A stretch of DNA of 64,000 nt from Coriobacteriia bacterium (lineage in GTDB: Bacteria; Actinomycetota; Coriobacteriia; Coriobacteriales; Atopobiaceae), in assembly GCA_030530145.1 (NCBI GenBank), contig JAUMVN010000008.1, forward strand, positions 1 through 64,000, given 5' to 3'. Within the stretch, counting starts at the first letter, position 1; each line of letters begins with the position of its first letter. Below the pieces are notes generated by a model, which saw only the letters and a list, made by a program, of their open reading frames with translations, was not told where the DNA came from and ran no database searches. Below are positions 1 through 64,000 of the stretch, one piece after another. The translations under genes were made by a program, and so were the position numbers.

Positions 1-2957
1 AGCACGCCGCCGTCGCCGGCTATGACGATGCCTCAACCTACGTGGATCTCGGCAATTACGCCCACTTCACCACCGAGGCCGGCTACGTCTTGCGCGGTGG
101 CATGAAGGACTCCGCTGGCGACGTCTACTATGCCGACAACGACGGCAGACTCTGGGAGTCCGGTTGGGTCATCACTGCTGACGTCACCGGTGACCTCGAG
201 CGTTACTGGATGCATGAATACAAGGCTGTTAGAGGGTCCCTGGTTTCCACGGACAACGGTTATTCTTATGCTGCTTCTGACGGCAGAATTGTACGAGGAC
301 ATCTTAAAGTCGATAACCTGGTCTACCTTTCTGACAATGACGGGCGTCTTCAGGCGGGCTCGGACGACAAGGGTGGTTGGGTAGTAAGCTCTGCATATGG
401 TCAGGGACTTCAGCGTTATTGGATTGACCCTGAGGCCCACGCTTGCATCGTAGGTTACGATGACGGAGTCTCCTATAACGAGCTTGGCAACTATGCACAT
501 TGCACAACTGAAGAAGGCTATGTTGCCCGTGCCGCCGCTCGCGTTGGGAATCGAGTTTATCTTGGGGACAACGACGGTAAGCTTCTTGCCAGGGGAGATG
601 GCGATGATGGCTCCGGCTGGCTTGTAAGCTCTGCTTATGGCCAGGGGCTTCAGCGTTATTGGGTTGAGGTGGGCGGCTGGGCCCAGATTGGTTACTCCTC
701 GAGTGGTTGGGGTCACTACACCACGTCGGCCGGCTATGTTGCTCGCGATAAGCATCTTGGCGAGGACGGCTATGTCTATTTAGCCAACAACGATGGTCTT
801 CTTGAGACCGGGGACAAAGACGGGTGGCTGGTCACGGCGGCATATGATGGTTCGCTGCAGCGCTATCGTATTGATTGCGAGGCGCACGCATGTGTTCCCG
901 GCGGCTTTTCAATTGGGGATTACGATTTCTATACTTTACCGACGGTGGGCTGGGTGCTTAGGGGCACGGCCACCGTTGGTGATCGAACTTGGTATGCGGA
1001 TAACGACGGTCGTATTATCAACGCGGTCTTAGCCTCCGCTGCTGTTAAGAAGTCAGGTGATGCCACCAATATCGAGAGCACCTACGTTGGGGACACTATG
1101 TACCTGTTCCTACCGTCGTATGCCTCTCTTTCTAAGGTGCCTATTGCCTTGCTCAGGTGGAGTGGCGCGACGGATATTTATCTGAGTGGCTCTGACAATG
1201 GGGCCTACAAGTTGTACGAAACGTTTACGGACGTAGACATCGAGTCTCTTTCCGAGAATAAATTGGGTAATGGCGCCCGCCTGCTCTATTACAAAACTTC
1301 TTCTGGGTCTATTACACACAAACTTGCGGTGATGCTGTCTTCTGACGTTACCTCGGTTTTTGTCCTGAGCGTTGATAGGGATAATGAAGGCCGTAATTTT
1401 GTTGAGGCTAGCTATGATCACACCGCGAAGGCGAGCGTAGCTGTGGTCGTAGTGGCTTCCGACGGCACAGTGCTTTACAACAAAGACGACGTCACTTCTG
1501 GCTCTACGTCCACTATTAAGGGTCGCGGTAACACGACATGGCATAGTGGCTCCAAAAAACCCTATCAGATATCGCTCAATAAGAAAGCCGACCTGCTGGG
1601 TACCGGGAATTCCGACAATGCAAAGAAGAAGTGGGTATTGCTTGCCAACGCGAGTGACGTTACGCTTCTCCGGAACACGATTGCGTATAACCTTGCCCTT
1701 GAGTTTGGCGTTGGCGCCATGGAGAGTGCGCCTGCGGACCTTTGGTATGACGGTGAATACCGCGGATCTTACTTGCTTTGTGAAAAGGTAGAGGTTAACG
1801 GCGGCCGCGTTGATATCTATGATCTTGAGTCAGACATTGAAGACGCCAATGACGGTGTCGACCTGGATAGGCTGCCTATCAAGAAGTCCACTAATAAATA
1901 TGGCAATGAGTTCCAGTACGTTGTTGGCGTTAAGGATCCGGTGGATTATTCAGGTGGCTATCTGCTTGAGACCGACTCTGCTTACTACGCAAATGAGGCT
2001 TGCTATTTTAAGAGCTCCCGTGGCTATGTGGTCGTAAAGAGCCCGGAGTTCTGTTCGGAGAATGCCATGCGCTATATTAGCGAGGCGTTCCAGGCGGCTC
2101 TCAACCAGCTGGAGAATGGGGGCGCGGGTGATTTTACCTTCGATGTTGCTTCTCTTTCGAAGGTTTACCTGATTAATGAGTACCTTAAGAACTGCGATTT
2201 CGGCTTTAGCTCAACTTATTACTATATCGATCGTGATGGCAGGTCTTTTGTCGCCTCTCCGGTTTGGGACTTTGATTCCTCGATGGGGAACAGAAACGGT
2301 ACAGATCGGTTTTTCTCATACTCGAGCTATATCAATAATGATGCTATTTGGATGTTGAATAACAACAAGGTCCAAACAGCGGTCAAATCTGCCTATAAGG
2401 ACTTTTCTTCGCTTATTCATGATGTGCTGCTTGGCGATACTGGTGCGGTTGGGGCAAACGGCATCCTTCACTCGCTCGACTACTATCGAAGGACTATCGA
2501 TAACTCCGAGAAGATGGATGAGGTTATCTGGGGGCTTTCCGCATTCGGCAACGACCATCAGCCTTACTCTACCTATGATCGCAATTATGAGTATTTGGCC
2601 GAGTGGCTCGAGAACCGCATTAATTGGCTTGACAAGGCGATGCCGTCTCTTAACGGAGCGGTGAACACTTGGGAGCCGATATATAACGGCGTTAATTACC
2701 TCCTGGTATTCGATGCGCAATACTACAAAGAAATGAACCCCGACGTTGTTTCTGCGCTTGGTGATTCTGACGAGGCGGCGTTCAATCATTTTGTGACGTA
2801 TGGAATGAGTGAGGGCCGTGTTTCGAGCCGCAACTTCAACGTGCGTAAGTACGCTGACCTCAATAGCGATCTGCGTTCGGCGTTCGGGTCTAATTGGGCG
2901 GCTTACTACACCCACTATCTGACGTACGGTTTCTACGAGGGGCGCTATGCGAAGTAG
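1..2957 (+). CDS. Repeat-anchored CotH-kinase surface protein (5' end outside window)
   Basis: The reading frame is already open at base 3 (it reads HAAVAGYDDASTYVDLGNYAHF), so the apparent GTG start at 42 is not the real start and the N-terminus, including any signal peptide, lies left of the window. The visible protein begins with about four surface repeats of the type GWVVSSAYGQGLQRYW ... YAHFTT..GYVLRG ... ADNDG. From about residue 435 (counted from base 42) a CotH kinase domain follows: IKGRGNTTW, the KKPYQISLNKK lysine region, GEYRGSYLLCEKVEVNGGRVDI, and the metal-binding WDFDSSMGN near residue 741. The last ~90 residues hold two copies of a Y..MNPDV..A.G....A..HF..YG..EGR module. CotH proteins are atypical protein kinases first known from spore coats; here the context is a secreted wall protein. 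Codon use is less GC-biased than in the rml genes. Confidence 0.9.
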   Translation, partial: HAAVAGYDDASTYVDLGNYAHFTTEAGYVLRGGMKDSAGDVYYADNDGRLWESGWVITADVTGDLERYWMHEYKAVRGSLVSTDNGYSYAASDGRIVRGHLKVDNLVYLSDNDGRLQAGSDDKGGWVVSSAYGQGLQRYWIDPEAHACIVGYDDGVSYNELGNYAHCTTEEGYVARAAARVGNRVYLGDNDGKLLARGDGDDGSGWLVSSAYGQGLQRYWVEVGGWAQIGYSSSGWGHYTTSAGYVARDKHLGEDGYVYLANNDGLLETGDKDGWLVTAAYDGSLQRYRIDCEAHACVPGGFSIGDYDFYTLPTVGWVLRGTATVGDRTWYADNDGRIINAVLASAAVKKSGDATNIESTYVGDTMYLFLPSYASLSKVPIALLRWSGATDIYLSGSDNGAYKLYETFTDVDIESLSENKLGNGARLLYYKTSSGSITHKLAVMLSSDVTSVFVLSVDRDNEGRNFVEASYDHTAKASVAVVVVASDGTVLYNKDDVTSGSTSTIKGRGNTTWHSGSKKPYQISLNKKADLLGTGNSDNAKKKWVLLANASDVTLLRNTIAYNLALEFGVGAMESAPADLWYDGEYRGSYLLCEKVEVNGGRVDIYDLESDIEDANDGVDLDRLPIKKSTNKYGNEFQYVVGVKDPVDYSGGYLLETDSAYYANEACYFKSSRGYVVVKSPEFCSENAMRYISEAFQAALNQLENGGAGDFTFDVASLSKVYLINEYLKNCDFGFSSTYYYIDRDGRSFVASPVWDFDSSMGNRNGTDRFFSYSSYINNDAIWMLNNNKVQTAVKSAYKDFSSLIHDVLLGDTGAVGANGILHSLDYYRRTIDNSEKMDEVIWGLSAFGNDHQPYSTYDRNYEYLAEWLENRINWLDKAMPSLNGAVNTWEPIYNGVNYLLVFDAQYYKEMNPDVVSALGDSDEAAFNHFVTYGMSEGRVSSRNFNVRKYADLNSDLRSAFGSNWAAYYTHYLTYGFYEGRYAK

Positions 2958-2994
2958 GGAAACGCTGTTTAGCTAAAGAACGTTTGGTGATTAT

Positions 2995-3022
2995 GGAGCC
3001 GGTCGTTTAATCGACCGGCTCC
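2995..3022. terminator. Hairpin after the CotH gene, possible terminator
   Basis: A perfect 11-bp stem (GGAGCCGGTCG / CGACCGGCTCC) with a TTTAAT loop lies between the CotH gene and the next gene. It is not followed by a clear T run on either strand, so intrinsic termination is only probable. Confidence 0.45.
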
Positions 3023-3081
3023 AGAAATAAAGGTGGGATATCCTTACGTTTGTTGCTTGATAAAGGCGGAAAGGGCGCTCA

Positions 3082-3645
3082 ATGAATGATACAGATATTG
3101 CATTGGCCATTCGCATCGACGATATATCCCTGCTGGAGGCGGTGTTCCAGGCGCAGAAGCCGGTGAGCAAGGATGCCAAGGTGGCCATGCTCATCAACAA
3201 CCCTGAGAATGCTTTCTCTGTGGACGACGAGGCGCATCGACTCGTGCTGCGCTCTGTTGTTACAGTGCGCTACGAGCTCGGTGCCAACGCGGGGGCGGAG
3301 AGCTCCGACCCCGACTCGCTCTTCGGTATGACGCTCGGCGTTGTGGCGAGTGCCTCGGCCATGGGGGACGCGGCTGTTGCGGCGCGCCATATGGCGGGCA
3401 ATGACGACGCCATCGCTCGTCGAGACAACAAGATGGCGCATGTCCTGCGCCTCGAGGCTATCAAGGCCGGCCACTCCTTCGCATCAGCGAAGCTTGCTGA
3501 GCTGAGCGCGCTCTCGCCCTCCCCGAAGGTTCTCCTTCCGGCTATCGATGCAGATGAGCTCTTGCGTGATCTGGAGAAACAGGAGATCGATCTGCAGGTT
3601 CACGGGGCGCAGCCCAACAAGATGAGCGGGCTTCCCAAGATCTAG
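3082..3645 (+). CDS. Unknown 187-residue protein
   Basis: I do not recognise this protein. It starts at ATG 3082 behind an AAGGGCGCTCA region and codes for a soluble, alanine-rich, mixed-charge protein with no signal peptide, no transmembrane segment and no cysteine motif. The middle part (about residues 75-130) is rich in small residues and predicted helix; the C-terminus ends in a proline/glycine-rich tail. It lies between a CotH surface protein and a repeat-bearing hydrolase gene, only 35 bp upstream of the latter, so it may share a transcript with the two hydrolases. A cytoplasmic accessory role for those exported proteins is possible but is inference from position only. Confidence 0.75.
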   Translation: MNDTDIALAIRIDDISLLEAVFQAQKPVSKDAKVAMLINNPENAFSVDDEAHRLVLRSVVTVRYELGANAGAESSDPDSLFGMTLGVVASASAMGDAAVAARHMAGNDDAIARRDNKMAHVLRLEAIKAGHSFASAKLAELSALSPSPKVLLPAIDADELLRDLEKQEIDLQVHGAQPNKMSGLPKI

Positions 3646-3680
3646 TGCGTCAGCAAATCGTGCGTTGATTCGGAGCCGAT

Positions 3681-5852
3681 ATGTATAGAGAGCGCGTTAT
3701 AGCGTCCAGCCTCGCGGTCACCGCTGGGCTGGGCCTTGTTTTAGGGGTTGGTCCCGCCGTCGCTCATGCCGAGGAGGCTCTCAGCGTGAGCGACGAGGTC
3801 CAGGCCGACGCCGCGGAACAGGCGGATGAGGTCAGTGCTTCAACTTTGGTTTCGACGGGGGAGGACGATGCCTCCGCGATTGCCGGGTCGGAGGATTCCG
3901 TCGCGACGGGCGAGGATGATGTCGCTGCGGTCGTCGAGGAGTCATCGCTTGATGCTGCGGCGCTCGCGCCGGCATCCGATTCTGTCTTGGCCTCTCTGCC
4001 CCAGGTCAGTGGTTGGGTGCTCGAAGGGGACTCCTGGTGCTATTACGACGCCGACGGCTCCAAGTATACGGGGTGGCTCGTTACCGGCGAGGCCCCGGGC
4101 GATTCCGGTGCCGGCCTTCAGCGCTATTGGCTCGATTCGGAGGGGCGCCTTGCTGTAGGCAGGCTCATTTCCTCCGAGGAGGCTGGTTGGTGGGCATACG
4201 CCACGGACGCTGGTTACGTCGTCCGGGGCTCGTACGCCGATGGGTCTGGCGCTGTGTACCTGGCCGACAATGACGGCGTGCTCGCCGGCGGCGAGTCCGG
4301 CGGCTGGGTCGTCTCGTCCGCCTACGGGCAAGGTCTCCAGCGCTATTGGATTGGTGATTCGACCCATGCAGCCGTCGAGGGCTTCTCCACCGACGGATGG
4401 GCTCATTACACGACGAGTGCAGGGTATGTTCTGCGAGGCGCCGCGACGACTTCCGACGGCGCTATGCGCATAGCCAATAATGACGGGCTTCTCCAGGAGT
4501 CCGGCTGGTGCGTGACCACCGGCTTCGGCCAAGGCTTGCAACGTTATTGGTTTGAGGGCTATCAAGTTGCCAAGGGGCAGCTTGTCCACGTTTCGCAAGG
4601 CATCTGGACCTACGCGCGCCCTGAGGGCTATGTGGTCCGTGGATCGTATTCCGACGGATCTGGTTCCATCTATCTGGCCGATAACGACGGCGTGCTCGCC
4701 GGCGGCGAGTCCGGTGGCTGGGTCGTCTCGGCCGCTTACGGGCAGGGTTTGCAGCGCTACTGGATTGACGGGTCGGCTCATGCGGCTAAGGCCGGCTATT
4801 CGGGTGACGGTTGGTCGCATTACACTACCGGCCAGGGTTACGTCCTTCGCGGGGCCGCGACCATTGATGGGCGGAAGGTGTATGCCGATAACGACGGCGC
4901 ATTCAAGACCGGTTGGCTCGTCACCTCTGGTTTCGGCCAAGGTCTCCAGCGCTATTGGCTGGACGAGGGCAAGGTCGCCACGTCTCGGCTAGTCAGCGCC
5001 GCAGAGGCTGGCTACAACGCATATGCTCAGGCAGATGGGCGGATTCTGCGCGGGAAGCTCCGCTATGGCGACGGGATGCTCGTCGCGGACAACAACGGTC
5101 GGCTGGCTTGGACCTCGGGCGACGGCGGTTGGGTCATCACCGCCGATTATGACGGCTCCATGCAGCGGTATTGGGTCGACGACTCCCCGGGCGATGGACT
5201 CATGGGCGCTCATATCGGGGCGTTCACGGTCGCCGGCCAGAACTACTATGGGCGCGACGACCAAGGTTACGTCGTTCGCGGCGAGTGGGCGGCCCCGAAC
5301 GGTACCGTTTACTACGGCGATAACGACGGCGTGGTGACCGAGGGCCAGCCCATCATGGGCGCTTCTCGCCATACCGTCGCCCAGATGGTTGCGTACTACA
5401 AGGCCACGGGGAAGGCGTACCCCTCTGCGGCCCTGGGCAGGGGAGGGGCCTCGTCCATCGAGACGTTTTGTGCCATTCTCTGTGAGGAAGCTGCCGCTGA
5501 GGGCGTGCGGGCGGAGGTCGTCTTTGCCCAGGCCATGCTCGAGACCGCGTGGCTTCAGTTCGGCGGCGATGTGCGCGTGGAGCAGTTTAACTTTGCCGGC
5601 ATCGGGGCCACGGGAGGCGGAGTGCCAGGGAATTCCTTTGCGGACGTGCGCACGGGCCTGCGGGCTCAGGTCCAGCACCTGAAGGCCTATGCGAGCACCG
5701 ATGCGCTCAACAATTCCTGCGTCGACCCGCGCTTCTCGTACGTCTCGCGCGGCTGTGCCCCTACCATAGAGAAGCTTTCGAACAAGTGGGCCGCGAGCTC
5801 CACCTACGGCGAGGATATGAAGAGGGTCCTGAACGGGCTCTCGAGCTACTAA
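3681..5852 (+). CDS. Exported repeat protein with C-terminal glucosaminidase domain
   Basis: The start at ATG 3681 gives a signal peptide (MYRERVIASS... ending AVAHAEE, about 30 residues) followed by an acidic, Ala/Ser/Asp-rich linker to about residue 105. Six surface repeats follow (six copies of LQRYW or MQRYW, spaced about 70 residues). From about residue 600 there is a GH73-like N-acetylglucosaminidase domain: AEGVRAEVVFAQAMLETAW with the likely catalytic Glu621, then FNFAGIG and SFADVRTGLRAQVQHLKAY, as in LytG/FlgJ-type enzymes. It should cut glycan strands of peptidoglycan outside the cell, with the repeats holding it on the wall. The next gene, an amidase with the same repeats, begins 10 bp downstream with its own AAGGAG site, so the two are almost certainly co-transcribed. 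Confidence 0.92.
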   Translation: MYRERVIASSLAVTAGLGLVLGVGPAVAHAEEALSVSDEVQADAAEQADEVSASTLVSTGEDDASAIAGSEDSVATGEDDVAAVVEESSLDAAALAPASDSVLASLPQVSGWVLEGDSWCYYDADGSKYTGWLVTGEAPGDSGAGLQRYWLDSEGRLAVGRLISSEEAGWWAYATDAGYVVRGSYADGSGAVYLADNDGVLAGGESGGWVVSSAYGQGLQRYWIGDSTHAAVEGFSTDGWAHYTTSAGYVLRGAATTSDGAMRIANNDGLLQESGWCVTTGFGQGLQRYWFEGYQVAKGQLVHVSQGIWTYARPEGYVVRGSYSDGSGSIYLADNDGVLAGGESGGWVVSAAYGQGLQRYWIDGSAHAAKAGYSGDGWSHYTTGQGYVLRGAATIDGRKVYADNDGAFKTGWLVTSGFGQGLQRYWLDEGKVATSRLVSAAEAGYNAYAQADGRILRGKLRYGDGMLVADNNGRLAWTSGDGGWVITADYDGSMQRYWVDDSPGDGLMGAHIGAFTVAGQNYYGRDDQGYVVRGEWAAPNGTVYYGDNDGVVTEGQPIMGASRHTVAQMVAYYKATGKAYPSAALGRGGASSIETFCAILCEEAAAEGVRAEVVFAQAMLETAWLQFGGDVRVEQFNFAGIGATGGGVPGNSFADVRTGLRAQVQHLKAYASTDALNNSCVDPRFSYVSRGCAPTIEKLSNKWAASSTYGEDMKRVLNGLSSY

Positions 5853-5862
5853 GGAGAAGGCT

Positions 5863-8430
5863 ATGGACGAGAAGACCCGTGCCATCGCGGCTCCCTTTGC
5901 CGCCGCTGCGCTTGTGGGTGCGCTTGGTACCTGCGGGGTCTCCACAGCGATGGCCCAGGAGGTCGACGCTGTGCCGGAAGCGGGCGCTACGGTCGCGGCG
6001 GTCGAGGTCGCTGGGGAAGCCGAGCCGGCTGACGCGACGACCGTCGACGATGCGGCAAACGAGGCTACGAGCAAGGAAGACTCTTCGCGGGGCAACGAGG
6101 GCCAGGTCAGCGAGGCCGATACGGATACTTCTGCGGATGCTGATGTGAATTCTGACGCCGATGCCGACGCGAGTGAAGGCAGCGCCGGCGCCGATGCCGA
6201 TTCGGTTGCGAACGCTGCGGTCGACGGGCAGGCCACCGGAAACGTCTCTGAAGTTGTCCCTGCCTCAAAGGGCACGGAGGAGATTTCCCTTATTGCCAAC
6301 AATGAGTCCCCGGTCGCAGAGCCAAAGGTTGTCTCGCTTCCTTCCGTCGGTTGGACGGGGGACGCCTATTGGGACGGTTCCGTCGATGAGTCCGGGGCGG
6401 CTAAGATCTATACCGGCTATGTCGTCGATTCACACGACAGCCGTGGGCTTCAGCGGTATTGGATCCAGAACGGTTACCTGTTCCGCAACGGGCTTTTCGA
6501 CTCGCTCGACGGCAACTTCGGCTATGCCCTCAAGGACGGTTGCGTCCTCAGGGGCGTGTACACGGACGACGAGGGGAACATCTACCTCGCCGACAACGAC
6601 GGCAAGCTCGCTGGCGGTCAGAACGGCGGCTGGGTCGTCTCCTCGGCCTATGGCCAGGGCCTCCAGCGCTATTGGATCGACCCCGACACGCACGCCGCCA
6701 AGGAAGGCTTCTCGTCCGACGGCTGGGCACACTACACAACGCAGGGCGGCTATGTCCTGCGTGGGCAGTCGCAGACTTCCGACGGGGTCAAGCGCTCTGC
6801 GAACAATGACGGGCTTCTTTCCGAGTCCGGCTGGCTCGTGACCTCAGCCTATGGGCAGGGACTGCAGCGCTACTGGCTCGAGGACTACAAGGTGGCCACG
6901 GACGAACTCGTCCACGTTCGCGAGGGCGTGTGGACGTATGCCCGTCCCGAGGGCTACGTGGTCCGAGGAGCGTATTCCGCTGGCGGACAGGTCTACCTTG
7001 CGGACAACGACGGCAAGCTTGCCGGCGGCGAGTCCGGCGGCTGGGTCGTCTCCGCTTCCTATGGGCAGGGCTTTCAGCGGTATTGGATCGACTCTGACTC
7101 CCACGCCGCCATCGAGGGGTACTCCGAGGACGGGTACGCGCACTACACCACCTCGAATGGTTATGTGCTGCGCGGTACGGGTTCTTTCTCGGATGGCAGG
7201 CGCTACGCCGATAATGACGGCAGGCTTAAGGAATCCGGCTGGCTCGTGACCTCCGCTCTTGGTCAGGGGCTGCAGCGCTACTGGTTCGTCGATTACAAGG
7301 TCGCTTCCGAGGGCGTGTACCAGACTGGCGCTTCTTCGTGGACCTATGCGACTGCTGCTGGGTACGTGCTGCGCGGCTCCCTGCCTAAGGGCGGACTCGT
7401 CTACCTAGCGGACAACGACGGGCTTCTTGCCGGCGGCGCCAAGGGCGGCTGGGTCGTCTCGGGTAATTACGGCCAAGGCCTGCAGCGCTACTGGATCGAT
7501 GCGGAGAAGCATGCCGCAGTCGAAGGCTTCTCGACCGATGGCTGGGCACACTACACCACGTCGGCCGGCTATGTCCTGCGCGGCGGCATGGCAACCTCGA
7601 ACGGCTTGCTTCTTGCGGACAACGAGGGTCGTTTGATGGAGCATTACGCTACGTCGGCCGGGTGGTTCATCTCCGGTTGCATGACCAGCGGGGCCGCGCA
7701 GCGCTATTACCTGGTCGAGGCGGACGGGCATCTTTACGCGAAGACGGGCCTCTTTAGCGCTGAGCTCACGGCCGGCGCCGGCGCGCAGCAGTTCTACGGG
7801 AAACCGAACGTCGGCTACGTCTCCCGTAACGAGCGGCTTGTCATAAACGGGAAGACCTACGCGTCCAACAACGATGGTGTGCTCAAGGTTTCTCTCGTCC
7901 GCATCTATCTGGATGCTGGGCACGGCTGGAACAGTTCGTATGACGGCGCGTACGACGGTGGTGCCGAGGGCTGCGGGTACCAGGAGGCGCAGCTCACGCG
8001 CGAGCTCGTGCAGCTGATCGCTGACATTGCGTCGCAGAAGTACGGTCTTGATGTCGTTACGGACAATGCTGTCAACTACCGTCAGCGTAACCAGGACGCT
8101 TACGACAAGGGCTGCAACTACTTTGTGTCCATCCACTTCAACTCCGGCGGCGGCACAGGCTCGGAGAGCTATATCCACTCGCTTCACGCGGCGCCCGGGT
8201 CCTCTCAGCTTCAGTCGATTATGCATAGCAAGCTGATCGAGGGGCTCGGGCTTCGAGACCGCGGCAAGCAGGAGGAGCAATTCGCCGTTTGCGGTGGCAA
8301 GGTCCCGGCTACCCTGTTGGAGATCTGCTTCATCGACAATGCGAGCGACATGGAAACGTACCAAGCTCGTAAGCAGTATTTGGCGGAATGCTTGGCTGCG
8401 GGCCTGTACGAGTATTCTTCGACGCTTTAG
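5863..8430 (+). CDS. Exported repeat protein with N-acetylmuramoyl-L-alanine amidase domain
   Basis: ATG 5863 follows AAGGAGAAGGCT. The product has a signal peptide ending AMAQE (about residue 32), a long acidic Ala/Asp/Glu linker to about residue 150, seven copies of the surface repeat (QRYW/QRYY signatures), and a C-terminal Amidase_3 domain from about residue 677. The zinc-amidase signature is complete: LDAGHG with the first His, the Glu in GYQEAQLTRE, the second His in SIHFNSGG, and the catalytic Glu in LLEICFIDN. It should cleave the bond between muramic acid and L-alanine. Together with the upstream glucosaminidase it forms a two-gene wall-remodelling operon whose products share one targeting module. 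A strong hairpin follows the stop codon. Confidence 0.94.
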   Translation: MDEKTRAIAAPFAAAALVGALGTCGVSTAMAQEVDAVPEAGATVAAVEVAGEAEPADATTVDDAANEATSKEDSSRGNEGQVSEADTDTSADADVNSDADADASEGSAGADADSVANAAVDGQATGNVSEVVPASKGTEEISLIANNESPVAEPKVVSLPSVGWTGDAYWDGSVDESGAAKIYTGYVVDSHDSRGLQRYWIQNGYLFRNGLFDSLDGNFGYALKDGCVLRGVYTDDEGNIYLADNDGKLAGGQNGGWVVSSAYGQGLQRYWIDPDTHAAKEGFSSDGWAHYTTQGGYVLRGQSQTSDGVKRSANNDGLLSESGWLVTSAYGQGLQRYWLEDYKVATDELVHVREGVWTYARPEGYVVRGAYSAGGQVYLADNDGKLAGGESGGWVVSASYGQGFQRYWIDSDSHAAIEGYSEDGYAHYTTSNGYVLRGTGSFSDGRRYADNDGRLKESGWLVTSALGQGLQRYWFVDYKVASEGVYQTGASSWTYATAAGYVLRGSLPKGGLVYLADNDGLLAGGAKGGWVVSGNYGQGLQRYWIDAEKHAAVEGFSTDGWAHYTTSAGYVLRGGMATSNGLLLADNEGRLMEHYATSAGWFISGCMTSGAAQRYYLVEADGHLYAKTGLFSAELTAGAGAQQFYGKPNVGYVSRNERLVINGKTYASNNDGVLKVSLVRIYLDAGHGWNSSYDGAYDGGAEGCGYQEAQLTRELVQLIADIASQKYGLDVVTDNAVNYRQRNQDAYDKGCNYFVSIHFNSGGGTGSESYIHSLHAAPGSSQLQSIMHSKLIEGLGLRDRGKQEEQFAVCGGKVPATLLEICFIDNASDMETYQARKQYLAECLAAGLYEYSSTL

Positions 8431-8440
8431 CGCTTCTTTC

Positions 8441-8475
8441 GGCCCCGTCATCATTTGAATGACGGGGCCGGTTTC
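8441..8475 (+). terminator. Intrinsic terminator after the hydrolase operon
   Basis: An 11-bp stem GGCCCCGTCAT / ATGACGGGGCC with a 7-base loop is followed by GGTTTCGTCTGTTT. It ends the glucosaminidase-amidase operon. Confidence 0.8.
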
Positions 8476-8590
8476 GTCTGTTTGCGGCAGCATCGTCTGT
8501 GGCTGGGCATAGAGCGTGGCAACCCCGCAACGTTGGAAGCTATACTTATAAAGTTACGTGGACCAGACCGATGAATGAATTGGATGGCAA

Positions 8591-9322
8591 GTGCCTGGGT
8601 TAGAGAAGACGGATATGCACGAGCCCCCCCGCGTGCTCGTGATCATTCCTGCCTACAACGAGCAGGATTGCATCCTTCAGACGGTGCGAACGATTGAGGA
8701 GTGCGGGTACGACTACGTCGTGGTTAACGACGGGTCGAAGGATGCGACGCTGAGGATTTGCCGGGACAACGGGATTAACGTGCTCGACCTTCCCCAGAAC
8801 CTTGGCATTGGCGGGGCGGTGCAGGCGGGGCACAAGTATGCCCAGCGCTTTGGTTACGACATCGATATTCAGGTCGATGGCGACGGCCAGCACGACCCGT
8901 CCTATATACCGGCGCTCGTCTCTCTTATTCAGGAAGGTGCGGACCTCGCGATCGGCTCTCGATTCCTCGAGGTCACGGATGGTTTTCAGTCGACTTTTAT
9001 GAGGCGTGTGGGCATCAAGTGGCTCTCTTGGTGGATCAAGCTCTTCACTGGGCAGGTCGTTACTGATCCGACTTCTGGATTTCGAGCGAGCAATCGCCGG
9101 GCCATCGAGCTCTTTTGTAAGAACTATCCGGATGATTATCCCGAGCCGGAGTCGATTTCCCTTGCCATGAAGCTCGGCCTTGACGTTCGGGAAGCGTCGG
9201 TGCAGATGCTTGAGCGCCAAGGCGGCGCATCCTCAATCGGTGGGTTCTCCTCGGTGTACTACATGATCAAGGTTTCGCTGGCTATTTGGCTTACCTGCTG
9301 GACTCACAGGAAGGGAGAGTGA
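8591..9322 (+). CDS. DPM1-like family 2 glycosyltransferase
   Basis: This GT2 enzyme has VLVIIPAYNEQD at the N-terminus, VVVNDGSKD, the metal-binding QVDGDGQHD, and the DPTSGFRASNRRAIELF segment seen in polyprenyl-phosphate glycosyltransferases such as dolichol-phosphate mannose synthase. It lacks the C-terminal membrane helices of GtrB/ArnC enzymes. It likely loads a sugar from a nucleotide donor onto undecaprenyl phosphate at the inner face of the membrane. The start is GTG 8591 or ATG 8615; the ATG gives the usual family N-terminus. Its stop overlaps the region of the DUF2304 gene start, a pairing repeated at 26,273-27,377. A run of seven C residues (8624-8630) falls within the first codons after ATG 8615. 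A TATACT sequence at 8541 may be the -10 box. Confidence 0.9.
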   Translation: MPGLEKTDMHEPPRVLVIIPAYNEQDCILQTVRTIEECGYDYVVVNDGSKDATLRICRDNGINVLDLPQNLGIGGAVQAGHKYAQRFGYDIDIQVDGDGQHDPSYIPALVSLIQEGADLAIGSRFLEVTDGFQSTFMRRVGIKWLSWWIKLFTGQVVTDPTSGFRASNRRAIELFCKNYPDDYPEPESISLAMKLGLDVREASVQMLERQGGASSIGGFSSVYYMIKVSLAIWLTCWTHRKGE

Positions 9323-9324
9323 CG

Positions 9325-9690
9325 GTGAACGTGGTGCTCAGGCTCGGCGCGGCCCTATTCTTTGGCGTCTTCCTTGTGTATGTGCTCAAGCTCGTGTCCA
9401 AAGGAAAGCTGCTGCTTAAGTATGCGCTTCTGTGGATGTTCCTCTGTGCCGCGGCGCTGATTTGCGACGTTTGGCCGGGGATCATTTATGCCATTTCGGG
9501 AGCCGTCGGGTTCATCTCTCCTTCGAACTTCGTCCTGCTCGGCGCGGTTGTCGTGCTCCTGGCTATCTCGCTTTCCCTGAGCGTTGCCGTTAGCCGACAC
9601 GTCCTGGCCGTGAAGAACTTGACCCAGCGGGTTGCTATATTGGAGAAGGAACTTGAGAGTAAAGCCGGGGACTCTGATCCCCTACGTTAA
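9325..9690 (+). CDS. DUF2304 small membrane protein
   Basis: About 121 residues with three hydrophobic segments (FFGVFLVYVLKLV, YALLWMFLCAAALICDVWPGIIY and NFVLLGAVVVLLAISLSL) and a charged coiled-coil tail (LTQRVAILEKELES). This layout and the PGI...GF.S.SNFV core mark it as DUF2304. I prefer GTG 9325, which sits 7 bases after GGAAGGGAG, over GTG 9319 or the TTG at 9286. It is translationally coupled to the upstream GT2. DUF2304 proteins commonly accompany DPM1-like transferases, so a role as membrane anchor or partner of the lipid-linked-sugar synthase is likely. Its biochemical function is not known to me. Confidence 0.85.
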   Translation: MNVVLRLGAALFFGVFLVYVLKLVSKGKLLLKYALLWMFLCAAALICDVWPGIIYAISGAVGFISPSNFVLLGAVVVLLAISLSLSVAVSRHVLAVKNLTQRVAILEKELESKAGDSDPLR

Positions 9691-9705
9691 AGAAGGGCTG
9701 AAACT

Positions 9706-10608
9706 ATGAAGGGCATCATCCTTGCCGGCGGGTCCGGCACCAGACTTTACCCGCTTACGCGCGTGACCAGCAAGCAGTTGCTGCCGGTCTACGACAAGCC
9801 GATGATCTACTATCCGCTGAGCACTCTGATGCTCGCCGGCATTCGCGACATCCTGGTCATCTCCACCCCGACCGACCTGCCGAACTTCCAGCGCCTGCTG
9901 GGCGACGGCTCCGACTACGGCGTCTCGCTCACCTACGCCGAGCAGCCCGAGCCGAACGGCCTCGCGCAGGCCTTTGTCATCGGCGCCGAGTTCGCGGGTA
10001 GCGACCCCTGCGCGCTTGTGCTGGGCGACAACATCTTCTATGGCAACGGCCTTTCTCGCCGCCTGCGCCGGGCCGTCGCCCGCGCCGAGGCCGGCGAGGG
10101 CGCCACGGTCTTCGGCTACCGCGTCGACGACCCCGAGCGCTTCGGCGTCGTCGAGTTCGACGCCGACTACAACGCCGTCTCCATCGAGGAGAAGCCCGCA
10201 GAGCCCAAGTCAAACTATGCCGTGACCGGCCTGTACTTCTACCCGGGCGACGTCTGCGGCCGTGCCGCGAAGGTCGAGCCTTCCGCCCGCGGCGAGTACG
10301 AGATCACCGACCTCAACCGCATGTACTTGGAGTCCGGCGAGCTCTCCGTCGAGACCCTCGGCCGCGGCTACGCATGGCTGGACACCGGCACCATGGAGTC
10401 CCTCTTCGAGGCTTCCGAGTTCGTGCGCACCGTTGAGCGCGCCCAGGACCTTCCCGTGTCCGTCCCCGAGGAGATCGCCTTCGAGAACGGCTGGATCGAC
10501 CGCGAGACCCTCGTCGCCTGCGCCGAGCGCTACGGCAAGAGCGACTACGGCAAGCACCTGCGCATGGTCGCCGAGGGCGGCATCATTCCCGAGAGCCACG
10601 TTAACTAA
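9706..10608 (+). CDS. rmlA: Glucose-1-phosphate thymidylyltransferase
   Basis: This is the first enzyme of dTDP-L-rhamnose synthesis, joining dTTP and glucose-1-phosphate to give dTDP-glucose. The N-terminal nucleotidyltransferase motif [27 protein letters not shown] is intact, as are [20 protein letters not shown] and the [18 protein letters not shown] segment. Its 300 residues are close to the usual length. ATG 9706 follows AGAAGGGCTG, 15 bp after the DUF2304 gene. A terminator follows and separates it from an AAA-ATPase gene, while the later rml genes resume at 12,596. Codon use is strongly GC-ending, suggesting high expression. Confidence 0.97.
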
Positions 10609-10622
10609 GTCTCTGCCGGGCG

Positions 10623-10653
10623 GCGGCTTCGATTGGGAAGCCGCTGCTTTTTT
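10623..10653 (+). terminator. Intrinsic terminator after rmlA
   Basis: The stem GCGGCTTC / GAAGCCGC with a short loop is followed by a T6 run at 10648-10653. It probably ends the transcript before the AAA-ATPase gene. Confidence 0.85.
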
Positions 10654-10706
10654 GCAATAGCGTATGTTTCCTCGCAGGTACAATCTTCATATTCGAGGAA
10701 AGGTGC

Positions 10707-12521
10707 GTGTCGTATATGAACATTGATCAAAGTGCTAAGTGCGGCGAGCGCTTTGGCGTCCTGGCGCCGCGCATTATTGACCGAACCGGGAATAAGCGCC
10801 TTCCAATTGGCAGGGATGGCTTTGCTGCGATTGCCGGCGATTCTGTCTTTGTTGATAAAACCTTGCTCATTGCCGACGTGCTTGACTCTAACTACGGGGT
10901 CACGCTCTTTTGTCGCCCCCGCCGTTTTGGCAAGACCCTTAATATGACGATGCTCAAGTCTTTCCTCGAGGTTCCGGTCGACGGCGGCTCGAACAAGAAC
11001 CTGTTCGAAGGGACTGCGATCTGGGATGCTGGCGACGGGCGGTATAGAGATTCTCTGGGTGCGTTTCCCGTCATTTCCCTGAGCCTTCGAACCGCTAAGG
11101 GTCTTTCTTGGGATGATGTCTATGGCGCCCTGAGGAACCTGATAAGCGCGGAATACTGTCGTTATCGGGCTGTGTTGAACGATGCCAACACCGGTGAGTA
11201 CGAATGGGATGTCTTTAACCGCATTTGTGACGGCAAGGGCTCGCCAGACGACTATGCCGACTCGCTTCTCTTCCTCGCCCGGCTTTTGAAGTCGTACTAC
11301 AAGAAACCCGTCGTTATTCTTATCGACGAGTATGACGCCCCGGTTATGGCGGGCTATTCCGCTCCAAACGGTGGTTTTTATGCTGAAGTCGTCTCGTTCG
11401 CCAAGCGTTGGCTGACCGGTGCCCTTAAGGATGGGGGAGAGGCACTGGCATTTGCCTGTCTCACTGGCGTGCAGCGCATTTCCAAAGAGTCGGTCTTCTC
11501 CGACCTGAACAATCTTGTCGTCTCAACCCCTCTTTCTAACTCGTTTGACGAGTATTTCGGGTTCACAGACTATGAGGTTAGGGCGCTCGCAGAGTATCTG
11601 GGGCATGGTGACCATGTTGGTGAGGCCCGATCCTGGTACGACGGCTATCGATTTGGCAGTACGGACGTCTATAACCCGTGGAGCGTGCTCAACTACTTCG
11701 ACCGGGGCTGCGTGCCTGGAGTCTATTGGGCAAACACTTCGTCAAACGAAATCGTCGGTGAGCTTGTGCGCACGGCCGATATGGAGACGCTTGAGCAGGT
11801 ATATTCGCTGTTTGACGAGGGTGGCTACGTCGTAGCCCCGCTTGACCTCGGCCTCGTTTTCCCTGACATAGGTGTGCGGGAGAGCGCTATTTGGAGCATG
11901 CTATATCTTGCCGGCTACCTTACGACGGATTTGACGGACGAGCCCGATAACGATATGGAAATGCGTCCTCTGCGAATCCCGAACACCGAGATCCTTCGCA
12001 TATTCCGAAACGAGATCGTGCGTCGCTTTGCATCGGTTGCGGGCGATCGTAATAGGCTGTTGAGGCTGCATTCCGGATTATGTAACGGTGACGAGGCGAC
12101 GGTTACGGAAGAGCTCGCAGGGGCCTTAGCTTCCACAAGCTTCTTCGATATCGTGTCCGAGAACTCCTGCCATCTCTTTCTTCTGGGTCTTTGCTTCGGC
12201 ATCCCTGGGTATAGCGATCCCGTCTCGAATCGCGAGTCCGGGCACGGTCGCTTCGATATCCAGCTCAAGCCGGCAATCGTCAAGGAAGGCAGCCTTGCCG
12301 CTTTCGGCGCTGCGCCAAAGAGGCCGTTTGTGACCATCGAGGTTAAATTTGATAAGCGGCTGGATGATGGCGCCCTTATGGAGTTGGCGAATCAAGGCGT
12401 AAGGCAAATCGCCGAGAACGGTTATGACGACCGTTTGTCCGGCATTAACGCTGGCCGGCTTCGCTGGGGGATCGCGTTCTCGGGAAAGCATGTGGCGGTT
12501 GCGTGCGAGCGCGTCGAGTAA
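10707..12521 (+). CDS. AAA-ATPase-like / PD-(D/E)XK nuclease-like protein
   Basis: The N-terminal part (about residues 30-330) matches the AAA-ATPase_like family: CRPRRFGKTLNMTMLKSFLE as the nucleotide-binding P-loop region and PVVILIDEYDAPV as Walker B. The C-terminus (about residues 500-604) carries a PD-(D/E)XK core: GRFDIQLKP followed by FVTIEVKFDK, giving the Asp and the Glu-x-Lys. The two-domain layout and ~600-residue size fit a large family of unknown cellular role that is abundant in gut anaerobes. The start is GTG 10707 or ATG 10716 behind GAGGAAAGG. It sits alone between two terminator or gap regions and splits the rml genes. Its codon use is less GC-rich than its neighbours, suggesting insertion by transfer. 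Confidence 0.88.
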   Translation: MSYMNIDQSAKCGERFGVLAPRIIDRTGNKRLPIGRDGFAAIAGDSVFVDKTLLIADVLDSNYGVTLFCRPRRFGKTLNMTMLKSFLEVPVDGGSNKNLFEGTAIWDAGDGRYRDSLGAFPVISLSLRTAKGLSWDDVYGALRNLISAEYCRYRAVLNDANTGEYEWDVFNRICDGKGSPDDYADSLLFLARLLKSYYKKPVVILIDEYDAPVMAGYSAPNGGFYAEVVSFAKRWLTGALKDGGEALAFACLTGVQRISKESVFSDLNNLVVSTPLSNSFDEYFGFTDYEVRALAEYLGHGDHVGEARSWYDGYRFGSTDVYNPWSVLNYFDRGCVPGVYWANTSSNEIVGELVRTADMETLEQVYSLFDEGGYVVAPLDLGLVFPDIGVRESAIWSMLYLAGYLTTDLTDEPDNDMEMRPLRIPNTEILRIFRNEIVRRFASVAGDRNRLLRLHSGLCNGDEATVTEELAGALASTSFFDIVSENSCHLFLLGLCFGIPGYSDPVSNRESGHGRFDIQLKPAIVKEGSLAAFGAAPKRPFVTIEVKFDKRLDDGALMELANQGVRQIAENGYDDRLSGINAGRLRWGIAFSGKHVAVACERVE

Positions 12522-12586
12522 GGGGCGCGGGGCTTTCGGCCCTGTTCATTTCCGGTAACATATTTTTGTTTGGGACGACTCATTAG

Positions 12587-13615
<1,029 letters not shown>

Positions 13616-13633
13616 GGGAGAGGGAAGAGCGGA

Positions 13634-15088
13634 ATGGCAGAGATCGAGTTCGAGAAAGAGCTTCGCGTCCAGAAGACCGCCATCGAAGGGCTTCTCATCG
13701 CTGAGCTTCCCGTCCACGGCGACTCGCGCGGCTGGTTCAAGGAGAACTGGCAGCGCGCGAAGATGTGTGCGCAGGGCGTGCCGGACATCCGCCTGGTCCA
13801 GAACAACGTGAGCTTCAACGCGCAGCGCGGGGTCACCCGCGGCGTCCACGCCGAGCCCTGGGACAAGTGGATCAGCGTGGCGACCGGCCGTATCTTCGGA
13901 GCCTGGGTCGACCTGCGCGAGGGCAGCGCCACCTACGGCGAGGTCGTCACCGCCGAGGTCGACGCCTCGCGTGCTGTTTTCACTCCGCGCGGCGTGGGCA
14001 ATTCCTTCCAGGCTCTTGAGGACGGCACGGCTTACACCTACCTGGTCAACGCCCATTGGTCCGCCGAGCTCAAGAAGACCTACACCTTCGTGAACCTGGC
14101 CGACCCCGAGCTCGCCATCGAGTGGCCGATCCCGCTCGAGCAGGCCACCGTCTCCGAAGCGGATAAGAACCACCCGATGCTCAAGGACGTCGTCCCCATG
14201 GCGCCTAAGCGCACGCTGGTCACCGGCTGCAACGGCCAGCTCGGCCACGCAGTGCGCAAGCTCGCCGAGGAGCGCGGCCTCGCCAAGGACTTCGACTTCT
14301 GCGACATCGACACGTTCGACTTCTCTGACCCGGCTGCCTACGCCAAGTACGACTGGGACCTCTATGGCACCGTCGTCAACTGCGGCGCTTACACCGCCGT
14401 CGACCGTGCCGAGACGCCCGAGGGCCGCGTGACCTGTTGGGCCGCCAACGCCACGGGTCCGGCGCTTCTCGCCCGCACGTGCGCCGAGCACGGCATCACG
14501 CTCGTGCACATCAGCTCCGACTACGTCTTCGACGGCACGCGCGAGCTGCACGACGAAGAGGAGCCGCTCTCGCCCATCTCCGTCTACGGGCAGTCCAAGG
14601 CAGCCGGCGACCTTGCCGTGGCGGGGCTCCCCGCGCACTACATCCTGCGGAGCTCCTGGGTCATCGGCGAGGGCAAGAACTTCGCCAAGACCATGTGCAT
14701 GCTCTCCGACAAGGTGGCCGCGGGCGACCTGCCGCAGGTTACCGTGGTGGACGACCAGCTGGGTCGCCTCACCTTCACCGACCAGATGGCCGCCGCCATT
14801 TTCCATGTGCTGGACACGAAGGCCCCCTACGGCACCTACGACATGACCGGCTCCGGCGCCGTCAAGTCCTGGGCGGACATCGCGAAGACCTGCTTCGAGG
14901 CCGCCAACGGCAACGGCGATAAGGTTGTGCCTGTGAGCACGGCCGACTATTACGCCAGCGCCGAGGGCCCCATCGCTCCGCGCCCGCACTTCTCCGCGCT
15001 CGACCTTTCCAAGCTCGAGGCCACCGGCTTCACTCCGCGCGACTGGGAAGAGGAGCTAGCGGAGTACCTCAATGGGCTGCGCGCGTAG
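13634..15088 (+). CDS. rmlCD: Fused dTDP-4-dehydrorhamnose 3,5-epimerase / reductase
   Basis: The 484-residue protein joins the last two steps of dTDP-L-rhamnose synthesis. Residues 1 to about 190 form the RmlC cupin (DSRGWFKENWQRAKM, QNNVSFNAQRGVTRGVHAEPWDKW with the catalytic His, FTPRGVGNSFQALED). From about residue 195 an RmlD short-chain dehydrogenase follows (KRTLVTGCNGQLGHAVRKL, NCGAYTAVDRAE, HISSDYVFDGT, and SVYGQSKAAGD with the Tyr-x-x-x-Lys pair). Separate RmlC and RmlD proteins are usual; this fusion is known in some Actinobacteria. ATG 13634 follows GGGGAGAGGGAAGAG. The next gene starts on the base after its stop codon. Confidence 0.95.
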   Translation: MAEIEFEKELRVQKTAIEGLLIAELPVHGDSRGWFKENWQRAKMCAQGVPDIRLVQNNVSFNAQRGVTRGVHAEPWDKWISVATGRIFGAWVDLREGSATYGEVVTAEVDASRAVFTPRGVGNSFQALEDGTAYTYLVNAHWSAELKKTYTFVNLADPELAIEWPIPLEQATVSEADKNHPMLKDVVPMAPKRTLVTGCNGQLGHAVRKLAEERGLAKDFDFCDIDTFDFSDPAAYAKYDWDLYGTVVNCGAYTAVDRAETPEGRVTCWAANATGPALLARTCAEHGITLVHISSDYVFDGTRELHDEEEPLSPISVYGQSKAAGDLAVAGLPAHYILRSSWVIGEGKNFAKTMCMLSDKVAAGDLPQVTVVDDQLGRLTFTDQMAAAIFHVLDTKAPYGTYDMTGSGAVKSWADIAKTCFEAANGNGDKVVPVSTADYYASAEGPIAPRPHFSALDLSKLEATGFTPRDWEEELAEYLNGLRA

Positions 15089-15505
15089 ATGACTGCTTCC
15101 GATTCGAATAAGCCCCAGCTAAAGGACGGGAAGACGCGATCGTTCATCGCGCTGCACCTTATGCTCGTCCTTTACTCCTTCTCCGGCATCTGCGCTAAGC
15201 TTGCAGGAAAGTTCGATTTCCTGAGCCTTGGTTTTGTTGGCTGCTATGCCGGCATGATTGCCGTGCTCGGGGTGTACGCCATCGGTTGGCAGCAGGTAAT
15301 CAAGCGCCTGCCGCTGACCTTGGCGTACGCCAACCGAGCCGTCACGGTCGTCTGGGGCCTCGTGTGGGGCGTGGTGCTCTTCAGCGAGCAGCTCAATCTT
15401 CTCAAGGTCGTTGGATGCCTGGTGGTGCTCGCGGGCGTCGCGCTTTACGCATACGCCGACGCCCAGGAGCAGGTTTCCGACGCCGAGGTTGGTGACGCCC
15501 GTTGA
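15089..15505 (+). CDS. EamA/SMR-like half transporter, first subunit
   Basis: A 138-residue protein with four hydrophobic helices, like one half of an EamA carrier or an SMR-type protein. Features include a short polar N-terminus, LHLMLVLYSFSGICAKLAG, and a last helix LLKVVGCLVVLAGVALYAYA. It starts immediately after the rmlCD stop and its own stop overlaps the start of a second protein of the same type. Paired four-helix proteins next to a polyprenyl-phosphate glycosyltransferase resemble the ArnE/ArnF flippase that turns lipid-linked aminoarabinose across the membrane. I therefore infer a heterodimeric flippase for an undecaprenyl-phosphate sugar. Drug or metabolite efflux is the alternative. 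Confidence 0.82.
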   Translation: MTASDSNKPQLKDGKTRSFIALHLMLVLYSFSGICAKLAGKFDFLSLGFVGCYAGMIAVLGVYAIGWQQVIKRLPLTLAYANRAVTVVWGLVWGVVLFSEQLNLLKVVGCLVVLAGVALYAYADAQEQVSDAEVGDAR

Positions 15506-15858
15506 GCCAGAGCGTCCTTCTCTACGCCGGGTTCTCGCTCTTCGGCGTGTTCATCAGCTCTATTAGCCAGGTCATGCTCAAGAAGAGCGCCATGCAGAGC
15601 CACGGGTCGGCTATCAAGGAATACCTGAACCCGCTGGTCATCTTCGCCTACGTGCTCTTCGTCGGTGCGACCCTGCTTTCGGTTCTCGCCTACAAGGGAA
15701 TCCCGCTCTCTATGGGGCCGGTGCTCGACGCTACAGGCTATCTGTACGTCACGTTCTTCGGCGTGGTCATCTTCCACGAGCGTGTTACGCCGAAGAAACT
15801 CGTCGCGCTCGCGCTCATCATCGCGGGCATCGTCATCTATGCCCTCGGCTCTGCTTAA
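15502..15858 (+). CDS. EamA/SMR-like half transporter, second subunit
   Basis: A 118-residue four-helix membrane protein (VLLYAGFSLFGVFISSISQVMLKKSA, LVIFAYVLFVGATLLSVLAYKGIPLS, LDATGYLYVTFFGVVIFHE, LVALALIIAGIVIYALG). The TTG start at 15502 overlaps the stop of the preceding gene by four bases, so translation is coupled and an equimolar pair is likely. The GIPLSMGPVLDATGYLYV segment and the final IIAGIVIYALG helix match SMR/EamA architecture. It lies 21 bp upstream of an ArnC/GtrB-like glycosyltransferase. Confidence 0.82.
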   Translation: MSQSVLLYAGFSLFGVFISSISQVMLKKSAMQSHGSAIKEYLNPLVIFAYVLFVGATLLSVLAYKGIPLSMGPVLDATGYLYVTFFGVVIFHERVTPKKLVALALIIAGIVIYALGSA

Positions 15859-15879
15859 CCTTTAGAAAGGTCCCGTACC

Positions 15880-16818
15880 ATGCTCGTCTCCATCGTCATC
15901 CCGTGCTACAACTCTCAGGACTCGCTGCGTAAGGTGGTCGAGCTCACCATGGCGGAGTTCGAGAAGTTCGACGGCTACGACGTCGACTTCTTCCTCGTGG
16001 ACGATTGCTCCCCGGACGATACCTATGGGACCATCAAGCAGCTGGCCTCCGAGTACCCGTGTGTCCACGGCTACACCCTTATGCGCAACTTCGGGCAGCA
16101 CAACGGCCTCATGTGCGGCCTCAACCACGCCGACGGTGACCTGATCATGGGCATGGACGACGACCTGCAGACCCATCCCTCGCAGATTCCCGCGCTGTTG
16201 GACATGATGGCCACCGGCGACTACGACGTGGTCTACGGCGTGTTCAAGGAGCATGCCAACGGAGCGGTCAAGAACTTTACGAGCTGGCTGAACACGGTGA
16301 CCGCGCGTATCCTGCTTGACCGCCCGAAGGACGTGGAGTCGAGCAACTACTGGCTCATCACCTCGCAGCTCCGCGATCAAGTGGTCCAGTACAAGAACTA
16401 CAACCCGTATATCCAGGCGCTCTTCGGTCGCATGACCAAGCGCATCGGCAATGTCGAGGTCGAGCATCACAAGCGCGAGCAGGGGACCTCGAACTACACG
16501 CTCGGTAAGCTCGTCAAGCTGTGGCTGAGCTACTTCAACTACACGGTGCTGCCGCTGCGCATCCTCTCGGTCGTGGGCGTCGCGGCGGCGGTCTTTGGCG
16601 TGCTTTTCGCGCTCTACGTGATCATCCACAAGATCCTGGTGCCCGACGTGCCTGCCGGCTGGTCGTCGCTCATCTGCATTCTCACGTTTTTCTTCGGGCT
16701 TATCCTGCTCGCGCTCGGCATTATCGGCGAGTACTTGGCCAACCTCGTCCTGCCGGCCAACGGCACCCCGCAGTTCATCGTCCGCGGGTCGACCGATGAC
16801 GAGCGGGCGCGGGAGTAG
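15880..16818 (+). CDS. GtrB/ArnC-like polyprenyl-phosphate glycosyltransferase
   Basis: The GT2 domain opens with LVSIVIPCYNSQDSL, has FFLVDDCSPDDTY and the metal-binding GMDDDLQTHPSQIPAL, and is followed by two membrane helices near the C-terminus (ILSVVGVAAAVFGVLFALYVII and LICILTFFFGLILLALGIIGEYLAN). This is the topology of GtrB, DPMS and ArnC, which charge undecaprenyl phosphate with a sugar facing the cytoplasm. ATG 15880 follows AGAAAGGTCCC. With the two half transporters just upstream it makes a load-and-flip module, and the large membrane protein downstream may use the product outside. Confidence 0.92.
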   Translation: MLVSIVIPCYNSQDSLRKVVELTMAEFEKFDGYDVDFFLVDDCSPDDTYGTIKQLASEYPCVHGYTLMRNFGQHNGLMCGLNHADGDLIMGMDDDLQTHPSQIPALLDMMATGDYDVVYGVFKEHANGAVKNFTSWLNTVTARILLDRPKDVESSNYWLITSQLRDQVVQYKNYNPYIQALFGRMTKRIGNVEVEHHKREQGTSNYTLGKLVKLWLSYFNYTVLPLRILSVVGVAAAVFGVLFALYVIIHKILVPDVPAGWSSLICILTFFFGLILLALGIIGEYLANLVLPANGTPQFIVRGSTDDERARE

Positions 16819-16878
16819 CCGGACCTGCTAACCTATTTGCAACTACTGATAGTTTGCTGAAACGAAGGGATCGCGGTT

Positions 16879-18969
16879 TTGCTGGAGCTTATTAAGACGG
16901 TCCTTGTGATGGCCGTGATCGCGGGGGTGCCTGGCGTGCTGACGCTCGAGGCCGCGGGCGTTCGAGGCCTTTGGGCGCTGGCTTTGTCTCCAGTCGTCGG
17001 CTTTAGCTTTATCGCCATCCTCGGGCAGGCATATGCCTTGGTTGGTGTGGTCTCGACTCCGGTTACGGTCCTCTTGCCTGTTGTGCTTCTTCCGCTTGCG
17101 GTGGCCGTTGTTCTTCGCAATCGCGTTAAGCCCCTGCGCCTTCCAGAGCTTTCGCCGGTCGCGCTCGGGGTGTCCCTGGTTTTGGGCCTGGCGCTTGGGT
17201 ACAGCCTGTTTCTCTCTCGCATCGGCGCCGCCGACACAGTATTCCAGGCGTACGACGTGACCCAGCACCTGAACCTCATCCAGGCTATGAGGGATTCCGG
17301 CAGGCTGACGTCGCTGGGGGTGGGTCCGTATCTTTCCTCTGCCGATGCCGCTATTGCCCCTGCTGATTACAACGGTTTCTATCCGGCCGCTTGGCATGCG
17401 TTTTGCGCGGTTGCGGGAATGATCCTGCAGGCGAGCACGCCTCTGCTCATCAACGCCTCGATGTTCTATTTCTGCTTTCTCGTGTTCCCGTCGGGCATGG
17501 CCGCCTTCCTGGCGGTTGTGTTCCCGGATTCGAAGAAGGTCGTCGTTGCCGGCGCGTTGGCAACGCTCGCGTTCGTCTCGTTCCCGTGGGAGCTCCTGAC
17601 GTTCGGCCCCGTATACCCGAACATCGCCGGGTTCTGTCTTATGCCCTCGGTGCTCGCCGTCTTCGTGTATTTGCTGGCGGACGGGGAGGGCGTATCGGGC
17701 CGTCTTCGCACGGGTTGCGTCGTCCTTCTTGCCGTCATCGGTGCTGCGCTCTGCCACCCGAACGTCGTGTTCACCTGTATCGTGCTCATGGCGCCCTACT
17801 GCGTCTCCAGGATCCTCGCGGCCTGCGACGGCAAATCACACGAGCTTGTAAAGAAGGTTGGGTTCAGCGTCGCCTTCGTTGCGCTCTGCCTGGGCTTTTG
17901 GCTGTTCTGCTACCACCTCCCCATGTTCGAGGGGACCGTCACGCATTATTGGCCGCCCTATGCGTGGCTTTTCCAGGAACTCGTGAACATCCTCACCGTG
18001 AGCTATCACAATGGCTTCAATACGGAGATCGCGGCTCAGATTCCGCTTGGCGTTCTGGTCTTTGCCGGTGCGGTCGTCGCGTTGAGGAGGCGCGGGAAGC
18101 GCTGGCTCGTGGCGTCCTATGCCCTGGCCTGCTATATCCTGCTCATCGGCGCCTCGCATGACGATGAGCTCCGATGCATGACTGCCGGCTTCTGGTATTC
18201 GGATCCTATGCGACTCTCGGCGGTGGCCGCTATTGCCGCCATCCCGCTTGCGGCGCTGGGGCTGGAATGGGCATCGCGGTTTGCGCAGCGAGTCGTCGCT
18301 TCCTATTTCCGGAAGCCCCGGGACCAGGTGCGGGTAGCCGCCGTGGTGCCCGTCATCGCCGTCGCCTTCCTCGTGGTCAATTACCTCCCCGAGTTCAACC
18401 TGGCGGGCCTTCACTACGAGTATTCTGCTTCCGAGGTAAACGAGATCACCACTCAGGGCCTTGATTACCGTAGCTGGCCGAAGAGCGTCCACACGACGTA
18501 CGGTGACTATCGGCGGAAGATCAGCGATACGTATGCCTGCAGCGAGCCGCTCGACCAGACGGAAAAGGTGTTCATTCAGAAGGCCCTGGAGATCATTCCC
18601 GATGGGTCGCTCGTGGTCAACAACCCGATGGACGGCAGCTTCCTAGCTTACGGCGTCTATGACATGCGCGTGTATTATCGCAACTTCGTCGGTTTCGGCG
18701 GAGATAACGAGACATCCGAGAGCAAGGCGATCCGCCTGCGCTTGAGCGAACTTGCGGAAAATACCGAGGTTCAGGAGGCGGTCGAGAAGGTCGACGCGAA
18801 GTACGTTATCGTCCTGCGCGGCCGTGAGGACGAGGCTGCGTTCATCGATCTGCGCAAGGATTACGACCCGACGCTCTTTAGCGGCATTACTTCCATCACG
18901 GAGGAGACCCCGGGCTTCTCGCTTGTCCTCAAGACTGGTTTTATGGAGCTCTACGAGATTCAGAGGTAG
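16879..18969 (+). CDS. DUF6541-type polytopic membrane protein
   Basis: A 696-residue protein with roughly a dozen hydrophobic segments in the first ~500 residues and a soluble C-terminal domain outside the membrane. TTG 16879 lies 8 bases after GAAGGGA, a clear site. The arrangement, including an early extracytoplasmic loop (YDVTQHLNLIQAMRDSGRL) and DYNGFYPAAWHA, is like DUF6541 proteins and GT-C-fold glycosyltransferases that use lipid-linked sugars on the outer face. The family assignment is from memory of its layout. It lies directly after the GtrB-like enzyme and is closed by a bidirectional terminator. Confidence 0.78.
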   Translation: MLELIKTVLVMAVIAGVPGVLTLEAAGVRGLWALALSPVVGFSFIAILGQAYALVGVVSTPVTVLLPVVLLPLAVAVVLRNRVKPLRLPELSPVALGVSLVLGLALGYSLFLSRIGAADTVFQAYDVTQHLNLIQAMRDSGRLTSLGVGPYLSSADAAIAPADYNGFYPAAWHAFCAVAGMILQASTPLLINASMFYFCFLVFPSGMAAFLAVVFPDSKKVVVAGALATLAFVSFPWELLTFGPVYPNIAGFCLMPSVLAVFVYLLADGEGVSGRLRTGCVVLLAVIGAALCHPNVVFTCIVLMAPYCVSRILAACDGKSHELVKKVGFSVAFVALCLGFWLFCYHLPMFEGTVTHYWPPYAWLFQELVNILTVSYHNGFNTEIAAQIPLGVLVFAGAVVALRRRGKRWLVASYALACYILLIGASHDDELRCMTAGFWYSDPMRLSAVAAIAAIPLAALGLEWASRFAQRVVASYFRKPRDQVRVAAVVPVIAVAFLVVNYLPEFNLAGLHYEYSASEVNEITTQGLDYRSWPKSVHTTYGDYRRKISDTYACSEPLDQTEKVFIQKALEIIPDGSLVVNNPMDGSFLAYGVYDMRVYYRNFVGFGGDNETSESKAIRLRLSELAENTEVQEAVEKVDAKYVIVLRGREDEAAFIDLRKDYDPTLFSGITSITEETPGFSLVLKTGFMELYEIQR

Positions 18970-18997
18970 CCGACAGTTCTTGGGGAACGTTCACACG

Positions 18998-19033
18998 AAG
19001 GCGCCCCGCCGCTTGATTGCGACGGGGCGCCTT
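18998..19033. terminator. Bidirectional terminator between convergent genes
   Basis: An 11-bp stem AAGGCGCCCCG / CGGGGCGCCTT lies between the DUF6541 gene and the convergent ATP-grasp gene. The A/T ends allow it to act on both strands. Confidence 0.8.
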
Positions 19034-19060
19034 TGCTTGGGTCTATCCGTTGGGCGCGGC

Positions 19061-20209
19061 TTAGCGCACGACGTTGTTGCGGCGCTTCTTGCCGGCCTCG
19101 TCGAGGGCATCGATGCGGGCGAGCTTCTCGCGGAAGTAGGGACCCGCCACCTCCTCGGTCATGAGCGGGCGGAAGGTCTGCATGTACTTGATGCCAGGGT
19201 GAGAGTTGATCTCCATGATCATGGGGCCCTTCTCGGTCCAGCAGGCGTCGAAGCCGAGGAAGTCGCAGGCGCCGACCTTGTAGGAGAAACGCTTCATCAT
19301 GTCCAGGAACTCGTCCCACTGCGGCACGTCGCCCTCGACGAGCTTGCCGGAGATGGGGTGGCAGGGGCAGTCGACCACGCGGTTGGGATAGCACATCTTG
19401 CCGTTGCCGTAGTGGCCGGTCGCAGGGTCGATGTAGCAGTTGTAAGCTGCGGTGTCGGCGTCGGTGGGGATGTCGTAGTTGGAGCCGTTGCCCGTCTTGC
19501 CGTCCTGCAGCGCGAAGCGGAAATACGTGCTCGAGGGCTGCGGGTTGGCGCCCGTGATGTTGTAGTACACGACGCGAATGGTGTGAATCAGCGGGTTGAT
19601 CTCGGCGAGGTAGCCCTCGGGGCGGATGAACTCGGTGAAGACGAGGTTGCGGTGGGACTCGACGAACTCGCGGACGCCCGCCTCGGTGGAGTCCTCGCCG
19701 TCGATGACGTAGCCGTTCCCGGTGTGCTGCAGGTGGTGGAAGCCCTCGGCCATGGTGCCGTTGCAGGGCTTGCAGGCGAAGTCGCGCTCGCGCCGCAGGG
19801 TGTCGACGAAGCCGTCGAGGCCCTCGGCGTAGTTCGCGCCCTGCAAGGGAAGCAGACCGTCGGGGCCGGTGTAGTAGTAATACGCGGGCACGTACTTGGC
19901 CAGGTCGGAGTCCTGGACAAGCGCGTTCAGGGTGAGCTTGTCGTTGATCCAGATGCGCTCCCAGCTGTTGAGCGGCCAGAGCTTCCAGAAGTCGTAGTCG
20001 GACAGGTAATCGTCGATGTTGTCGTCGTTGATGCCGCCGAGGATGACGTCCTCTGCAAAGAAGCCGTGCTCGTGGGCCCAGGTGAGCTGCGCCTCGTCGT
20101 AGTAGCCGCTCTTCTTCTCGTTCTCCATAAGCATGAGGTACTCGTCGGCCATGCGCTTGGTGAAGCCGTCGGCAAGAAGCGCCTCGAGCCTGTTGTCCTT
20201 GATCGCCAT
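19061..20209 (-). CDS. Sugar-transfer-associated ATP-grasp protein
   Basis: A soluble 382-residue protein. The start ATG at 20209 follows AGGAG; an upstream in-frame extension has no such site. The family signals are FACKPCNGTMAEGFHHL (nucleotide-binding lysine and glycine loop), the acidic LVFTEFIRPE, the arginine in PLIHTIRVVYYN, and the metal-binding C-terminal MIMEINSHPG. This resembles the sugar-transfer-associated ATP-grasp family found in capsule and exopolysaccharide loci. ATP-grasp enzymes join a carboxylate to an amine or thiol using ATP, so it may attach an amino acid or similar group to a sugar. The substrate cannot be read from sequence. It is divergent from the flippase gene at 20,425. 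Confidence 0.85.
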   Translation of the reverse strand: MAIKDNRLEALLADGFTKRMADEYLMLMENEKKSGYYDEAQLTWAHEHGFFAEDVILGGINDDNIDDYLSDYDFWKLWPLNSWERIWINDKLTLNALVQDSDLAKYVPAYYYYTGPDGLLPLQGANYAEGLDGFVDTLRRERDFACKPCNGTMAEGFHHLQHTGNGYVIDGEDSTEAGVREFVESHRNLVFTEFIRPEGYLAEINPLIHTIRVVYYNITGANPQPSSTYFRFALQDGKTGNGSNYDIPTDADTAAYNCYIDPATGHYGNGKMCYPNRVVDCPCHPISGKLVEGDVPQWDEFLDMMKRFSYKVGACDFLGFDACWTEKGPMIMEINSHPGIKYMQTFRPLMTEEVAGPYFREKLARIDALDEAGKKRRNNVVR

Positions 20210-20424
20210 GCGTGCTCCTAGCTGTGCGTCGTTGGTTTTGGGCACTGCGAGTATACTCGCCGCCCGCGCTCCCCGGGCCCTGCGAGCGGCTCGAAATGTA
20301 CAGACGGTCGTATCCGGCCTCTTGAGCGTGGCGTTTTAGTCCCCTTGTGGTTTTATGTGGCGTGGCGGGCGGCGTGTAAGATGGATGGATACCGACACGC
20401 CGCGATACCCCTTCGGAGCCCATA

Positions 20425-21882
20425 TTGGCAGCAAACGACCTTAAGTCCACGACCATCCGCTCGCTCTTCTGGAAGCTCTTCGAGCAGGGCGGTACGGCCG
20501 TCGTCACCCTCATCGTCCAGATCGTCATGGCGAGGCTCCTCTCGCCGGAGGACTTTGGCGCGCTCGCCATCATGCTCGTGTTCGTGAACATCGGCAATGT
20601 CATCGTGCAGAGCGGCCTCAACACCGCCATCATCCAGGCGCCCGACGCGACCGAGGACGATTATTCCACGGTCTTCTGGATGAGCCTTGTGGTCTCGGTC
20701 GTGCTCTACGTCGCACTGTTCTTGTCCGCCCCCTCCATCGCCGCGTTCTATGGGATGCCCGCCGCCGTCACGCCGCTGCGCGTGCTCGTGCTGGTGCTCG
20801 TGGTGAACGCGTACAACTCCATCCAGGAAGCCATCGTGGCGCGCGGGCTCGAGTTCCAGAAGACCGCCCGTGCTACCGTCGTCGCGGGCCTCGTCTCCGG
20901 CACGGCGGGCATCGCGGCCGCCGTCTGCGGGGCGGGTATCTGGGCGCTCGTGGTCCAGCAGCTCGTCCAACAGGCCTGCAAGTGCGCGGTCCTTGCCCTT
21001 CAGGTGCCTTGGAAGCCGCGGCTCGTCTTCCACCCTGAGCGCGCGGCGCGCTTCTTCGGCTTTGGCTGGAAGCTGCTGGCCTCGGGAATCCTCGAGCAGG
21101 CCTACCAGGGGCTCTCCGACCTTCTCATCGGCAAGGTCTTCACCACCTCGGAGCTCGGCTACGTCAGCCAGGGCAAGAAGTACCCGCAGGCCTTGGGCAC
21201 GCTGTTGGACGGCGCCATCCAGCCCGTCATGCTCTCCGCCGTCTCGCGCGTGCAATCCGACGCCGCCATGGTCAAGCGCCTGGCTCGCCGAGCGCTCAAG
21301 ACGAGCACCTTCCTTGTGGCCCCCTGCATGCTCCTCTTCGCGGTGGTGGCCGAGCCCGTCGTCCGGCTGCTGCTTGGGGAGGCATGGCTGCCGAGCGTGC
21401 CGTTTTTGCAGATGTACTGCATCGTCTATGCCATGCTGCCCATCCACACGACGAACCTCCAGGTCCTCAACGGCATGGGCCGCAGCGACCTCTTCCTCAG
21501 GCTCGAGGTGGCCAAGAAGGTCCTCGGCATCGCCATCCTCTCGTTCACGGTCTTCGTCTTGCGCGACCTCTACGCCATCGTCGGGGGCTACATCGTCTCG
21601 GCGCTCATCTGCACCTTCATCAACGCCAGCCCGAACAAGCGCGTCATCGGCTACGACTACCTGGAGCAGGTGCGCGACATCTGTCCGGCGTTCATCCTCG
21701 GCGCGATCGCCGCGGGCATCGCATGGCCGCTCTCGCGCCTGGGCCTGGGGGACGTGGTCCTCATCGCGTCGCAGGTCGTGGTCATGCTCGGCTCGTATTG
21801 CCTTCTTGCCAAGCTCCTGCGCGTGGAGGAGTTCGAGTATCTGCTGACCACCGCCAAGGGCATCCTCGGCAGGAAGCACTAG
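20425..21882 (+). CDS. Wzx-like polysaccharide flippase
   Basis: A 485-residue polytopic protein of the MATE/polysaccharide-transport superfamily, with about 12-14 hydrophobic helices. The N-terminus (STTIRSLFWKLFEQGGTAVVTLIVQIVMARLLSPEDFG) is the classic start of lipopolysaccharide O-unit flippases of the RfbX/Wzx type. TTG 20425 is the likely start, preceded by CGGAGCC. It should move undecaprenyl-diphosphate-linked repeat units across the membrane. The cargo is probably the rhamnose-containing unit made by nearby genes (inference from position). Confidence 0.92.
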   Translation: MAANDLKSTTIRSLFWKLFEQGGTAVVTLIVQIVMARLLSPEDFGALAIMLVFVNIGNVIVQSGLNTAIIQAPDATEDDYSTVFWMSLVVSVVLYVALFLSAPSIAAFYGMPAAVTPLRVLVLVLVVNAYNSIQEAIVARGLEFQKTARATVVAGLVSGTAGIAAAVCGAGIWALVVQQLVQQACKCAVLALQVPWKPRLVFHPERAARFFGFGWKLLASGILEQAYQGLSDLLIGKVFTTSELGYVSQGKKYPQALGTLLDGAIQPVMLSAVSRVQSDAAMVKRLARRALKTSTFLVAPCMLLFAVVAEPVVRLLLGEAWLPSVPFLQMYCIVYAMLPIHTTNLQVLNGMGRSDLFLRLEVAKKVLGIAILSFTVFVLRDLYAIVGGYIVSALICTFINASPNKRVIGYDYLEQVRDICPAFILGAIAAGIAWPLSRLGLGDVVLIASQVVVMLGSYCLLAKLLRVEEFEYLLTTAKGILGRKH

Positions 21883-22023
21883 AGCGCCTGCCGACGGCGC
21901 TGATCCATGGGTTTGCGGCCGCCCGCAGCATTGGCGGGCCTCCTGAGGGTTGCCGGGTTTAAGATGGTTGAATGCGCGGCGCGCGAGCTGCGCCTTATTT
22001 AAGCAACTATGGGGGTATCACCT

Positions 22024-23136
22024 ATGTCCAAGACTCCTATTTGGGTCACCCGCTCCTCTATGCCCGACTTCGAGGAGTACACGGCTGAGATCGCCTCTTT
22101 GTGGGACAGTCACATGCTCACGAACATGGGGCCCAAGCACAAGAAGCTCGTCTCCGACCTCAAAGAGTATCTGGGCGTGCCCAACATCACCTTGTTCGTC
22201 AACGGCCATAGCGCGCTCGAGTGCGCCATCGAGGCCATGGGCATAACCGGCAAGGTCATCACCACGCCCTACACCTTCGCGTCGACCACCCATGCGCTCG
22301 TGCGCAAGGGCCTGACGCCCGTCTTCGCCGACGTGAAGCCCGACGACTACACCATCGACCCGGCGCGCATCGAGGAGCTTATCGACGACGAGACGAGCGC
22401 CATCGTGCCGGTCCACGTCTACGGCAACCTCTGCGACGTCGACGCCATTCAGGACATCGCCGGCCGCCACGGCCTCAAGGTCATCTACGACGCCGCCCAC
22501 GCGTTCGGCGTGAGGCGCGGGGACGAGTCGGCCGCTTCCTTCGGCGACGCCTCCATGTTCAGCTTCCACGCCACGAAGGTCTTCAACACCATTGAGGGCG
22601 GCGCCGTCTGCTACAAGGACCCCGCGCTCGCGCCCAAGCTCGACATGTGGAAGAACTTCGGCATCACCGGCGTCGAGAGCGTGGAGGCCGTGGGCGGCAA
22701 TGCGAAGATGAACGAGTTCGCCGCCGCCATGGGCATCTGCAACCTGCGCCACGTCGACGACGAGATCGCCAAGCGCAAGGCCGTCTGCGAGCGCTATTGG
22801 GACCGCCTGGAGGCGCTGCCCGGCGTCAAGGTCTGCCGTCCGCAGGAGGGGATCACCCCCAACTACGCGTACCTTCCCGTCGTGTTCGAGGGCACGGAGT
22901 TCGGCGCCACGCGCAACGAGGTCTATGCCGCGCTCATGGTGCATGATATCCACCCGCGCAAGTACTTCTATCCGCTGATCAGCGACTTCGAGTGCTACGC
23001 GGGCCGCTTCGACTCCTCGAAGACGCCCGTGGCCAAGCGCGTGGCCGACCGCGTGCTCACGCTGCCGATGTACGCCGACCTCGACCTCGCCGACGTCGAC
23101 CAGATCTGCGACATCATCGCCGACGTGCGCCGCTAA
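22024..23136 (+). CDS. DegT/DnrJ/EryC1/StrS sugar aminotransferase
   Basis: A PLP-dependent aminotransferase of 370 residues that makes amino sugars from nucleotide-linked keto sugars. MLTNMGPKHKKL is the typical N-terminal glycine segment, VPVHVYGNLCDVD and KVIYDAAHAFG carry the cofactor-binding Asp, and SFHATKVFNTIEGGA places the PLP lysine at residue 185. NAKMNEFAAAMG is also conserved. ATG 22024 lies 7 bases after GGGGGTA and is preferred over ATG 22009. A keto-sugar from the RmlB step could be its substrate, but this is inference. A GT2 gene follows after 51 bp. Confidence 0.94.
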   Translation: MSKTPIWVTRSSMPDFEEYTAEIASLWDSHMLTNMGPKHKKLVSDLKEYLGVPNITLFVNGHSALECAIEAMGITGKVITTPYTFASTTHALVRKGLTPVFADVKPDDYTIDPARIEELIDDETSAIVPVHVYGNLCDVDAIQDIAGRHGLKVIYDAAHAFGVRRGDESAASFGDASMFSFHATKVFNTIEGGAVCYKDPALAPKLDMWKNFGITGVESVEAVGGNAKMNEFAAAMGICNLRHVDDEIAKRKAVCERYWDRLEALPGVKVCRPQEGITPNYAYLPVVFEGTEFGATRNEVYAALMVHDIHPRKYFYPLISDFECYAGRFDSSKTPVAKRVADRVLTLPMYADLDLADVDQICDIIADVRR

Positions 23137-23187
23137 CGCGCAGTCTGCCCGTGCACCGGAGCGATTCGCCGAATCACAGGAGGAACC

Positions 23188-24159
23188 ATGGAAGAGCAGC
23201 CGCTCGTCTCTATCGTCATCTCGGTCTACAACCACTCCCGCTATATCGAGGAGTGCCTGCGCGGCATCCTCATGCAGAAGGTCGACTTCCCCTACGAGGT
23301 CCTGGTCGGCGACGACTGCTCGCCGGACGGGACCGCCGATGTGTTGCGCCGCCTGCGCCCTGAGTTCCCCGACAGCTTCCAGTTCATCCTGCGCGAGAAG
23401 AACATGGGCGCCGTCAAGAACGGCGAGGACCTCTATGCCCGCGCCCGCGGCAAGTATTTGGTGGACATGGAGGGCGACGACTTCTGGACCTACGAGAACA
23501 AGCTCCAGACCCAGGTCGACTACCTCGAGCAGCATCCCGAGTGCTCGGTTGCCTATACGCACTGCTTCGTGGTGGGGGAGGACTCCAAGCCCAACGGTGA
23601 GAAGTACCCGCAGTGCCCGCTCGAGACCTACACCTTCAAGGAGTACTTCTACAGCCGCCTGCCCGGCCAGAGCGGCACGCTCGTGTGCCGCCGCGAGCAG
23701 TACCTGTCCATGCGCGACGAGTTCATGAACATGAGGCACTACGGCTACTACCCGGGAGACCGCCGCAACGCCTTCCTCTACCTGGTGGCCGGCGAGGTCC
23801 ACGTGTTCCAGGGCGAGTGGACCGCCTACCGCCACGTGGTCAAGAAAGGCGCGACCAACTACACCTCCGCCGTCAAGTTCAACGACGAGTACGCCAAGAA
23901 CGAGGTGGGCTATGGCAAGACCCTCGTCGAGTACGCGCTTCTCCACGGCTCGCCCGAGGCCGTCAAGACCGCCAAGAAGACCTACTACCGCGTCTTCCTT
24001 AAGTGGGCGCTCGACAAGCGCAGCTCGGTGAGTATGGACGACTTCTGGGCGGAGCTGAAGAAGGAACCGTCCGGCAAGGTTGGGCTCTTCTTCTCGCATG
24101 CCCAGTGGTGCATCGTGCTGGGCTTGAGGAAGCTGAGCGGCAAGGCAGTGGACCTCTAA
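23188..24159 (+). CDS. Family 2 glycosyltransferase
   Basis: A 323-residue GT2 enzyme with LVSIVISVYNHSRYIEECL, VLVGDDCSPDGT and the metal motif VDMEGDDFW in the first ~110 residues, followed by an acceptor region with no membrane helices. ATG 23188 follows ACAGGAGGAACC, one of the strongest Shine-Dalgarno sites in the window. It is the last gene of a flippase-aminotransferase-glycosyltransferase run and is closed by a terminator at 24,165. It most likely adds a sugar to the lipid-linked repeat unit. Confidence 0.92.
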   Translation: MEEQPLVSIVISVYNHSRYIEECLRGILMQKVDFPYEVLVGDDCSPDGTADVLRRLRPEFPDSFQFILREKNMGAVKNGEDLYARARGKYLVDMEGDDFWTYENKLQTQVDYLEQHPECSVAYTHCFVVGEDSKPNGEKYPQCPLETYTFKEYFYSRLPGQSGTLVCRREQYLSMRDEFMNMRHYGYYPGDRRNAFLYLVAGEVHVFQGEWTAYRHVVKKGATNYTSAVKFNDEYAKNEVGYGKTLVEYALLHGSPEAVKTAKKTYYRVFLKWALDKRSSVSMDDFWAELKKEPSGKVGLFFSHAQWCIVLGLRKLSGKAVDL

Positions 24160-24164
24160 ACGAC

Positions 24165-24200
24165 AAGCGGCCACCCTCGATGGCGAGAGTGGCCGCTTTT
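24165..24200. terminator. Terminator between convergent glycosyltransferase genes
   Basis: A 10-bp stem AAGCGGCCAC / GTGGCCGCTT is followed by TTTT at 24197-24200 on the plus strand. Its leading AA and flanking bases allow use from the minus strand too. Confidence 0.8.
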
Positions 24201-24220
24201 CTGTACCATGTGCCGCGCGC

Positions 24221-25270
24221 CTACCACTTGATGTCGACGTGGAGCTTCTCGATCATGAAGCGGTAGACCGAGAGCGCGGCCGTCATCAGGCCCGCAGTGT
24301 ACACCTTGCGCGCGAAGCGGAGCTTCTTGTAGGCCCCGCCGTTCTTCTTCGCGTACGCTGCCGTCAGGTAGGGCGACTTCGACCAGGTGGGGAAGTGCTC
24401 GTTCAGGTAGGCGGTAAAGCGCTCGGTGATGGCGCGCACGTCGTAGCGCTCGTCGCAGCTCAGGCGGAAGGTGAGCGAGACCCCCAGGTGGAGGAACGCC
24501 ATGGCGTCGAGCATGGGGAGAAGCTCGGGGCGCGCCTCCTCGTAGTAGCCGCGGATCTCCAGGAAAGCCGCGAGGATGGAGTCGACCTGCTCCTCGCGCA
24601 CGGTGTTGATGATGGAGCCCTCGCGCACCATGTAGTGCACGAGCGACTTCGGGGTAAAGACGACCTTGCCGCGCATGTCCAGGTAGGCGAGCAGGTGGAA
24701 GGCCATGTCGTCGAGGACGGTCGGCGGGTTCGTGAGGTTGCGCATGCCCTTGAGGACGCTCGCACGGAAGCACTTGTTCCAAGGCGCGGTGTTGAGCTCG
24801 ACCAAGCGGCCTTCGTCGCCCTCGATGGTGAAGTCCTCGCGGGGGTCGCAGAGCTCGCGCGAGAGGACCTTGCCGGTCTCGAGGTCGGTGCGCTCGAAGC
24901 CGCAGACCGCGATATCCGCGTCGCTCGCCTTCGCCGCCTCGTAGAGCGACTGAGCGAAGTCCGGCTCGGCGTAGTCGTCGCTGTCGATGAAGCCGATGTA
25001 CTCGCCGCGGGCAAGCGCGATACCGTCCCAGCGGCCCTTCCAGACGCCCTCGTTCTTCTTGTCGACGATCACGATCTTCTCGCCGTAACGTGCGCGGTAG
25101 TCGTTGAGGATGTCGATGCAGCGGTCAGGCGAGCCGTCGTTGATGCAGATGACCTCTATCTGGTCAAGCGTCTGCGCCATGAGGGAGTCGAGGCACTTGG
25201 GAAGGTACTTCTCGACCTTATAGCAGGGGACGATGATGCTGAGCTTGATGTCCTGAGCGCTGGGCTGCAT
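24221..25270 (-). CDS. Family 2 glycosyltransferase
   Basis: A 349-residue GT2 enzyme starting at ATG 25270 behind AGGAGAAAC. It has LSIIVPCYKVEKYLPKCLDSLMAQTL, VICINDGSPDR and the metal motif GFIDSDDYAEPDF within the first 120 residues, then a long helical C-terminal region without clear membrane segments. This is the commonest capsule or teichoic-acid glycosyltransferase layout. The frame stays open upstream for 630 bases, but that stretch overlaps the divergent neighbour and has no start signal. It is transcribed away from the GT2 gene at 25,352, with about 80 bp of AT-rich shared promoter region. Confidence 0.92.
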   Translation of the reverse strand: MQPSAQDIKLSIIVPCYKVEKYLPKCLDSLMAQTLDQIEVICINDGSPDRCIDILNDYRARYGEKIVIVDKKNEGVWKGRWDGIALARGEYIGFIDSDDYAEPDFAQSLYEAAKASDADIAVCGFERTDLETGKVLSRELCDPREDFTIEGDEGRLVELNTAPWNKCFRASVLKGMRNLTNPPTVLDDMAFHLLAYLDMRGKVVFTPKSLVHYMVREGSIINTVREEQVDSILAAFLEIRGYYEEARPELLPMLDAMAFLHLGVSLTFRLSCDERYDVRAITERFTAYLNEHFPTWSKSPYLTAAYAKKNGGAYKKLRFARKVYTAGLMTAALSVYRFMIEKLHVDIKW

Positions 25271-25351
25271 GTTTCTCCTGTGTCGTGGGGCGTGAGGCTG
25301 CACAATATTCTTATCATAACGCCGTCGCACACCCAATCCGATTGGATCGCC

Positions 25352-26257
25352 ATGCCCCACAATACCCCCGCCGTCGCCGTTGTCATGTCCACCTACAACG
25401 GCATGCCGTACGTGGGAGAGCAGATTCAGAGCGTGCTCTCGCAGGAGGGCGTCGACGCCCATCTCTTCGTTCGCGACGACGGGTCTACGGATGGAACGGT
25501 GGAGTTCCTGCGCGGGCTCGAGGAGAAGGGCGAGCTGACGCTCTTCACGGGTGGCAACCTCGGCGTGGTGGGCTCGTTCATCGAGCTCCTGAGCCTCGTG
25601 CCCGCCGAGTTCGAGTGGGTCGCGCTCTGCGACCAGGACGATGTCTGGCGACCGGATAAACTCGCGCGCGCGGTCGCCGCGCTTTCGCAGGGCCCTCAGG
25701 ACGTGCCGCGGCTCTACTGCTCGGAGTACACGTTCTGCGACGAGCAGATGAACCCGACCGGACGCTCGCACCTGAACCTCATTGGCGTGGGTTTCTCGAC
25801 GCTGCTGTACGAGACCAAGGTCTCGGGCAACACCACGGTCATCAACCGCAGGCTCTGCGACCTCGCGTCCGCCGCGGGCGCGCGGGACGTCTACGGGCAC
25901 GACTGGTGGCTCGGGCTCATCGCCGCCGGCCTGGGGGAGCTTTACTTCGACGACTACCAGTCGCTCGGCTACCGGCGTCTAGCCGCGAGCGTGAGCCCCA
26001 CGGGCGGCAATTTCCTGACCATCCTGCGCTTCCGCGTGAAGGCGTATCTGCAGGGCGACCAGCTCGCGCGCATCACGCGGCAGCTCAACCGCTTCTACGA
26101 GGTTTTCGGCGACCAGTTGGACGCCGAGAAGCACGCGCTCGTCGAGCGCTTCGTCAACGGTGGCCGCATGAAGAAGGCGACCACTCCCGTCCGCCTGCGG
26201 CAGATCATGACGGAAGAGGTCGCCTTGAGGGTGCTGTTCCTGCTGGGGAAGCTGTAG
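25352..26257 (+). CDS. Family 2 glycosyltransferase (rhamnosyltransferase-like)
   Basis: A 301-residue GT2 enzyme. VAVVMSTYNGMPYVGEQIQSVL opens the domain, LFVRDDGSTDGT follows, and VALCDQDDVWRPDKL is the metal-binding motif typical of rhamnosyltransferases. GHDWWLGLIAAGLG lies in the acceptor region. ATG 25352 is the likely start although the Shine-Dalgarno sequence is weak; longer in-frame extensions run antisense through the neighbouring gene and are rejected. Because dTDP-rhamnose is made nearby, a rhamnosyltransferase role is plausible, but donor specificity is inferred from motif likeness. Confidence 0.9.
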   Translation: MPHNTPAVAVVMSTYNGMPYVGEQIQSVLSQEGVDAHLFVRDDGSTDGTVEFLRGLEEKGELTLFTGGNLGVVGSFIELLSLVPAEFEWVALCDQDDVWRPDKLARAVAALSQGPQDVPRLYCSEYTFCDEQMNPTGRSHLNLIGVGFSTLLYETKVSGNTTVINRRLCDLASAAGARDVYGHDWWLGLIAAGLGELYFDDYQSLGYRRLAASVSPTGGNFLTILRFRVKAYLQGDQLARITRQLNRFYEVFGDQLDAEKHALVERFVNGGRMKKATTPVRLRQIMTEEVALRVLFLLGKL

Positions 26258-26272
26258 GTCCCGGGGCGCTCG

Positions 26273-26683
26273 CTAGTCCTCGTCGGGCGTGTCGGCGTCC
26301 TTCTTGACGCTGACGCCGGCCTTGGCGGCGAGCTCCTCGCGGGCGGCGCGCTCGTCGAGGTGGTCGAGCGCGATCTCCTGTGCGAGCTCGTTGACCTTGA
26401 CCTTGAGGCGCGAGATCTCAGACGAGCAGGCGAAGACCTTCCAGAGCAGCAGCGCGATGATGACCATGTAGACGAAGTTGCTCGCCGACATGAAGCCGAG
26501 GGCGTAGGCCAGGTTGATGGCGATGCCGGGGAAGATGGCGACGATGACGAGGATCACGGCGGCAACGACCCAGAAGACGGCGTCCTCGATGAGGAGCTTC
26601 TCCTTCTTTACCTGTCGGCTGACGACGGCGAGGGCACAGAGAGCGGCGACGATGAGGATGACGCGGAGATAGAGCGGAAGCAT
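26273..26683 (-). CDS. DUF2304 membrane protein, second copy
   Basis: A 136-residue protein with three hydrophobic segments (YLRVILIVAALCALAVV, DAVFWVVAAVILVIVAIFPGIAINLAYALGF, NFVYMVIIALLLWKVFAC) and a charged coiled-coil tail rich in Glu/Lys. It shares the FPGI...A.GF.S.SNFV core with the copy at 9,325. It lies 10 bp downstream of a DPM1-like gene in the same direction, repeating the gene order at 8,591-9,690. A role as membrane partner of that transferase is inferred. Confidence 0.87.
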   Translation of the reverse strand: MLPLYLRVILIVAALCALAVVSRQVKKEKLLIEDAVFWVVAAVILVIVAIFPGIAINLAYALGFMSASNFVYMVIIALLLWKVFACSSEISRLKVKVNELAQEIALDHLDERAAREELAAKAGVSVKKDADTPDED

Positions 26684-26693
26684 CGGTTCTTAC

Positions 26694-27377
26694 CTACCTA
26701 AGGAAGCGGGACATGACGATGGAGAGGCACGTTCTGCTCATGTAGCGGATGACGTTGCCGAGCTTGAGGTAGCTCTCGCCGCCTTGGCGCTCCTGCATCT
26801 CGGCCTGGATCTCGACCACGGGGCCGTACTTGCGCGCGACGATGGCCACGAGGTCGGGCTCGGGCGCCCAGTCGAAGCCCTTGCAGAAGAGCTCGATCAT
26901 CTTCCTGCTGTACATGCGCATGCCGCTCGTGGGGTCGGTGATGACGGCGCCGGTGGTCAGCTTGATGAGCCAGGTGATGAGGCGCGAGCCTGCGCCGCGG
27001 GCGCCGCTGGGCTTGACGGTGCCGTCGAGGTAGCGCGAGGCGACCACGATGTCGGCGCCCTTCTCCTCGAGGACCTGGGCCATCTGCGGGATGTAGGTGG
27101 GGAGGTGCTGCCCGTCGGCGTCGAACTGCACCACGGCGTCGTAGCCGTGGCGCCAGGCATACTTCATTCCGGTGCGGAAGGCCGAGGTAAGGCCGGTGTT
27201 GATGGGCAGGTTCGCGCCGTTGAAGCCGTTCTTCTCGATGATCTGGCGCGTGGAGTCCTTGGACCCGTCGTTGACGACGAGGTAGTCGAGGCCCGGGCAG
27301 CGCTCCTCGAGCATTGCGATGGTGCCTTCGAGGCACTCCTCCTCGTTGTAGGCGGGGATGACGGTCAAAACCCTCAT
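26694..27377 (-). CDS. DPM1-like family 2 glycosyltransferase, second copy
   Basis: A 227-residue GT2 enzyme starting at ATG 27377 behind AGGAGAACA. It carries VLTVIPAYNEEECLEGT, YLVVNDGSKDSTR, the metal motif VQFDADGQHLPTYIPQM, and the DPTSGMRMYSRKMIELFCKG segment shared with the copy at 8,591. It lacks membrane helices and is followed by its DUF2304 partner. It probably makes a polyprenyl-phosphate sugar, perhaps with a different sugar from the first copy. The YfhO-like protein transcribed divergently may use it. Confidence 0.92.
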   Translation of the reverse strand: MRVLTVIPAYNEEECLEGTIAMLEERCPGLDYLVVNDGSKDSTRQIIEKNGFNGANLPINTGLTSAFRTGMKYAWRHGYDAVVQFDADGQHLPTYIPQMAQVLEEKGADIVVASRYLDGTVKPSGARGAGSRLITWLIKLTTGAVITDPTSGMRMYSRKMIELFCKGFDWAPEPDLVAIVARKYGPVVEIQAEMQERQGGESYLKLGNVIRYMSRTCLSIVMSRFLR

Positions 27378-27544
27378 GCGGATGTTCTCCTGGTGTCGAA
27401 TACAGATGTAGTTACTTTAGCACGCTGAACTAGGCCGGGCGCCGCCGCGTCCGCTTCGGCGTGGTCATTGTCTGTGCGGGCGGGGGAGAAGCCCCTCGTG
27501 GCGTAAACTCCTTATGTTCGTACGACGTCGTTCTCGGGAGATCA

Positions 27545-30022
27545 ATGGTCTGGTCCGAATACCGTTATCTGGTTGTCGTCCTGCTGGCGGCGCTTCTCGT
27601 CCTGTATTGGGTCTTTAGGCATCTTGACTCCCTTCGCCAGGCAAGTGAGCGTAGGACCCGAGAAGAGATCGCGCTTATCGTCCTCGCCTCCGCGGTGGGA
27701 CTTGCGGCCGTTTACGGCAGGATCTATGCGCAGAAGGTGGGCTTCGCCTTCGGGGTGGGTGACATCAGTACCGACGTCATCGACCAGTACGTGCCCTTTT
27801 ACACGAACCTAGTCGAGCATATCCAGTCCGGGGCCTTCGGCTCTTGGAACTTCGACTACGGCCTGGGCGTGAACCTTCCTTCTTACCAGACGTGGCTCTA
27901 CGACCCCTTTAACCTGGTCCTCATTCCGCTCGTGTTGGTGCTCGGCATCGGTCGCCTGAGCCTTTCTTTGGCGCTCACCCAGTCGGTCAAAGTGCTTGTG
28001 TCGGCGCTGCTCTTCGACCACCTTCTTACGCGCTACTGCAGGATGCCGCTCGCGCGAGCCGCGGCGTCGGTGCTGTACGCGTTCTCGAGCTTCCTCATGC
28101 TCCTGGGCCAGCACTTCTTCCTGGGGAGCCTCTTCCCTATGCTCACGCTCGCCGTGCTCTGCTACGAGCTGTACCTGGAGCGGCAGTGCGTGCGCAGCTT
28201 CCTGTGCGTGACGGGCTCGGTCGCGGCCGTGCTCCTGTGGTCGGCCTACATCGCATGGATGGTGCTTCTCTTCTGCGCGATGTACCTGCTCTTGAGGATG
28301 CTCTATGTGCTCGAGGGGCGGGGTCCGCGCGCTTTCTTCCGGACACTGGGGCTTATGTTCCTGCCCGTTGCTTGCGGCGTGCTGCTGAGCGGCGTGCTGC
28401 TCGTGCCGTACGCGCTCTTCCTCACGCAAGAGACTGCCCGCACCTCGAGCGACGCGTCGATGGCGCAGAAGGTCCTCTCTCACCTGGGCTTCGTTAACGC
28501 GGACTGGGTGGGCGCCATCCTGAGCAGGCTGCTCGGGGGGAGCCTGATCAACGACGGCTGGAGCACCGAGCAGATGGTCTCCGACCTTGCGGACGTCTCG
28601 TATGCGGGAAGCTTCTCGCAGGAGTTCATCCAGCTCGGCTACTCGTGCGCGGCGCTCATGCTCCTCTCGCAGTTCGCGCACTGGGTGGCGACGGAGGTGG
28701 GCGGCCGCGCGCGGGCGCTTATCGTCGCCTCCGCCGCGCTCGTGCTCCTGTACTGCTTCAACCAGTTCCTGCCGACGCTCTTCACGGCGATGGTGCGCTT
28801 CCAGTACCGGAGCTCAGCTATCGTCGCCGTCCCGGCTTGCATCGCCCTGGCGGTCGCCATCGAGAAGCGTGTGGCGTGCGGGAAGGTCGCCTTCGTCCCG
28901 CTCGCCGTTTCCGCGCTCCTGACCTTGGTAATCATCGCCTGGTCTATGCGGCATGCCGTCACGGGCAAGCTCCCGTCGGCCGTCTTCGCCGCGGGAGCCG
29001 TCGCGGCCTTCGCGGCGCTGGTGGCCGGACGCAAGTTCCCGGCGTTCGAGGGAGCCGCAACGGTCGCGTTCATCGGCGTCGCGGTGGCCACGACCTTCTT
29101 CGACGGGTTCTACTGCACGAACAACCGCGGGCTTGTGCCGATCTCCGACTTCCCGTACACGCAAGGGGCGGAGGCCGACGCGGACACGCGCTCGGCGCTG
29201 TCTTCCCTCCTGGATTCCGATACCTCGATGTACCGCGTCGAGAAGACCTACCATGACCACTCTTTGGCGTCGGATAGCTTGCTGCAGGGGTATGCGGGCG
29301 CTTCGCAGTACAACAGCACCCTTGACGCTGATCTGCTGGAGTTCTACGACAAGCTCTGGCCGGAGGCCACCTGCTCCTGGCTCGTCTACACACAGATGTA
29401 CACCACTGACGCGGGGGTCGACCCCGCGGTGCTGAACCTGCTGGGTGTCCGTTATGTGCTCTCGCGCGACGCGCTCGATTTGCCGTGGATGGAGCTGGCT
29501 GAGCAGGAGGATGGCGTGCTGATTTATGAGGTCGCGGGGAGCGACTCGTTCCTCACGGTTCGCGGCTCGGTCGTCTCCGAGTCGGATGCCGATGCCCTTG
29601 GGTCGGCGGGGGAGCGTCGCGCGCTTCTCGCTGATGCGGTCATCGTGCCCGACGACGTGGCAAAGGCGTATGACGGTAAGCTCGGCGGATCGGGCGTCTG
29701 TTCGAGCGTGACGCAGTCGGGCGCGGGCGAGCTCTCCGGCACCGTTTCCGTCGACGGCGCCGCGGCCGCGTGCCTGCCCGTGCCGCACACGGGGACCTGG
29801 CACGTGTACGTCGACGGCGAGGAGGTCGAGACCTTCCGGGCCGATTACGGCTTCGTCGGGTTCGTCGTCGAGCCAGGGGAACACGAGTTCACGGCTGTCT
29901 ACCAAACCGAGGGTGCGAGCACGGGGGCGATGCTTTCGGTTGCCGGCGCCGTCGTGACCGCTGTGTGCGCGATCGCCTTGTGGCGCGTGGATAAGAAGCG
30001 CGTTTCCGCTGTGCCTGCCTAG
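27545..30022 (+). CDS. YfhO-family membrane protein
   Basis: An 825-residue polytopic protein with about a dozen hydrophobic helices over the first ~600 residues, a large extracytoplasmic domain, and a final helix near the C-terminus (AMLSVAGAVVTAVCAIALW) before a basic tail. DQYVPFYTNLVEHIQSGAFGSWNFDYGLG is the characteristic first loop of YfhO proteins, which are GT-C-like enzymes linked to glycosylation of lipoteichoic acid in Bacillus. ATG 27545 follows CGGGAG and begins just before the first helix, so I prefer it to GTG 27461. Next to a DPM1-like/DUF2304 pair, it probably transfers a sugar from a polyprenyl-phosphate donor to a wall polymer outside the cell. Confidence 0.9.
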   Translation: MVWSEYRYLVVVLLAALLVLYWVFRHLDSLRQASERRTREEIALIVLASAVGLAAVYGRIYAQKVGFAFGVGDISTDVIDQYVPFYTNLVEHIQSGAFGSWNFDYGLGVNLPSYQTWLYDPFNLVLIPLVLVLGIGRLSLSLALTQSVKVLVSALLFDHLLTRYCRMPLARAAASVLYAFSSFLMLLGQHFFLGSLFPMLTLAVLCYELYLERQCVRSFLCVTGSVAAVLLWSAYIAWMVLLFCAMYLLLRMLYVLEGRGPRAFFRTLGLMFLPVACGVLLSGVLLVPYALFLTQETARTSSDASMAQKVLSHLGFVNADWVGAILSRLLGGSLINDGWSTEQMVSDLADVSYAGSFSQEFIQLGYSCAALMLLSQFAHWVATEVGGRARALIVASAALVLLYCFNQFLPTLFTAMVRFQYRSSAIVAVPACIALAVAIEKRVACGKVAFVPLAVSALLTLVIIAWSMRHAVTGKLPSAVFAAGAVAAFAALVAGRKFPAFEGAATVAFIGVAVATTFFDGFYCTNNRGLVPISDFPYTQGAEADADTRSALSSLLDSDTSMYRVEKTYHDHSLASDSLLQGYAGASQYNSTLDADLLEFYDKLWPEATCSWLVYTQMYTTDAGVDPAVLNLLGVRYVLSRDALDLPWMELAEQEDGVLIYEVAGSDSFLTVRGSVVSESDADALGSAGERRALLADAVIVPDDVAKAYDGKLGGSGVCSSVTQSGAGELSGTVSVDGAAAACLPVPHTGTWHVYVDGEEVETFRADYGFVGFVVEPGEHEFTAVYQTEGASTGAMLSVAGAVVTAVCAIALWRVDKKRVSAVPA

Positions 30023-30133
30023 GCGCGCTTCTTGCCGTGGATTCGGTGGGGAAGAAGACCGCCGGGGTGGCCGCGCTTTGAGCAATGACTTAAACTATCT
30101 TTATCTATTTTGCAATTCGTCCTATGGAGCGAC

Positions 30134-31477
30134 ATGGTTTTGAATCGCTTGGCAAGAAACTCCGTCTGCGCCGCGGCCATCGCCGCTGGGCTCGCGCTCG
30201 GATGCCCGATGGGCGCTTATGCCGATACCGCTTCCGACCTCGTCTCCGCGCGCCAGAGCCTCGAGGAGATTGGCGCGTCCGTAGAGGCGCTCGCCGGCGA
30301 CCTTGACGGCCTGGCCACCGAGCTGGAGAACACCGACTACGAGATTATGGTCAAGGACCAGAAGCTCACTCAGAACAAGGCTGCGCTCGCGTCGTACGTG
30401 TCCGAGGAGTACAAGGACGGCGGCTCCACGCTGCTCACGGTGCTTCTTGGCTCCACGTCCATCGATGACGTGATCTCCCGCATCCATTACGTTCAGAAGC
30501 TCTCGAACGCCCAGGCGGACGCTATCGCCGAGATTGACCAGGCGAAGACCGAGCTTGAGGAGCGCAAGGCCTACCAGCAGGGCATGGTCGACGACACGCA
30601 GTCCAAGCTCGACGCGCTGAATACCCAGCGCGAGGCCGCCGCAGCTCTGGTCAATTCCCTGAGCGAGGAGGCCAAGGCCCAGCTCGCGGAGGAGGCCAAG
30701 CAGAACTCGACGCTCAACGTGGCGCTCGAGCAGAGCAAGCAGGCCTCGACCACCACCACGGCTGCCGACTCCTCGACCGCGCGCGAGGCCAGTGAGAGCA
30801 TCAAGAAAGACAGTTCGTCCGACAGCTCGAATACGGGCGAGCAGGATAGCAAGCAGGATTCTGATAGCGGCAACAGCGGCGACGACAACTCGGATACCCA
30901 CAACACGCAGCGCGAGGATACGAATACCGGTGGCGACACCGACTACTCGAGCCGTTCGCGCGACTATTCGATCTACAACGTCTCGTGGGGCGGGGACACC
31001 GAGTATATCTCGAGGCTGGCCGCCAAGGCTGCATCGGTGGGCAGCGGCTCAAACTATTTTATCGCGTGGGACAACGAGCTCTGTCGCGTGATCGTGTTCC
31101 AGCGCAGCGGCGGCGGCTGGTCTGCTGTCAAACTCTGGAACTGCAACGGCGCGAGGAACACCTACTCCGGCGCCTGGTCCGTTGTTCACCGCCAGATCTG
31201 CAACTGGGCCGACGAGTACTTCGGCCAGGGCTACAACGACTGGTCGACCTGCTTCATCGAGTCGTACACCAGCGATAGCCTGGGCCACCTGCGCTATATT
31301 CCCGGCGCCGGCTACGAGGACTGCGCCTCCATCCACTCCACCGGCTACTCGGAGACCGGCTGGGGCAACACCGGCTGTTGCGGTCTTACCTGGGACAATG
31401 CGAAGTGGGTTTATGACAACGTGCCGGACGGGTCGACGGTGTACGTGTTTCGGTTCAGCGACGGGCGGGTGTTCTAA
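30134..31477 (+). CDS. Secreted coiled-coil protein with degenerate L,D-transpeptidase-like end
   Basis: ATG 30134, 4-5 bases after GGAG, gives a signal peptide ending GAYADT (about residue 31). Residues ~32-215 are coiled coil like the N-terminal domain of PcsB-type hydrolase regulators (SARQSLEEIGASVEALAGDL, SYVSEEYKDGGSTLLTVLLG, YVQKLSNAQADAIAEIDQAK). A Ser/Thr/Asp-rich linker follows to about residue 275. The last ~165 residues end in ASIHSTGYSETGWGNTGCC, then GLTWDNAKWVYDNVPDGSTVYVF. This resembles the end of a YkuD L,D-transpeptidase, but the usual SHGC-R signature is NTGCC-G: the cysteine is kept while the adjacent His and the Arg are lost. It may bind or modify peptidoglycan in a changed way, or be inactive. 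A strong terminator follows. Confidence 0.82.
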   Translation: MVLNRLARNSVCAAAIAAGLALGCPMGAYADTASDLVSARQSLEEIGASVEALAGDLDGLATELENTDYEIMVKDQKLTQNKAALASYVSEEYKDGGSTLLTVLLGSTSIDDVISRIHYVQKLSNAQADAIAEIDQAKTELEERKAYQQGMVDDTQSKLDALNTQREAAAALVNSLSEEAKAQLAEEAKQNSTLNVALEQSKQASTTTTAADSSTAREASESIKKDSSSDSSNTGEQDSKQDSDSGNSGDDNSDTHNTQREDTNTGGDTDYSSRSRDYSIYNVSWGGDTEYISRLAAKAASVGSGSNYFIAWDNELCRVIVFQRSGGGWSAVKLWNCNGARNTYSGAWSVVHRQICNWADEYFGQGYNDWSTCFIESYTSDSLGHLRYIPGAGYEDCASIHSTGYSETGWGNTGCCGLTWDNAKWVYDNVPDGSTVYVFRFSDGRVF

Positions 31478-31515
31478 TCAGGAGCGTCGTCTTCGTATAT
31501 CGACGCATATGATTG

Positions 31516-31550
31516 GGGCCGGCCCGCATCGCAGCGGGCCGGCCCTTCTT
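31516..31550. terminator. Terminator after the coiled-coil wall protein
   Basis: A perfect 12-bp stem GGGCCGGCCCGC / GCGGGCCGGCCC with an ATCGCA loop is followed by TTCTTATT. It lies between convergent genes. Confidence 0.88.
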
Positions 31551-33483
31551 ATTGACTTAGCTTGTAGTAGCCGTCAGATTGGCTGAACGAGGGACTGAAC
31601 GAGGGGTCGACGAAGTTGCCTCCAAGCTCACCTTCGACGATTTCCGGGGACAACGTCTGGGGCTCCTCTCGCAATAGCGACTTCGGTGAGTTCAGGCGTG
31701 CCGTTGCGTAGGGCATGTAGAGGTTTCTCTTACCCTTGCTCCATGCGATTGCGAACGCATCGAGAAGGTCTTTCCTGCTCATGTTCTGTGGATCCAGACC
31801 GATTTCCTCCGCGGTGTCGACGCGGACGAGGCAACATTCGGGATTTCCCACAACGGCATCCATGGGCCGCTCCGAGCGACCGACGTAGCCGCCGTCCTGT
31901 TCCGGGAGCAGTTTCAGAAGCTTGAGGACTGATCCGTTGGGGGTGACGACGGAGCTCGCATAATCGAAGAGCCCGTCTTGCCTGATGACGCGTGGAGAGA
32001 CCGAGAACATGTCGTCGCGTGTGGCGTGACTGACCAGGGTCGTGAGTTCATCCAAGGTGAGGTCGTGTTTAGGCGAAATGAAGAGCACGAGCCGTATCGC
32101 CGATAGTTTCTCGGAGGCATTCGACTTTTCGTTGTATGCGGCTAAGGTCTTCTCGGTTATTTCAGAAGGCTGTCCTGGCTCACAAATCACCTTGATCACA
32201 GGTAAGGGGGAGGGGACATCAAATTGTGCCCTGTACGTGAAGAAAGCCCTGCCCCTCTCTACCGTTCCGTCAATGCCTGTCCTATCGAGGTGATCCTGGA
32301 TCGCCTTTGCCCCTGCGTTTTGTGCGTAGCTTTTCTGCGCAGGGTTGCCGGCCGTCGAGCCAGAGTGGATTCTCCAGTGGTAGAGGACCTCGGGGATATG
32401 CACCACCGGTTCGCCAAGCTCGGCGATCTTGAACGACATGTCGTAATCCTGCGCGCCTTCAACGTCTTTGCCTGAGGGGGCAACCTTCGCAAGAAGGTTG
32501 CGACGGACGGTGAGCCAATGGATGATGTAGTTGTTCGAAAGAAGGAAGTCCTCGTTATAGTCGGGCTTGAAGAGAGGCAGCGATGGGCGGTCCTCCTCGT
32601 CGATGTTGTCCTCATCGCAGTACAGCATGCCTGGCTTTACGTCGGCGGCATTAATCTTCTTGACCATTCGAGCCAGGGCATAGGGTTCTACGGTGTCGTC
32701 ATGGTCGTAGAAACTCACGTATTCTCCGGCGCAATGTTTAAGGCCAAGGTTTGTGTTACCGGTTATGCCGAGGTTCTCGGGGGTGTCGATGACCTTGATG
32801 CGCGGGTCGGCACACTGGGCGAAAACGCCGCGCATGGCCTCGTCCTCGGGTGACGCGTTGACGACGACAAGCTCCCAGTTGGTGTAGGTCTGCTCGAGAA
32901 TGCTTTCGAGCATCTTCTTCAGGAAGACGGGCGGCGTCTTATACGCCGGTGTCACGATGCTCATAAGAGGGCCGTCGGAGGGTGTGGGCTCTGCGGCGAG
33001 CGCGGCCCTCTGCCTGTTGAGCCAAGCCGGGTAGTCCTCATCGACAGAGGCGTTTGCGATGATTTGTCCGTACTCCTCTATGGCCGCCTCCTGCACGCTT
33101 CGTCCGATGGCCAGGCGGCTTTTGCCACAGGTGAGAAGTAGACGCTTCTCGTCGGTTGAGGCAAGAACCGAGTATTCGTCTACGGACCACATGTCCGATG
33201 CGATTACGTGGTTATGCTCAGCGAGCTTGACGGGTTTGATGAAGCGTGCGCCGCTCGGCAGGTAGCGCCTGTTCCCGCGGAGCGATAGGCAATGAAGTCT
33301 GGGGCTTGCGGACATGGATTCGTTTCGAAAGAGCAAGATATCCCAATAATAAGAGCTTGGCCCCTCAGAGAACTCCCCCTCTGCGCTTCTCACGCACCTG
33401 ACGAACCGAAGGGCTACTCTGTTTTGGATCTCAACATCGCTCAGCGGCTGATTCTCCAGGACTTCATCGATCGAGTTGGCCAT
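31549..33483 (-). CDS. Large family 2 glycosyltransferase
   Basis: A 644-residue protein starting at ATG 33483 behind AAGGAGCGGT; an upstream in-frame ATG at 33585 has no ribosome site. The first ~170 residues are an unassigned N-terminal region. A GT2 domain follows: PLMSIVTPAYKTPPVFLKKMLESIL, ELVVVNASPEDEAM, NTNLGLKHCAGEYVSFYDHDDTVEP with the metal motif, and MLYCDEDNIDE. The last ~230 residues form a second region with PECCLVRVDTAEEIGL, as in O-antigen biosynthesis proteins of the RgpF/WsaE neighbourhood. Codon use is noticeably less GC-biased than in the rml genes, suggesting recent acquisition. It is divergent from the phase-variable CotH gene. Confidence 0.88.
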   Translation of the reverse strand: MANSIDEVLENQPLSDVEIQNRVALRFVRCVRSAEGEFSEGPSSYYWDILLFRNESMSASPRLHCLSLRGNRRYLPSGARFIKPVKLAEHNHVIASDMWSVDEYSVLASTDEKRLLLTCGKSRLAIGRSVQEAAIEEYGQIIANASVDEDYPAWLNRQRAALAAEPTPSDGPLMSIVTPAYKTPPVFLKKMLESILEQTYTNWELVVVNASPEDEAMRGVFAQCADPRIKVIDTPENLGITGNTNLGLKHCAGEYVSFYDHDDTVEPYALARMVKKINAADVKPGMLYCDEDNIDEEDRPSLPLFKPDYNEDFLLSNNYIIHWLTVRRNLLAKVAPSGKDVEGAQDYDMSFKIAELGEPVVHIPEVLYHWRIHSGSTAGNPAQKSYAQNAGAKAIQDHLDRTGIDGTVERGRAFFTYRAQFDVPSPLPVIKVICEPGQPSEITEKTLAAYNEKSNASEKLSAIRLVLFISPKHDLTLDELTTLVSHATRDDMFSVSPRVIRQDGLFDYASSVVTPNGSVLKLLKLLPEQDGGYVGRSERPMDAVVGNPECCLVRVDTAEEIGLDPQNMSRKDLLDAFAIAWSKGKRNLYMPYATARLNSPKSLLREEPQTLSPEIVEGELGGNFVDPSFSPSFSQSDGYYKLSQ

Positions 33484-33701
33484 ACCGCTCCTTGGTCGCC
33501 GTTGCTTTTGGGCTAAATCATCATAGCTAATACGGCGGCCTCGACTCGAGGCCTCTTGCCTCAGCCGTGAGGCTTCAGAGTTCATTCTGACTGGGCGGCT
33601 TAAAGCATCTTGTAAATTTCATCCGTCTGAGATCTCCGTGGATATATATTCTTTTCAGTTTGTTTGAGCTTGTTTTGCGAATCTTCTACACGGGGGGTCC
33701 C

Positions 33702-36700
33702 ATGATAGGTGAGCTGAGTACTGCACGGCGTTGTGTGTATGCCGGTCTTGCGATCGGTGCTTCTCTGACTTTTTTGACTGCAAGTCCAATCCCTGCTTTG
33801 GCATCGGTTGCGGGGGGGGGCAGCTCTCGATGCCGTAGGGACTGTTTCGACTACCGACAGCGGCCAGCCTGATTCTACCGATGAAACGGACATCGGTATC
33901 GATTCTGCCGCCTTGGATGAATCAGGCGATTTGAATGTTGGTGGTGAGGTAGCCGCTATCGAGAGTGTTGCTAGTGGTGATGCGGCTTTGAATTCCGATG
34001 ACGTCGTTAAGCCGTCTGACGATAGCGGGGAAGCGTCTGAAGATGAACAGCCCTCTTCCGATGTAATGACCGATGGCGATGGCGCCGAACACAACATGTC
34101 TGTCGATGGCGCGACTGCTGCCGTCAAGGCTCAAGCGACGCCTTGTGTCGCAGCAGAGCCTGCCGTTTCTCCTGCGAATGACGCCGAATACGGTCCCGCC
34201 CAATCTTCGACCCATGCCAAGGGCTGGGATGGCGACAACTATTACGACGGCTCTGATGGTGTCTACACAGGCTGGGTCGTCGATGACCACGAGGGCAATC
34301 TTGAGAGGTACTGGGTCGAGTCCGGCAAGCTGTGGCGCGACGGCCTCAAGCGCGCCTCGCTCGGGTACTGGTTCTATTCCCTGTCCAGTGGCCGCGTGCT
34401 GCGGGGGACTTTCTCTGACGGCGAGCTCGTGTATCTTGCCGACAACGACGGGCGGCTCGCCGGCGGCGAGAACGGCGGTTGGGTTGTTTCGAGGGATTAC
34501 GGGCAAGGTCTGCAGCGTTATTACATCGACGCTGATGCGCATGCTGCGGTTGTCGGCTACTCCTCGGAAGGTTACGCCCACTTCACCACCTCTAAGGGTT
34601 ATACGCTGCGGGGTGTCCAGAAGTCCGGAGACGTCGTTTACGCGGCCGACAACGACGGCAGGCTCGGCGGCGGGCGTTCCGGCTGGGTCGTCAGCTCAGA
34701 CTTCGGCCAGGGTCTGCAGCGCTATTGGTTCGAGGGGGACGGCACCCTCAGGGTTGGATATTCCGAGGACGGCTGGGCCCACTACACCACGTCGGAGGGC
34801 TTTGTCTTGCGCGGTGCCCTCAAGACTACCGACGGCAGCATGTACTACGCCGACAACGACGGAAAGCTCAAGAACTCTGGCTGGCTCGTGACCTCCGGCT
34901 TCGGCCAGGGCCTGCAGCGCTATTGGTTCGCCAACAACAAGGTCGCTTCTGAAGGCCTTTATCAGACCGGTTCCTCGTCGTGGACGTACGCCACGAGCAA
35001 CGGCTACGTCCTGCGCGGGGCTCTTGCCAAGGGCGCGCTCGTCTACCTTGCGGACAACGACGGCCTGGTCGCCGGCGGCGCCAAGGGCGGCTGGGTCGTG
35101 AGCTCGGCTTATGGCCAGGGGCTTCAGCGTTACTGGATCGAGGCGGATGAGCACGCCGCGAAGGTCGGTTACTCGACGAACGGCTGGGCGCACTACACCA
35201 CGAGCAGCGGCTACGTCCTGCGCGGCGTCTACAAGGACGGAGACGTCGTCTACGCCGCCGACAACGACGGCAGGCTCGGCGGCGGGCGGTCCGGCTGGGT
35301 CGTCAGCTCAGACTTCGGCCAGGGCCTGCAGCGCTACTGGTTCGAGGAGGACGGCACCCTGAAGGTCGGTTACTCTTTGGGTGGCTGGGACCATTACACC
35401 ACCTCGGAGGGATACGTTGCTCGCGGAAAGTATCGGGCTTCTGACGGCAGCTTCTATCTTGCGGATAACGACGGTAAGCTCGAGTCTCCGGGCTGGCATG
35501 TGACCTCGGCTTACGACGGCAGCATTCAGCGCTACTACATCGATAACACGACTCATGCGGCGAAGACGGGTCTCTTCCAGGTGTCGGGCGACTGGTATTT
35601 TGGCCTCTACGATACGGGTTATGAGCTCCGCGGGCGTGAGTGGCTCGACGGCGCCTACTATTACGGTGATAATGACGGTAAGTTAGTTCCCGCTTTGAGC
35701 GCCTCGATTGCTTCCGAGGACGGCTCCGCCGCGATATCGACCGCAAAGTTCATTAACGGCGAGGCTTGGCTCTTCCTTCCCGCCAACGCACATTACTCAT
35801 CGTTGAGCCTCTCTGCCCAGAAGTTCGGCGACGCGTCCGAGGCTCAGGTCTCTTTCGACGGCGGCAAGACATGGGTGGATCCCTCAGCGGGCCCGCTCAA
35901 CCTTTCGACCTTGGCCGAGTCTTCCGGCGTGCGCACCATTCTGGTCAGGGCTTCCAGCCGTGCCGCTTCGCATAAGGTCAACATCATGCGCTCCTCCAGC
36001 GTCGCGTCTCTCTTCATCTCGAGCGATGACGTTGTGAACAAGGGGAGGCACTACATCGAGTCCGACCCTGACCACAAGCTCTCCGCCACGGGCGCGCTTC
36101 TTATGGTCGGGGCCGACGGTTCGGTTGTTTATGACGGCAAGCTGAGCCAGATCAAGGGCCGTGGTAACGGTACCTGGATGTGCTCGAAGAAGAGCTATCA
36201 GATCAAGCTCGACAAGAAGTGCGACCTCACGGAGTCCGGGAACAAGGAGAACAAGGCCAAGATCTGGACATTGATCACGGACCGCTTTGATGTCTCCTCC
36301 TCGCGCGACGTGATCGCTTATCACCTGGCGCAGCAGTTCGGGGTCGCGAGCGCCGTTGACTACCGATTCGTGAACCTCTACTACGACGGTGACTACCGCG
36401 GCACCTATCTTGTTTGCGAGAAGGTCCAGATCAACGGTGGCCGCGTGGACATCACCGACCTCGAGGAGCAGAGCGAGAAGCTCAACGGCGATCTTTCCTC
36501 GAAATCGCTGGCGCTTGGAAACAACTCCTACGGTTATGAGCTTAAGTATGCCCAGGGCATGAGCGATCCTTCCGACATCTCCGGCGGATACCTCTTCGAG
36601 CATGAGTATGCCTACGAGCGCTATTCCGGGGAGAGCGCTTACTTTAGCGTCGAGGTTTCCGGGGACGGCGAGATTCAGCACTTCGTCTGCAAGGCTCCCG

Positions 36701-37308
36701 AGGTCTGGTCCTATGCTCAGGCGAATTACCTGAGCTGCCTCGTGCAGGATCTCTTTGATGCTGCGAGGAACGGCGGGGTGGTTCCGAACTGGCGCGGCAG
36801 CTCGCGCGCCGGCAAGCGCACCGATCAGATCCTGGATGTTGATTCTCTTGCCAACGTCTACTGGGTCAACGAGATCATGAAGAACCGCGACGGCTACGTG
36901 TATTCCTCCGGCTACCTCTACAAAGACTCCGATTCCTCGGGTAACGGAAAGCTCACTTTTGGCCCAGCGTGTGACTTCGACCTTTCTTCCGGCAATACCG
37001 TTGGCAACGTCTGGGACTCTAGTCTGCTTGACACCGAGGGTTGGTGGACGCGTGAGAGCGGTATTGTGTGTAATCTTATTATGAACGACCCGTACGTTTA
37101 TGCGGCCGTGCAGCGTGCGAAGAGCCGCGTGATCGCCGCTGCTCGCAACTATCTTAACGGTGGCGCTCTCGCGACCGATATGGGCAACGCCGAGGGCGCT
37201 ATCGCGATGAACCTCAAGGCCTGGCCCGGGCTTTATGAGACCAACGAGACCTGGTCGGACGTGCGTAGTTGGCTTAACCAGCGGCTTGATTGGATTGAGC
37301 GGAACTAG
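33702..37308 (+). CDS. Repeat-anchored CotH surface protein, out of frame at a G9 tract
   Basis: ATG 33702 follows GGGGGG and opens a clear signal peptide (MIGELSTARRCVYAGLAIGA..., cleavage after IPALA). That frame ends within 25 codons, at 33872. The mature protein continues one base later: frame +1 from 33811 to TAG 37308 (about 1,165 residues). The two frames meet at nine G residues, 33812-33820; with eight or eleven G the signal peptide would join ...AGGAALDAVGTVSTTDS. The mature part has an acidic linker, seven surface repeats (LERYW, LQRYY, LQRYW and IQRYY signatures), and a CotH domain with IKGRGNGTW, SYQIKLDKK, DYRGTYLVCEKVQINGGRVDI, and CDFDLSSGN where the usual Trp is Cys. As assembled the product would not be exported. 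Phase variation is the favoured reading; a fixed mutation or homopolymer sequencing error are the alternatives. Confidence 0.85.
33812..33820 (+). repeat. G9 homopolymer, candidate slipped-strand switch
   Basis: Nine consecutive G residues lie directly after the signal-peptide cleavage region of the CotH surface gene. It is the longest single-base run I found in the window. Loss of one G (or gain of two) restores the frame. It is a repeat of the kind used for phase variation by strand slippage. Confidence 0.8.
34630..35346 (+). repeat. In-frame near-identical 100-bp direct repeats inside CotH gene
   Basis: The stretch from 34630 to about 34733 (…GACAACGACGGCAGGCTCGG… onward) recurs from 35242 to about 35345 with only a few base changes. 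The copies start 612 bp apart, an exact multiple of three. Recombination between them would add or remove 204 codons, about three surface repeats, without a frameshift. Confidence 0.7.
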
Positions 37309-37326
37309 GCAGCTGGCTGCTTGCTA

Positions 37327-37366
37327 AGAAGGACCGATCACGCCAAGAGGCGAGGTCGGTCCTTCT
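37327..37366 (+). terminator. Terminator after the CotH gene
   Basis: An 11-bp stem AGAAGGACCGA / TCGGTCCTTCT with an 18-base loop is followed by TGTGT. It separates the surface-protein gene from desulfoferrodoxin. Confidence 0.75.
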
Positions 37367-37504
37367 TGTGTGAGGGGAAGCGCTTTGAGATGGAGCGGCG
37401 CATTTGATGGTTGCGTTAGGCGGTTTCGAAACGGTATTTATACATCGGCAACGGGTATCCCTCCAATAACGCGGCCTGTTATGTCCGAGAAGAAAGGGAT
37501 TCCT

Positions 37505-37885
37505 ATGTCCGACGTCAAGTTCTTCCGTTGTGCCCATTGCGGCAATGTGGTCGCTGTTTTGGTCGACGGGGGAGTGACTCCCGTCTGCTGCGGCGAGCCT
37601 ATGGTGCTCCTGCACGCGGGGACCACGGACGGCGCGCGCGAGAAGCACGTGCCGGTCGTCGAGCGCGAGGGCGACGAGCTGCGCGTGCGCGTCGGGTCGA
37701 TAGAGCACCCGATGGCGACTGAGCACTACATCCAGCTTATCGCGGTCGCTTGTGAGAAGCGCTTGCAGGTGGCGCACCTCTCTCCGGGCGATACGCCCGA
37801 GGCGGCCTTCAGCGTCCCGGCTGGCAAGCCGGTGACCGTCTACGAGCTCTGCAACCTTCACGGTCTCTGGAGCGCGGAGGCGTAG
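37505..37885 (+). CDS. dfx: Desulfoferrodoxin (superoxide reductase)
   Basis: A 126-residue two-iron superoxide reductase that detoxifies superoxide in anaerobes. The N-terminal desulforedoxin centre is CAHC...VCC (four Cys ligands, residues ~9-29). The C-terminal catalytic centre has EKHVPVV, IEHPMATEHYIQ and the final CNLHGLW, giving the His4Cys ligand set. ATG 37505 follows AAAGGGATTCCT; longer extensions lack support. It is monocistronic between two terminators. Its presence supports an obligately anaerobic host. Confidence 0.96.
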   Translation: MSDVKFFRCAHCGNVVAVLVDGGVTPVCCGEPMVLLHAGTTDGAREKHVPVVEREGDELRVRVGSIEHPMATEHYIQLIAVACEKRLQVAHLSPGDTPEAAFSVPAGKPVTVYELCNLHGLWSAEA

Positions 37886-37902
37886 CACGTGTTGCGACAG
37901 GA

Positions 37903-37938
37903 ACGAGGGTGCGGGCGGATATCCACCCACACCCTCGT
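37903..37938 (+). terminator. Terminator after desulfoferrodoxin gene
   Basis: The inverted repeat ACGAGGGTG...CACCCTCGT, with GGG and GGATATCC as further pairing inside, is followed by CTCTTT. The stem has two unpaired C/A positions. Confidence 0.75.
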
Positions 37939-37971
37939 CTCTTTACGCCGCGTTTTTCAAAAACCGGATCT

Positions 37972-38561
37972 TTACCCGAGCAGGGCCAGGGTTGCGCGGC
38001 AGTTTTCCTCGACCGGACCAAGTAGGTGCTCACGGAGCTCTTGCACATCTGGAAGACCCCGAGCCTCGGACTCGTCGAACGCCGTGGCCATCGCCGTGGG
38101 AACCGTGCTCGCGAGCTCGACCATTATGCCAACGCATTCATCGGTCATTAACCCGACACGTTCCATTGCCTTGCGTACCTGCGGGTCGTTCTTACCAGCG
38201 TACCGTTCGATGGACCCTCGGTCCTGGCAACGGCCTCGGTCTCTTTGCCCGGCAAGCAGAACTGAACAGCGCCTGGGCAGTCGAGGCCAATATGTTTGAG
38301 TAGCTCGATGGGATTGTTGGCGCTGACGCCATACTCTGAGGCGATGGCTCGCCGCTGCTGCTCGCTGTCAGGGAGCGGCCCGAAGAGATATGGGCGCACG
38401 GTTGCCTGGTCGAAGACGCGATTGCTTATCGGCATGTTAAGCGAGAGCGGTATGCCCTGGTATTCGGCGCGATAAGAGAAGCTCATGAGTCCGTGGGCAT
38501 CCTGGTGGAGCGTTCCGACGACTTTGCCACAGACAAGAACTGATAGCTCGGCTTTGGCCAT
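37972..38561 (-). pseudogene. hipA: hipA remnant lacking the kinase core
   Basis: The first ~110 residues (ATG 38561) are a HipA N-terminal domain: LSVLVCGKVVGTLHQDAHG, FSYRAEYQGIPLSLNMPI, VRPYLFGPLPDSEQQRRAIA and LLKHIGLDCPGAVQFCLPG. The frame then stops after 27 unrelated residues at 38148. A different frame just before that point continues with SIERYAGKNDPQVRKAMERV and runs to TAA 37972, which looks like a HipA C-terminal piece. Full HipA kinases have over 400 residues with a central Ser/Thr-kinase-like domain; the total here is about 190, so the central part is gone. Deletion with a frame change is the simplest reading. The partner hipB-like gene sits 3 bp upstream and is intact. Confidence 0.75.
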
Positions 38562-38564
38562 GGT

Positions 38565-38984
38565 CTAAGGTCTCCCTTCTGGCTTGATCGCGACGCCTTG
38601 CTCCCGGGCAATCTGTGTGAAGAGCTCGGCGTATGTTGGAGATGGTCCCGGAGTCGGTGCTGCTATTTGCGACGGCGTGCCAGCGACGTTGCCCTTCGCG
38701 TGTGGCTGCGTTTGCGGCGTCCCTTCGTTTTGGTTGTCTTGCGCCATCTTGGCAGTGAGCGTGATGCCGAGCGCCCCGAGGACGGCGAGCAATTTGTCTA
38801 GACGTATCCCCGTGGCGTCGCCAAGCTCGAGTGAGGCGAGGAGGCGCTCTGATACCCCTGCCTTTGCGGCGAGCTGACCTCGTGTGAGGCTCTTGCTCTC
38901 GCGAACCTTTCGTACATAAAGCCCGGCCTGTCGCGGGGCCGTTATGTTCCCGAGATTGCTCATGTCCGTTGTCTGTGAGTTCAT
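38565..38984 (-). CDS. hipB: HipB-like XRE-family repressor
   Basis: A 139-residue protein starting at ATG 38984 behind GGAGGCGCCA. Residues ~15-80 form a helix-turn-helix of the XRE/Cro type: VRKVRESKSLTRGQLAAKAGVSERLLASLE, followed by RLDKLLAVLGALGITL, the usual HipB core. A Pro/Gln-rich linker and a short C-terminal segment (PTYAELFTQIAREQG) follow. HipB is the antitoxin and operator-binding repressor of the hipBA module. Here the toxin gene is broken, so it may persist as a regulator. Three operator-like repeats lie just upstream. Confidence 0.88.
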   Translation of the reverse strand: MNSQTTDMSNLGNITAPRQAGLYVRKVRESKSLTRGQLAAKAGVSERLLASLELGDATGIRLDKLLAVLGALGITLTAKMAQDNQNEGTPQTQPHAKGNVAGTPSQIAAPTPGPSPTYAELFTQIAREQGVAIKPEGRP

Positions 38985-38999
38985 TGGCGCCTCCTTGTA

Positions 39000-39066
39000 T
39001 GCAGACTTTTGCAGATAAGAATAACATGCAAAAGTCTGCATGTCTTGTTAAGTGCAGACTTTTGCA
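39000..39066. promoter_or_regulatory. Three operator-like repeats upstream of hipB
   Basis: The 14-mer TGCAGACTTTTGCA occurs at 39000-39013, as its exact inverse TGCAAAAGTCTGCA at 39027-39040, and again directly at 39053-39066. The starts are 27 and 26 bp apart. Positions 16-82 bp upstream of the hipB start overlap any promoter for hipBA. Such arrays are typical autoregulatory sites of HipB-type repressors; binding by this HipB is inferred. Confidence 0.75.
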
Positions 39067-39202
39067 TGATTTCGGTTTATCGCCCGGGGTGGTGGGGCGA
39101 TGAGGCGGCATTCTAGCTGGGGGTGCTTTGAGATTGCCTCGAATACCGACCTGGGCCGCCGCGTGGGATGGTTGAAGCGCTTTAGCACGTCTTGGCGCGC
39201 AG

Positions 39203-39258
39203 AAAACGCCGCGAGTACCAACGAAGAGGGGGTTGTCGTTGGTACTCGCGGCGTTTTT
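39203..39258. terminator. Long bidirectional terminator
   Basis: A very long stem (AAAACGCCGCGAGTACCAAC pairing with GTTGGTACTCGCGGCGTTTT, plus GA/TC) has an 11-base loop and runs into TTTTT on the plus strand; the A run at its other end gives a T run on the minus strand. It ends the GtrA-side transcript and insulates the hipB region. No gene is supported in 39,067-39,333 apart from this. Confidence 0.88.
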
Positions 39259-39333
39259 GGAGCGTACGGCGCAAAGGATTGGTATTTTGGGGAGTTTTGA
39301 AGCTCGCGACGGAGCCGCGGCGCGCCGCCCTTC

Positions 39334-39828
39334 TTACTCCGCGATCCAGAACTTGAGGATCGGGAAGCTGACGACGACGGCGAGCAGGGTGTTCACCACG
39401 GAGGCGATGTTGCTCGCGAGCGCGGGGCCGGCGCCGAAGGCGTCCTGGCAGAAATTGGTCACGTAGCCGGGCAGCATGAGGTTCACAACGACGATGAACA
39501 CGGCAAGCACCGCGTACTTCCAGGCCGACTCGCCGTAGCCGTGCTCGGACTTGAAGACCCACTTCATCTGGACGAAGTAGTTGACCACCTGTGCCAGCAC
39601 CTCGGCGATCAGGAAGGTGATGAAGCCGCCGATGCCGTTGGAGCCGTCGCTCGTGTAGTTGAAGATGAGGAACCTGAACGGCGTGGTCAGCCCCAGGACG
39701 TTGACGAACAGCGCCGCGCCCGCGGTGGAGCACACGATGCGCGTGACGGTCGAGATGTTGGACAGGACGTTGAACTTGATGAACTCCCAGATAGCCGGGT
39801 GGTCCTCGATCCATTGCTTGTAGTTCAT
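39334..39828 (-). CDS. GtrA-like membrane protein
   Basis: A 164-residue protein with four hydrophobic segments and the family core FIKFNVLSNISTVTRIV, then VVNYFVQMKWVFKS, seen in GtrA-like flippases. GtrA proteins move undecaprenyl-phosphate-linked glucose or arabinose across the membrane for external glycosylation. It starts at ATG 39828 and lies 51 bp downstream of the GH3 beta-glucosidase gene in the same direction. It could serve one of the DPM1-like transferases elsewhere in the locus; this is inference. Confidence 0.87.
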   Translation of the reverse strand: MNYKQWIEDHPAIWEFIKFNVLSNISTVTRIVCSTAGAALFVNVLGLTTPFRFLIFNYTSDGSNGIGGFITFLIAEVLAQVVNYFVQMKWVFKSEHGYGESAWKYAVLAVFIVVVNLMLPGYVTNFCQDAFGAGPALASNIASVVNTLLAVVVSFPILKFWIAE

Positions 39829-39879
39829 GGCGATTCCTTTCGGTGCCTGCTGGCGATAAGGGCGTGGGCGCGGCGCCCG

Positions 39880-42303
39880 CTACTTGACGGGGGACGCGGC
39901 GTTCTGGACGAGGTTGGCGACGAACTCGACGATCAGGCGCAGGATGCCGACGACCCAGAAGCCGCGAATCTCCATGACGAGGGCATCGACCATGCGCATG
40001 TTCACCATGCCGTTGGTCATCTTCGCGAGGGCGCGCAGCGGCATGTTCCAGATGAAGAGCACGTTCAGGTTGGGCTTGCCCGACTTGTCCGCCTTCGTCT
40101 TCAGCGCCTTGAGCACGAGCCAGACGACCCAGAAGATGGGGGAGCGCCCGTGGTTGAGGTCGCGGAAGCACATGTTGCGCCCGATTGCCGGCCCTTCCTC
40201 GGGAATCGTGTGGCCGAGAAGCGCCTCGAAGGAGGCGTCGTCGACGTCGAGCACGTCGGCTGCCTCGTAGCGGCTCACGTCGCGGCCCTCGTACGGCGCG
40301 GGCGCGTCGGTGCCGGCGACCTCGACCACGGCACGCAGGCGGACGTCGCGGCTGCTCGCGGCCACGCGCAGCTCGTAGGCGCCGCCCTCGACCTCCCAGG
40401 CGCCGGTCGCCTCGTTGAAGTAGCGGAACGCCTTGTCGCCGAGGTTGATGGAGACGACCTTGGATTCGCCGGGCTCGAGCTCAACGCGAGCGAAGCCCTT
40501 GAGCTCCTGCTCGGCGCGGAAGAAGGAGCCGTTCTTCTTGGCTACGTAAAGCTGGACGACCTCGGCGCCGGCGACGGTTCCCGTGTTCGTCACGGTGAAG
40601 GTGGCGTCCCACTCGCTCGCCTCGAGGCTGCTGTAGGCGAAGGTGGTGTAGGAGAGGCCGTATCCGAAGGGGAAGGCCACGTCCTTCTTCGCGGTGTCGA
40701 AGTAGCGGTAGCCGACGTAGATGCCCTCGCGGTACTGGGCCTGCTTGCCGTCGGAGGGGAAATCGGCGGAGCTGGGCACGTCTTCCCAGCGCACGGGCCA
40801 GGTCTCGGCGAGCTTGCCGGAGGGGTTCGCGCGCCCGCAGACGACGTCGAGCGCCGCGCCGGCGCCGGCCTGCCCGCCGAGCGCGCAGTAGAGGACCGAG
40901 CGGGCGTCCGAGACCCAGTCCGTCTCCACGCAGGAGCCAGCGGAAAGAAGCACGACGACCTCCGGGTTGGCCTCGGCCACGGCGCGCAGGAGCTCGACCT
41001 GGTTCTGGTTGAGCCGCATGTTCAGGCGGTCGGCGCCCTCCGACTCCGCTATCTCGTCCAGGCCCATGGCAAGAAGGACCACGTCGGCGCGCTTGGCCAG
41101 GTCGACGGCCGCGGCGCGCTTCTCGTCGTTCTGGCCGCCGTGGCGCCCGAAGCCGGGCTCGTAGCCCACGAACGCGAGACCCGAGTCGCCGATCATGTCC
41201 AGCAGCGAGTCGACCTTGGTCGAGTTGACGGCCGAGGAGCCCGCGCCCTGGTAGCGGGGGGTCTTCGCGAAGTCGCCGATAAGGGCGACCTTGGTCCCCG
41301 GCGCCAGGGGCAGCAGGGGAGAGCCGCCCTCGCCCGCGGGCTCGTTCTTGAGAAGAACGCAGCCCTCGGCGGCGGCCTGGCGGGCCAGCGCGTGGTGCGC
41401 CTCGGCGTCGAAGGCGTCGGGAGCGGCCTGGACGGCGGGATGCACGTCGAGGATGAGGTCGATCGCCTCGTCCACGCGGGCGTCGACGTCGGCCTCGGAC
41501 AGGGTGCCGGCATGGACGGCCGCCTCGAGCTCGCGCACGGAAGCGAGGCCGGGCGCGGGCATCTCGAAGGTCGAGCCGGCCGCGACGCCGGCCACGTGGT
41601 CGTTCGAGCCGCCCCAGTCCGTGACGACGGCGCCCGCGAAGCCCCACTCGTCGCGGAGTATGTCCTTGAGCAGGTGCTCGTTCTCGTTGGCGTAGGTGCC
41701 GTTGATCAGGTTGTAGGAGCTCATGATCGTCTTCGGCGCGGACTCGCGGGCCACGATCTCGAAGGCGGTGAGGTAGATCTCGCGCATGGTGCGCTCGTCG
41801 ATCACGGAGTCGGACGCCTGACGGCGCGTCTCCTGCGAGTTGACGGCGAAGTGCTTGGGGCAGGCCCCGATGCCTACGGACTGGATGCCGCGCACGTAGG
41901 AGGCGGCCATCTTGCCGGCCAGGTAGGGGTCCTCGGAGAAGTACTCGAAGTTGCGGCCGCAGAGCGGGTTCCTCTTTATGCAGAGGCCGGGGCCGAGTAG
42001 CACGCCGACGCCCTGGCTCGCGGCCTCCTCGCCCATGGCCGCGCCGACGCGCTCGCCGAGCTCGGGGTCCCAGCTGTTGGCCACGGTGACGGCGGTCGGG
42101 AAGCAGGTGGCGGGCTCGGAGCCGTTGAGTCCCAGGTGATCGGCCGTGCCCTCCTGGTGGCGGACGCCGTTGGGGCCGTCGGAGAACTCGATGGCGGGGA
42201 TGCCGGCCTCCTCGATGCCCCAGCTGCCGAAGGTCGTCTTGCCCTGGAGAAGGGCGCATTTCTGCTCGAGCGTGAGCTTCTTGATGATGTCCTGATGCCT
42301 CAT
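39880..42303 (-). CDS. Family 3 beta-glucosidase with C-terminal extension
   Basis: An 807-residue intracellular (no signal peptide) GH3 glycosidase. ATG 42303 follows GAAGGAGGCCCC. The N-terminal barrel has EFSDGPNGVRHQEG, GRNFEYFSEDPYLAGKMA, CPKHFAVNSQETRR, and GAVVTDWGG with the catalytic nucleophile Asp229. The alpha/beta sandwich domain and a fibronectin-III-like domain (FGYGLSYTTFAYSSLE, TNTGTVAGAEVVQLY) follow. The last ~95 residues are an extra hydrophobic/basic region (PLRALAKMTNGMVNMRMVDAL, FWVVGILRLIVEFVANLVQ). It likely hydrolyses short beta-glucosides taken up from diet or host. An inverted repeat upstream may bind a sugar-responsive repressor. Confidence 0.95.
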   Translation of the reverse strand: MRHQDIIKKLTLEQKCALLQGKTTFGSWGIEEAGIPAIEFSDGPNGVRHQEGTADHLGLNGSEPATCFPTAVTVANSWDPELGERVGAAMGEEAASQGVGVLLGPGLCIKRNPLCGRNFEYFSEDPYLAGKMAASYVRGIQSVGIGACPKHFAVNSQETRRQASDSVIDERTMREIYLTAFEIVARESAPKTIMSSYNLINGTYANENEHLLKDILRDEWGFAGAVVTDWGGSNDHVAGVAAGSTFEMPAPGLASVRELEAAVHAGTLSEADVDARVDEAIDLILDVHPAVQAAPDAFDAEAHHALARQAAAEGCVLLKNEPAGEGGSPLLPLAPGTKVALIGDFAKTPRYQGAGSSAVNSTKVDSLLDMIGDSGLAFVGYEPGFGRHGGQNDEKRAAAVDLAKRADVVLLAMGLDEIAESEGADRLNMRLNQNQVELLRAVAEANPEVVVLLSAGSCVETDWVSDARSVLYCALGGQAGAGAALDVVCGRANPSGKLAETWPVRWEDVPSSADFPSDGKQAQYREGIYVGYRYFDTAKKDVAFPFGYGLSYTTFAYSSLEASEWDATFTVTNTGTVAGAEVVQLYVAKKNGSFFRAEQELKGFARVELEPGESKVVSINLGDKAFRYFNEATGAWEVEGGAYELRVAASSRDVRLRAVVEVAGTDAPAPYEGRDVSRYEAADVLDVDDASFEALLGHTIPEEGPAIGRNMCFRDLNHGRSPIFWVVWLVLKALKTKADKSGKPNLNVLFIWNMPLRALAKMTNGMVNMRMVDALVMEIRGFWVVGILRLIVEFVANLVQNAASPVK

Positions 42304-42374
42304 GGGGCCTCCTTCGCGAATCTTCTTCGACCTGATGGTAGGCCGAGGGCCGCGAAGGAGGCCCCGTGACGGCA

Positions 42375-42401
42375 CAATCGGACCAAACGGGGACACGATT
42401 G
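42375..42401. promoter_or_regulatory. Inverted repeat upstream of GH3 gene, possible operator
   Basis: CAATCG (42375-42380) and CGATTG (42396-42401) are inverted copies about 70-100 bp upstream of the GH3 start, separated by 15 bases. A dyad in this place may be a repressor site, but no known consensus is matched with confidence. Confidence 0.35.
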
Positions 42402-42420
42402 GTTACTTCGCCGCGCCTAC

Positions 42421-42493
42421 GGGGCCCGCGCGCTCCCGTAGGGTCGCGGCGTCAGCGGGAAGAAGAAGCCCTGTTTCGCGGGGCGCGGGCCCC
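42421..42493. terminator. GC-rich inverted repeat, possible terminator of the acidic-protein gene
   Basis: GGGGCCCGCGC (42421-42431) pairs with GCGCGGGCCCC (42483-42493) around a 51-base spacer. It lies just downstream of the minus-strand acidic gene. No T run follows, so its role is uncertain. Confidence 0.35.
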
Positions 42494-42522
42494 GCCTATG
42501 GCGGATGGCCGGAATCGGGCCC

Positions 42523-43053
42523 TTACATGGTGAGGTAGAGGTTCCTGCAGTTGCCGACGGCCACGCTCTTCAGGGGCTCCTTCAGCTTGAGCGTGCGCGT
42601 CGTCGCGTAGCCGTCGAGCATGTCCTCGAGCCACTCCTCGTAGACGCCGCGCGCCTCGTCCTCCTCGTCATCGTCCCCGAGGAAGCCCTCGTCGGCGTCG
42701 TCGGGGCCGAAGAGCTCCTCGGCCGTGTGGAGGACGAACGGCGTGCCGCCCGCCTCGCCGATGCGGTCCTGAAGCTCGCGGGCGAGCTCGTCCTGCGCTT
42801 CGAGGAGGTCAGCGTAGCGGTCGCAGAGCTCATCGTTGGGCCGGGTGTCCTCGTCGCTGGGGCCGTCCTCGCCGTCGCTCTCGGCGCGGCAGCGGATGAA
42901 CTGCGCGAGCGCGTCGAGCAAGGACTCGTCCTTCAGGTGCGCCTCCGAAACATAGAGGACCGCCGTGCCCTCCTCGTATTCGGGTGAGGGCAGGCCCTGC
43001 GGGTCCTCGACGACCTCGACCGCGATCCTTGCCTCGGGATAGTACAGGCTCAT
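42523..43053 (-). CDS. Acidic protein of unknown function
   Basis: I do not recognise this 176-residue protein. ATG 43053 follows GAGAGGAGCCGAGT, a good ribosome site, and is preferred over the frame's longer extension to 43,383, which would run into the divergent neighbour. The product is soluble and strongly acidic, with clusters such as ESDGEDGPSDEDTRPNDE and DDADEGFLGDDDEEDEARG, a helical middle (CDRYADLLEAQDELARELQD) and a basic C-terminal end (RTLKLKEPLKSVAVGNCRN). No signal peptide or membrane helix is seen. It stands alone between the GH3 gene and the LtaS-like gene. Confidence 0.72.
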   Translation of the reverse strand: MSLYYPEARIAVEVVEDPQGLPSPEYEEGTAVLYVSEAHLKDESLLDALAQFIRCRAESDGEDGPSDEDTRPNDELCDRYADLLEAQDELARELQDRIGEAGGTPFVLHTAEELFGPDDADEGFLGDDDEEDEARGVYEEWLEDMLDGYATTRTLKLKEPLKSVAVGNCRNLYLTM

Positions 43054-43342
43054 ACTCGGCTCCTCTCGCCTTTTGACTGTGGTGGGAGAAGAGCCTACGG
43101 GGCGCCCGCCGACGGGGCGCTGACAGGATGCCGACGGTTCGCTGACGGCGCAGCTCAGGCGGGATAGTTGCATTGTGCATTGCGATGGCGTTCGGTGAGC
43201 GGCATGAATCGGCGTGCGAGCGGCGCAAACCTGTTCAGATGAGTGGAATGTTGACGCAGGTTGCTTACGGAATGCTGACACACGCGTTGCTTTAGGGCAT
43301 ATTAGAAAAGTTTTCGCTTTGTTCGTAGGAAGGCCCCTCTCG

Positions 43343-45661
43343 ATGGATTTCTCCCCCATATGCAGCGTCTTGCTCGCCGTCACGGCCCTGATGCTCGTGT
43401 TCGACGTCTTCGCCGCGGCGACCCGCGAGGGGCGCGTCCATATAAGCGACGTCGCGTGGGGCTGCGCGTTTCTTGCCGTTCAGGCCGTCGTCTTCGCCTG
43501 GGCGCGCCAGGGGCTCGTCGTCGTGGACGAGGGCTCCCAGTCGCTCGCCGCCGTCGTGGTCGCTAACCTCGCCTGCATGGCCGCGGCACACCTGGCGTGC
43601 TCGCGCCGGCGGGTGACCGATAGGCTGCTCCTCGCCGCCGCCCCCTCGGACTGGGTCGCTTACCGCGTGATCTGCGTCCCCGTGGCCGTCTTCGGCGCGT
43701 GCGCGGTGGGCGCGCTCTGCACGCTCGCCATCGAGCTGCCGCACAACCAGGCGCTCGACCAGCTGAATCCGCAGAGCATCGCGCTGGAGTGGATGCTCCT
43801 GAGCGTCCTCTCGGGCGGCCTGTACTTCCTGGGACAGCGCCGCGCGCTGCTCATGGCGCTCGTCCCTGTGGCCTCCACGGGGCTCGGCCTCGCGGAGTAC
43901 TTCGTCTATACCTTCAAGGGGCTGCCGATCCAGCCGGGCGACGTGCTCGCGCTCGAGACCGCGGCGTCGGTGGCGGACGGCTACGTCTACACCGTGGACG
44001 CGTGGTGCCTCTGGGGGCTGGCCGCCGGCGTCGTGGCGCTGCTGTGCTGTGTGCTTCTTGCTTGCCACCGCGACGGCGGGGCCGGCGAGAAGGGCTCCGT
44101 GCCTGCCGCGCTGCGGCGGCTGGCTACGCGCGCCGGGTGCGGCGGGCGCGCGGGAGCGGGCTCGGGCGCTGACGCCGGGGCCGGCGCGCCCGCGGCCGAA
44201 GCCGTCGAGAAATCCGTCGACTGGCACCCGGCCGGCGTCTTCGCCAACGCCACGGTCGGCCTGGCGCTTCTTGCCGGCTTGGTTTCGCATGTTGCTTCCG
44301 TCGACTATGCGAGTGACCTTGACATCGCGGTGAACGCGTGGAGCCCCGAGTGGAGCTACTCCACCCAGGCGTATTTGCCCACCTTTATCAGTGCGTGCCA
44401 GGCGATGATCCCGACGGCGCCGCAGGGCTACTCCATCGACGCCGCTGAGGCGCTTCTCGCCTCCTACGTCGACGCGTACAACGCCGACGAGACGCTCGGC
44501 AACTCGGAGGCCCGTGCGGCCGCGGCCGAGCAGTTCGACTACGAGCGCCCGACGGTCATCGCCGTCATGAACGAGACCTTCTCCGACCTCTCGCTTTTCG
44601 ATAGCATGCACGCCGGCTACGAGGGCCCGCAGTACTTCAAGAGCATCCCTGACTGCCTCGTGCGCGGCACGTTCTACACCTCGGTCTACGGAGGCGGCAC
44701 CACGAACAGCGAGTTCGAGTTCCTGACCGGCAACTCCATCGCCAACTTCGGCTCGGGGGTCTACCCGTACAACATCTACAACATGGGGCGCGTGGAGAAC
44801 CTCGCCGGGCTCTTCAAGGGCATGGGATACGACGCCCTGGCCATGCACCCCAACAAGCCTCAGAACTGGAACCGTACGAACGTCTACGAGAGCTTCGGCT
44901 TCGATGAGTTCCTTTCCATCGACGATTTTGAGGGGGCTGAGCGCTCTCGCGGCCACGTCACCGATGGAGCGACCTACGAAAAGATCCTCGAGCGGCTCTC
45001 GGAGAACGACGGCCCGCAGTTCATCTTCGACGTGACCATGGCCAACCATGCGGGCTACGAGACCGGGCTCATTCCCGAGGACCGGCAGGTCCATCTGGAG
45101 ATCGACGGCGCGGAGAATGAGTCGGTCGACGAGTACGTGTCCTGCATCCAGAAGTCCGACGAGGACCTGCAGTACTTCATCGAGGAGCTTTCCCAGCTCG
45201 ACCGCAAGGTCGTCGTGGTTTTCTTCGGGGACCACCAGCCGGGCCTTATGAGCAGCTATAACGATGCCTGGTATGAAGACGAGAACAGCGCGGAGCACAT
45301 CTGCCGCATCTATCAGACTTCTTACTTTATCTGGGCGAACTACGACGTGGCGGGCAACGACCAGGTGAGCGAGGTCCGCGACGTGGCGGCGAGCTCACTC
45401 TCGTCGCTGCTCATGCAGGTCATCGGCGCCCCGATGTCGGACTACCAGAAGGCGCACATGGAGCTCCTGCAGGCGCTGCCGGTGACCGACGCCGTCTGCT
45501 ATCAGGACCTCTTCGGCTTCTGGCACCTGCCGAACGAGTCCTCCGGCATCGAGGCTACCGACCAGGCGCGCGCGGACTTCGAGCTCATTCAGTACTACAT
45601 GATGTTCGGAGACGGCGAGGACATCTTTAACACGAAGATGCAGGACGCGGCCAACTACTAG
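43343..45661 (+). CDS. LtaS-type sulfatase / phosphoglycerol transferase
   Basis: A 772-residue membrane enzyme. ATG 43343 follows AGGAAGG. The N-terminal ~330 residues hold about six hydrophobic helices with a Gly/Ala-rich cytoplasmic insert (GRAGAGSGADAGAGAP). An alkaline-phosphatase-fold sulfatase domain follows outside the membrane: IAVMNETFSDLSLFDS with a metal-binding Glu near residue 410, YGGGTTNSEFEFLTGNS with the likely catalytic Thr near 450, and FFGDHQPGL near 630. This is the lipoteichoic-acid synthase / OpgB family, which transfers phosphoglycerol from phosphatidylglycerol to a surface polymer. It fits the polysaccharide theme of the window and may decorate its wall glycan with glycerol phosphate (inference). 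Confidence 0.93.
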   Translation: MDFSPICSVLLAVTALMLVFDVFAAATREGRVHISDVAWGCAFLAVQAVVFAWARQGLVVVDEGSQSLAAVVVANLACMAAAHLACSRRRVTDRLLLAAAPSDWVAYRVICVPVAVFGACAVGALCTLAIELPHNQALDQLNPQSIALEWMLLSVLSGGLYFLGQRRALLMALVPVASTGLGLAEYFVYTFKGLPIQPGDVLALETAASVADGYVYTVDAWCLWGLAAGVVALLCCVLLACHRDGGAGEKGSVPAALRRLATRAGCGGRAGAGSGADAGAGAPAAEAVEKSVDWHPAGVFANATVGLALLAGLVSHVASVDYASDLDIAVNAWSPEWSYSTQAYLPTFISACQAMIPTAPQGYSIDAAEALLASYVDAYNADETLGNSEARAAAAEQFDYERPTVIAVMNETFSDLSLFDSMHAGYEGPQYFKSIPDCLVRGTFYTSVYGGGTTNSEFEFLTGNSIANFGSGVYPYNIYNMGRVENLAGLFKGMGYDALAMHPNKPQNWNRTNVYESFGFDEFLSIDDFEGAERSRGHVTDGATYEKILERLSENDGPQFIFDVTMANHAGYETGLIPEDRQVHLEIDGAENESVDEYVSCIQKSDEDLQYFIEELSQLDRKVVVVFFGDHQPGLMSSYNDAWYEDENSAEHICRIYQTSYFIWANYDVAGNDQVSEVRDVAASSLSSLLMQVIGAPMSDYQKAHMELLQALPVTDAVCYQDLFGFWHLPNESSGIEATDQARADFELIQYYMMFGDGEDIFNTKMQDAANY

Positions 45662-45686
45662 CGCAACAGGCGACCTGCCACAAACG

Positions 45687-45735
45687 ACCGCCCCTCCCCA
45701 AGTTCGGAAGGCTTCCGAACTTGGGGAGGGGCGGT
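45687..45735. terminator. 49-bp perfect palindrome, terminator-like
   Basis: Arms of 24 bp (ACCGCCCCTCCCCAAGTTCG... and its exact inverse) flank a single central G at 45711. Its core is the AAGTTCGGAAG / CTTCCGAACTT unit that recurs at 45,772, 57,210, 57,228, 57,314, 60,473 and 60,545. It sits between the convergent LtaS-like and thrB genes and can act in both directions. Confidence 0.75.
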
Positions 45736-45771
45736 TAACGGTAGGTATTCGCCAGCAAGCGGCACCATTTC

Positions 45772-45794
45772 GAGTTTGGTAGCCTTCCAAACTC
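45772..45794. repeat. Palindromic unit, divergent copy
   Basis: GAGTTTGGTAG-C-CTTCCAAACTC is a 23-bp palindrome with one mismatch, 37 bp after the perfect copy at 45,687-45,735. Paired copies at similar spacing also occur at 57,210-57,336 and 60,473-60,566. Confidence 0.65.
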
Positions 45795-45817
45795 AGGCGG
45801 CTGATGGGTGCGGGCGG

Positions 45818-46729
45818 CTAGTTGAGCTCCACGGTGGTGCCGAGGGCGTTCGAGCGGAGGTTACGGAGCCAGAAATCGGGCCGCGCGTCGTGGATGGCGG
45901 CCTCGACGGCGGCGGCGCGCTCGGCACCGTCGGCAACGGCGAGCATCGTCGAGCCCGAGCCGGAGATCATGAACGCGCAGGCCCCGGCCGCAAGCGCAGC
46001 CTCGCGCAGGGGCTCGTAGTCGGGGATGAGCTTGCTGCGGTAGGGCTCGTGCAGCTTGTCGCGGTTCGCCTTGGAGAGAAGCGCGGCGTCGCCCGTCTCG
46101 AGCGCGCGCACGACGGCCACGCAGCGGCCCATCTGCCACACGGCGGTCGCGGCCGGCACCTCGGCGGGAAGCACGCGCCGAGCGTCTGCGGTGCGGACCT
46201 CGTAGGGCGGCGCCACGGCGATAAAGCGCAGGTTGGGGGCCACGTCCATGCGGATGGAGGTCGTCTCGTCGCCGTCGACGAAGGAGCTCACGAGCCCGCC
46301 CATGATGGCGGGAGCCACGTTGTCGGGGTGCCCCTCGATGCGCGTGGAGATCTCCAGGCAGGCCTCGGAGTCGTAGGTCCCGTGCAGTCCCATGGCGCCC
46401 GCCACGCCCGCGATCACGCAGGTGGAGCTGGAGCCGAGCCCGCCGGAGAGCGGGATGGGCGAGAGGATCGTGATCTTGAGCGCCTCGGCCTCATACCCGA
46501 GCTCCTCGCAGGCGGCGAGGTAGCTCGTCCACACGAGGTTGTCCTCGCCGCGGAAGCGCTCCTCGCACCCGTCGACCTCGAGCTCGCCCGAGGCGGAGCG
46601 CGACAGCAGGAACGTCGCCGTCAGGTCCAGGGCGATGCCGAGGCAGTCGAAGCCGACGCCGACGTTCGCCGAGGTGGCGGGAACGCGGACGACGACCATG
46701 TCGCGCTTCTCGCCGTCCTGGGCGATCAC
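45818..46729 (-). CDS. thrB: Homoserine kinase
   Basis: A 303-residue GHMP kinase that phosphorylates homoserine before threonine synthase acts. VRVPATSANVGVGFDCLGIAL is the family N-terminus, PLSGGLGSSSTCVIAG the ATP-binding glycine-serine loop, RIEGHPDNVAPAIMGG the substrate region and ACAFMISGSGSTMLAV the C-terminal motif. GTG 46729 overlaps the thrC stop by four bases (GTGA), giving translational coupling; ATG 46699 is a shorter alternative. It is the second gene of a thrC-thrB operon. Confidence 0.95.
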   Translation of the reverse strand: MIAQDGEKRDMVVVRVPATSANVGVGFDCLGIALDLTATFLLSRSASGELEVDGCEERFRGEDNLVWTSYLAACEELGYEAEALKITILSPIPLSGGLGSSSTCVIAGVAGAMGLHGTYDSEACLEISTRIEGHPDNVAPAIMGGLVSSFVDGDETTSIRMDVAPNLRFIAVAPPYEVRTADARRVLPAEVPAATAVWQMGRCVAVVRALETGDAALLSKANRDKLHEPYRSKLIPDYEPLREAALAAGACAFMISGSGSTMLAVADGAERAAAVEAAIHDARPDFWLRNLRSNALGTTVELN

Positions 46730-48219
46730 AGGAAGACCCTCGCGCAGGACGACTCGATGAAGGCACCCATCTTCTGGCGGTCGGCCACGGTCTCGTGCAG
46801 GACCTCGGCCGCGCGCAGGCCGGAGAGCTGGGCGGGCGCGACGGTGCCGGTCTTGGCCTCGAGGGCATCCATGCAGGCGAAGCCGTTCATGCCGTCGACG
46901 ACGACGCCGAGGGCGGCCAGGACGTCGGCGCTGAACTTGTAGGGCGAGGCGGTGGAGAGAACCACGCGCGCGCAGCCGGAGGCCTGCTCGCGGTCGAGGA
47001 CCGCCTTGGCCACGGCGGTGTGCGGGTCGATGAGGACGCCGAGCTCCTCCCAGGTGCGACGGATCTCCGCGCGCGTCTCGTCGTCGTCGGCGCGGCCGCA
47101 CGCGAAGACGCCCTGGATGCGGGCCAGGACGTCGGCCGGCACGGTGTAGGAGCCCTTTTCGGCGAGGTCGGACATGAGGGAGGCCACGAGCTCGCAGTCG
47201 CCGTCGCAGAAGTAGTAGAGCATGCGCTCGAGGTTGGAGGAGACCAGGATGTCCATCGAGGGGCTGATCGTCTTGTTGAACGGGCGCAGGCGGTTATAGG
47301 TGCCGGTGGTCAGGAAGTCGGTGAGGACGTCGTTCTCGTTGGAGGCGACCACCAGGCGCTTGACGGGCAGGCCCATGCGCTTGGCGTAGTAGCCGGCCAG
47401 CACGTCGCCGAAGTTGCCGGTGGGCACGACGAACTCGACCTCGTCGCCGAGCTCGACGGCGCCGGCGCGCACGAGCTGCGCGTAGGAGTCGAAGTAGTAG
47501 GTGACCTGCGGCGCCAGGCGGCCGACGTTGATGGAGTTGGCGCTGGAGAGGACGATGCCCTCCTCGGCCAGGCGCGCGGCCAGCTCGCGGTCGGCGAAGA
47601 TGTGCTTGACCTCGGTCTGGCAGTCGTCGAAGTTGCCGCGGACGGCGCAGACGGCGACGTTGTCGCCGGCCTGGGTGGCCATCTGCAGGTACTGGATGTC
47701 GGAGACCTTGCCCTCGGGGTAGAAGACGGTGACGCCGCAGCCGTCGACGCCCGCGAAGCCGGCGAGGGCAGCCTTGCCGGTGTCGCCGGAGGTGGCGGTG
47801 ACGATCATGATCTTCTTGCCGTCGGCGGCCTCGTCCTTGCGGGCGACGCCCATGAGCTGCGGGAGCATCTGCAGCGCGACGTCCTTGAAGGCGCTCGTGG
47901 GGCCGTGGTAGAGCTCGAGCAGCCAGTCGTCGCCGAGCTTGGTCACCGGGCAGCAGGCGGGCGTGTCCCACTGGTCGCCGTAGGCGGCGGCCACGCAGGC
48001 GGCCACCTCGTCGGCGGAGAAGTCGGGGAGAAGGGCGCCGAGCACGTCCTCGGCGGTCTTCTGGAAGCCCTGGGCGCACACGGCGGCGAGGTCGAGCTTC
48101 TTCTCGCCGACCCAGTCGGCCACGTAGAGGCCGCCGTCCGGCGCGATGCCGGCGAGAATTGCTTGCTTACTTGTTACGGATTCGGACGTGCCGCGCGTGC
48201 TGTGGTAGAACGAGTTCAC
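46726..48219 (-). CDS. thrC: Threonine synthase
   Basis: A 497-residue PLP enzyme making threonine from O-phosphohomoserine. MNSFYHSTRG opens it, YHGPTSAFKDVALQMLPQLM contains the PLP lysine, TATSGDTGKAALAGFAG is the phosphate/PLP loop, and SSANSINVGRLAPQVTYYF and VPTGNFGDVLAGYYAKRMGLP are typical of the longer (ThrC type 2) form. ATG 48219 follows AAGGAGCCAAC. It is divergent from lysC, so the shared region 48,220-48,376 may coordinate entry into and exit from the aspartate pathway. Confidence 0.96.
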   Translation of the reverse strand: MNSFYHSTRGTSESVTSKQAILAGIAPDGGLYVADWVGEKKLDLAAVCAQGFQKTAEDVLGALLPDFSADEVAACVAAAYGDQWDTPACCPVTKLGDDWLLELYHGPTSAFKDVALQMLPQLMGVARKDEAADGKKIMIVTATSGDTGKAALAGFAGVDGCGVTVFYPEGKVSDIQYLQMATQAGDNVAVCAVRGNFDDCQTEVKHIFADRELAARLAEEGIVLSSANSINVGRLAPQVTYYFDSYAQLVRAGAVELGDEVEFVVPTGNFGDVLAGYYAKRMGLPVKRLVVASNENDVLTDFLTTGTYNRLRPFNKTISPSMDILVSSNLERMLYYFCDGDCELVASLMSDLAEKGSYTVPADVLARIQGVFACGRADDDETRAEIRRTWEELGVLIDPHTAVAKAVLDREQASGCARVVLSTASPYKFSADVLAALGVVVDGMNGFACMDALEAKTGTVAPAQLSGLRAAEVLHETVADRQKMGAFIESSCARVFL

Positions 48220-48376
48220 TGTTGGCTCCTTGCGTCAGGCCGTTACCAGTCAGGATTATGTGCATCTTACCTGTCTGCGCGCGCGGCCCCGGCGCGGGCG
48301 GGCCCATGGACACACGTTAGAAAACTGGCTCGTACCTGGATTGGCCGCCCTCGACAAGGAACGGAATAACCCACAG
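48220..48376. promoter_or_regulatory. Divergent control region between thrC and lysC
   Basis: This 157-bp gap must hold the promoters of both operons. It contains GC-rich blocks (GCGCGGCCCCGGCGCGGGCGGGCCC) but I see no T-box, attenuator or riboswitch hallmarks. Confidence 0.5.
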
Positions 48377-49714
48377 ATGATCAAGATCGCGAAGTTCGGC
48401 GGCTCCTCCGTCGCGTCCGCAGAGCAGTTCAAGAAGGTCAAAGGCATCGTCGAGGCGGACCCCGACCGCAAGTTCGTGGTCGTCTCCGCCTCCGGCAAGC
48501 GCTTCTCGGGGGACAACAAGATCACCGACCTGCTCCTGCTCGTCAACGCCCACATCAAGTACGGGGTCGACTGCACTTCTCTGCTCGGCGACATCCAGCA
48601 GCGCTACCAGGACATCGTCGACGAGCTCGGCCTCAAGTACCCGCTCGCGGACAAGTTCGAGGCCTTCAGGAAGAACATCAAGAAGCACTCGCCCGAGTAC
48701 GTGGTCTCGCGCGGCGAGTGGTTCACCGCGAACCTCATGGCCGAGTACCTGGGCCGCCCCTTCGTCGACGCCGCCGACGTCGTCGTCTTCCATCACGACG
48801 GCTCCGTTGACATGGAGCGCACCGCCGCGCGCCTGAAGGACGTCATGGTGCGCAAGGGCTCCTTCGTGCTGCCCGGCTTCTACGGCGCCACCGTCGACGG
48901 CCAGATCAAGCTCTTCCAGCGCGGCGGCGGCGACATCACGGGCGCCATCCTGGCGCGCTGCGTGGACGCCAACCTCTATGAGAACTGGACCGACGTCTCG
49001 GGCTTCCTCTCTGCCGACCCGCGCGTGGTCGACCACCCGCGCTCCATCCGCCGCATCACCTTCGACGAGATGCGCGAGCTCTCCTACATGGGCGCCTCGG
49101 TCCTGCAGGAGGAGGCCATCTTCCCGGTGCGCGAGGTCAACATCCCCATCCAGATCAAGAACACCAACCGTCCGGCCGACGAGGGCACCATCATCCGCGA
49201 GAACGCCGAGGCGGGCGAGGACGAGCACCTGATCACGGGCATCGCCGGCAAGAAGGACTTCATCAGCGTCCACATCAAGAAGGCGCACATGTCCAACGAG
49301 GTCGGCCTCGTGCGCAAGACGCTCGCCATCTTCGAGCGTTACGGCATCTCGGTCGAGCACATCCCCACGGGCGTCGACTCCTTCGGCGTGGTCGTCAACG
49401 GGGCGGACGTGCGCGAGTCCATCTACTCCATCGTGAGCGACATCCGCAAGGAGATCCGCCCGGACGACATCTCGATGGTGGACAAGCTGGCCCTTATCTC
49501 CGTCGTCGGCCGCAACATGTCCAAGCGCTCCGGCACCTCCGGCAAGATTTTCGGCGCGCTCGGCGAGGCCGGCGTCAACATCCGCATGATCACGCAGAGC
49601 TCGCAGGAGATCAGCATCATCATGGGCGTGAACAACGAGGACTTCGACCGCGCCATCCAGGTCATCTACGACCGCTTCGTGCGCGACGAGGTCATCAGCG
49701 ACGGGGAGAAGTAG
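48377..49714 (+). CDS. lysC: Aspartate kinase
   Basis: A 445-residue monofunctional aspartokinase, first step of the lysine, threonine and methionine pathway. MIKIAKFGGSSVASAEQFKK is the N-terminal nucleotide-binding start, VSRGEWFTANLMAEYLG and LPGFYGATVDGQIKLFQRGGGD the kinase core. Two ACT domains follow (ISVHIKKAHMSNEVGLVRKTLAIFERYGISVEHIPTG, and LISVVGRNMSKRSGTSGKIFGALGEAGVNIRMITQSSQEISIIMGV), so feedback control by lysine or threonine is expected. ATG 48377 gives the family start; the frame extends upstream without support. The asd gene follows 128 bp later. Confidence 0.96.
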   Translation: MIKIAKFGGSSVASAEQFKKVKGIVEADPDRKFVVVSASGKRFSGDNKITDLLLLVNAHIKYGVDCTSLLGDIQQRYQDIVDELGLKYPLADKFEAFRKNIKKHSPEYVVSRGEWFTANLMAEYLGRPFVDAADVVVFHHDGSVDMERTAARLKDVMVRKGSFVLPGFYGATVDGQIKLFQRGGGDITGAILARCVDANLYENWTDVSGFLSADPRVVDHPRSIRRITFDEMRELSYMGASVLQEEAIFPVREVNIPIQIKNTNRPADEGTIIRENAEAGEDEHLITGIAGKKDFISVHIKKAHMSNEVGLVRKTLAIFERYGISVEHIPTGVDSFGVVVNGADVRESIYSIVSDIRKEIRPDDISMVDKLALISVVGRNMSKRSGTSGKIFGALGEAGVNIRMITQSSQEISIIMGVNNEDFDRAIQVIYDRFVRDEVISDGEK

Positions 49715-49842
49715 GGGCCCCGGGCGGCGGCGTTCGGCGGTTGCCACAAGTGTTGCAGTAAGGCATAGGTTGTTGCAAGCCTTGCACCAAGGAAAGAAAC
49801 AGGGCTGTTTAGCAGGCCATTTACCAGGAAGGTATGTGAATC

Positions 49843-50856
49843 ATGGCAGGAAAGACCGTAGCAATCCTCGGCGCCACCGGCGTCGTCGGGACCCAGATGC
49901 TCGAGTGCCTGGAGGAGCGCGACTTCCCCGTGGAGAAGCTCGTCCCTCTCGCCTCCGAGCGCTCCGTCGGCAAGAAGGTCTCGTTCCGCGGCCAGGACGT
50001 CGAGGTCCAGCTCGCGTGCCCCGAGGCTTTCGAGGGCGTCGACATCGTGCTCGGCGCGGCGGGCGACGCCACGGCCAAGGAGCTTCTCCCCGAGGCCGCC
50101 AAGCGCGGAGCCGTCTGCGTCGACAACTCGCACGCGTTCCGCCTCGACGAGGACGTGCCCCTGGTCGTGCCGGAGATCAACTCCGCCGACATCGCCGACC
50201 ACCCGCGCAACATCATCGCGAACCCCAACTGCGCCACGATCATCGGCCTCGTGCCGGTGTGGCCGCTCCACCAGGTCGCCGGCCTCAAGCGCCTGATCGT
50301 CTCGACCTACCAGGCGGCGTCCGGCGCCGGCATGCCGGGCCTGAAGGAGCTCGAGCGCGAGAGCCGCGTGCTCGCCGAGGGCGGCGAGGTGGGGGAGACC
50401 AAGCCCTTCGCCTACCAGCTGGCCTACAACCTGATCCCGCAGATCGGCGGCTTCAAGGACGAGATGTACACGTCCGAGGAGCTCAAGATGCAGAACGAGG
50501 GCCGCAAGATCATGCACCTGCCCGAGGTCCGCGTTAACTGCACCTGTGTGCGCGTGCCCGTGATGCGCTCCCACTCCGAGTCCATCACCGCCGAGTTCGA
50601 GCGCCCGATCACGCCCGACGAGGCGCGCGAGATCCTGGCCTCCGCGCCCGGCGTCAAGGTCGTCGACGACCCGGCGAACCTCCAGTACCCGATGCCGCTC
50701 GACACCTCCGACCAGGACCTGGTTTACGTCGGCCGCATCCGACGCGACCTCTCGGCCGCCGACGGCGTGAACGCCCTCACCTTCTGGTGCTGCGGCGACC
50801 AGATCCGCAAGGGCGCCGCCACGAACGCCGTCCAGATCGCGGAGTACCTGGTGTAA
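49843..50856 (+). CDS. asd: Aspartate-semialdehyde dehydrogenase
   Basis: A 337-residue enzyme reducing aspartyl phosphate to the semialdehyde with NADPH. KTVAILGATGVVGTQMLECLEER is the cofactor-binding start, IIANPNCATIIGLVPVWPL holds the catalytic Cys, and STYQAASGAGMPGLKEL and RVPVMRSHSESITAEFERP are typical. ATG 49843 is about 8 bases after AGGAAGGTATG. The 128-bp gap after lysC is GC-poorer and may hold its own promoter. Directly after the stop codon lies a 127-bp inverted-repeat element. Confidence 0.97.
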   Translation: MAGKTVAILGATGVVGTQMLECLEERDFPVEKLVPLASERSVGKKVSFRGQDVEVQLACPEAFEGVDIVLGAAGDATAKELLPEAAKRGAVCVDNSHAFRLDEDVPLVVPEINSADIADHPRNIIANPNCATIIGLVPVWPLHQVAGLKRLIVSTYQAASGAGMPGLKELERESRVLAEGGEVGETKPFAYQLAYNLIPQIGGFKDEMYTSEELKMQNEGRKIMHLPEVRVNCTCVRVPVMRSHSESITAEFERPITPDEAREILASAPGVKVVDDPANLQYPMPLDTSDQDLVYVGRIRRDLSAADGVNALTFWCCGDQIRKGAATNAVQIAEYLV

Positions 50857-50866
50857 CGTCCGGTAA

Positions 50867-50993
50867 GCTTCGCAAAGGGCCCCGGCGTATTCCCCTGTGC
50901 TCGGACAGTCCTGCCCGCGCGGACGAGACATTAAGTCTCGTCCGGCTCGTGCGGAACTGCGCCAGGGGAATACGCCGGGGCCCTTTGCGAAGC
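50867..50993. repeat. 127-bp element with perfect 31-bp inverted arms and nested hairpin
   Basis: Bases 50867-50897 are the exact inverse of 50963-50993 (31 of 31). The 65-bp interior holds a second perfect hairpin, GGACGAGAC / GTCTCGTCC (50921-50943), and the remaining flanks pair imperfectly, so the whole can fold into one long rod. There is no T run and no open reading frame. It could be a terminator, a small mobile repeat or a structured RNA. Confidence 0.8.
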
Positions 50994-51051
50994 CGGGTAC
51001 TTTAGACCAGTTTGTCTCCTGCAGGGAATAGAGAGAAGAGAGAAGAGGACC

Positions 51052-52524
51052 ATGGGGCTGTTGAGTTCGTATTACTTGCCGGGGATTTATGTGGAGGATT
51101 GCTCGGTTGAGGTTCCTCTGGATTGGCGTGGGAAGTCGCCGGCCGGGGTCGCGGGGGTCGAGGCCGGCGAGGTTTCGCGGCTTGCCGCCGAGTCGGCGGG
51201 GCTTGAGCCGTACGGTCCGTTTGCGGGTAAGAACATCCGGCTCTTCTATCGAACCCTCTGCCTGCCTGAGAACAAGAGCCGTGAGCTGCCGCTTATTGTG
51301 TATCTCCAGGGTGGTCCTGGTGGCGCGGGCCCGCGTGTGCTCGATGCCTGCACCGACGGTTGGGTCGAGGAGGCTCTTAAGCACTTCCGCGTCGTTTTGC
51401 CCGACCAGCGCGGCACGGGGCGTTCGAGCGCGGTCGATGGCCACCGTATGGAGGCCGTTGCCGCCGAGGCACGCGAGCTCGGGCTCGACGAGGCCGTCTA
51501 CCAAGCCGAGTACCTCAAGCGTTTTCTTGCCGATTCCATCGTGCGCGACTTCGAGTACCTGCGCCTTGCCGAGTTCGGCGGTGCGCGCTGGGTAACGCTC
51601 GGGCAGAGCTACGGCGGGTTCCTCACGCTGTGCAACCTCTCGACGTTCCCGGCTGGCGTCGCGGCGTCGTTCGTGGGCGGCGGCATCCCGCACGTGCCTG
51701 CCTCGGCGGCGGACGTCTATGCGCACACGTTCCCGCGCATGGTGAGAAAGACGACCGAGTGGTACGCCCGCTACCCCGTTGACCAGGAGCGCGTTGTGCT
51801 TCTTGCCGACCGGCTCGCGGCCGGTGACGTTACTCTGCCGGACGGCAGCCCCTTCAGCGTCCGCAGGCTCCAGCTCATCGGCGGCGGCCTCGGCATGAAG
51901 CCGGCGCCTGAGCGCCTCCACAACCTGCTCGACCTCGCGTTCTCGGATGGCGACGGGTCTGCGGCCTCCGCCCTCGCTGCTGTGGACGGCGACGTCTCCA
52001 AGCTCTACGTTAACCGCGGCTTCGCCGAGGCGGTTCTTTCCAACACCGGCTCGTCCTCTAATCCGCTCTACTGGACGCTCCAGGAGTTCATCTACGCCGA
52101 CGGCGAGCTCGAGTCGCCCATTCGCTGGGCGGCTGCCCGCGAGGCCGCCTCTCGCCCCGAGTTCTCGGCCGACGCCCGTCCCCTCATGATGTTCGGCGAG
52201 GCGATGTTCCCCTGGATGTTCGAGGAGGATCCCGCGCTCAAGCCTTTTGCCGCCGCGATGGACGTCCTTATGGAGGACACGCACTTCGGCAAGCTCTACG
52301 ACACCGAGCAGCTTGCTGCGAACGAAGTGAAGCTCCAGTGTGCCGTTTACTTTGATGACCTATACGTTGACTCGGGGCTTCAGCTCGATACGCTGAGCCG
52401 CGTGGGTCGAAGCCACGCTTGGGTCACTAACGAGTTCGAGCACGACGGGCTTCACGGGGGCCTCGTTTTCAAGCACCTGCTCGACGAGGCGAGAAACCGC
52501 GGCGACCTCGATGGCGTTCTTTAG
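51052..52524 (+). CDS. S33-family prolyl aminopeptidase-like hydrolase
   Basis: A 490-residue alpha/beta hydrolase that probably removes N-terminal proline from peptides. IVYLQGGPGGAGPRVLDAC carries the HGGPG-like oxyanion motif (here QGGPG), VLPDQRGTGRSSAV follows, GQSYGGFLTLCNLSTFP holds the nucleophile Ser, VYFDDLYVD likely the acid, and NEFEHDGLHGGLVFKHL the catalytic His. It has no signal peptide, so it acts on imported peptides. ATG 51052 follows AGAAGAGGACC. The length fits the larger S33 group. The neighbour downstream is unrelated. Confidence 0.88.
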   Translation: MGLLSSYYLPGIYVEDCSVEVPLDWRGKSPAGVAGVEAGEVSRLAAESAGLEPYGPFAGKNIRLFYRTLCLPENKSRELPLIVYLQGGPGGAGPRVLDACTDGWVEEALKHFRVVLPDQRGTGRSSAVDGHRMEAVAAEARELGLDEAVYQAEYLKRFLADSIVRDFEYLRLAEFGGARWVTLGQSYGGFLTLCNLSTFPAGVAASFVGGGIPHVPASAADVYAHTFPRMVRKTTEWYARYPVDQERVVLLADRLAAGDVTLPDGSPFSVRRLQLIGGGLGMKPAPERLHNLLDLAFSDGDGSAASALAAVDGDVSKLYVNRGFAEAVLSNTGSSSNPLYWTLQEFIYADGELESPIRWAAAREAASRPEFSADARPLMMFGEAMFPWMFEEDPALKPFAAAMDVLMEDTHFGKLYDTEQLAANEVKLQCAVYFDDLYVDSGLQLDTLSRVGRSHAWVTNEFEHDGLHGGLVFKHLLDEARNRGDLDGVL

Positions 52525-52554
52525 CGGGCCGCACGGGGCGCGCTGTCGCTGTTT

Positions 52555-52590
52555 CCGCGCCACCTCGAGGCCGGCACCACCTCGAGCCCG
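52555..52590. repeat. Inverted copies of the CGAGGTGGCG motif
   Basis: CGCCACCTCGAGG (52558-52570) and CACCACCTCGAG (52575-52586) are the inverse orientation of the motif that recurs four times at 62,136-62,228. The 150-bp gap between the peptidase and helicase genes is otherwise GC-rich with no feature seen. Confidence 0.45.
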
Positions 52591-52674
52591 GGACAACCTT
52601 CGGGCCGTCGCCCTTCTTCCCGCGCCCGCCGCGGCGCCCGTCGGCTATCGTAGGATACCGACGAAAGGAACCCT

Positions 52675-55600
52675 ATGGCGAACAAGCTGCTGGTGGACAC
52701 CCTCGAGCGCGAGGCGGCGCTCCCGAGCACCTATACGAAGGGCAGAAAGCTCGCGCTCGACGGCGCGGTCTGGGGCGTCCGCTCGAGCGAGGGCAGCATC
52801 GGCTCGACGGTCCGCGCCTCCGGCAAGGTCGACGCCTCGCACGGCGGCTGCTACGAGGTCTCCGTCGACCTCGACCTCGAGGCCGGGGACGTCCTGGACT
52901 ACTCGTGCACCTGCCCCGCGGCCTATACCTACGAGGGGATGTGCAAGCACGAGGTCGCCCTGGCCCTGGCCTTCGCGGCCTCTCGCGAGGACGAGGCGGC
53001 GGGCGGCCCCCTCTCGCCCATGGCCCCGCGCAAGAGGAAGGCCCGCGAGGCCCCGACGAGCGGCGCCATCTCCGGCCTGATCAAGGACGCCGCCGAGAAG
53101 CGCCTGCGCGAGGCGACCGGGCGGCGCTCCCGCGCCCATGCGAGGCAGGCCGCCCCCGCGGACACGGTCTCCCTCGCCGTGGCCTTCGTCGTCCCCTCGA
53201 GGACCTACGTCGCCGACGGCCTCGCGCTCAAGCTGACCGCCCGTTGCGGCAGGACCAAGTACATCGTCAAGAACATCGCCGGCCTCGTGCGCGCGTGGCG
53301 TTACGGTGACGTCATGGAGTTCGGCAAGAAGCTCAAGGTCCCCTGCGCGCGCGGCTGGCTCGACGAGCGCGCATGCTCCCTGCTCGACCTCCTCGCGCGC
53401 GTCGTCGACACGCAGCAGGCGTTCTATCTCTCCCGTTGGGATTACATGGACGGGGGCCGCGGCACCGAGGTCAAGGAGCTCCCTTTGTCGCCGACCGATA
53501 TCTGCGACGTCCTCGACCTCATGCAGGGCGCCTCCGTGCAGATCGAGCTCGAGAAGAGGTCAGCCTACGACGCCTGGGGCTACCGCGTCGGCGAGAGGAG
53601 CCTCAGCGAGTTCTCCGTCGCGGAGGGCGACCCGTGCGTCCCGTGCTCGATCACGGAGCGCGAGGAGGGCGGCTACGACATCGACGTGGCCTCCGACCTG
53701 CACCTAATTTGGAGCGATACGCGCTGCTACGCCACCGACGGTCACCGGATCCTGCGCACGTCGGAGGCCTTCGCGGCCGAGGCGGCGCCGGTCTTGAGCG
53801 CGCTCGTCTCGTCGCGCGGGACGCCGCACGTGAGCTCCAAGGACGCGCCGGAGTTCTGCCGCTCCGTGCTCCCCGCGCTGCGCGCATGGACCGACGCCGC
53901 CGTCCCCGAGTCGCTCGCCCTGGCGGAGCCGCCGCAGCCCGATTTCACCTTCCGGGTGGGCCTCGACGACGGCGAGGTGCGCTGCGAGGCGCGCGTCGCG
54001 TACGGCGACTGGTCCTGTCCGCTCGGCGGGCAGGAGAACGTCGCGGGCCAGCCCCCGCGCGACCTGGCCGCCGAGTACCACGCGCTCGACGTGCTCGAGG
54101 ACTACTTCCCCGTGGCCGACGGCGCCTTCGTCTTCGACGAGGCCGACGACGAGCTGCTCTACGCCCTTCTCACCGACGGCTTGGCCGAGCTCTCGGGCCT
54201 CGGCGAGGTGCTCCTCTCCGAGCGCCTGCGCGCCATCAACGTCCGCCAGTCCCCGAGCCTCTCCGTGCGCGCCGCCGTGAAGAGCAACCTGCTCGACCTC
54301 GAGCTCGGCGCATCGGGGCTCACCGAGCGCGAGCTGCTCGACTACCTGGACGGCTGGAGGCGCAAGCAGAAGTACGTGCGGCTCTCCACGGGCGACATCG
54401 TGCGCATCGGCGAGAACCTCCACGTGGCCGAGGAGCTCGCCGCCGGGGTGGGCGTCGAGGTCGAGGACCTCGTGCGGGGCTGCGCGGCGGGCCTGCCCTC
54501 GAGCCGGGCGCTTCTCGTCGACGCGCTGCTCGAGGACGCGGAGAACGTCCGGCTCTCGCGCAACGCCGACTTCCGCTCCATCGTCCGCGACTTCGACACC
54601 TACGCCGACGCCGACATCGAGGTCCCCGCGGGCCTGCGCGCCGAGCTGCGCGGCTACCAGGAGGACGGCTTCCGCTGGCTCGGGACCCTCGAGCGCCTCG
54701 GCTTCGGCGGTATCCTCGCCGACGACATGGGGCTGGGAAAGACGCTGCAGGTCATCGCCCATGTCCTGGCCTGCAAGGAAGCTGGCGCGCAGGGACCCAC
54801 GCTCGTGGTCTGCCCGGCGTCGCTCGTCTACAACTGGATGAGCGAGCTCGCCCGCTTCGCGCCGGGGCTCGACGCCGTCGCCGTGCTGGGCACGAAGGCG
54901 GCGCGCATGGCCGTGCTCGGCGGAGCCGAGGGGCGCGACGTGCTCGTCACCTCCTACGACCTGCTGCGCCGCGACGTCGAGGCGTACGCCGCGCACCGCT
55001 TCGCCCGCGTCGTCCTCGACGAGGCCCAGTACATCAAGAACCCCAAGGCGCAGGTGACCAAGTGCGCCAAGTGCCTCGACGCCGGCGTGCGCTTCGCGCT
55101 CACGGGCACACCCGTGGAGAACCGCCTCCAGGAGCTCTGGAGCATCTTCGACTTCCTCATGCCGGGCTACCTCGGCGGACGCGAGCGCTTCGCCAAGCTC
55201 TACGAGGGCCCGGTCGAGGCGCGCGAGCACGAGTCCGCGACGCTGCTTCGCTGCGCTATCGGCCCCTTCGTGCTCCGTCGCCTTAAGTCCGAGGTCCTGG
55301 CCGACCTCCCCGAGAAGACCGAGAGCGTCGTCTATGCACAGATGGAGCCCAAGCAGAGGAAGCTCTACCTCGCCTGCCAGGACCGCCTCGCCCTCCAGGT
55401 CCAGCACGCCGGCGACAAGGAGATCAAGAAGGACAAGCTCAAGGTCCTGGCCGAGCTCACGAAGCTGCGGCAGGTCTGCTGCGACCCGCGGCTCTACTTC
55501 GAGGGCTACGACGGCGGCTCCGCCAAGCTCGAGACCTGCGTGGAGCTCGTCTCGCAGGCCATCGAGGGCGGGCACAAGGTGCTCCTTTTCTCGCAGTTCA

Positions 55601-56031
55601 CGAGCATGCTGGCGCTTCTCGCCGAGCGCCTGTCCGCCGAGCGCGTGCGCTACCTCACGCTCACGGGCTCGACGAGCAAGGAGGAGCGCGAGCGGCTCGT
55701 CAAGCGCTTTCAGGCGGGGGAGGCCGAGGTCTTCCTCATCTCGCTCAAGGCCGGCGGCGTCGGCCTCAACCTGACGGCCGCCGACGTGGTCATCCACTAC
55801 GACCCGTGGTGGAACACGGCGGCGCAGGACCAGGCCACCGACCGCGCCCACCGCATCGGCCAGCGCCGCGACGTGAGCGTCTTCAAGCTGATCGTGGAGG
55901 GGACCATCGAGGAGCGCATCCTGCAGATGCAGGAGTCCAAGCGCGGCCTCGCCGAGAGCGTCCTTTCCGGCGAGGAGGTGAGAAGCGCGCTTCTCACCCG
56001 CGACGACATCTTGGCGCTTCTGGGGGCGTGA
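52675..56031 (+). CDS. SWIM-domain SNF2-family helicase
   Basis: A 1,118-residue DNA-dependent ATPase of the SNF2/Rad54 group. An N-terminal SWIM zinc finger is CTCPAAYTYEGMCKHEV (Cys78, Cys80, Cys90, His92). A bacterial SNF2-associated region spans roughly residues 150-600. The helicase core begins at about 650: LRGYQEDGFRWL, ILADDMGLGKTLQVIAHVL (motif I, ~682), VVLDEAQYIKNP (motif II, ~782), ALTGTPVENRLQELW (motif III), and the C-terminal lobe LLFSQFTSMLALLAERL, LISLKAGGVGLNLTAADVVI, DQATDRAHRIGQ. ATG 52675 follows AAAGGAACC. Such proteins remodel or translocate on DNA; the cellular role in this lineage is unknown. A similar single-gene layout is common, so no partner is implied. Confidence 0.95.
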   Translation: MANKLLVDTLEREAALPSTYTKGRKLALDGAVWGVRSSEGSIGSTVRASGKVDASHGGCYEVSVDLDLEAGDVLDYSCTCPAAYTYEGMCKHEVALALAFAASREDEAAGGPLSPMAPRKRKAREAPTSGAISGLIKDAAEKRLREATGRRSRAHARQAAPADTVSLAVAFVVPSRTYVADGLALKLTARCGRTKYIVKNIAGLVRAWRYGDVMEFGKKLKVPCARGWLDERACSLLDLLARVVDTQQAFYLSRWDYMDGGRGTEVKELPLSPTDICDVLDLMQGASVQIELEKRSAYDAWGYRVGERSLSEFSVAEGDPCVPCSITEREEGGYDIDVASDLHLIWSDTRCYATDGHRILRTSEAFAAEAAPVLSALVSSRGTPHVSSKDAPEFCRSVLPALRAWTDAAVPESLALAEPPQPDFTFRVGLDDGEVRCEARVAYGDWSCPLGGQENVAGQPPRDLAAEYHALDVLEDYFPVADGAFVFDEADDELLYALLTDGLAELSGLGEVLLSERLRAINVRQSPSLSVRAAVKSNLLDLELGASGLTERELLDYLDGWRRKQKYVRLSTGDIVRIGENLHVAEELAAGVGVEVEDLVRGCAAGLPSSRALLVDALLEDAENVRLSRNADFRSIVRDFDTYADADIEVPAGLRAELRGYQEDGFRWLGTLERLGFGGILADDMGLGKTLQVIAHVLACKEAGAQGPTLVVCPASLVYNWMSELARFAPGLDAVAVLGTKAARMAVLGGAEGRDVLVTSYDLLRRDVEAYAAHRFARVVLDEAQYIKNPKAQVTKCAKCLDAGVRFALTGTPVENRLQELWSIFDFLMPGYLGGRERFAKLYEGPVEAREHESATLLRCAIGPFVLRRLKSEVLADLPEKTESVVYAQMEPKQRKLYLACQDRLALQVQHAGDKEIKKDKLKVLAELTKLRQVCCDPRLYFEGYDGGSAKLETCVELVSQAIEGGHKVLLFSQFTSMLALLAERLSAERVRYLTLTGSTSKEERERLVKRFQAGEAEVFLISLKAGGVGLNLTAADVVIHYDPWWNTAAQDQATDRAHRIGQRRDVSVFKLIVEGTIEERILQMQESKRGLAESVLSGEEVRSALLTRDDILALLGA

Positions 56032-56166
56032 GCTGGGAAGACGTGCGCTCGGCGAGTGCTCGCCCGCGCCGTGCGAAAACTTTTTTGCGATTTAGGCAAA
56101 AAAGTCCTTGCATCGTCGTCGAGGACTTTGCATAATAAACGAGCTGCTTAACGAGGCAAGCAAATG

Positions 56167-56242
56167 GTGGGTGTAGCTCAGTTGGTAGAGCGACGGACCG
56201 TGGCTCCGTAGGTCGAGGGTTCGAGACCCTTCACCCACCCCA
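56167..56242 (+). tRNA. tRNA-His (GTG)
   Basis: The cloverleaf is complete: acceptor GTGGGTG/CACCCAC, D stem GCTC/GAGC, anticodon stem ACGGA/TCCGT and T stem GAGGG/CCCTT, with the encoded CCA. A G precedes the acceptor (G-1 at 56166) and pairs with C73, the histidine-tRNA hallmark. The anticodon is GTG. The base before it, position 33, is C rather than the near-universal T. Confidence 0.92.
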
Positions 56243-56256
56243 TTCAATTGAATAAT

Positions 56257-56332
56257 GGATCGTTAGCTCAGCTGGTAGAGCAGGGGACTCTTAATCCCAA
56301 GGTCCAGGGTTCGAACCCCTGACGATCCACCA
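56257..56332 (+). tRNA. tRNA-Lys (CTT), copy 1
   Basis: The 76-base cloverleaf has acceptor GGATCGT/ACGATCC, T33, anticodon CTT and the encoded CCA. It is identical to the copy at 56,338. Confidence 0.96.
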
Positions 56333-56337
56333 TTCTC

Positions 56338-56413
56338 GGATCGTTAGCTCAGCTGGTAGAGCAGGGGACTCTTAATCCCAAGGTCCAGGGTTCGAACCCC
56401 TGACGATCCACCA
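56338..56413 (+). tRNA. tRNA-Lys (CTT), copy 2
   Basis: It is base-for-base identical to copy 1, which lies 5 bp upstream. The tandem pair probably arose by local duplication, and both copies end with encoded CCA before a shared terminator. Confidence 0.96.
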
Positions 56414-56423
56414 TCGAATGATC

Positions 56424-56447
56424 AGAGCACCTTCGGGTGCTCTTTTT
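56424..56447 (+). terminator. Terminator after the His-Lys-Lys tRNA cluster
   Basis: AGAGCACC / GGTGCTCT with a TTCG tetraloop is followed by TTTTT. This is a textbook intrinsic terminator. Confidence 0.92.
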
Positions 56448-56486
56448 GTATCCAGGCCGCAGGTGCCCGCGGAGGGATGGGGACAC

Positions 56487-57074
56487 ATGACGAACGAAGC
56501 TCTCGGACTCATCGAGAAGGCCCTCGAGCCGGACCCGCTGTTCCACGAGGAGGTCGTCGCCGACGACCTCACGTGGGAGGGGCATATCTTCTCCTCGCAC
56601 GTGCTCGACGTGGCGCTCGGGGACGGCTCGCGCGGCCGCCGCGAGATCGTGCGTCACTGCGGCGGCGCGGGCGTCGTGGCGCTCGACGAGGACCGCCGCG
56701 TCTGCCTGGTGCGCCAGTACCGCGTGGCCGTCGGGCGCATGACGCTCGAGATCCCGGCGGGCAAGCTCGACGCGTCCGAGGGCGCGGAGGCCTGCGCCGC
56801 GCGCGAGCTCGCCGAGGAGACGGGCCTTCGCGCGTCGAGCCTCGAGCACCTGGTGAGCGACTACGGGTCCATCGGGTTCACAGACGAGCACACCGAGGTC
56901 TTCTTGGCGCGCGGGCTTGAGCGCGGCGAGGCCGCCCCGGACGAGGGCGAGCTCATCTCGACGGTGTGGCTGTCGCTGGACGACGCCGTGGACGCGGTTC
57001 TCGCCGGCCTCATCCGCGACGGCAAGACGGTCGCCGGCGTCCTCGCGGCCAAAGCGCTTCTCGATAGATGCTAG
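56487..57074 (+). CDS. NUDIX hydrolase, ADP-ribose pyrophosphatase-like
   Basis: A 195-residue protein with the complete Nudix box GKLDASEGAEACAARELAEETGL (G-x5-E-x7-RE-x2-EE-x-G). GVVALDEDRRVCLVRQYRVAVGRMTLEIPAGKLD just before it is the ADP-sugar pyrophosphatase form of the family. ATG 56487 lies 9 bases after GGAGGGA and is preferred over a 23-codon extension that overlaps the tRNA terminator. It probably clears ADP-ribose or related nucleotide sugars. A tRNA-Arg gene follows after 15 bp. Confidence 0.93.
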   Translation: MTNEALGLIEKALEPDPLFHEEVVADDLTWEGHIFSSHVLDVALGDGSRGRREIVRHCGGAGVVALDEDRRVCLVRQYRVAVGRMTLEIPAGKLDASEGAEACAARELAEETGLRASSLEHLVSDYGSIGFTDEHTEVFLARGLERGEAAPDEGELISTVWLSLDDAVDAVLAGLIRDGKTVAGVLAAKALLDRC

Positions 57075-57089
57075 AATGGGAAACCGCTC

Positions 57090-57166
57090 GCGCCGTTAGC
57101 TCAGTTGGATAGAGCCGCGGACTTCTAATCCGAAGGTCGGGGGTTCGAATCCCTCACGGCGCACCA
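57090..57166 (+). tRNA. tRNA-Arg (TCT)
   Basis: The acceptor GCGCCGT/ACGGCGC, D arm GCTC...GAGC, anticodon loop CTTCTAA (anticodon TCT) and the T arm are intact with encoded CCA. It lies 15 bp after the NUDIX gene. Confidence 0.95.
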
Positions 57167-57209
57167 ACGCAAACTCAAGGGCACGCCGCTCTCCGCAGCC
57201 CCTAATTTC

Positions 57210-57336
57210 AAGTTCGGAAGGCTTCCAAACTTCGGAAGGCTTCCGAACTTTCGTTTAAGAACGTATATCCGCAGGTCAGGCGCCTGGGCAAGAAGCCCTC
57301 AGGGCTTCTCTCCAAGTTTGGAAGCCTTCCGAACTT
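57210..57336. repeat. Cluster of palindromic AAGTTCGGAAG units
   Basis: Copies lie at 57210-57232, 57228-57250 (overlapping) and 57314-57336, each with 11-base arms around one central base. Between them are AACGTATATCC and CCGCAGGTCAGGC, both of which also occur at the 60,473 cluster (the second inverted). The 373-bp gap between tRNA-Arg and the kinase gene holds no other feature I can support. Confidence 0.7.
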
Positions 57337-57539
57337 GAGCCGGTCGCCTTCCGAGCGCGAGGGGGCGCCGAGCGCGCCGGCAGCGCGCCGGAGCAATTCC
57401 GGGCCGTTCGCCGATTGACGGGCGGACCTTCTCCGCAGGCATTCCAAAATGTGGCCCACGGGTGTTTATTTTCTAGCGCCGAGGGCAACGGGTTTGCGGC
57501 ATACTTAAGTCTGTCGCATCCTGTCGGAAGGAGAACGCG

Positions 57540-58589
57540 TTGATTTACACGATGACGTTGAACCCTGCTCTTGACTACGTCATGCACCCGCTGACGCTCG
57601 ATATGGGCTACACGAACCGCTCGTCGAGCGAGGAGCTGCACTGCGGAGGCAACGGTATCAACATCTCGACCCTGCTCAAGGAGGTCGGCACCCCCAGCAT
57701 CGCCATGGGCATCGCCGCCGGCTTCACGGGCGACTACCTGCTGCACCGGCTCCAGGAGAAGGGCATCTCGTCCAACTTCGTCTGTCTCGACAAGGGCTTC
57801 ACGCGCATCAACGTCAAGCTCAACGGCATCGTCATGACCATGTGCAACGGCATGGGGCCGAAGATCTCCGAGAAGAAGGTCGAGGAGCTCCTGGACCGCA
57901 TGGACGTCATCGGCGCCGGGGACACGCTCGTCCTCACCGGCTCCATCCCGAGCTCGCTGCCGTCGGACATCTACGACCAGATCATGAAGCGCTTCGCCGG
58001 CCGCGGCATCCAGTTCGTCGTCGACGCCCCCGGTCAGCTGCTCATGGACTCCCTGGCCGCCCACCCGTTCCTCATCAAGCCGAACAACCACGAGGTCGGC
58101 CGCATCTACGGCGTGAACATCGAGGAGCCCGAGGAGTGCATGCCCTACGCGCACAAGCTCCAGGAGGAGGGCGCCCGCAACGTCATCATCTCCTGCGGCG
58201 GCCACGGCTCGCTGCTGCTCGACGAGAACGGCGCCGAGCACGTCGTGCCCACCGCGCGCATCCGCCTCGTCAACGCCACGGGCGCCGGCGACTCCATGGT
58301 CGGCGGCTTCCTCTCTATGGTCACCCGCGGCGCCGACTACGACACGGCGCTCGTCTTCGCCTCCGCCTGCGGCACCGCGACCGCGGCCTCCAAGGGCATC
58401 GCCAAGCGCGACAAGATCAACCGCGTCGTGAGCGCCCTGTACAAGAAGATGGGGCGCGCCGTCCCCGGCATCATCGCCAGGGACATGCAGGACGCCAAGG
58501 ACGCCGCGGCCGCCCGCGCGGTCGAGGAGTGCCAGGCCGACGCCGCCAAGGCCTTCATGGCCACCGGCGCCACCGACGGCGAGAACTAG
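57540..58589 (+). CDS. fruK: 1-phosphofructokinase-like PfkB-family kinase
   Basis: A 349-residue sugar kinase beginning at TTG 57540 behind GGAAGGAGAAC. MIYTMTLNPALDYVMHP is the start typical of 1-phosphofructokinase and tagatose-6-phosphate kinase, ELHCGGNGINISTLLKEVG follows, GSIPSSLP is conserved, and NATGAGDSMVGGF is the PfkB signature with the catalytic Asp. A Lys/Ala-rich C-terminal tail extends beyond the usual length. It most likely phosphorylates fructose-1-phosphate; tagatose-6-phosphate is an alternative. The gene for the general PTS enzyme I follows after 88 bp, which favours a PTS sugar route. Confidence 0.88.
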   Translation: MIYTMTLNPALDYVMHPLTLDMGYTNRSSSEELHCGGNGINISTLLKEVGTPSIAMGIAAGFTGDYLLHRLQEKGISSNFVCLDKGFTRINVKLNGIVMTMCNGMGPKISEKKVEELLDRMDVIGAGDTLVLTGSIPSSLPSDIYDQIMKRFAGRGIQFVVDAPGQLLMDSLAAHPFLIKPNNHEVGRIYGVNIEEPEECMPYAHKLQEEGARNVIISCGGHGSLLLDENGAEHVVPTARIRLVNATGAGDSMVGGFLSMVTRGADYDTALVFASACGTATAASKGIAKRDKINRVVSALYKKMGRAVPGIIARDMQDAKDAAAARAVEECQADAAKAFMATGATDGEN

Positions 58590-58677
58590 AGCTCGGCTCA
58601 CCAGCGCGGCCGGTCGCACGCCCGCGCGAGCATATAAGGGAAGAGCCGCCACGGCGGCTGACCAGTAGGGGGATTAC

Positions 58678-60414
58678 ATGAACGAGGGAGTCAACTCTGC
58701 GGACGGCATCGTCTACGAGGGAGTGAACGCGTCCGACGGCGTCGGCATCGGCGTCGCCCGCGTGGCCGTCGAGCCCGACCTGAGCTTCACGCCGCACGCG
58801 CCCGCCGACGCGCAGGCCGAGAAGGAGCGCTACGAGGCCGCCGTCGCCAAGTTCATCGAGCAGACGAACGCGCAGATCGACCGCATGACCGAGACCGTCG
58901 GCCCCGAGGCAGCGGCCATCATGGGCGCTCACATCGAGTTCGCCGAGGACGAGGGCATCAAGGAGATGGTCAACCGCTCCATCGAGTCCGGCAAGTGCGC
59001 CGAGCAGTCCGTCTCCGAGGCTTATGACATGTACTACAACATGTTCTCCAACATGGAGGACGAGCTCTTCCGCGAGCGCGCCGCCGACGTCGCCGACGTC
59101 AAGACCGGCCTTCTCGCCGACCTGCTGGGCCAGGAGCTCATCGACCTCTCCACGCTGCCGGAGAACTCCGTCGTCATCGTGCACGAGCTCACGCCGTCCA
59201 TGACCGCCGACATCGACAAGAACAACGTCGTCGCCATCGTCACCGAGACCGGCGGCCGCACTTCTCACTCCGCGATCATCGCCCGCGCGCTCGAGATCCC
59301 CGCGGTCCTCTCGGTGCCCGACGCCACCAAGAACATCAAGACCGGCGACATGGTCGTCGTCGACGGCGAGAAGGGCAAGGTCCTCCCCAAGCCCGACGAC
59401 CGCAAGCTGCGCCACTACCGCAACAAGGCCAAGCAGTACGCCGCCGAGAAGCTCGCGCTCGAGGCCTATCGCGGCAAGGAGACCCTCACCGCCGACGGCG
59501 AGAAGAAGCTCCTCGTCGCCAACATCGGCAACCCCGACGACGCAAACGTGGCCGCCGAGCACGACTGCGAGGGCGTGGGCCTCTTCCGCTCCGAGTTCCT
59601 CTTCATGGACGCCAAGGAGCTCCCGAGCGAGGACGAGCAGTTCGCTGCGTACCAGAAGGTCGCCCTGTGCATGAAGGACCAGCCGGTCATCATCCGCACC
59701 CTCGACGTGGGCGGCGACAAGGAGATCCCGTATCTCGACCTCGCCAAGGAAGAGAACCCCTTCCTCGGCTACCGCGCCGTCCGCTACTGCCTGAACAACC
59801 CCGAGCAGTACAAGGTGCAGCTCACCGCCCTTCTTCGCGCCTCCGCCTTCGGCGACATCAAGATCATGGTCCCGCTCGTGACGACCGTCGACGAGATCCG
59901 CCAGGTCAAGGACCTCGTCAAGGAGTGCATGCGCGAGCTCGACGAGCGCGGCGTCTCCTATAACAAGGACATCGAGGTCGGCACCATGATCGAGACCCCC
60001 GCGGCCTCCCTCATCGCCGAGGACCTCGCCGAGGAGTGCGACTTCTTCTCCATCGGCACGAACGACCTCATCGGCTACACCATGTGCGCCGACCGCGGCA
60101 ACGACAAGGTCAGCTACCTCTACGAGGTCTACCAGCCGGCCGTCATCCGCTCGCTCAAGCGCATCATCGAGGCCGGCAGCAAGGCTGGCATCATGGTCGG
60201 CATGTGCGGCGAGGCCGCGGCCGACCCGCTGCTCATCCCGGTGCTGATCTCCTTCGGCCTGGACGAGTTCTCCGTGAGCGCCCCGTCCATCCTGCGCACC
60301 CGTCGCATCATCTCCGAGTGGACCCGCGAGGAGTGCGACGCGCTCGCCGCCAAGGTCGTCAAGCTCAAGACCGCGACCGAGGTCAAGGCCATGCTCCAGG
60401 CTGCCGCCAAGTAG
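58678..60414 (+). CDS. ptsI: PTS enzyme I (phosphoenolpyruvate-protein phosphotransferase)
   Basis: A 578-residue enzyme moving phosphate from phosphoenolpyruvate to HPr. TETGGRTSHSAIIARALEIP contains the phosphorylated His197, GVGLFRSEFLFMD and the PEP-binding DVGGDKEIPYL and GTMIETPAA follow, and FFSIGTNDLIGYTM and MCGEAAADP mark the C-terminal barrel with its Cys. ATG 58678 follows AGTAGGGGGATTAC. No HPr gene lies beside it, so HPr is encoded elsewhere. A small hairpin AGCCGCC/GGCGGCT precedes the ribosome site. A terminator follows. Confidence 0.97.
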   Translation: MNEGVNSADGIVYEGVNASDGVGIGVARVAVEPDLSFTPHAPADAQAEKERYEAAVAKFIEQTNAQIDRMTETVGPEAAAIMGAHIEFAEDEGIKEMVNRSIESGKCAEQSVSEAYDMYYNMFSNMEDELFRERAADVADVKTGLLADLLGQELIDLSTLPENSVVIVHELTPSMTADIDKNNVVAIVTETGGRTSHSAIIARALEIPAVLSVPDATKNIKTGDMVVVDGEKGKVLPKPDDRKLRHYRNKAKQYAAEKLALEAYRGKETLTADGEKKLLVANIGNPDDANVAAEHDCEGVGLFRSEFLFMDAKELPSEDEQFAAYQKVALCMKDQPVIIRTLDVGGDKEIPYLDLAKEENPFLGYRAVRYCLNNPEQYKVQLTALLRASAFGDIKIMVPLVTTVDEIRQVKDLVKECMRELDERGVSYNKDIEVGTMIETPAASLIAEDLAEECDFFSIGTNDLIGYTMCADRGNDKVSYLYEVYQPAVIRSLKRIIEAGSKAGIMVGMCGEAAADPLLIPVLISFGLDEFSVSAPSILRTRRIISEWTREECDALAAKVVKLKTATEVKAMLQAAAK

Positions 60415-60438
60415 GCTGCGCCTCTTTTCGAACGACGA

Positions 60439-60465
60439 GGGCCCCGGTGCTGCCGGGGCCCTTTT
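60439..60465 (+). terminator. Terminator after ptsI
   Basis: The 9-bp stem GGGCCCCGG / CCGGGGCCC with a TGCTG loop runs into CTTTTCTTG. Confidence 0.88.
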
Positions 60466-60472
60466 CTTGTCG

Positions 60473-60566
60473 AAGTTCGGAAGCCTTCCGAACGTATATC
60501 GCGGGGTTCGGAGTAAGCCTGACCTGCGGTTCTTTCGTTGTCTTAACTTTGGAATCCTTCCGAACT
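60473..60566. repeat. Pair of palindromic AAGTTCGGAAG units
   Basis: One copy is at 60473-60495 (AAGTTCGGAAG-C-CTTCCGAACGT) and a weaker one at about 60545-60566. Between them lie AACGTATATC and GCCTGACCTGCGG, matching the 57,210 cluster. It is the third intergenic site with paired copies, again between convergent genes. Confidence 0.65.
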
Positions 60567-60591
60567 CGATGGGTGTGGGCGGGCCTTTGCC

Positions 60592-61521
60592 CTAAGCCGG
60601 GAAGACGACGTCGAGGGCGCCCGGCTCCACGTCGACGACGAAGTCGCGGGCACAGAGCTTCTCGCCGTCCACCTGGCAGGGAGGCTCCTCCTCGAATCTG
60701 AGCTCGATGTGGGAGGTGCGTCTCGTCCTTACCACGCCCGACGCGGTGTGCTTGCCGAAGCGCGCGAGGCCGAGAAGCCCGAGCAGGGCGGGCGTCGGCG
60801 GCAGGGAAACGTTGTAGCAGACGTCGAGCTCCCCGTCCGTGGGGTCGGCGCTCGGGCAGATCCTGAACCCGCCCCCGTAGGTGGCCCCGACCTGCACCGC
60901 GAAGATGATGGTCGCGAGGTCGAGCGGCTCCTCGCCGTCGAAAGAGGCCCGGACGGGGAATCCCTCCCTAGCGCCGGCGAGTATGCGCAGAGCCGAGCGG
61001 ACAAAGAGCTCCTCGCCTTCCTGCTTCGTTCCCGCGGCGCGCTTGTCCGTGGTGTCGAGCGCGATGGCCGCGTCGAGGCCGAACGAGAGCGTCTGCATGA
61101 AGCGCACTCCGTTGACCAGCCCGAGCTCGCAGCCGCGGACCTGCCCGCGCACGAGCTGGGCGAGCGCCCCCTCCGCGTCGTTCCTCTTCATGCCGAGCGT
61201 TCGCGCGAAGTCGTTGCCGGAGCCCATGGGGACGACCCCGAGCTGGGGGCGCTGCGCGCGACCGATCTCTGCGAGTCCGTTGACCACCTCGTGGATGACC
61301 CCGTCGCCGCCGAGCGCGACCACCGTGTCGTAGCCCGCCGCGCCCGCGGCGATGCCGACGGCGTCCTCGGGCCCGGCGGTTCGCACGACCTCGAAGCCGT
61401 TCGTGGCGGACGAGAAGCTCCTTAAGAATTCCTCGGCGAAGCGCGCGCCCTTCTCGCCGGCGCCGGAATGGGCTGCGGGGTTGGCTATGACGAGCGTCTT
61501 GCCAAGAGGGGAGTGCGGCAT
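60592..61521 (-). CDS. Diacylglycerol/lipid kinase-family protein
   Basis: A 309-residue soluble DagK-like kinase starting at ATG 61521 after AGGAAAGG. KTLVIANPAAHSGAGEKGARF is the N-terminal nucleotide motif, DTVVALGGDGVIHEVVNGLAEI the GGDG signature, GVVPMGSGNDFARTLGM and GLDAAIALDTTDKRAA follow, and GGGFRICPSADPTDGELDVCY is the C-terminal sandwich. It probably phosphorylates diacylglycerol or a related lipid; recycling diacylglycerol left by the LtaS-type enzyme is a reasonable guess. The frame extends upstream through tRNA-Pro without support. Confidence 0.93.
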   Translation of the reverse strand: MPHSPLGKTLVIANPAAHSGAGEKGARFAEEFLRSFSSATNGFEVVRTAGPEDAVGIAAGAAGYDTVVALGGDGVIHEVVNGLAEIGRAQRPQLGVVPMGSGNDFARTLGMKRNDAEGALAQLVRGQVRGCELGLVNGVRFMQTLSFGLDAAIALDTTDKRAAGTKQEGEELFVRSALRILAGAREGFPVRASFDGEEPLDLATIIFAVQVGATYGGGFRICPSADPTDGELDVCYNVSLPPTPALLGLLGLARFGKHTASGVVRTRRTSHIELRFEEEPPCQVDGEKLCARDFVVDVEPGALDVVFPA

Positions 61522-61614
61522 GTAACCGGCCTTTCCTGCGGGTGACGGATAGCTGCATTCTACGCGCCGGGGTTGCCGAATGGGCCGAACTCGCGTATAG
61601 TGAACGCTCGGTTC

Positions 61615-61691
61615 CGGGGCGTGGCGCAGTTTGGTAGCGCATCTGCTTTGGGAGCAGAGGGTCGCTGGTTCGAATCCAGTCGCCCCGACCA
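61615..61691 (+). tRNA. tRNA-Pro (TGG)
   Basis: A 77-base cloverleaf with acceptor CGGGGCG/CGCCCCG, anticodon loop CTTTGGG region reading TGG, and encoded CCA. It lies 6 bp before tRNA-Gly. Confidence 0.95.
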
Positions 61692-61697
61692 ACATAC

Positions 61698-61771
<74 letters not shown>

Positions 61772-61779
61772 AAGAAAAC

Positions 61780-61816
61780 AGCAGGCCAGGGACGGTAACG
61801 CCTCTGGCCTGCTTTG
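61780..61816. terminator. Terminator after the Pro-Gly tRNA pair
   Basis: The 10-bp stem AGCAGGCCAG / CTGGCCTGCT with a 14-base loop runs into TTG. It also lies downstream of the small minus-strand gene. Confidence 0.85.
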
Positions 61817-61836
61817 TTATGTCGGCCTGGGCGACG

Positions 61837-62046
61837 TCAGCTGCGCCGCGCTCGGTCCTTCCCGAAGGTGATGCCGATGCTGATGAACGGCGTGAACCCG
61901 CCGCGCTTGCGCGGCTTTCTCAGGGCGTCGTCATCTGAGGAGAAGCGAGGGCGGTCATCATCGAAGAAATCTTCGCCCAGGTCCATTTCGTACTTCTCGC
62001 AATAGTCGCGCCAGAACTCACGGTCGTTCGGGTCGTGCATTTCCAT
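61837..62046 (-). CDS. Small acidic protein of unknown function
   Basis: I do not recognise this 69-residue protein. ATG 62046 lies 6 bases after AAAGGG and gives MEMHDPNDREFWRDYCEKYE; a GTG at 62061 is in frame. It is acidic in the middle (LGEDFFDDDRPRFSSDDD) and basic at the end (LRKPRKRGG ... FGKDRARRS), with no membrane helix or signal peptide. The composition and ribosome site support a real gene, but the protein is short. Confidence 0.6.
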   Translation of the reverse strand: MEMHDPNDREFWRDYCEKYEMDLGEDFFDDDRPRFSSDDDALRKPRKRGGFTPFISIGITFGKDRARRS

Positions 62047-62135
62047 CTCAACCCTTTCCACGGGGCCGGAAGCGCTTCTTTGCGCCTCTTTTGCTGCAGG
62101 TTACCCTGGGGTTGTGACAACAATTGGGGCACGAG

Positions 62136-62228
62136 CCTCGAGGTGGCGTTGCTCCCGAGGTGGCGCCACCTGGAGCCGTTTTGCCTCGAGGTGGCGCGAA
62201 ACTGCTGAGAAAATCGCCCGGGGTGGCG
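62136..62228. repeat. Four direct copies of a CGAGGTGGCG motif
   Basis: CCTCGAGGTGGCG occurs at 62136-62148 and 62184-62196, CCCGAGGTGGCG at 62154-62165, and CCCGGGGTGGCG at 62217-62228. A looser inverse copy (CACCACCTCGGCG) lies near 62,269. The 475-bp gap (62,047-62,521) between the small gene and gdhA holds these and the gdhA promoter region; no gene is supported there. Confidence 0.6.
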
Positions 62229-62521
62229 TCGCGGGCACCGCCTCGGCGGGCTTCTTCCCAACCGGGCACCACCTCGGCGTGAACCCGCCGGCCGCGCCGT
62301 TCGCCGCCGCTTGTTTCCGGCCAACGGTAGCCACCCGTCCAAATTGAGATAAGCAACACGCGTCTGAGCGGCCCGTATGTACACTGTGTTTCGCAAAGCG
62401 CGCGAGACAGTTACGCGAACGGAACCGAAACGTTGCGCAAAACACAACGCGCGTACAGTTTCTTATTGGAAAACAGGCGGCCGGCTCACTGTCCCGGCGC
62501 CTCCGACAATAAGGAGAGATC

Positions 62522-63877
62522 ATGACGTACTGCGAGAACGTCCTGGCCGACCTCAAGGCCCGCTATCCCGAGCAGACCGAGTTCATCCAGGCCGCGACCG
62601 AGATCCTGAGCACCCTTCAGCCTGCGCTCGACGCCCACCCCGAGTACGAGGAGGCCGCCATCCTCGAGCGCCTCGTCGAGCCCGAGCGCGTCGTCATGTT
62701 CCGCGTCCCCTGGGTCGACGACTCCGGCAAGGTCCAGGTCAACCGCGGCTACCGCGTCGAGTTCAACTCCGCCATCGGGCCCTACAAGGGCGGCCTGCGC
62801 TTCAACCCCACGGTCACCCTCGGCATGCTCAAGTTCCTCGGCCTCGAGCAGATCCTGAAGAACTCCCTCACCACCCTTCCCATGGGCGGAGGCAAGGGCG
62901 GCTCGGACTTCGACCCCAAGGGCAAGTCCAACAACGAGATCATGCACTTCTGCCAGTCCTTCATGACCGAGCTCTGCCGCCACATCGGCCCGAACACCGA
63001 CGTCCCCGCCGGCGACCTCGGCGTCGGCGGCCGTGAGGTCGCCTACATGTTCGGCCAGTACAAGCGCATCCGCAACGAGTGGACCGGCGTCCTCACGGGC
63101 AAGGGCCTCTCGTTCGGCGGCTCGCTCGCTCGCACCGAGGCCACCGGCTACGGCCTCGTCTACTTCGTCGACGAGTACCTGAAGTCCAACGGCGACTCCT
63201 TCGAGGGCAAGAACGTCGTCGTCCACGGCTCCGGCAACGTCGCCATCTACGCCATCCAGAAGGTCTCCCAGCTCGGCGGCAAGGTGCTCGCCTGCTCCGA
63301 CACCAAGGGCTGGGTCGAGGACCCCGACGGCATCGACTACCAGGTGCTCGAGCACATCTACAACAAGAAGCGCTCCGGCAACGACAAGGGCGTCTCGCTC
63401 GCCATGTACGTCGACGAGCGCCCGAACGCCACCTGGCACGAGGAGGACGGCCGCGGCGTCTGGGGCGTGGCCTGCGACGTCGCGCTTCCCTGCGCCCGCG
63501 AGAACACCCTGCTGCTCGAGGACGCCCAGAAGCTCGTCGCCAACGGCTGCAAGGTCGTGGGCGAGGGCGCGAACATGCCGACCACCATCGAGGCCACCGA
63601 GCACTTCCAGGCCAACGGCGTCGCCTTCATGCCCGGTAAGGCCGCGAACGCCGGCGGCGTGCTCGTCTCCGGCCTCGAGATGAGCCAGAACGCCGAGCAC
63701 CTCTCCTGGACCTTCGAGGAGGTCGACGGCAAGCTCGAGCAGCTCATGCGCGGCATGTTCCACAACGTGGACGACACCGCCAAGAAGTACGGCCACGAGG
63801 GCAACTTCGTCATGGGCGCCAACATCGCCGGCTTCGAGAAGGTCGCCGACGCCATGCTCGCCCAGGGCGTCTGCTAA
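62522..63877 (+). CDS. gdhA: NADP-type glutamate dehydrogenase
   Basis: A 451-residue hexameric-type enzyme that fixes ammonium onto 2-oxoglutarate. FRVPWVDDSGKVQVNRGYRVEFNSAIGPYKGGLRFNPTV contains the substrate lysines, LPMGGGKGGSDFDPKGKSNNEIM the catalytic lysine, VPAGDLGVGGREVAYMFGQYKR follows, and VVVHGSGNVAIYAIQKV is the nucleotide-binding fold. The length and sequence match the assimilatory GdhA group. ATG 62522 follows AAGGAGAGATC. A long GC-rich and AT-mixed leader precedes it, so regulation by nitrogen supply is possible but no known site was recognised. Confidence 0.97.
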   Translation: MTYCENVLADLKARYPEQTEFIQAATEILSTLQPALDAHPEYEEAAILERLVEPERVVMFRVPWVDDSGKVQVNRGYRVEFNSAIGPYKGGLRFNPTVTLGMLKFLGLEQILKNSLTTLPMGGGKGGSDFDPKGKSNNEIMHFCQSFMTELCRHIGPNTDVPAGDLGVGGREVAYMFGQYKRIRNEWTGVLTGKGLSFGGSLARTEATGYGLVYFVDEYLKSNGDSFEGKNVVVHGSGNVAIYAIQKVSQLGGKVLACSDTKGWVEDPDGIDYQVLEHIYNKKRSGNDKGVSLAMYVDERPNATWHEEDGRGVWGVACDVALPCARENTLLLEDAQKLVANGCKVVGEGANMPTTIEATEHFQANGVAFMPGKAANAGGVLVSGLEMSQNAEHLSWTFEEVDGKLEQLMRGMFHNVDDTAKKYGHEGNFVMGANIAGFEKVADAMLAQGVC

Positions 63878-63902
63878 AGCAGAGAGAAGCGCGGGGCCGA
63901 TC

Positions 63903-63957
63903 GAGGGGGCTCGGAGGATTCGCGGAGACGCGAAGGACCTCCGGGCCCTCTTCTTTG
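63903..63957 (+). terminator. Terminator after gdhA
   Basis: A branched hairpin has outer arms GAGGGGGCTCGGAGG / CCTCCGGGCCCTC and an inner TTCGCG / CGCGAA stem, and runs into TTCTTTGTG. Nothing else is seen to the window edge. Confidence 0.8.
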
Positions 63958-64000
63958 TGCCGCGTTCCCGAGGCGTCCCGGAGCCGGACAAACACCCCGG

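Follow-up and report, generated by a model that had tools for sequence, protein, structure and literature searches.

The question raised by this locus is whether a signal peptide and the body of a large predicted surface protein, which occupy different reading frames in the assembled sequence, are the two parts of a single gene that is switched by a run of nine guanines lying between them. The window, that is, the complete stretch of 64,000 nucleotides that was analysed, contains a forward-strand frame that opens at ATG 33702 and continues for 56 codons to a TGA stop at 33870–33872, encoding MIGELSTARRCVYAGLAIGASLTFLTASPIPALASVAGGGSSRCRRDCFDYRQRPA. The signal peptide specified from this ATG has a typical Gram-positive layout, although it was accepted by eye and fails the strict signal-peptide filter used below. 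It leads into GCG followed by G8, which together make up a nine-G run at 33812–33820 on the forward strand, directly 3’ of the part encoding the signal peptide; this G9 tract is the proposed site of slippage. The long frame of the same strand (33778–37308, 1,176 codons stop-to-stop) lies one frame off that of the signal peptide, being open from 33778 to 37305 with its stop at 37306–37308, and encodes 1,166 amino acids when counted from TTG 33808. An earlier note on this DNA had described both the division of the signal peptide and a repeat/CotH body between two frames and the nine G residues after the signal peptide, and both descriptions were confirmed. A terminator-like inverted repeat, AAGGACCGA/TCGGTCCTT, can be read in the sequence 3’ of the stop codon (37329–37364, forward strand).

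When tract lengths of 7 to 11 were tried, the signal-peptide start was joined to the long frame only by n = 8 and n = 11, which agrees with the expectation that G8 or G11 would restore the frame and that G9 is the off state. The window gene is an otherwise intact gene whose frame is set by a homopolymer of at least eight bases. It had also been claimed that the two frames meet exactly at the tract. The residues encoded after the tract favour a junction at that point: GSSRCRRDCFDYRQRPA, in the signal-peptide frame, looks non-native, whereas the other frame gives an ordinary acidic linker. The exactness of the claim has to be relaxed, since the frames overlap over 33778–33869, but these residues allow the strong inference that they join at the tract. 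The sole restart nearby is TTG 33808, which has no visible Shine-Dalgarno sequence and the product of which would be unexported. The proposal that export alone is switched, and not the enzyme itself, did not hold, because in the G9 state translation ends at 56 codons and the whole protein is lost.

Downstream of the G9 tract there are 1,161 intact codons, in which the acidic linker is followed by a series of repeats and, after a connecting segment, by a CotH kinase domain, so that the absence of stops or decay in this frame, already remarked upon, was upheld. Approximately seven repeats of about 67 amino acids (GWVVSSxxGQGLQRYW...YxxDNDGxL) occupy 34255–35743, forward strand, with approximate boundaries. 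The CotH kinase domain (PF08757) lies at 36151–37305 on the same strand (E 4e-18; best stretch residues 782–905), and the profile match of the window protein scored 66.4 bits against a curated cut-off of 23.8. The motifs KGRGN, KK-YQ-KL, EKV and DFD are near-invariant among 12 aligned family sequences, and all are kept in the window protein (KGRGNxTW, KKxYQxKL, EKV, DFD). By profile and motifs the product is identified as a CotH kinase protein with predicted kinase activity; searches of PDB and NCBIfam with the window protein gave no match. The gene might alternatively be a fixed null allele, a young pseudogene in which a long G run has recently undergone a frameshift that is never repaired. 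It is indeed broken by a single frameshift, yet the integrity of both the 1,161 downstream codons and the CotH motifs argues against such an origin.

The repeats of the window protein are homologous, at 57–63% identity, to those of autolysin-like paralogues encoded in the same window. Two such paralogues carry the same repeats together with a Glucosaminidase domain (3669–5849) or an Amidase_3 domain (5833–8427); both are on the forward strand, with an intact signal peptide and no G tract. The repeats of one paralogue, 57% identical to those of the window protein, matched Choline_bind_3 (E 7.5e-9), whereas the window protein itself gave no repeat match. Since they are shared with the Glucosaminidase and Amidase_3 paralogues, one of which matches Choline_bind_3, the repeats are most likely a cell-wall-binding module. 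No PxTG sortase signal was found in the window protein, the C-terminal end of which is the CotH domain, and the protein is probably bound to the wall non-covalently. A CotH paralogue at 54–2303, forward strand, the 5’ end of which lies beyond the contig, is 46% identical to residues 322–1067 of the window protein. The neighbours of the window gene are a divergent glycosyltransferase, a YfhO-type membrane protein and two further GT2 enzymes, indicating that it adjoins probable cell-surface polysaccharide genes.

The possibility that a G9 run stands here by accident of a GC-rich genome was weighed against the distribution of such runs. G runs in the window numbered 47 of length five, three of length six, none of length seven or eight and one of length nine. 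Dinucleotide shuffles of the window yielded several G8 words (3.4 on average against two observed), as an accidental origin would predict, whereas the real runs drop sharply in number with length. The count of long G runs is not above chance; it is their placement that is non-random. Under a strict filter for signal-peptide N-termini, 5 of 28 run/orientation cases of at least nine bases in the genome were accepted, compared with 22 of 832 runs of 4–7 bases, a background drawn from within the window (binomial P ~8e-4). The window gene misses this filter, lies outside the 5/28 and was added by eye as a sixth case. With placement in signal-peptide genes enriched both in this genome and, as set out below, in the family, a chance origin is extremely unlikely.

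G/C runs of at least nine bases number 14 in the genome assembly (2.47 Mb, 57 contigs), and six of them, that of the window gene included, fall within the coding N-terminus of exported proteins. The tract at C4:132431 follows the signal peptide of a VWA protein resembling the tip pilin GBS104 and is in frame. Those of a Cna_B and MBG protein (C30:46136) and a List_Bact_rpt protein (C51:18047) lie in the n-region and are likewise in frame; that of a second List_Bact_rpt protein (C56:59233), also in the n-region, is out of frame and would be in frame as G10 or G7. The remaining tract (C26:113247) is a C9 run about 85 residues into a giant adhesin of at least 2,836 amino acids with 13 FctA domains, and is in frame. 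At the C-termini of the C4, C30, C51 and C56 proteins, PKTGD or PRTGD is followed by a hydrophobic stretch and then a basic tail, as in a sortase signal. A G9 run before a kinase gene at C26:181817 was left out of the set as it is not linked to a signal peptide.

All six N-terminal tracts are exactly nine bases long, four being in frame and two (the window gene and C56) out of frame. A true length of G8, misread in sequencing or assembly, would mean that the protein is always made, and a single assembly in 57 contigs is the sole basis for the G9 call. That four other N-terminal tracts of nine bases are in frame as assembled, with two out, argues against systematic homopolymer miscalling, and a G8 run would still be a tract of the same kind; an error of this type is considered improbable. 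The occurrence of the same tract at the same place in five more surface genes, four of them in frame, likewise counts against the fixed null allele considered above, which is judged very unlikely.

Nine identical bases in a row can provoke transcriptional slippage. Slippage of RNA polymerase, or ribosomal frameshifting, at the G9 tract could thus allow all cells to make some full-length protein, as a minor product, from unchanged DNA, and could coexist with slippage of the DNA itself. Such recoding is not required by the arrangement, given that four of the six genes are in frame at nine, and it is at odds with the difference in tract length between orthologues described below; as the explanation for the locus it is improbable.

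Two further features were observed beside the adhesin genes. In the gene for the FctA adhesin, a second G9 run (113773) is present on the coding strand approximately 265 nt upstream of the ATG, beside the in-frame C9 run, and the pair may possibly form a double switch acting on the frame and on the promoter or leader. The C51 and C30 adhesin genes have a common leader (L091, about 3985–4045, and the L092 leader, minus strand), with an inverted repeat GGCTC...TTTAAGGG...GCC plus GGAAAGAAGGT before the ATG. An Rfam search around the adhesin genes identified tRNAs only, and the C51/C30 leader had no match.

Across 140 genomes of the family, 17 of 85 distinct G9+ runs with ATGA just upstream were in signal-peptide genes, compared with 6 of 220 G4–6 runs (odds ratio 8.9, P 2e-6, strict filter); the enrichment is approximately nine-fold with the strict filter and only two-fold with a loose one. 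As a control, C9 tracts were in signal-peptide genes in 2 of 36 cases (P 0.056 vs G9). Roughly half of the family G9+ signal-peptide genes are in frame and half are one base off. A Pfam scan of ten of them found VWA/FctA, SpaA, Collagen_bind and Cna_B proteins among their products, and the tracts favour surface-structure genes at both levels, that of the single genome and that of the family.

Comparison of tract length across related genomes, a check that the earlier note had recommended, was informative for one of the other loci. The C51 gene has an orthologue in a genome of another genus (G035; 51% identity) with a tract at the same n-region site; the C51 tract is G9 and in frame (ON), whereas that of the G035 orthologue is G8 and out of frame (OFF), and G10 would be in frame. 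In a second orthologue pair (G096/G113) both the G9 and the frame are kept. For the window gene the comparison yielded no tract-bearing orthologue: no tract was present at any readable N-terminus of its CotH homologues in other genera, which makes the candidate switch lineage-specific, having arisen within the lineage. Viral contigs, when scanned for the sequence flanking the tract, contained no match.

Taken together, the five further N-terminal G9/C9 tracts, the enrichment within the family and the difference in tract length between orthologues lend strong circumstantial support to the phase-variable reading that had been proposed. The window gene is a strong candidate for, and is likely to be, a poly-G contingency (phase-variation) locus of the slipped-strand type, one of at least six in the genome. 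As the DNA is replicated, the G9 tract would gain or lose a G through slipped-strand mispairing. At the assembled length of nine, translation from ATG 33702 would cover 56 codons only and the surface protein would be absent, whereas G8 or G11 would place the signal peptide in frame with a secreted protein of approximately 1,200 residues. In this ON state the protein would be bound to the cell wall via its choline-binding-type repeats and would display the CotH kinase domain, while the other loci of the set would switch sortase-type pilins and adhesins. We infer the change of tract length within the population, the location at the cell wall, the kinase activity and a benefit from surface diversity.

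In Campylobacter and Neisseria, poly-G contingency loci undergo slipped-strand frame switching at G runs of about 8–12 bases. They share the mechanism proposed here and differ in having Gram-negative hosts and other target genes. A closer parallel is found in Bifidobacterium breve UCC2003, where Bbr_0113 and Bbr_1889 are sortase-pilus G-tract switches in which a short upstream ORF with a Sec signal is split from a long surface-protein/LPXTG ORF by a G10–G11 tract (PMC9187656). Tract length in B. breve has been shown experimentally to vary in the population and to control pilus formation; across bifidobacterial strains the tract ranges from G8 to G13, and restoration of the frame by a change of length leads to surface display (PMC9187656). 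In both systems a Sec signal and the body of a surface protein are divided by poly-G, and both hosts are gut-type actinomycetes, although the present host belongs to another class. In B. breve the switch acts on the first pilin of a sortase operon, and switching was measured, whereas the candidate target in the window is a CotH kinase/cell-wall-repeat protein; a sortase signal of the B. breve type is carried by the C4, C30, C51 and C56 genes and not by the window gene. In Gardnerella, many G/C tracts of at least eight bases lie near genes for LPXTG/repeat-domain surface proteins, and homopolymer phase variation has been proposed, backed by data showing that lengths differ from colony to colony (9 versus 10) (PMC11287997). 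The Gardnerella tracts are mostly upstream of ORFs, whereas the six described here are inside the coding N-terminus.

The switch type is thus already known, whereas its occurrence in this family and its CotH cargo are new within the literature that was searched. The open-access literature yielded no description of phase variation for Olsenella, Atopobium or Coriobacteriia, nor of a phase-variable CotH protein. On balance, we favour the view that poly-G switches, placed within signal peptides or immediately after them, form a genome-wide and hitherto unreported set in Thermophilibacter’s family, one that diversifies pilins, collagen-binding-type adhesins and, in this species, a cell-wall-bound CotH kinase, such that extracellular phosphorylation would be phase-switched. 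If so, clonal populations of a little-studied gut and oral family would differ in the adhesins, pili and surface enzymes that they show, with a bearing on colonisation, on encounters with phage and the immune system, and on the reading of strain comparisons and ‘pseudogene’ calls.

Further runs were observed in the family genomes. A conserved sequence, ATGAAYGCGYTTGTGARCTGCAAAAACCTARCG, precedes a G9 or G10 run in at least six species belonging to a single genus, and no long open frame accompanies it (L174, L175, L186, L190, L200, L205); two of these loci, when searched against Rfam, gave no match. Matching flanks with different G-run lengths were present in different species, L180 and L189 having G10 and G9, and L213 and L215 having G9 and G11, respectively. 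In three species (G083:C1:139332, G101:C19:11060 and G102:C62:312) ATGAACAGAACA(A) is followed by C9–C11, which may be a poly-C frame switch placed immediately 3’ of a start codon.
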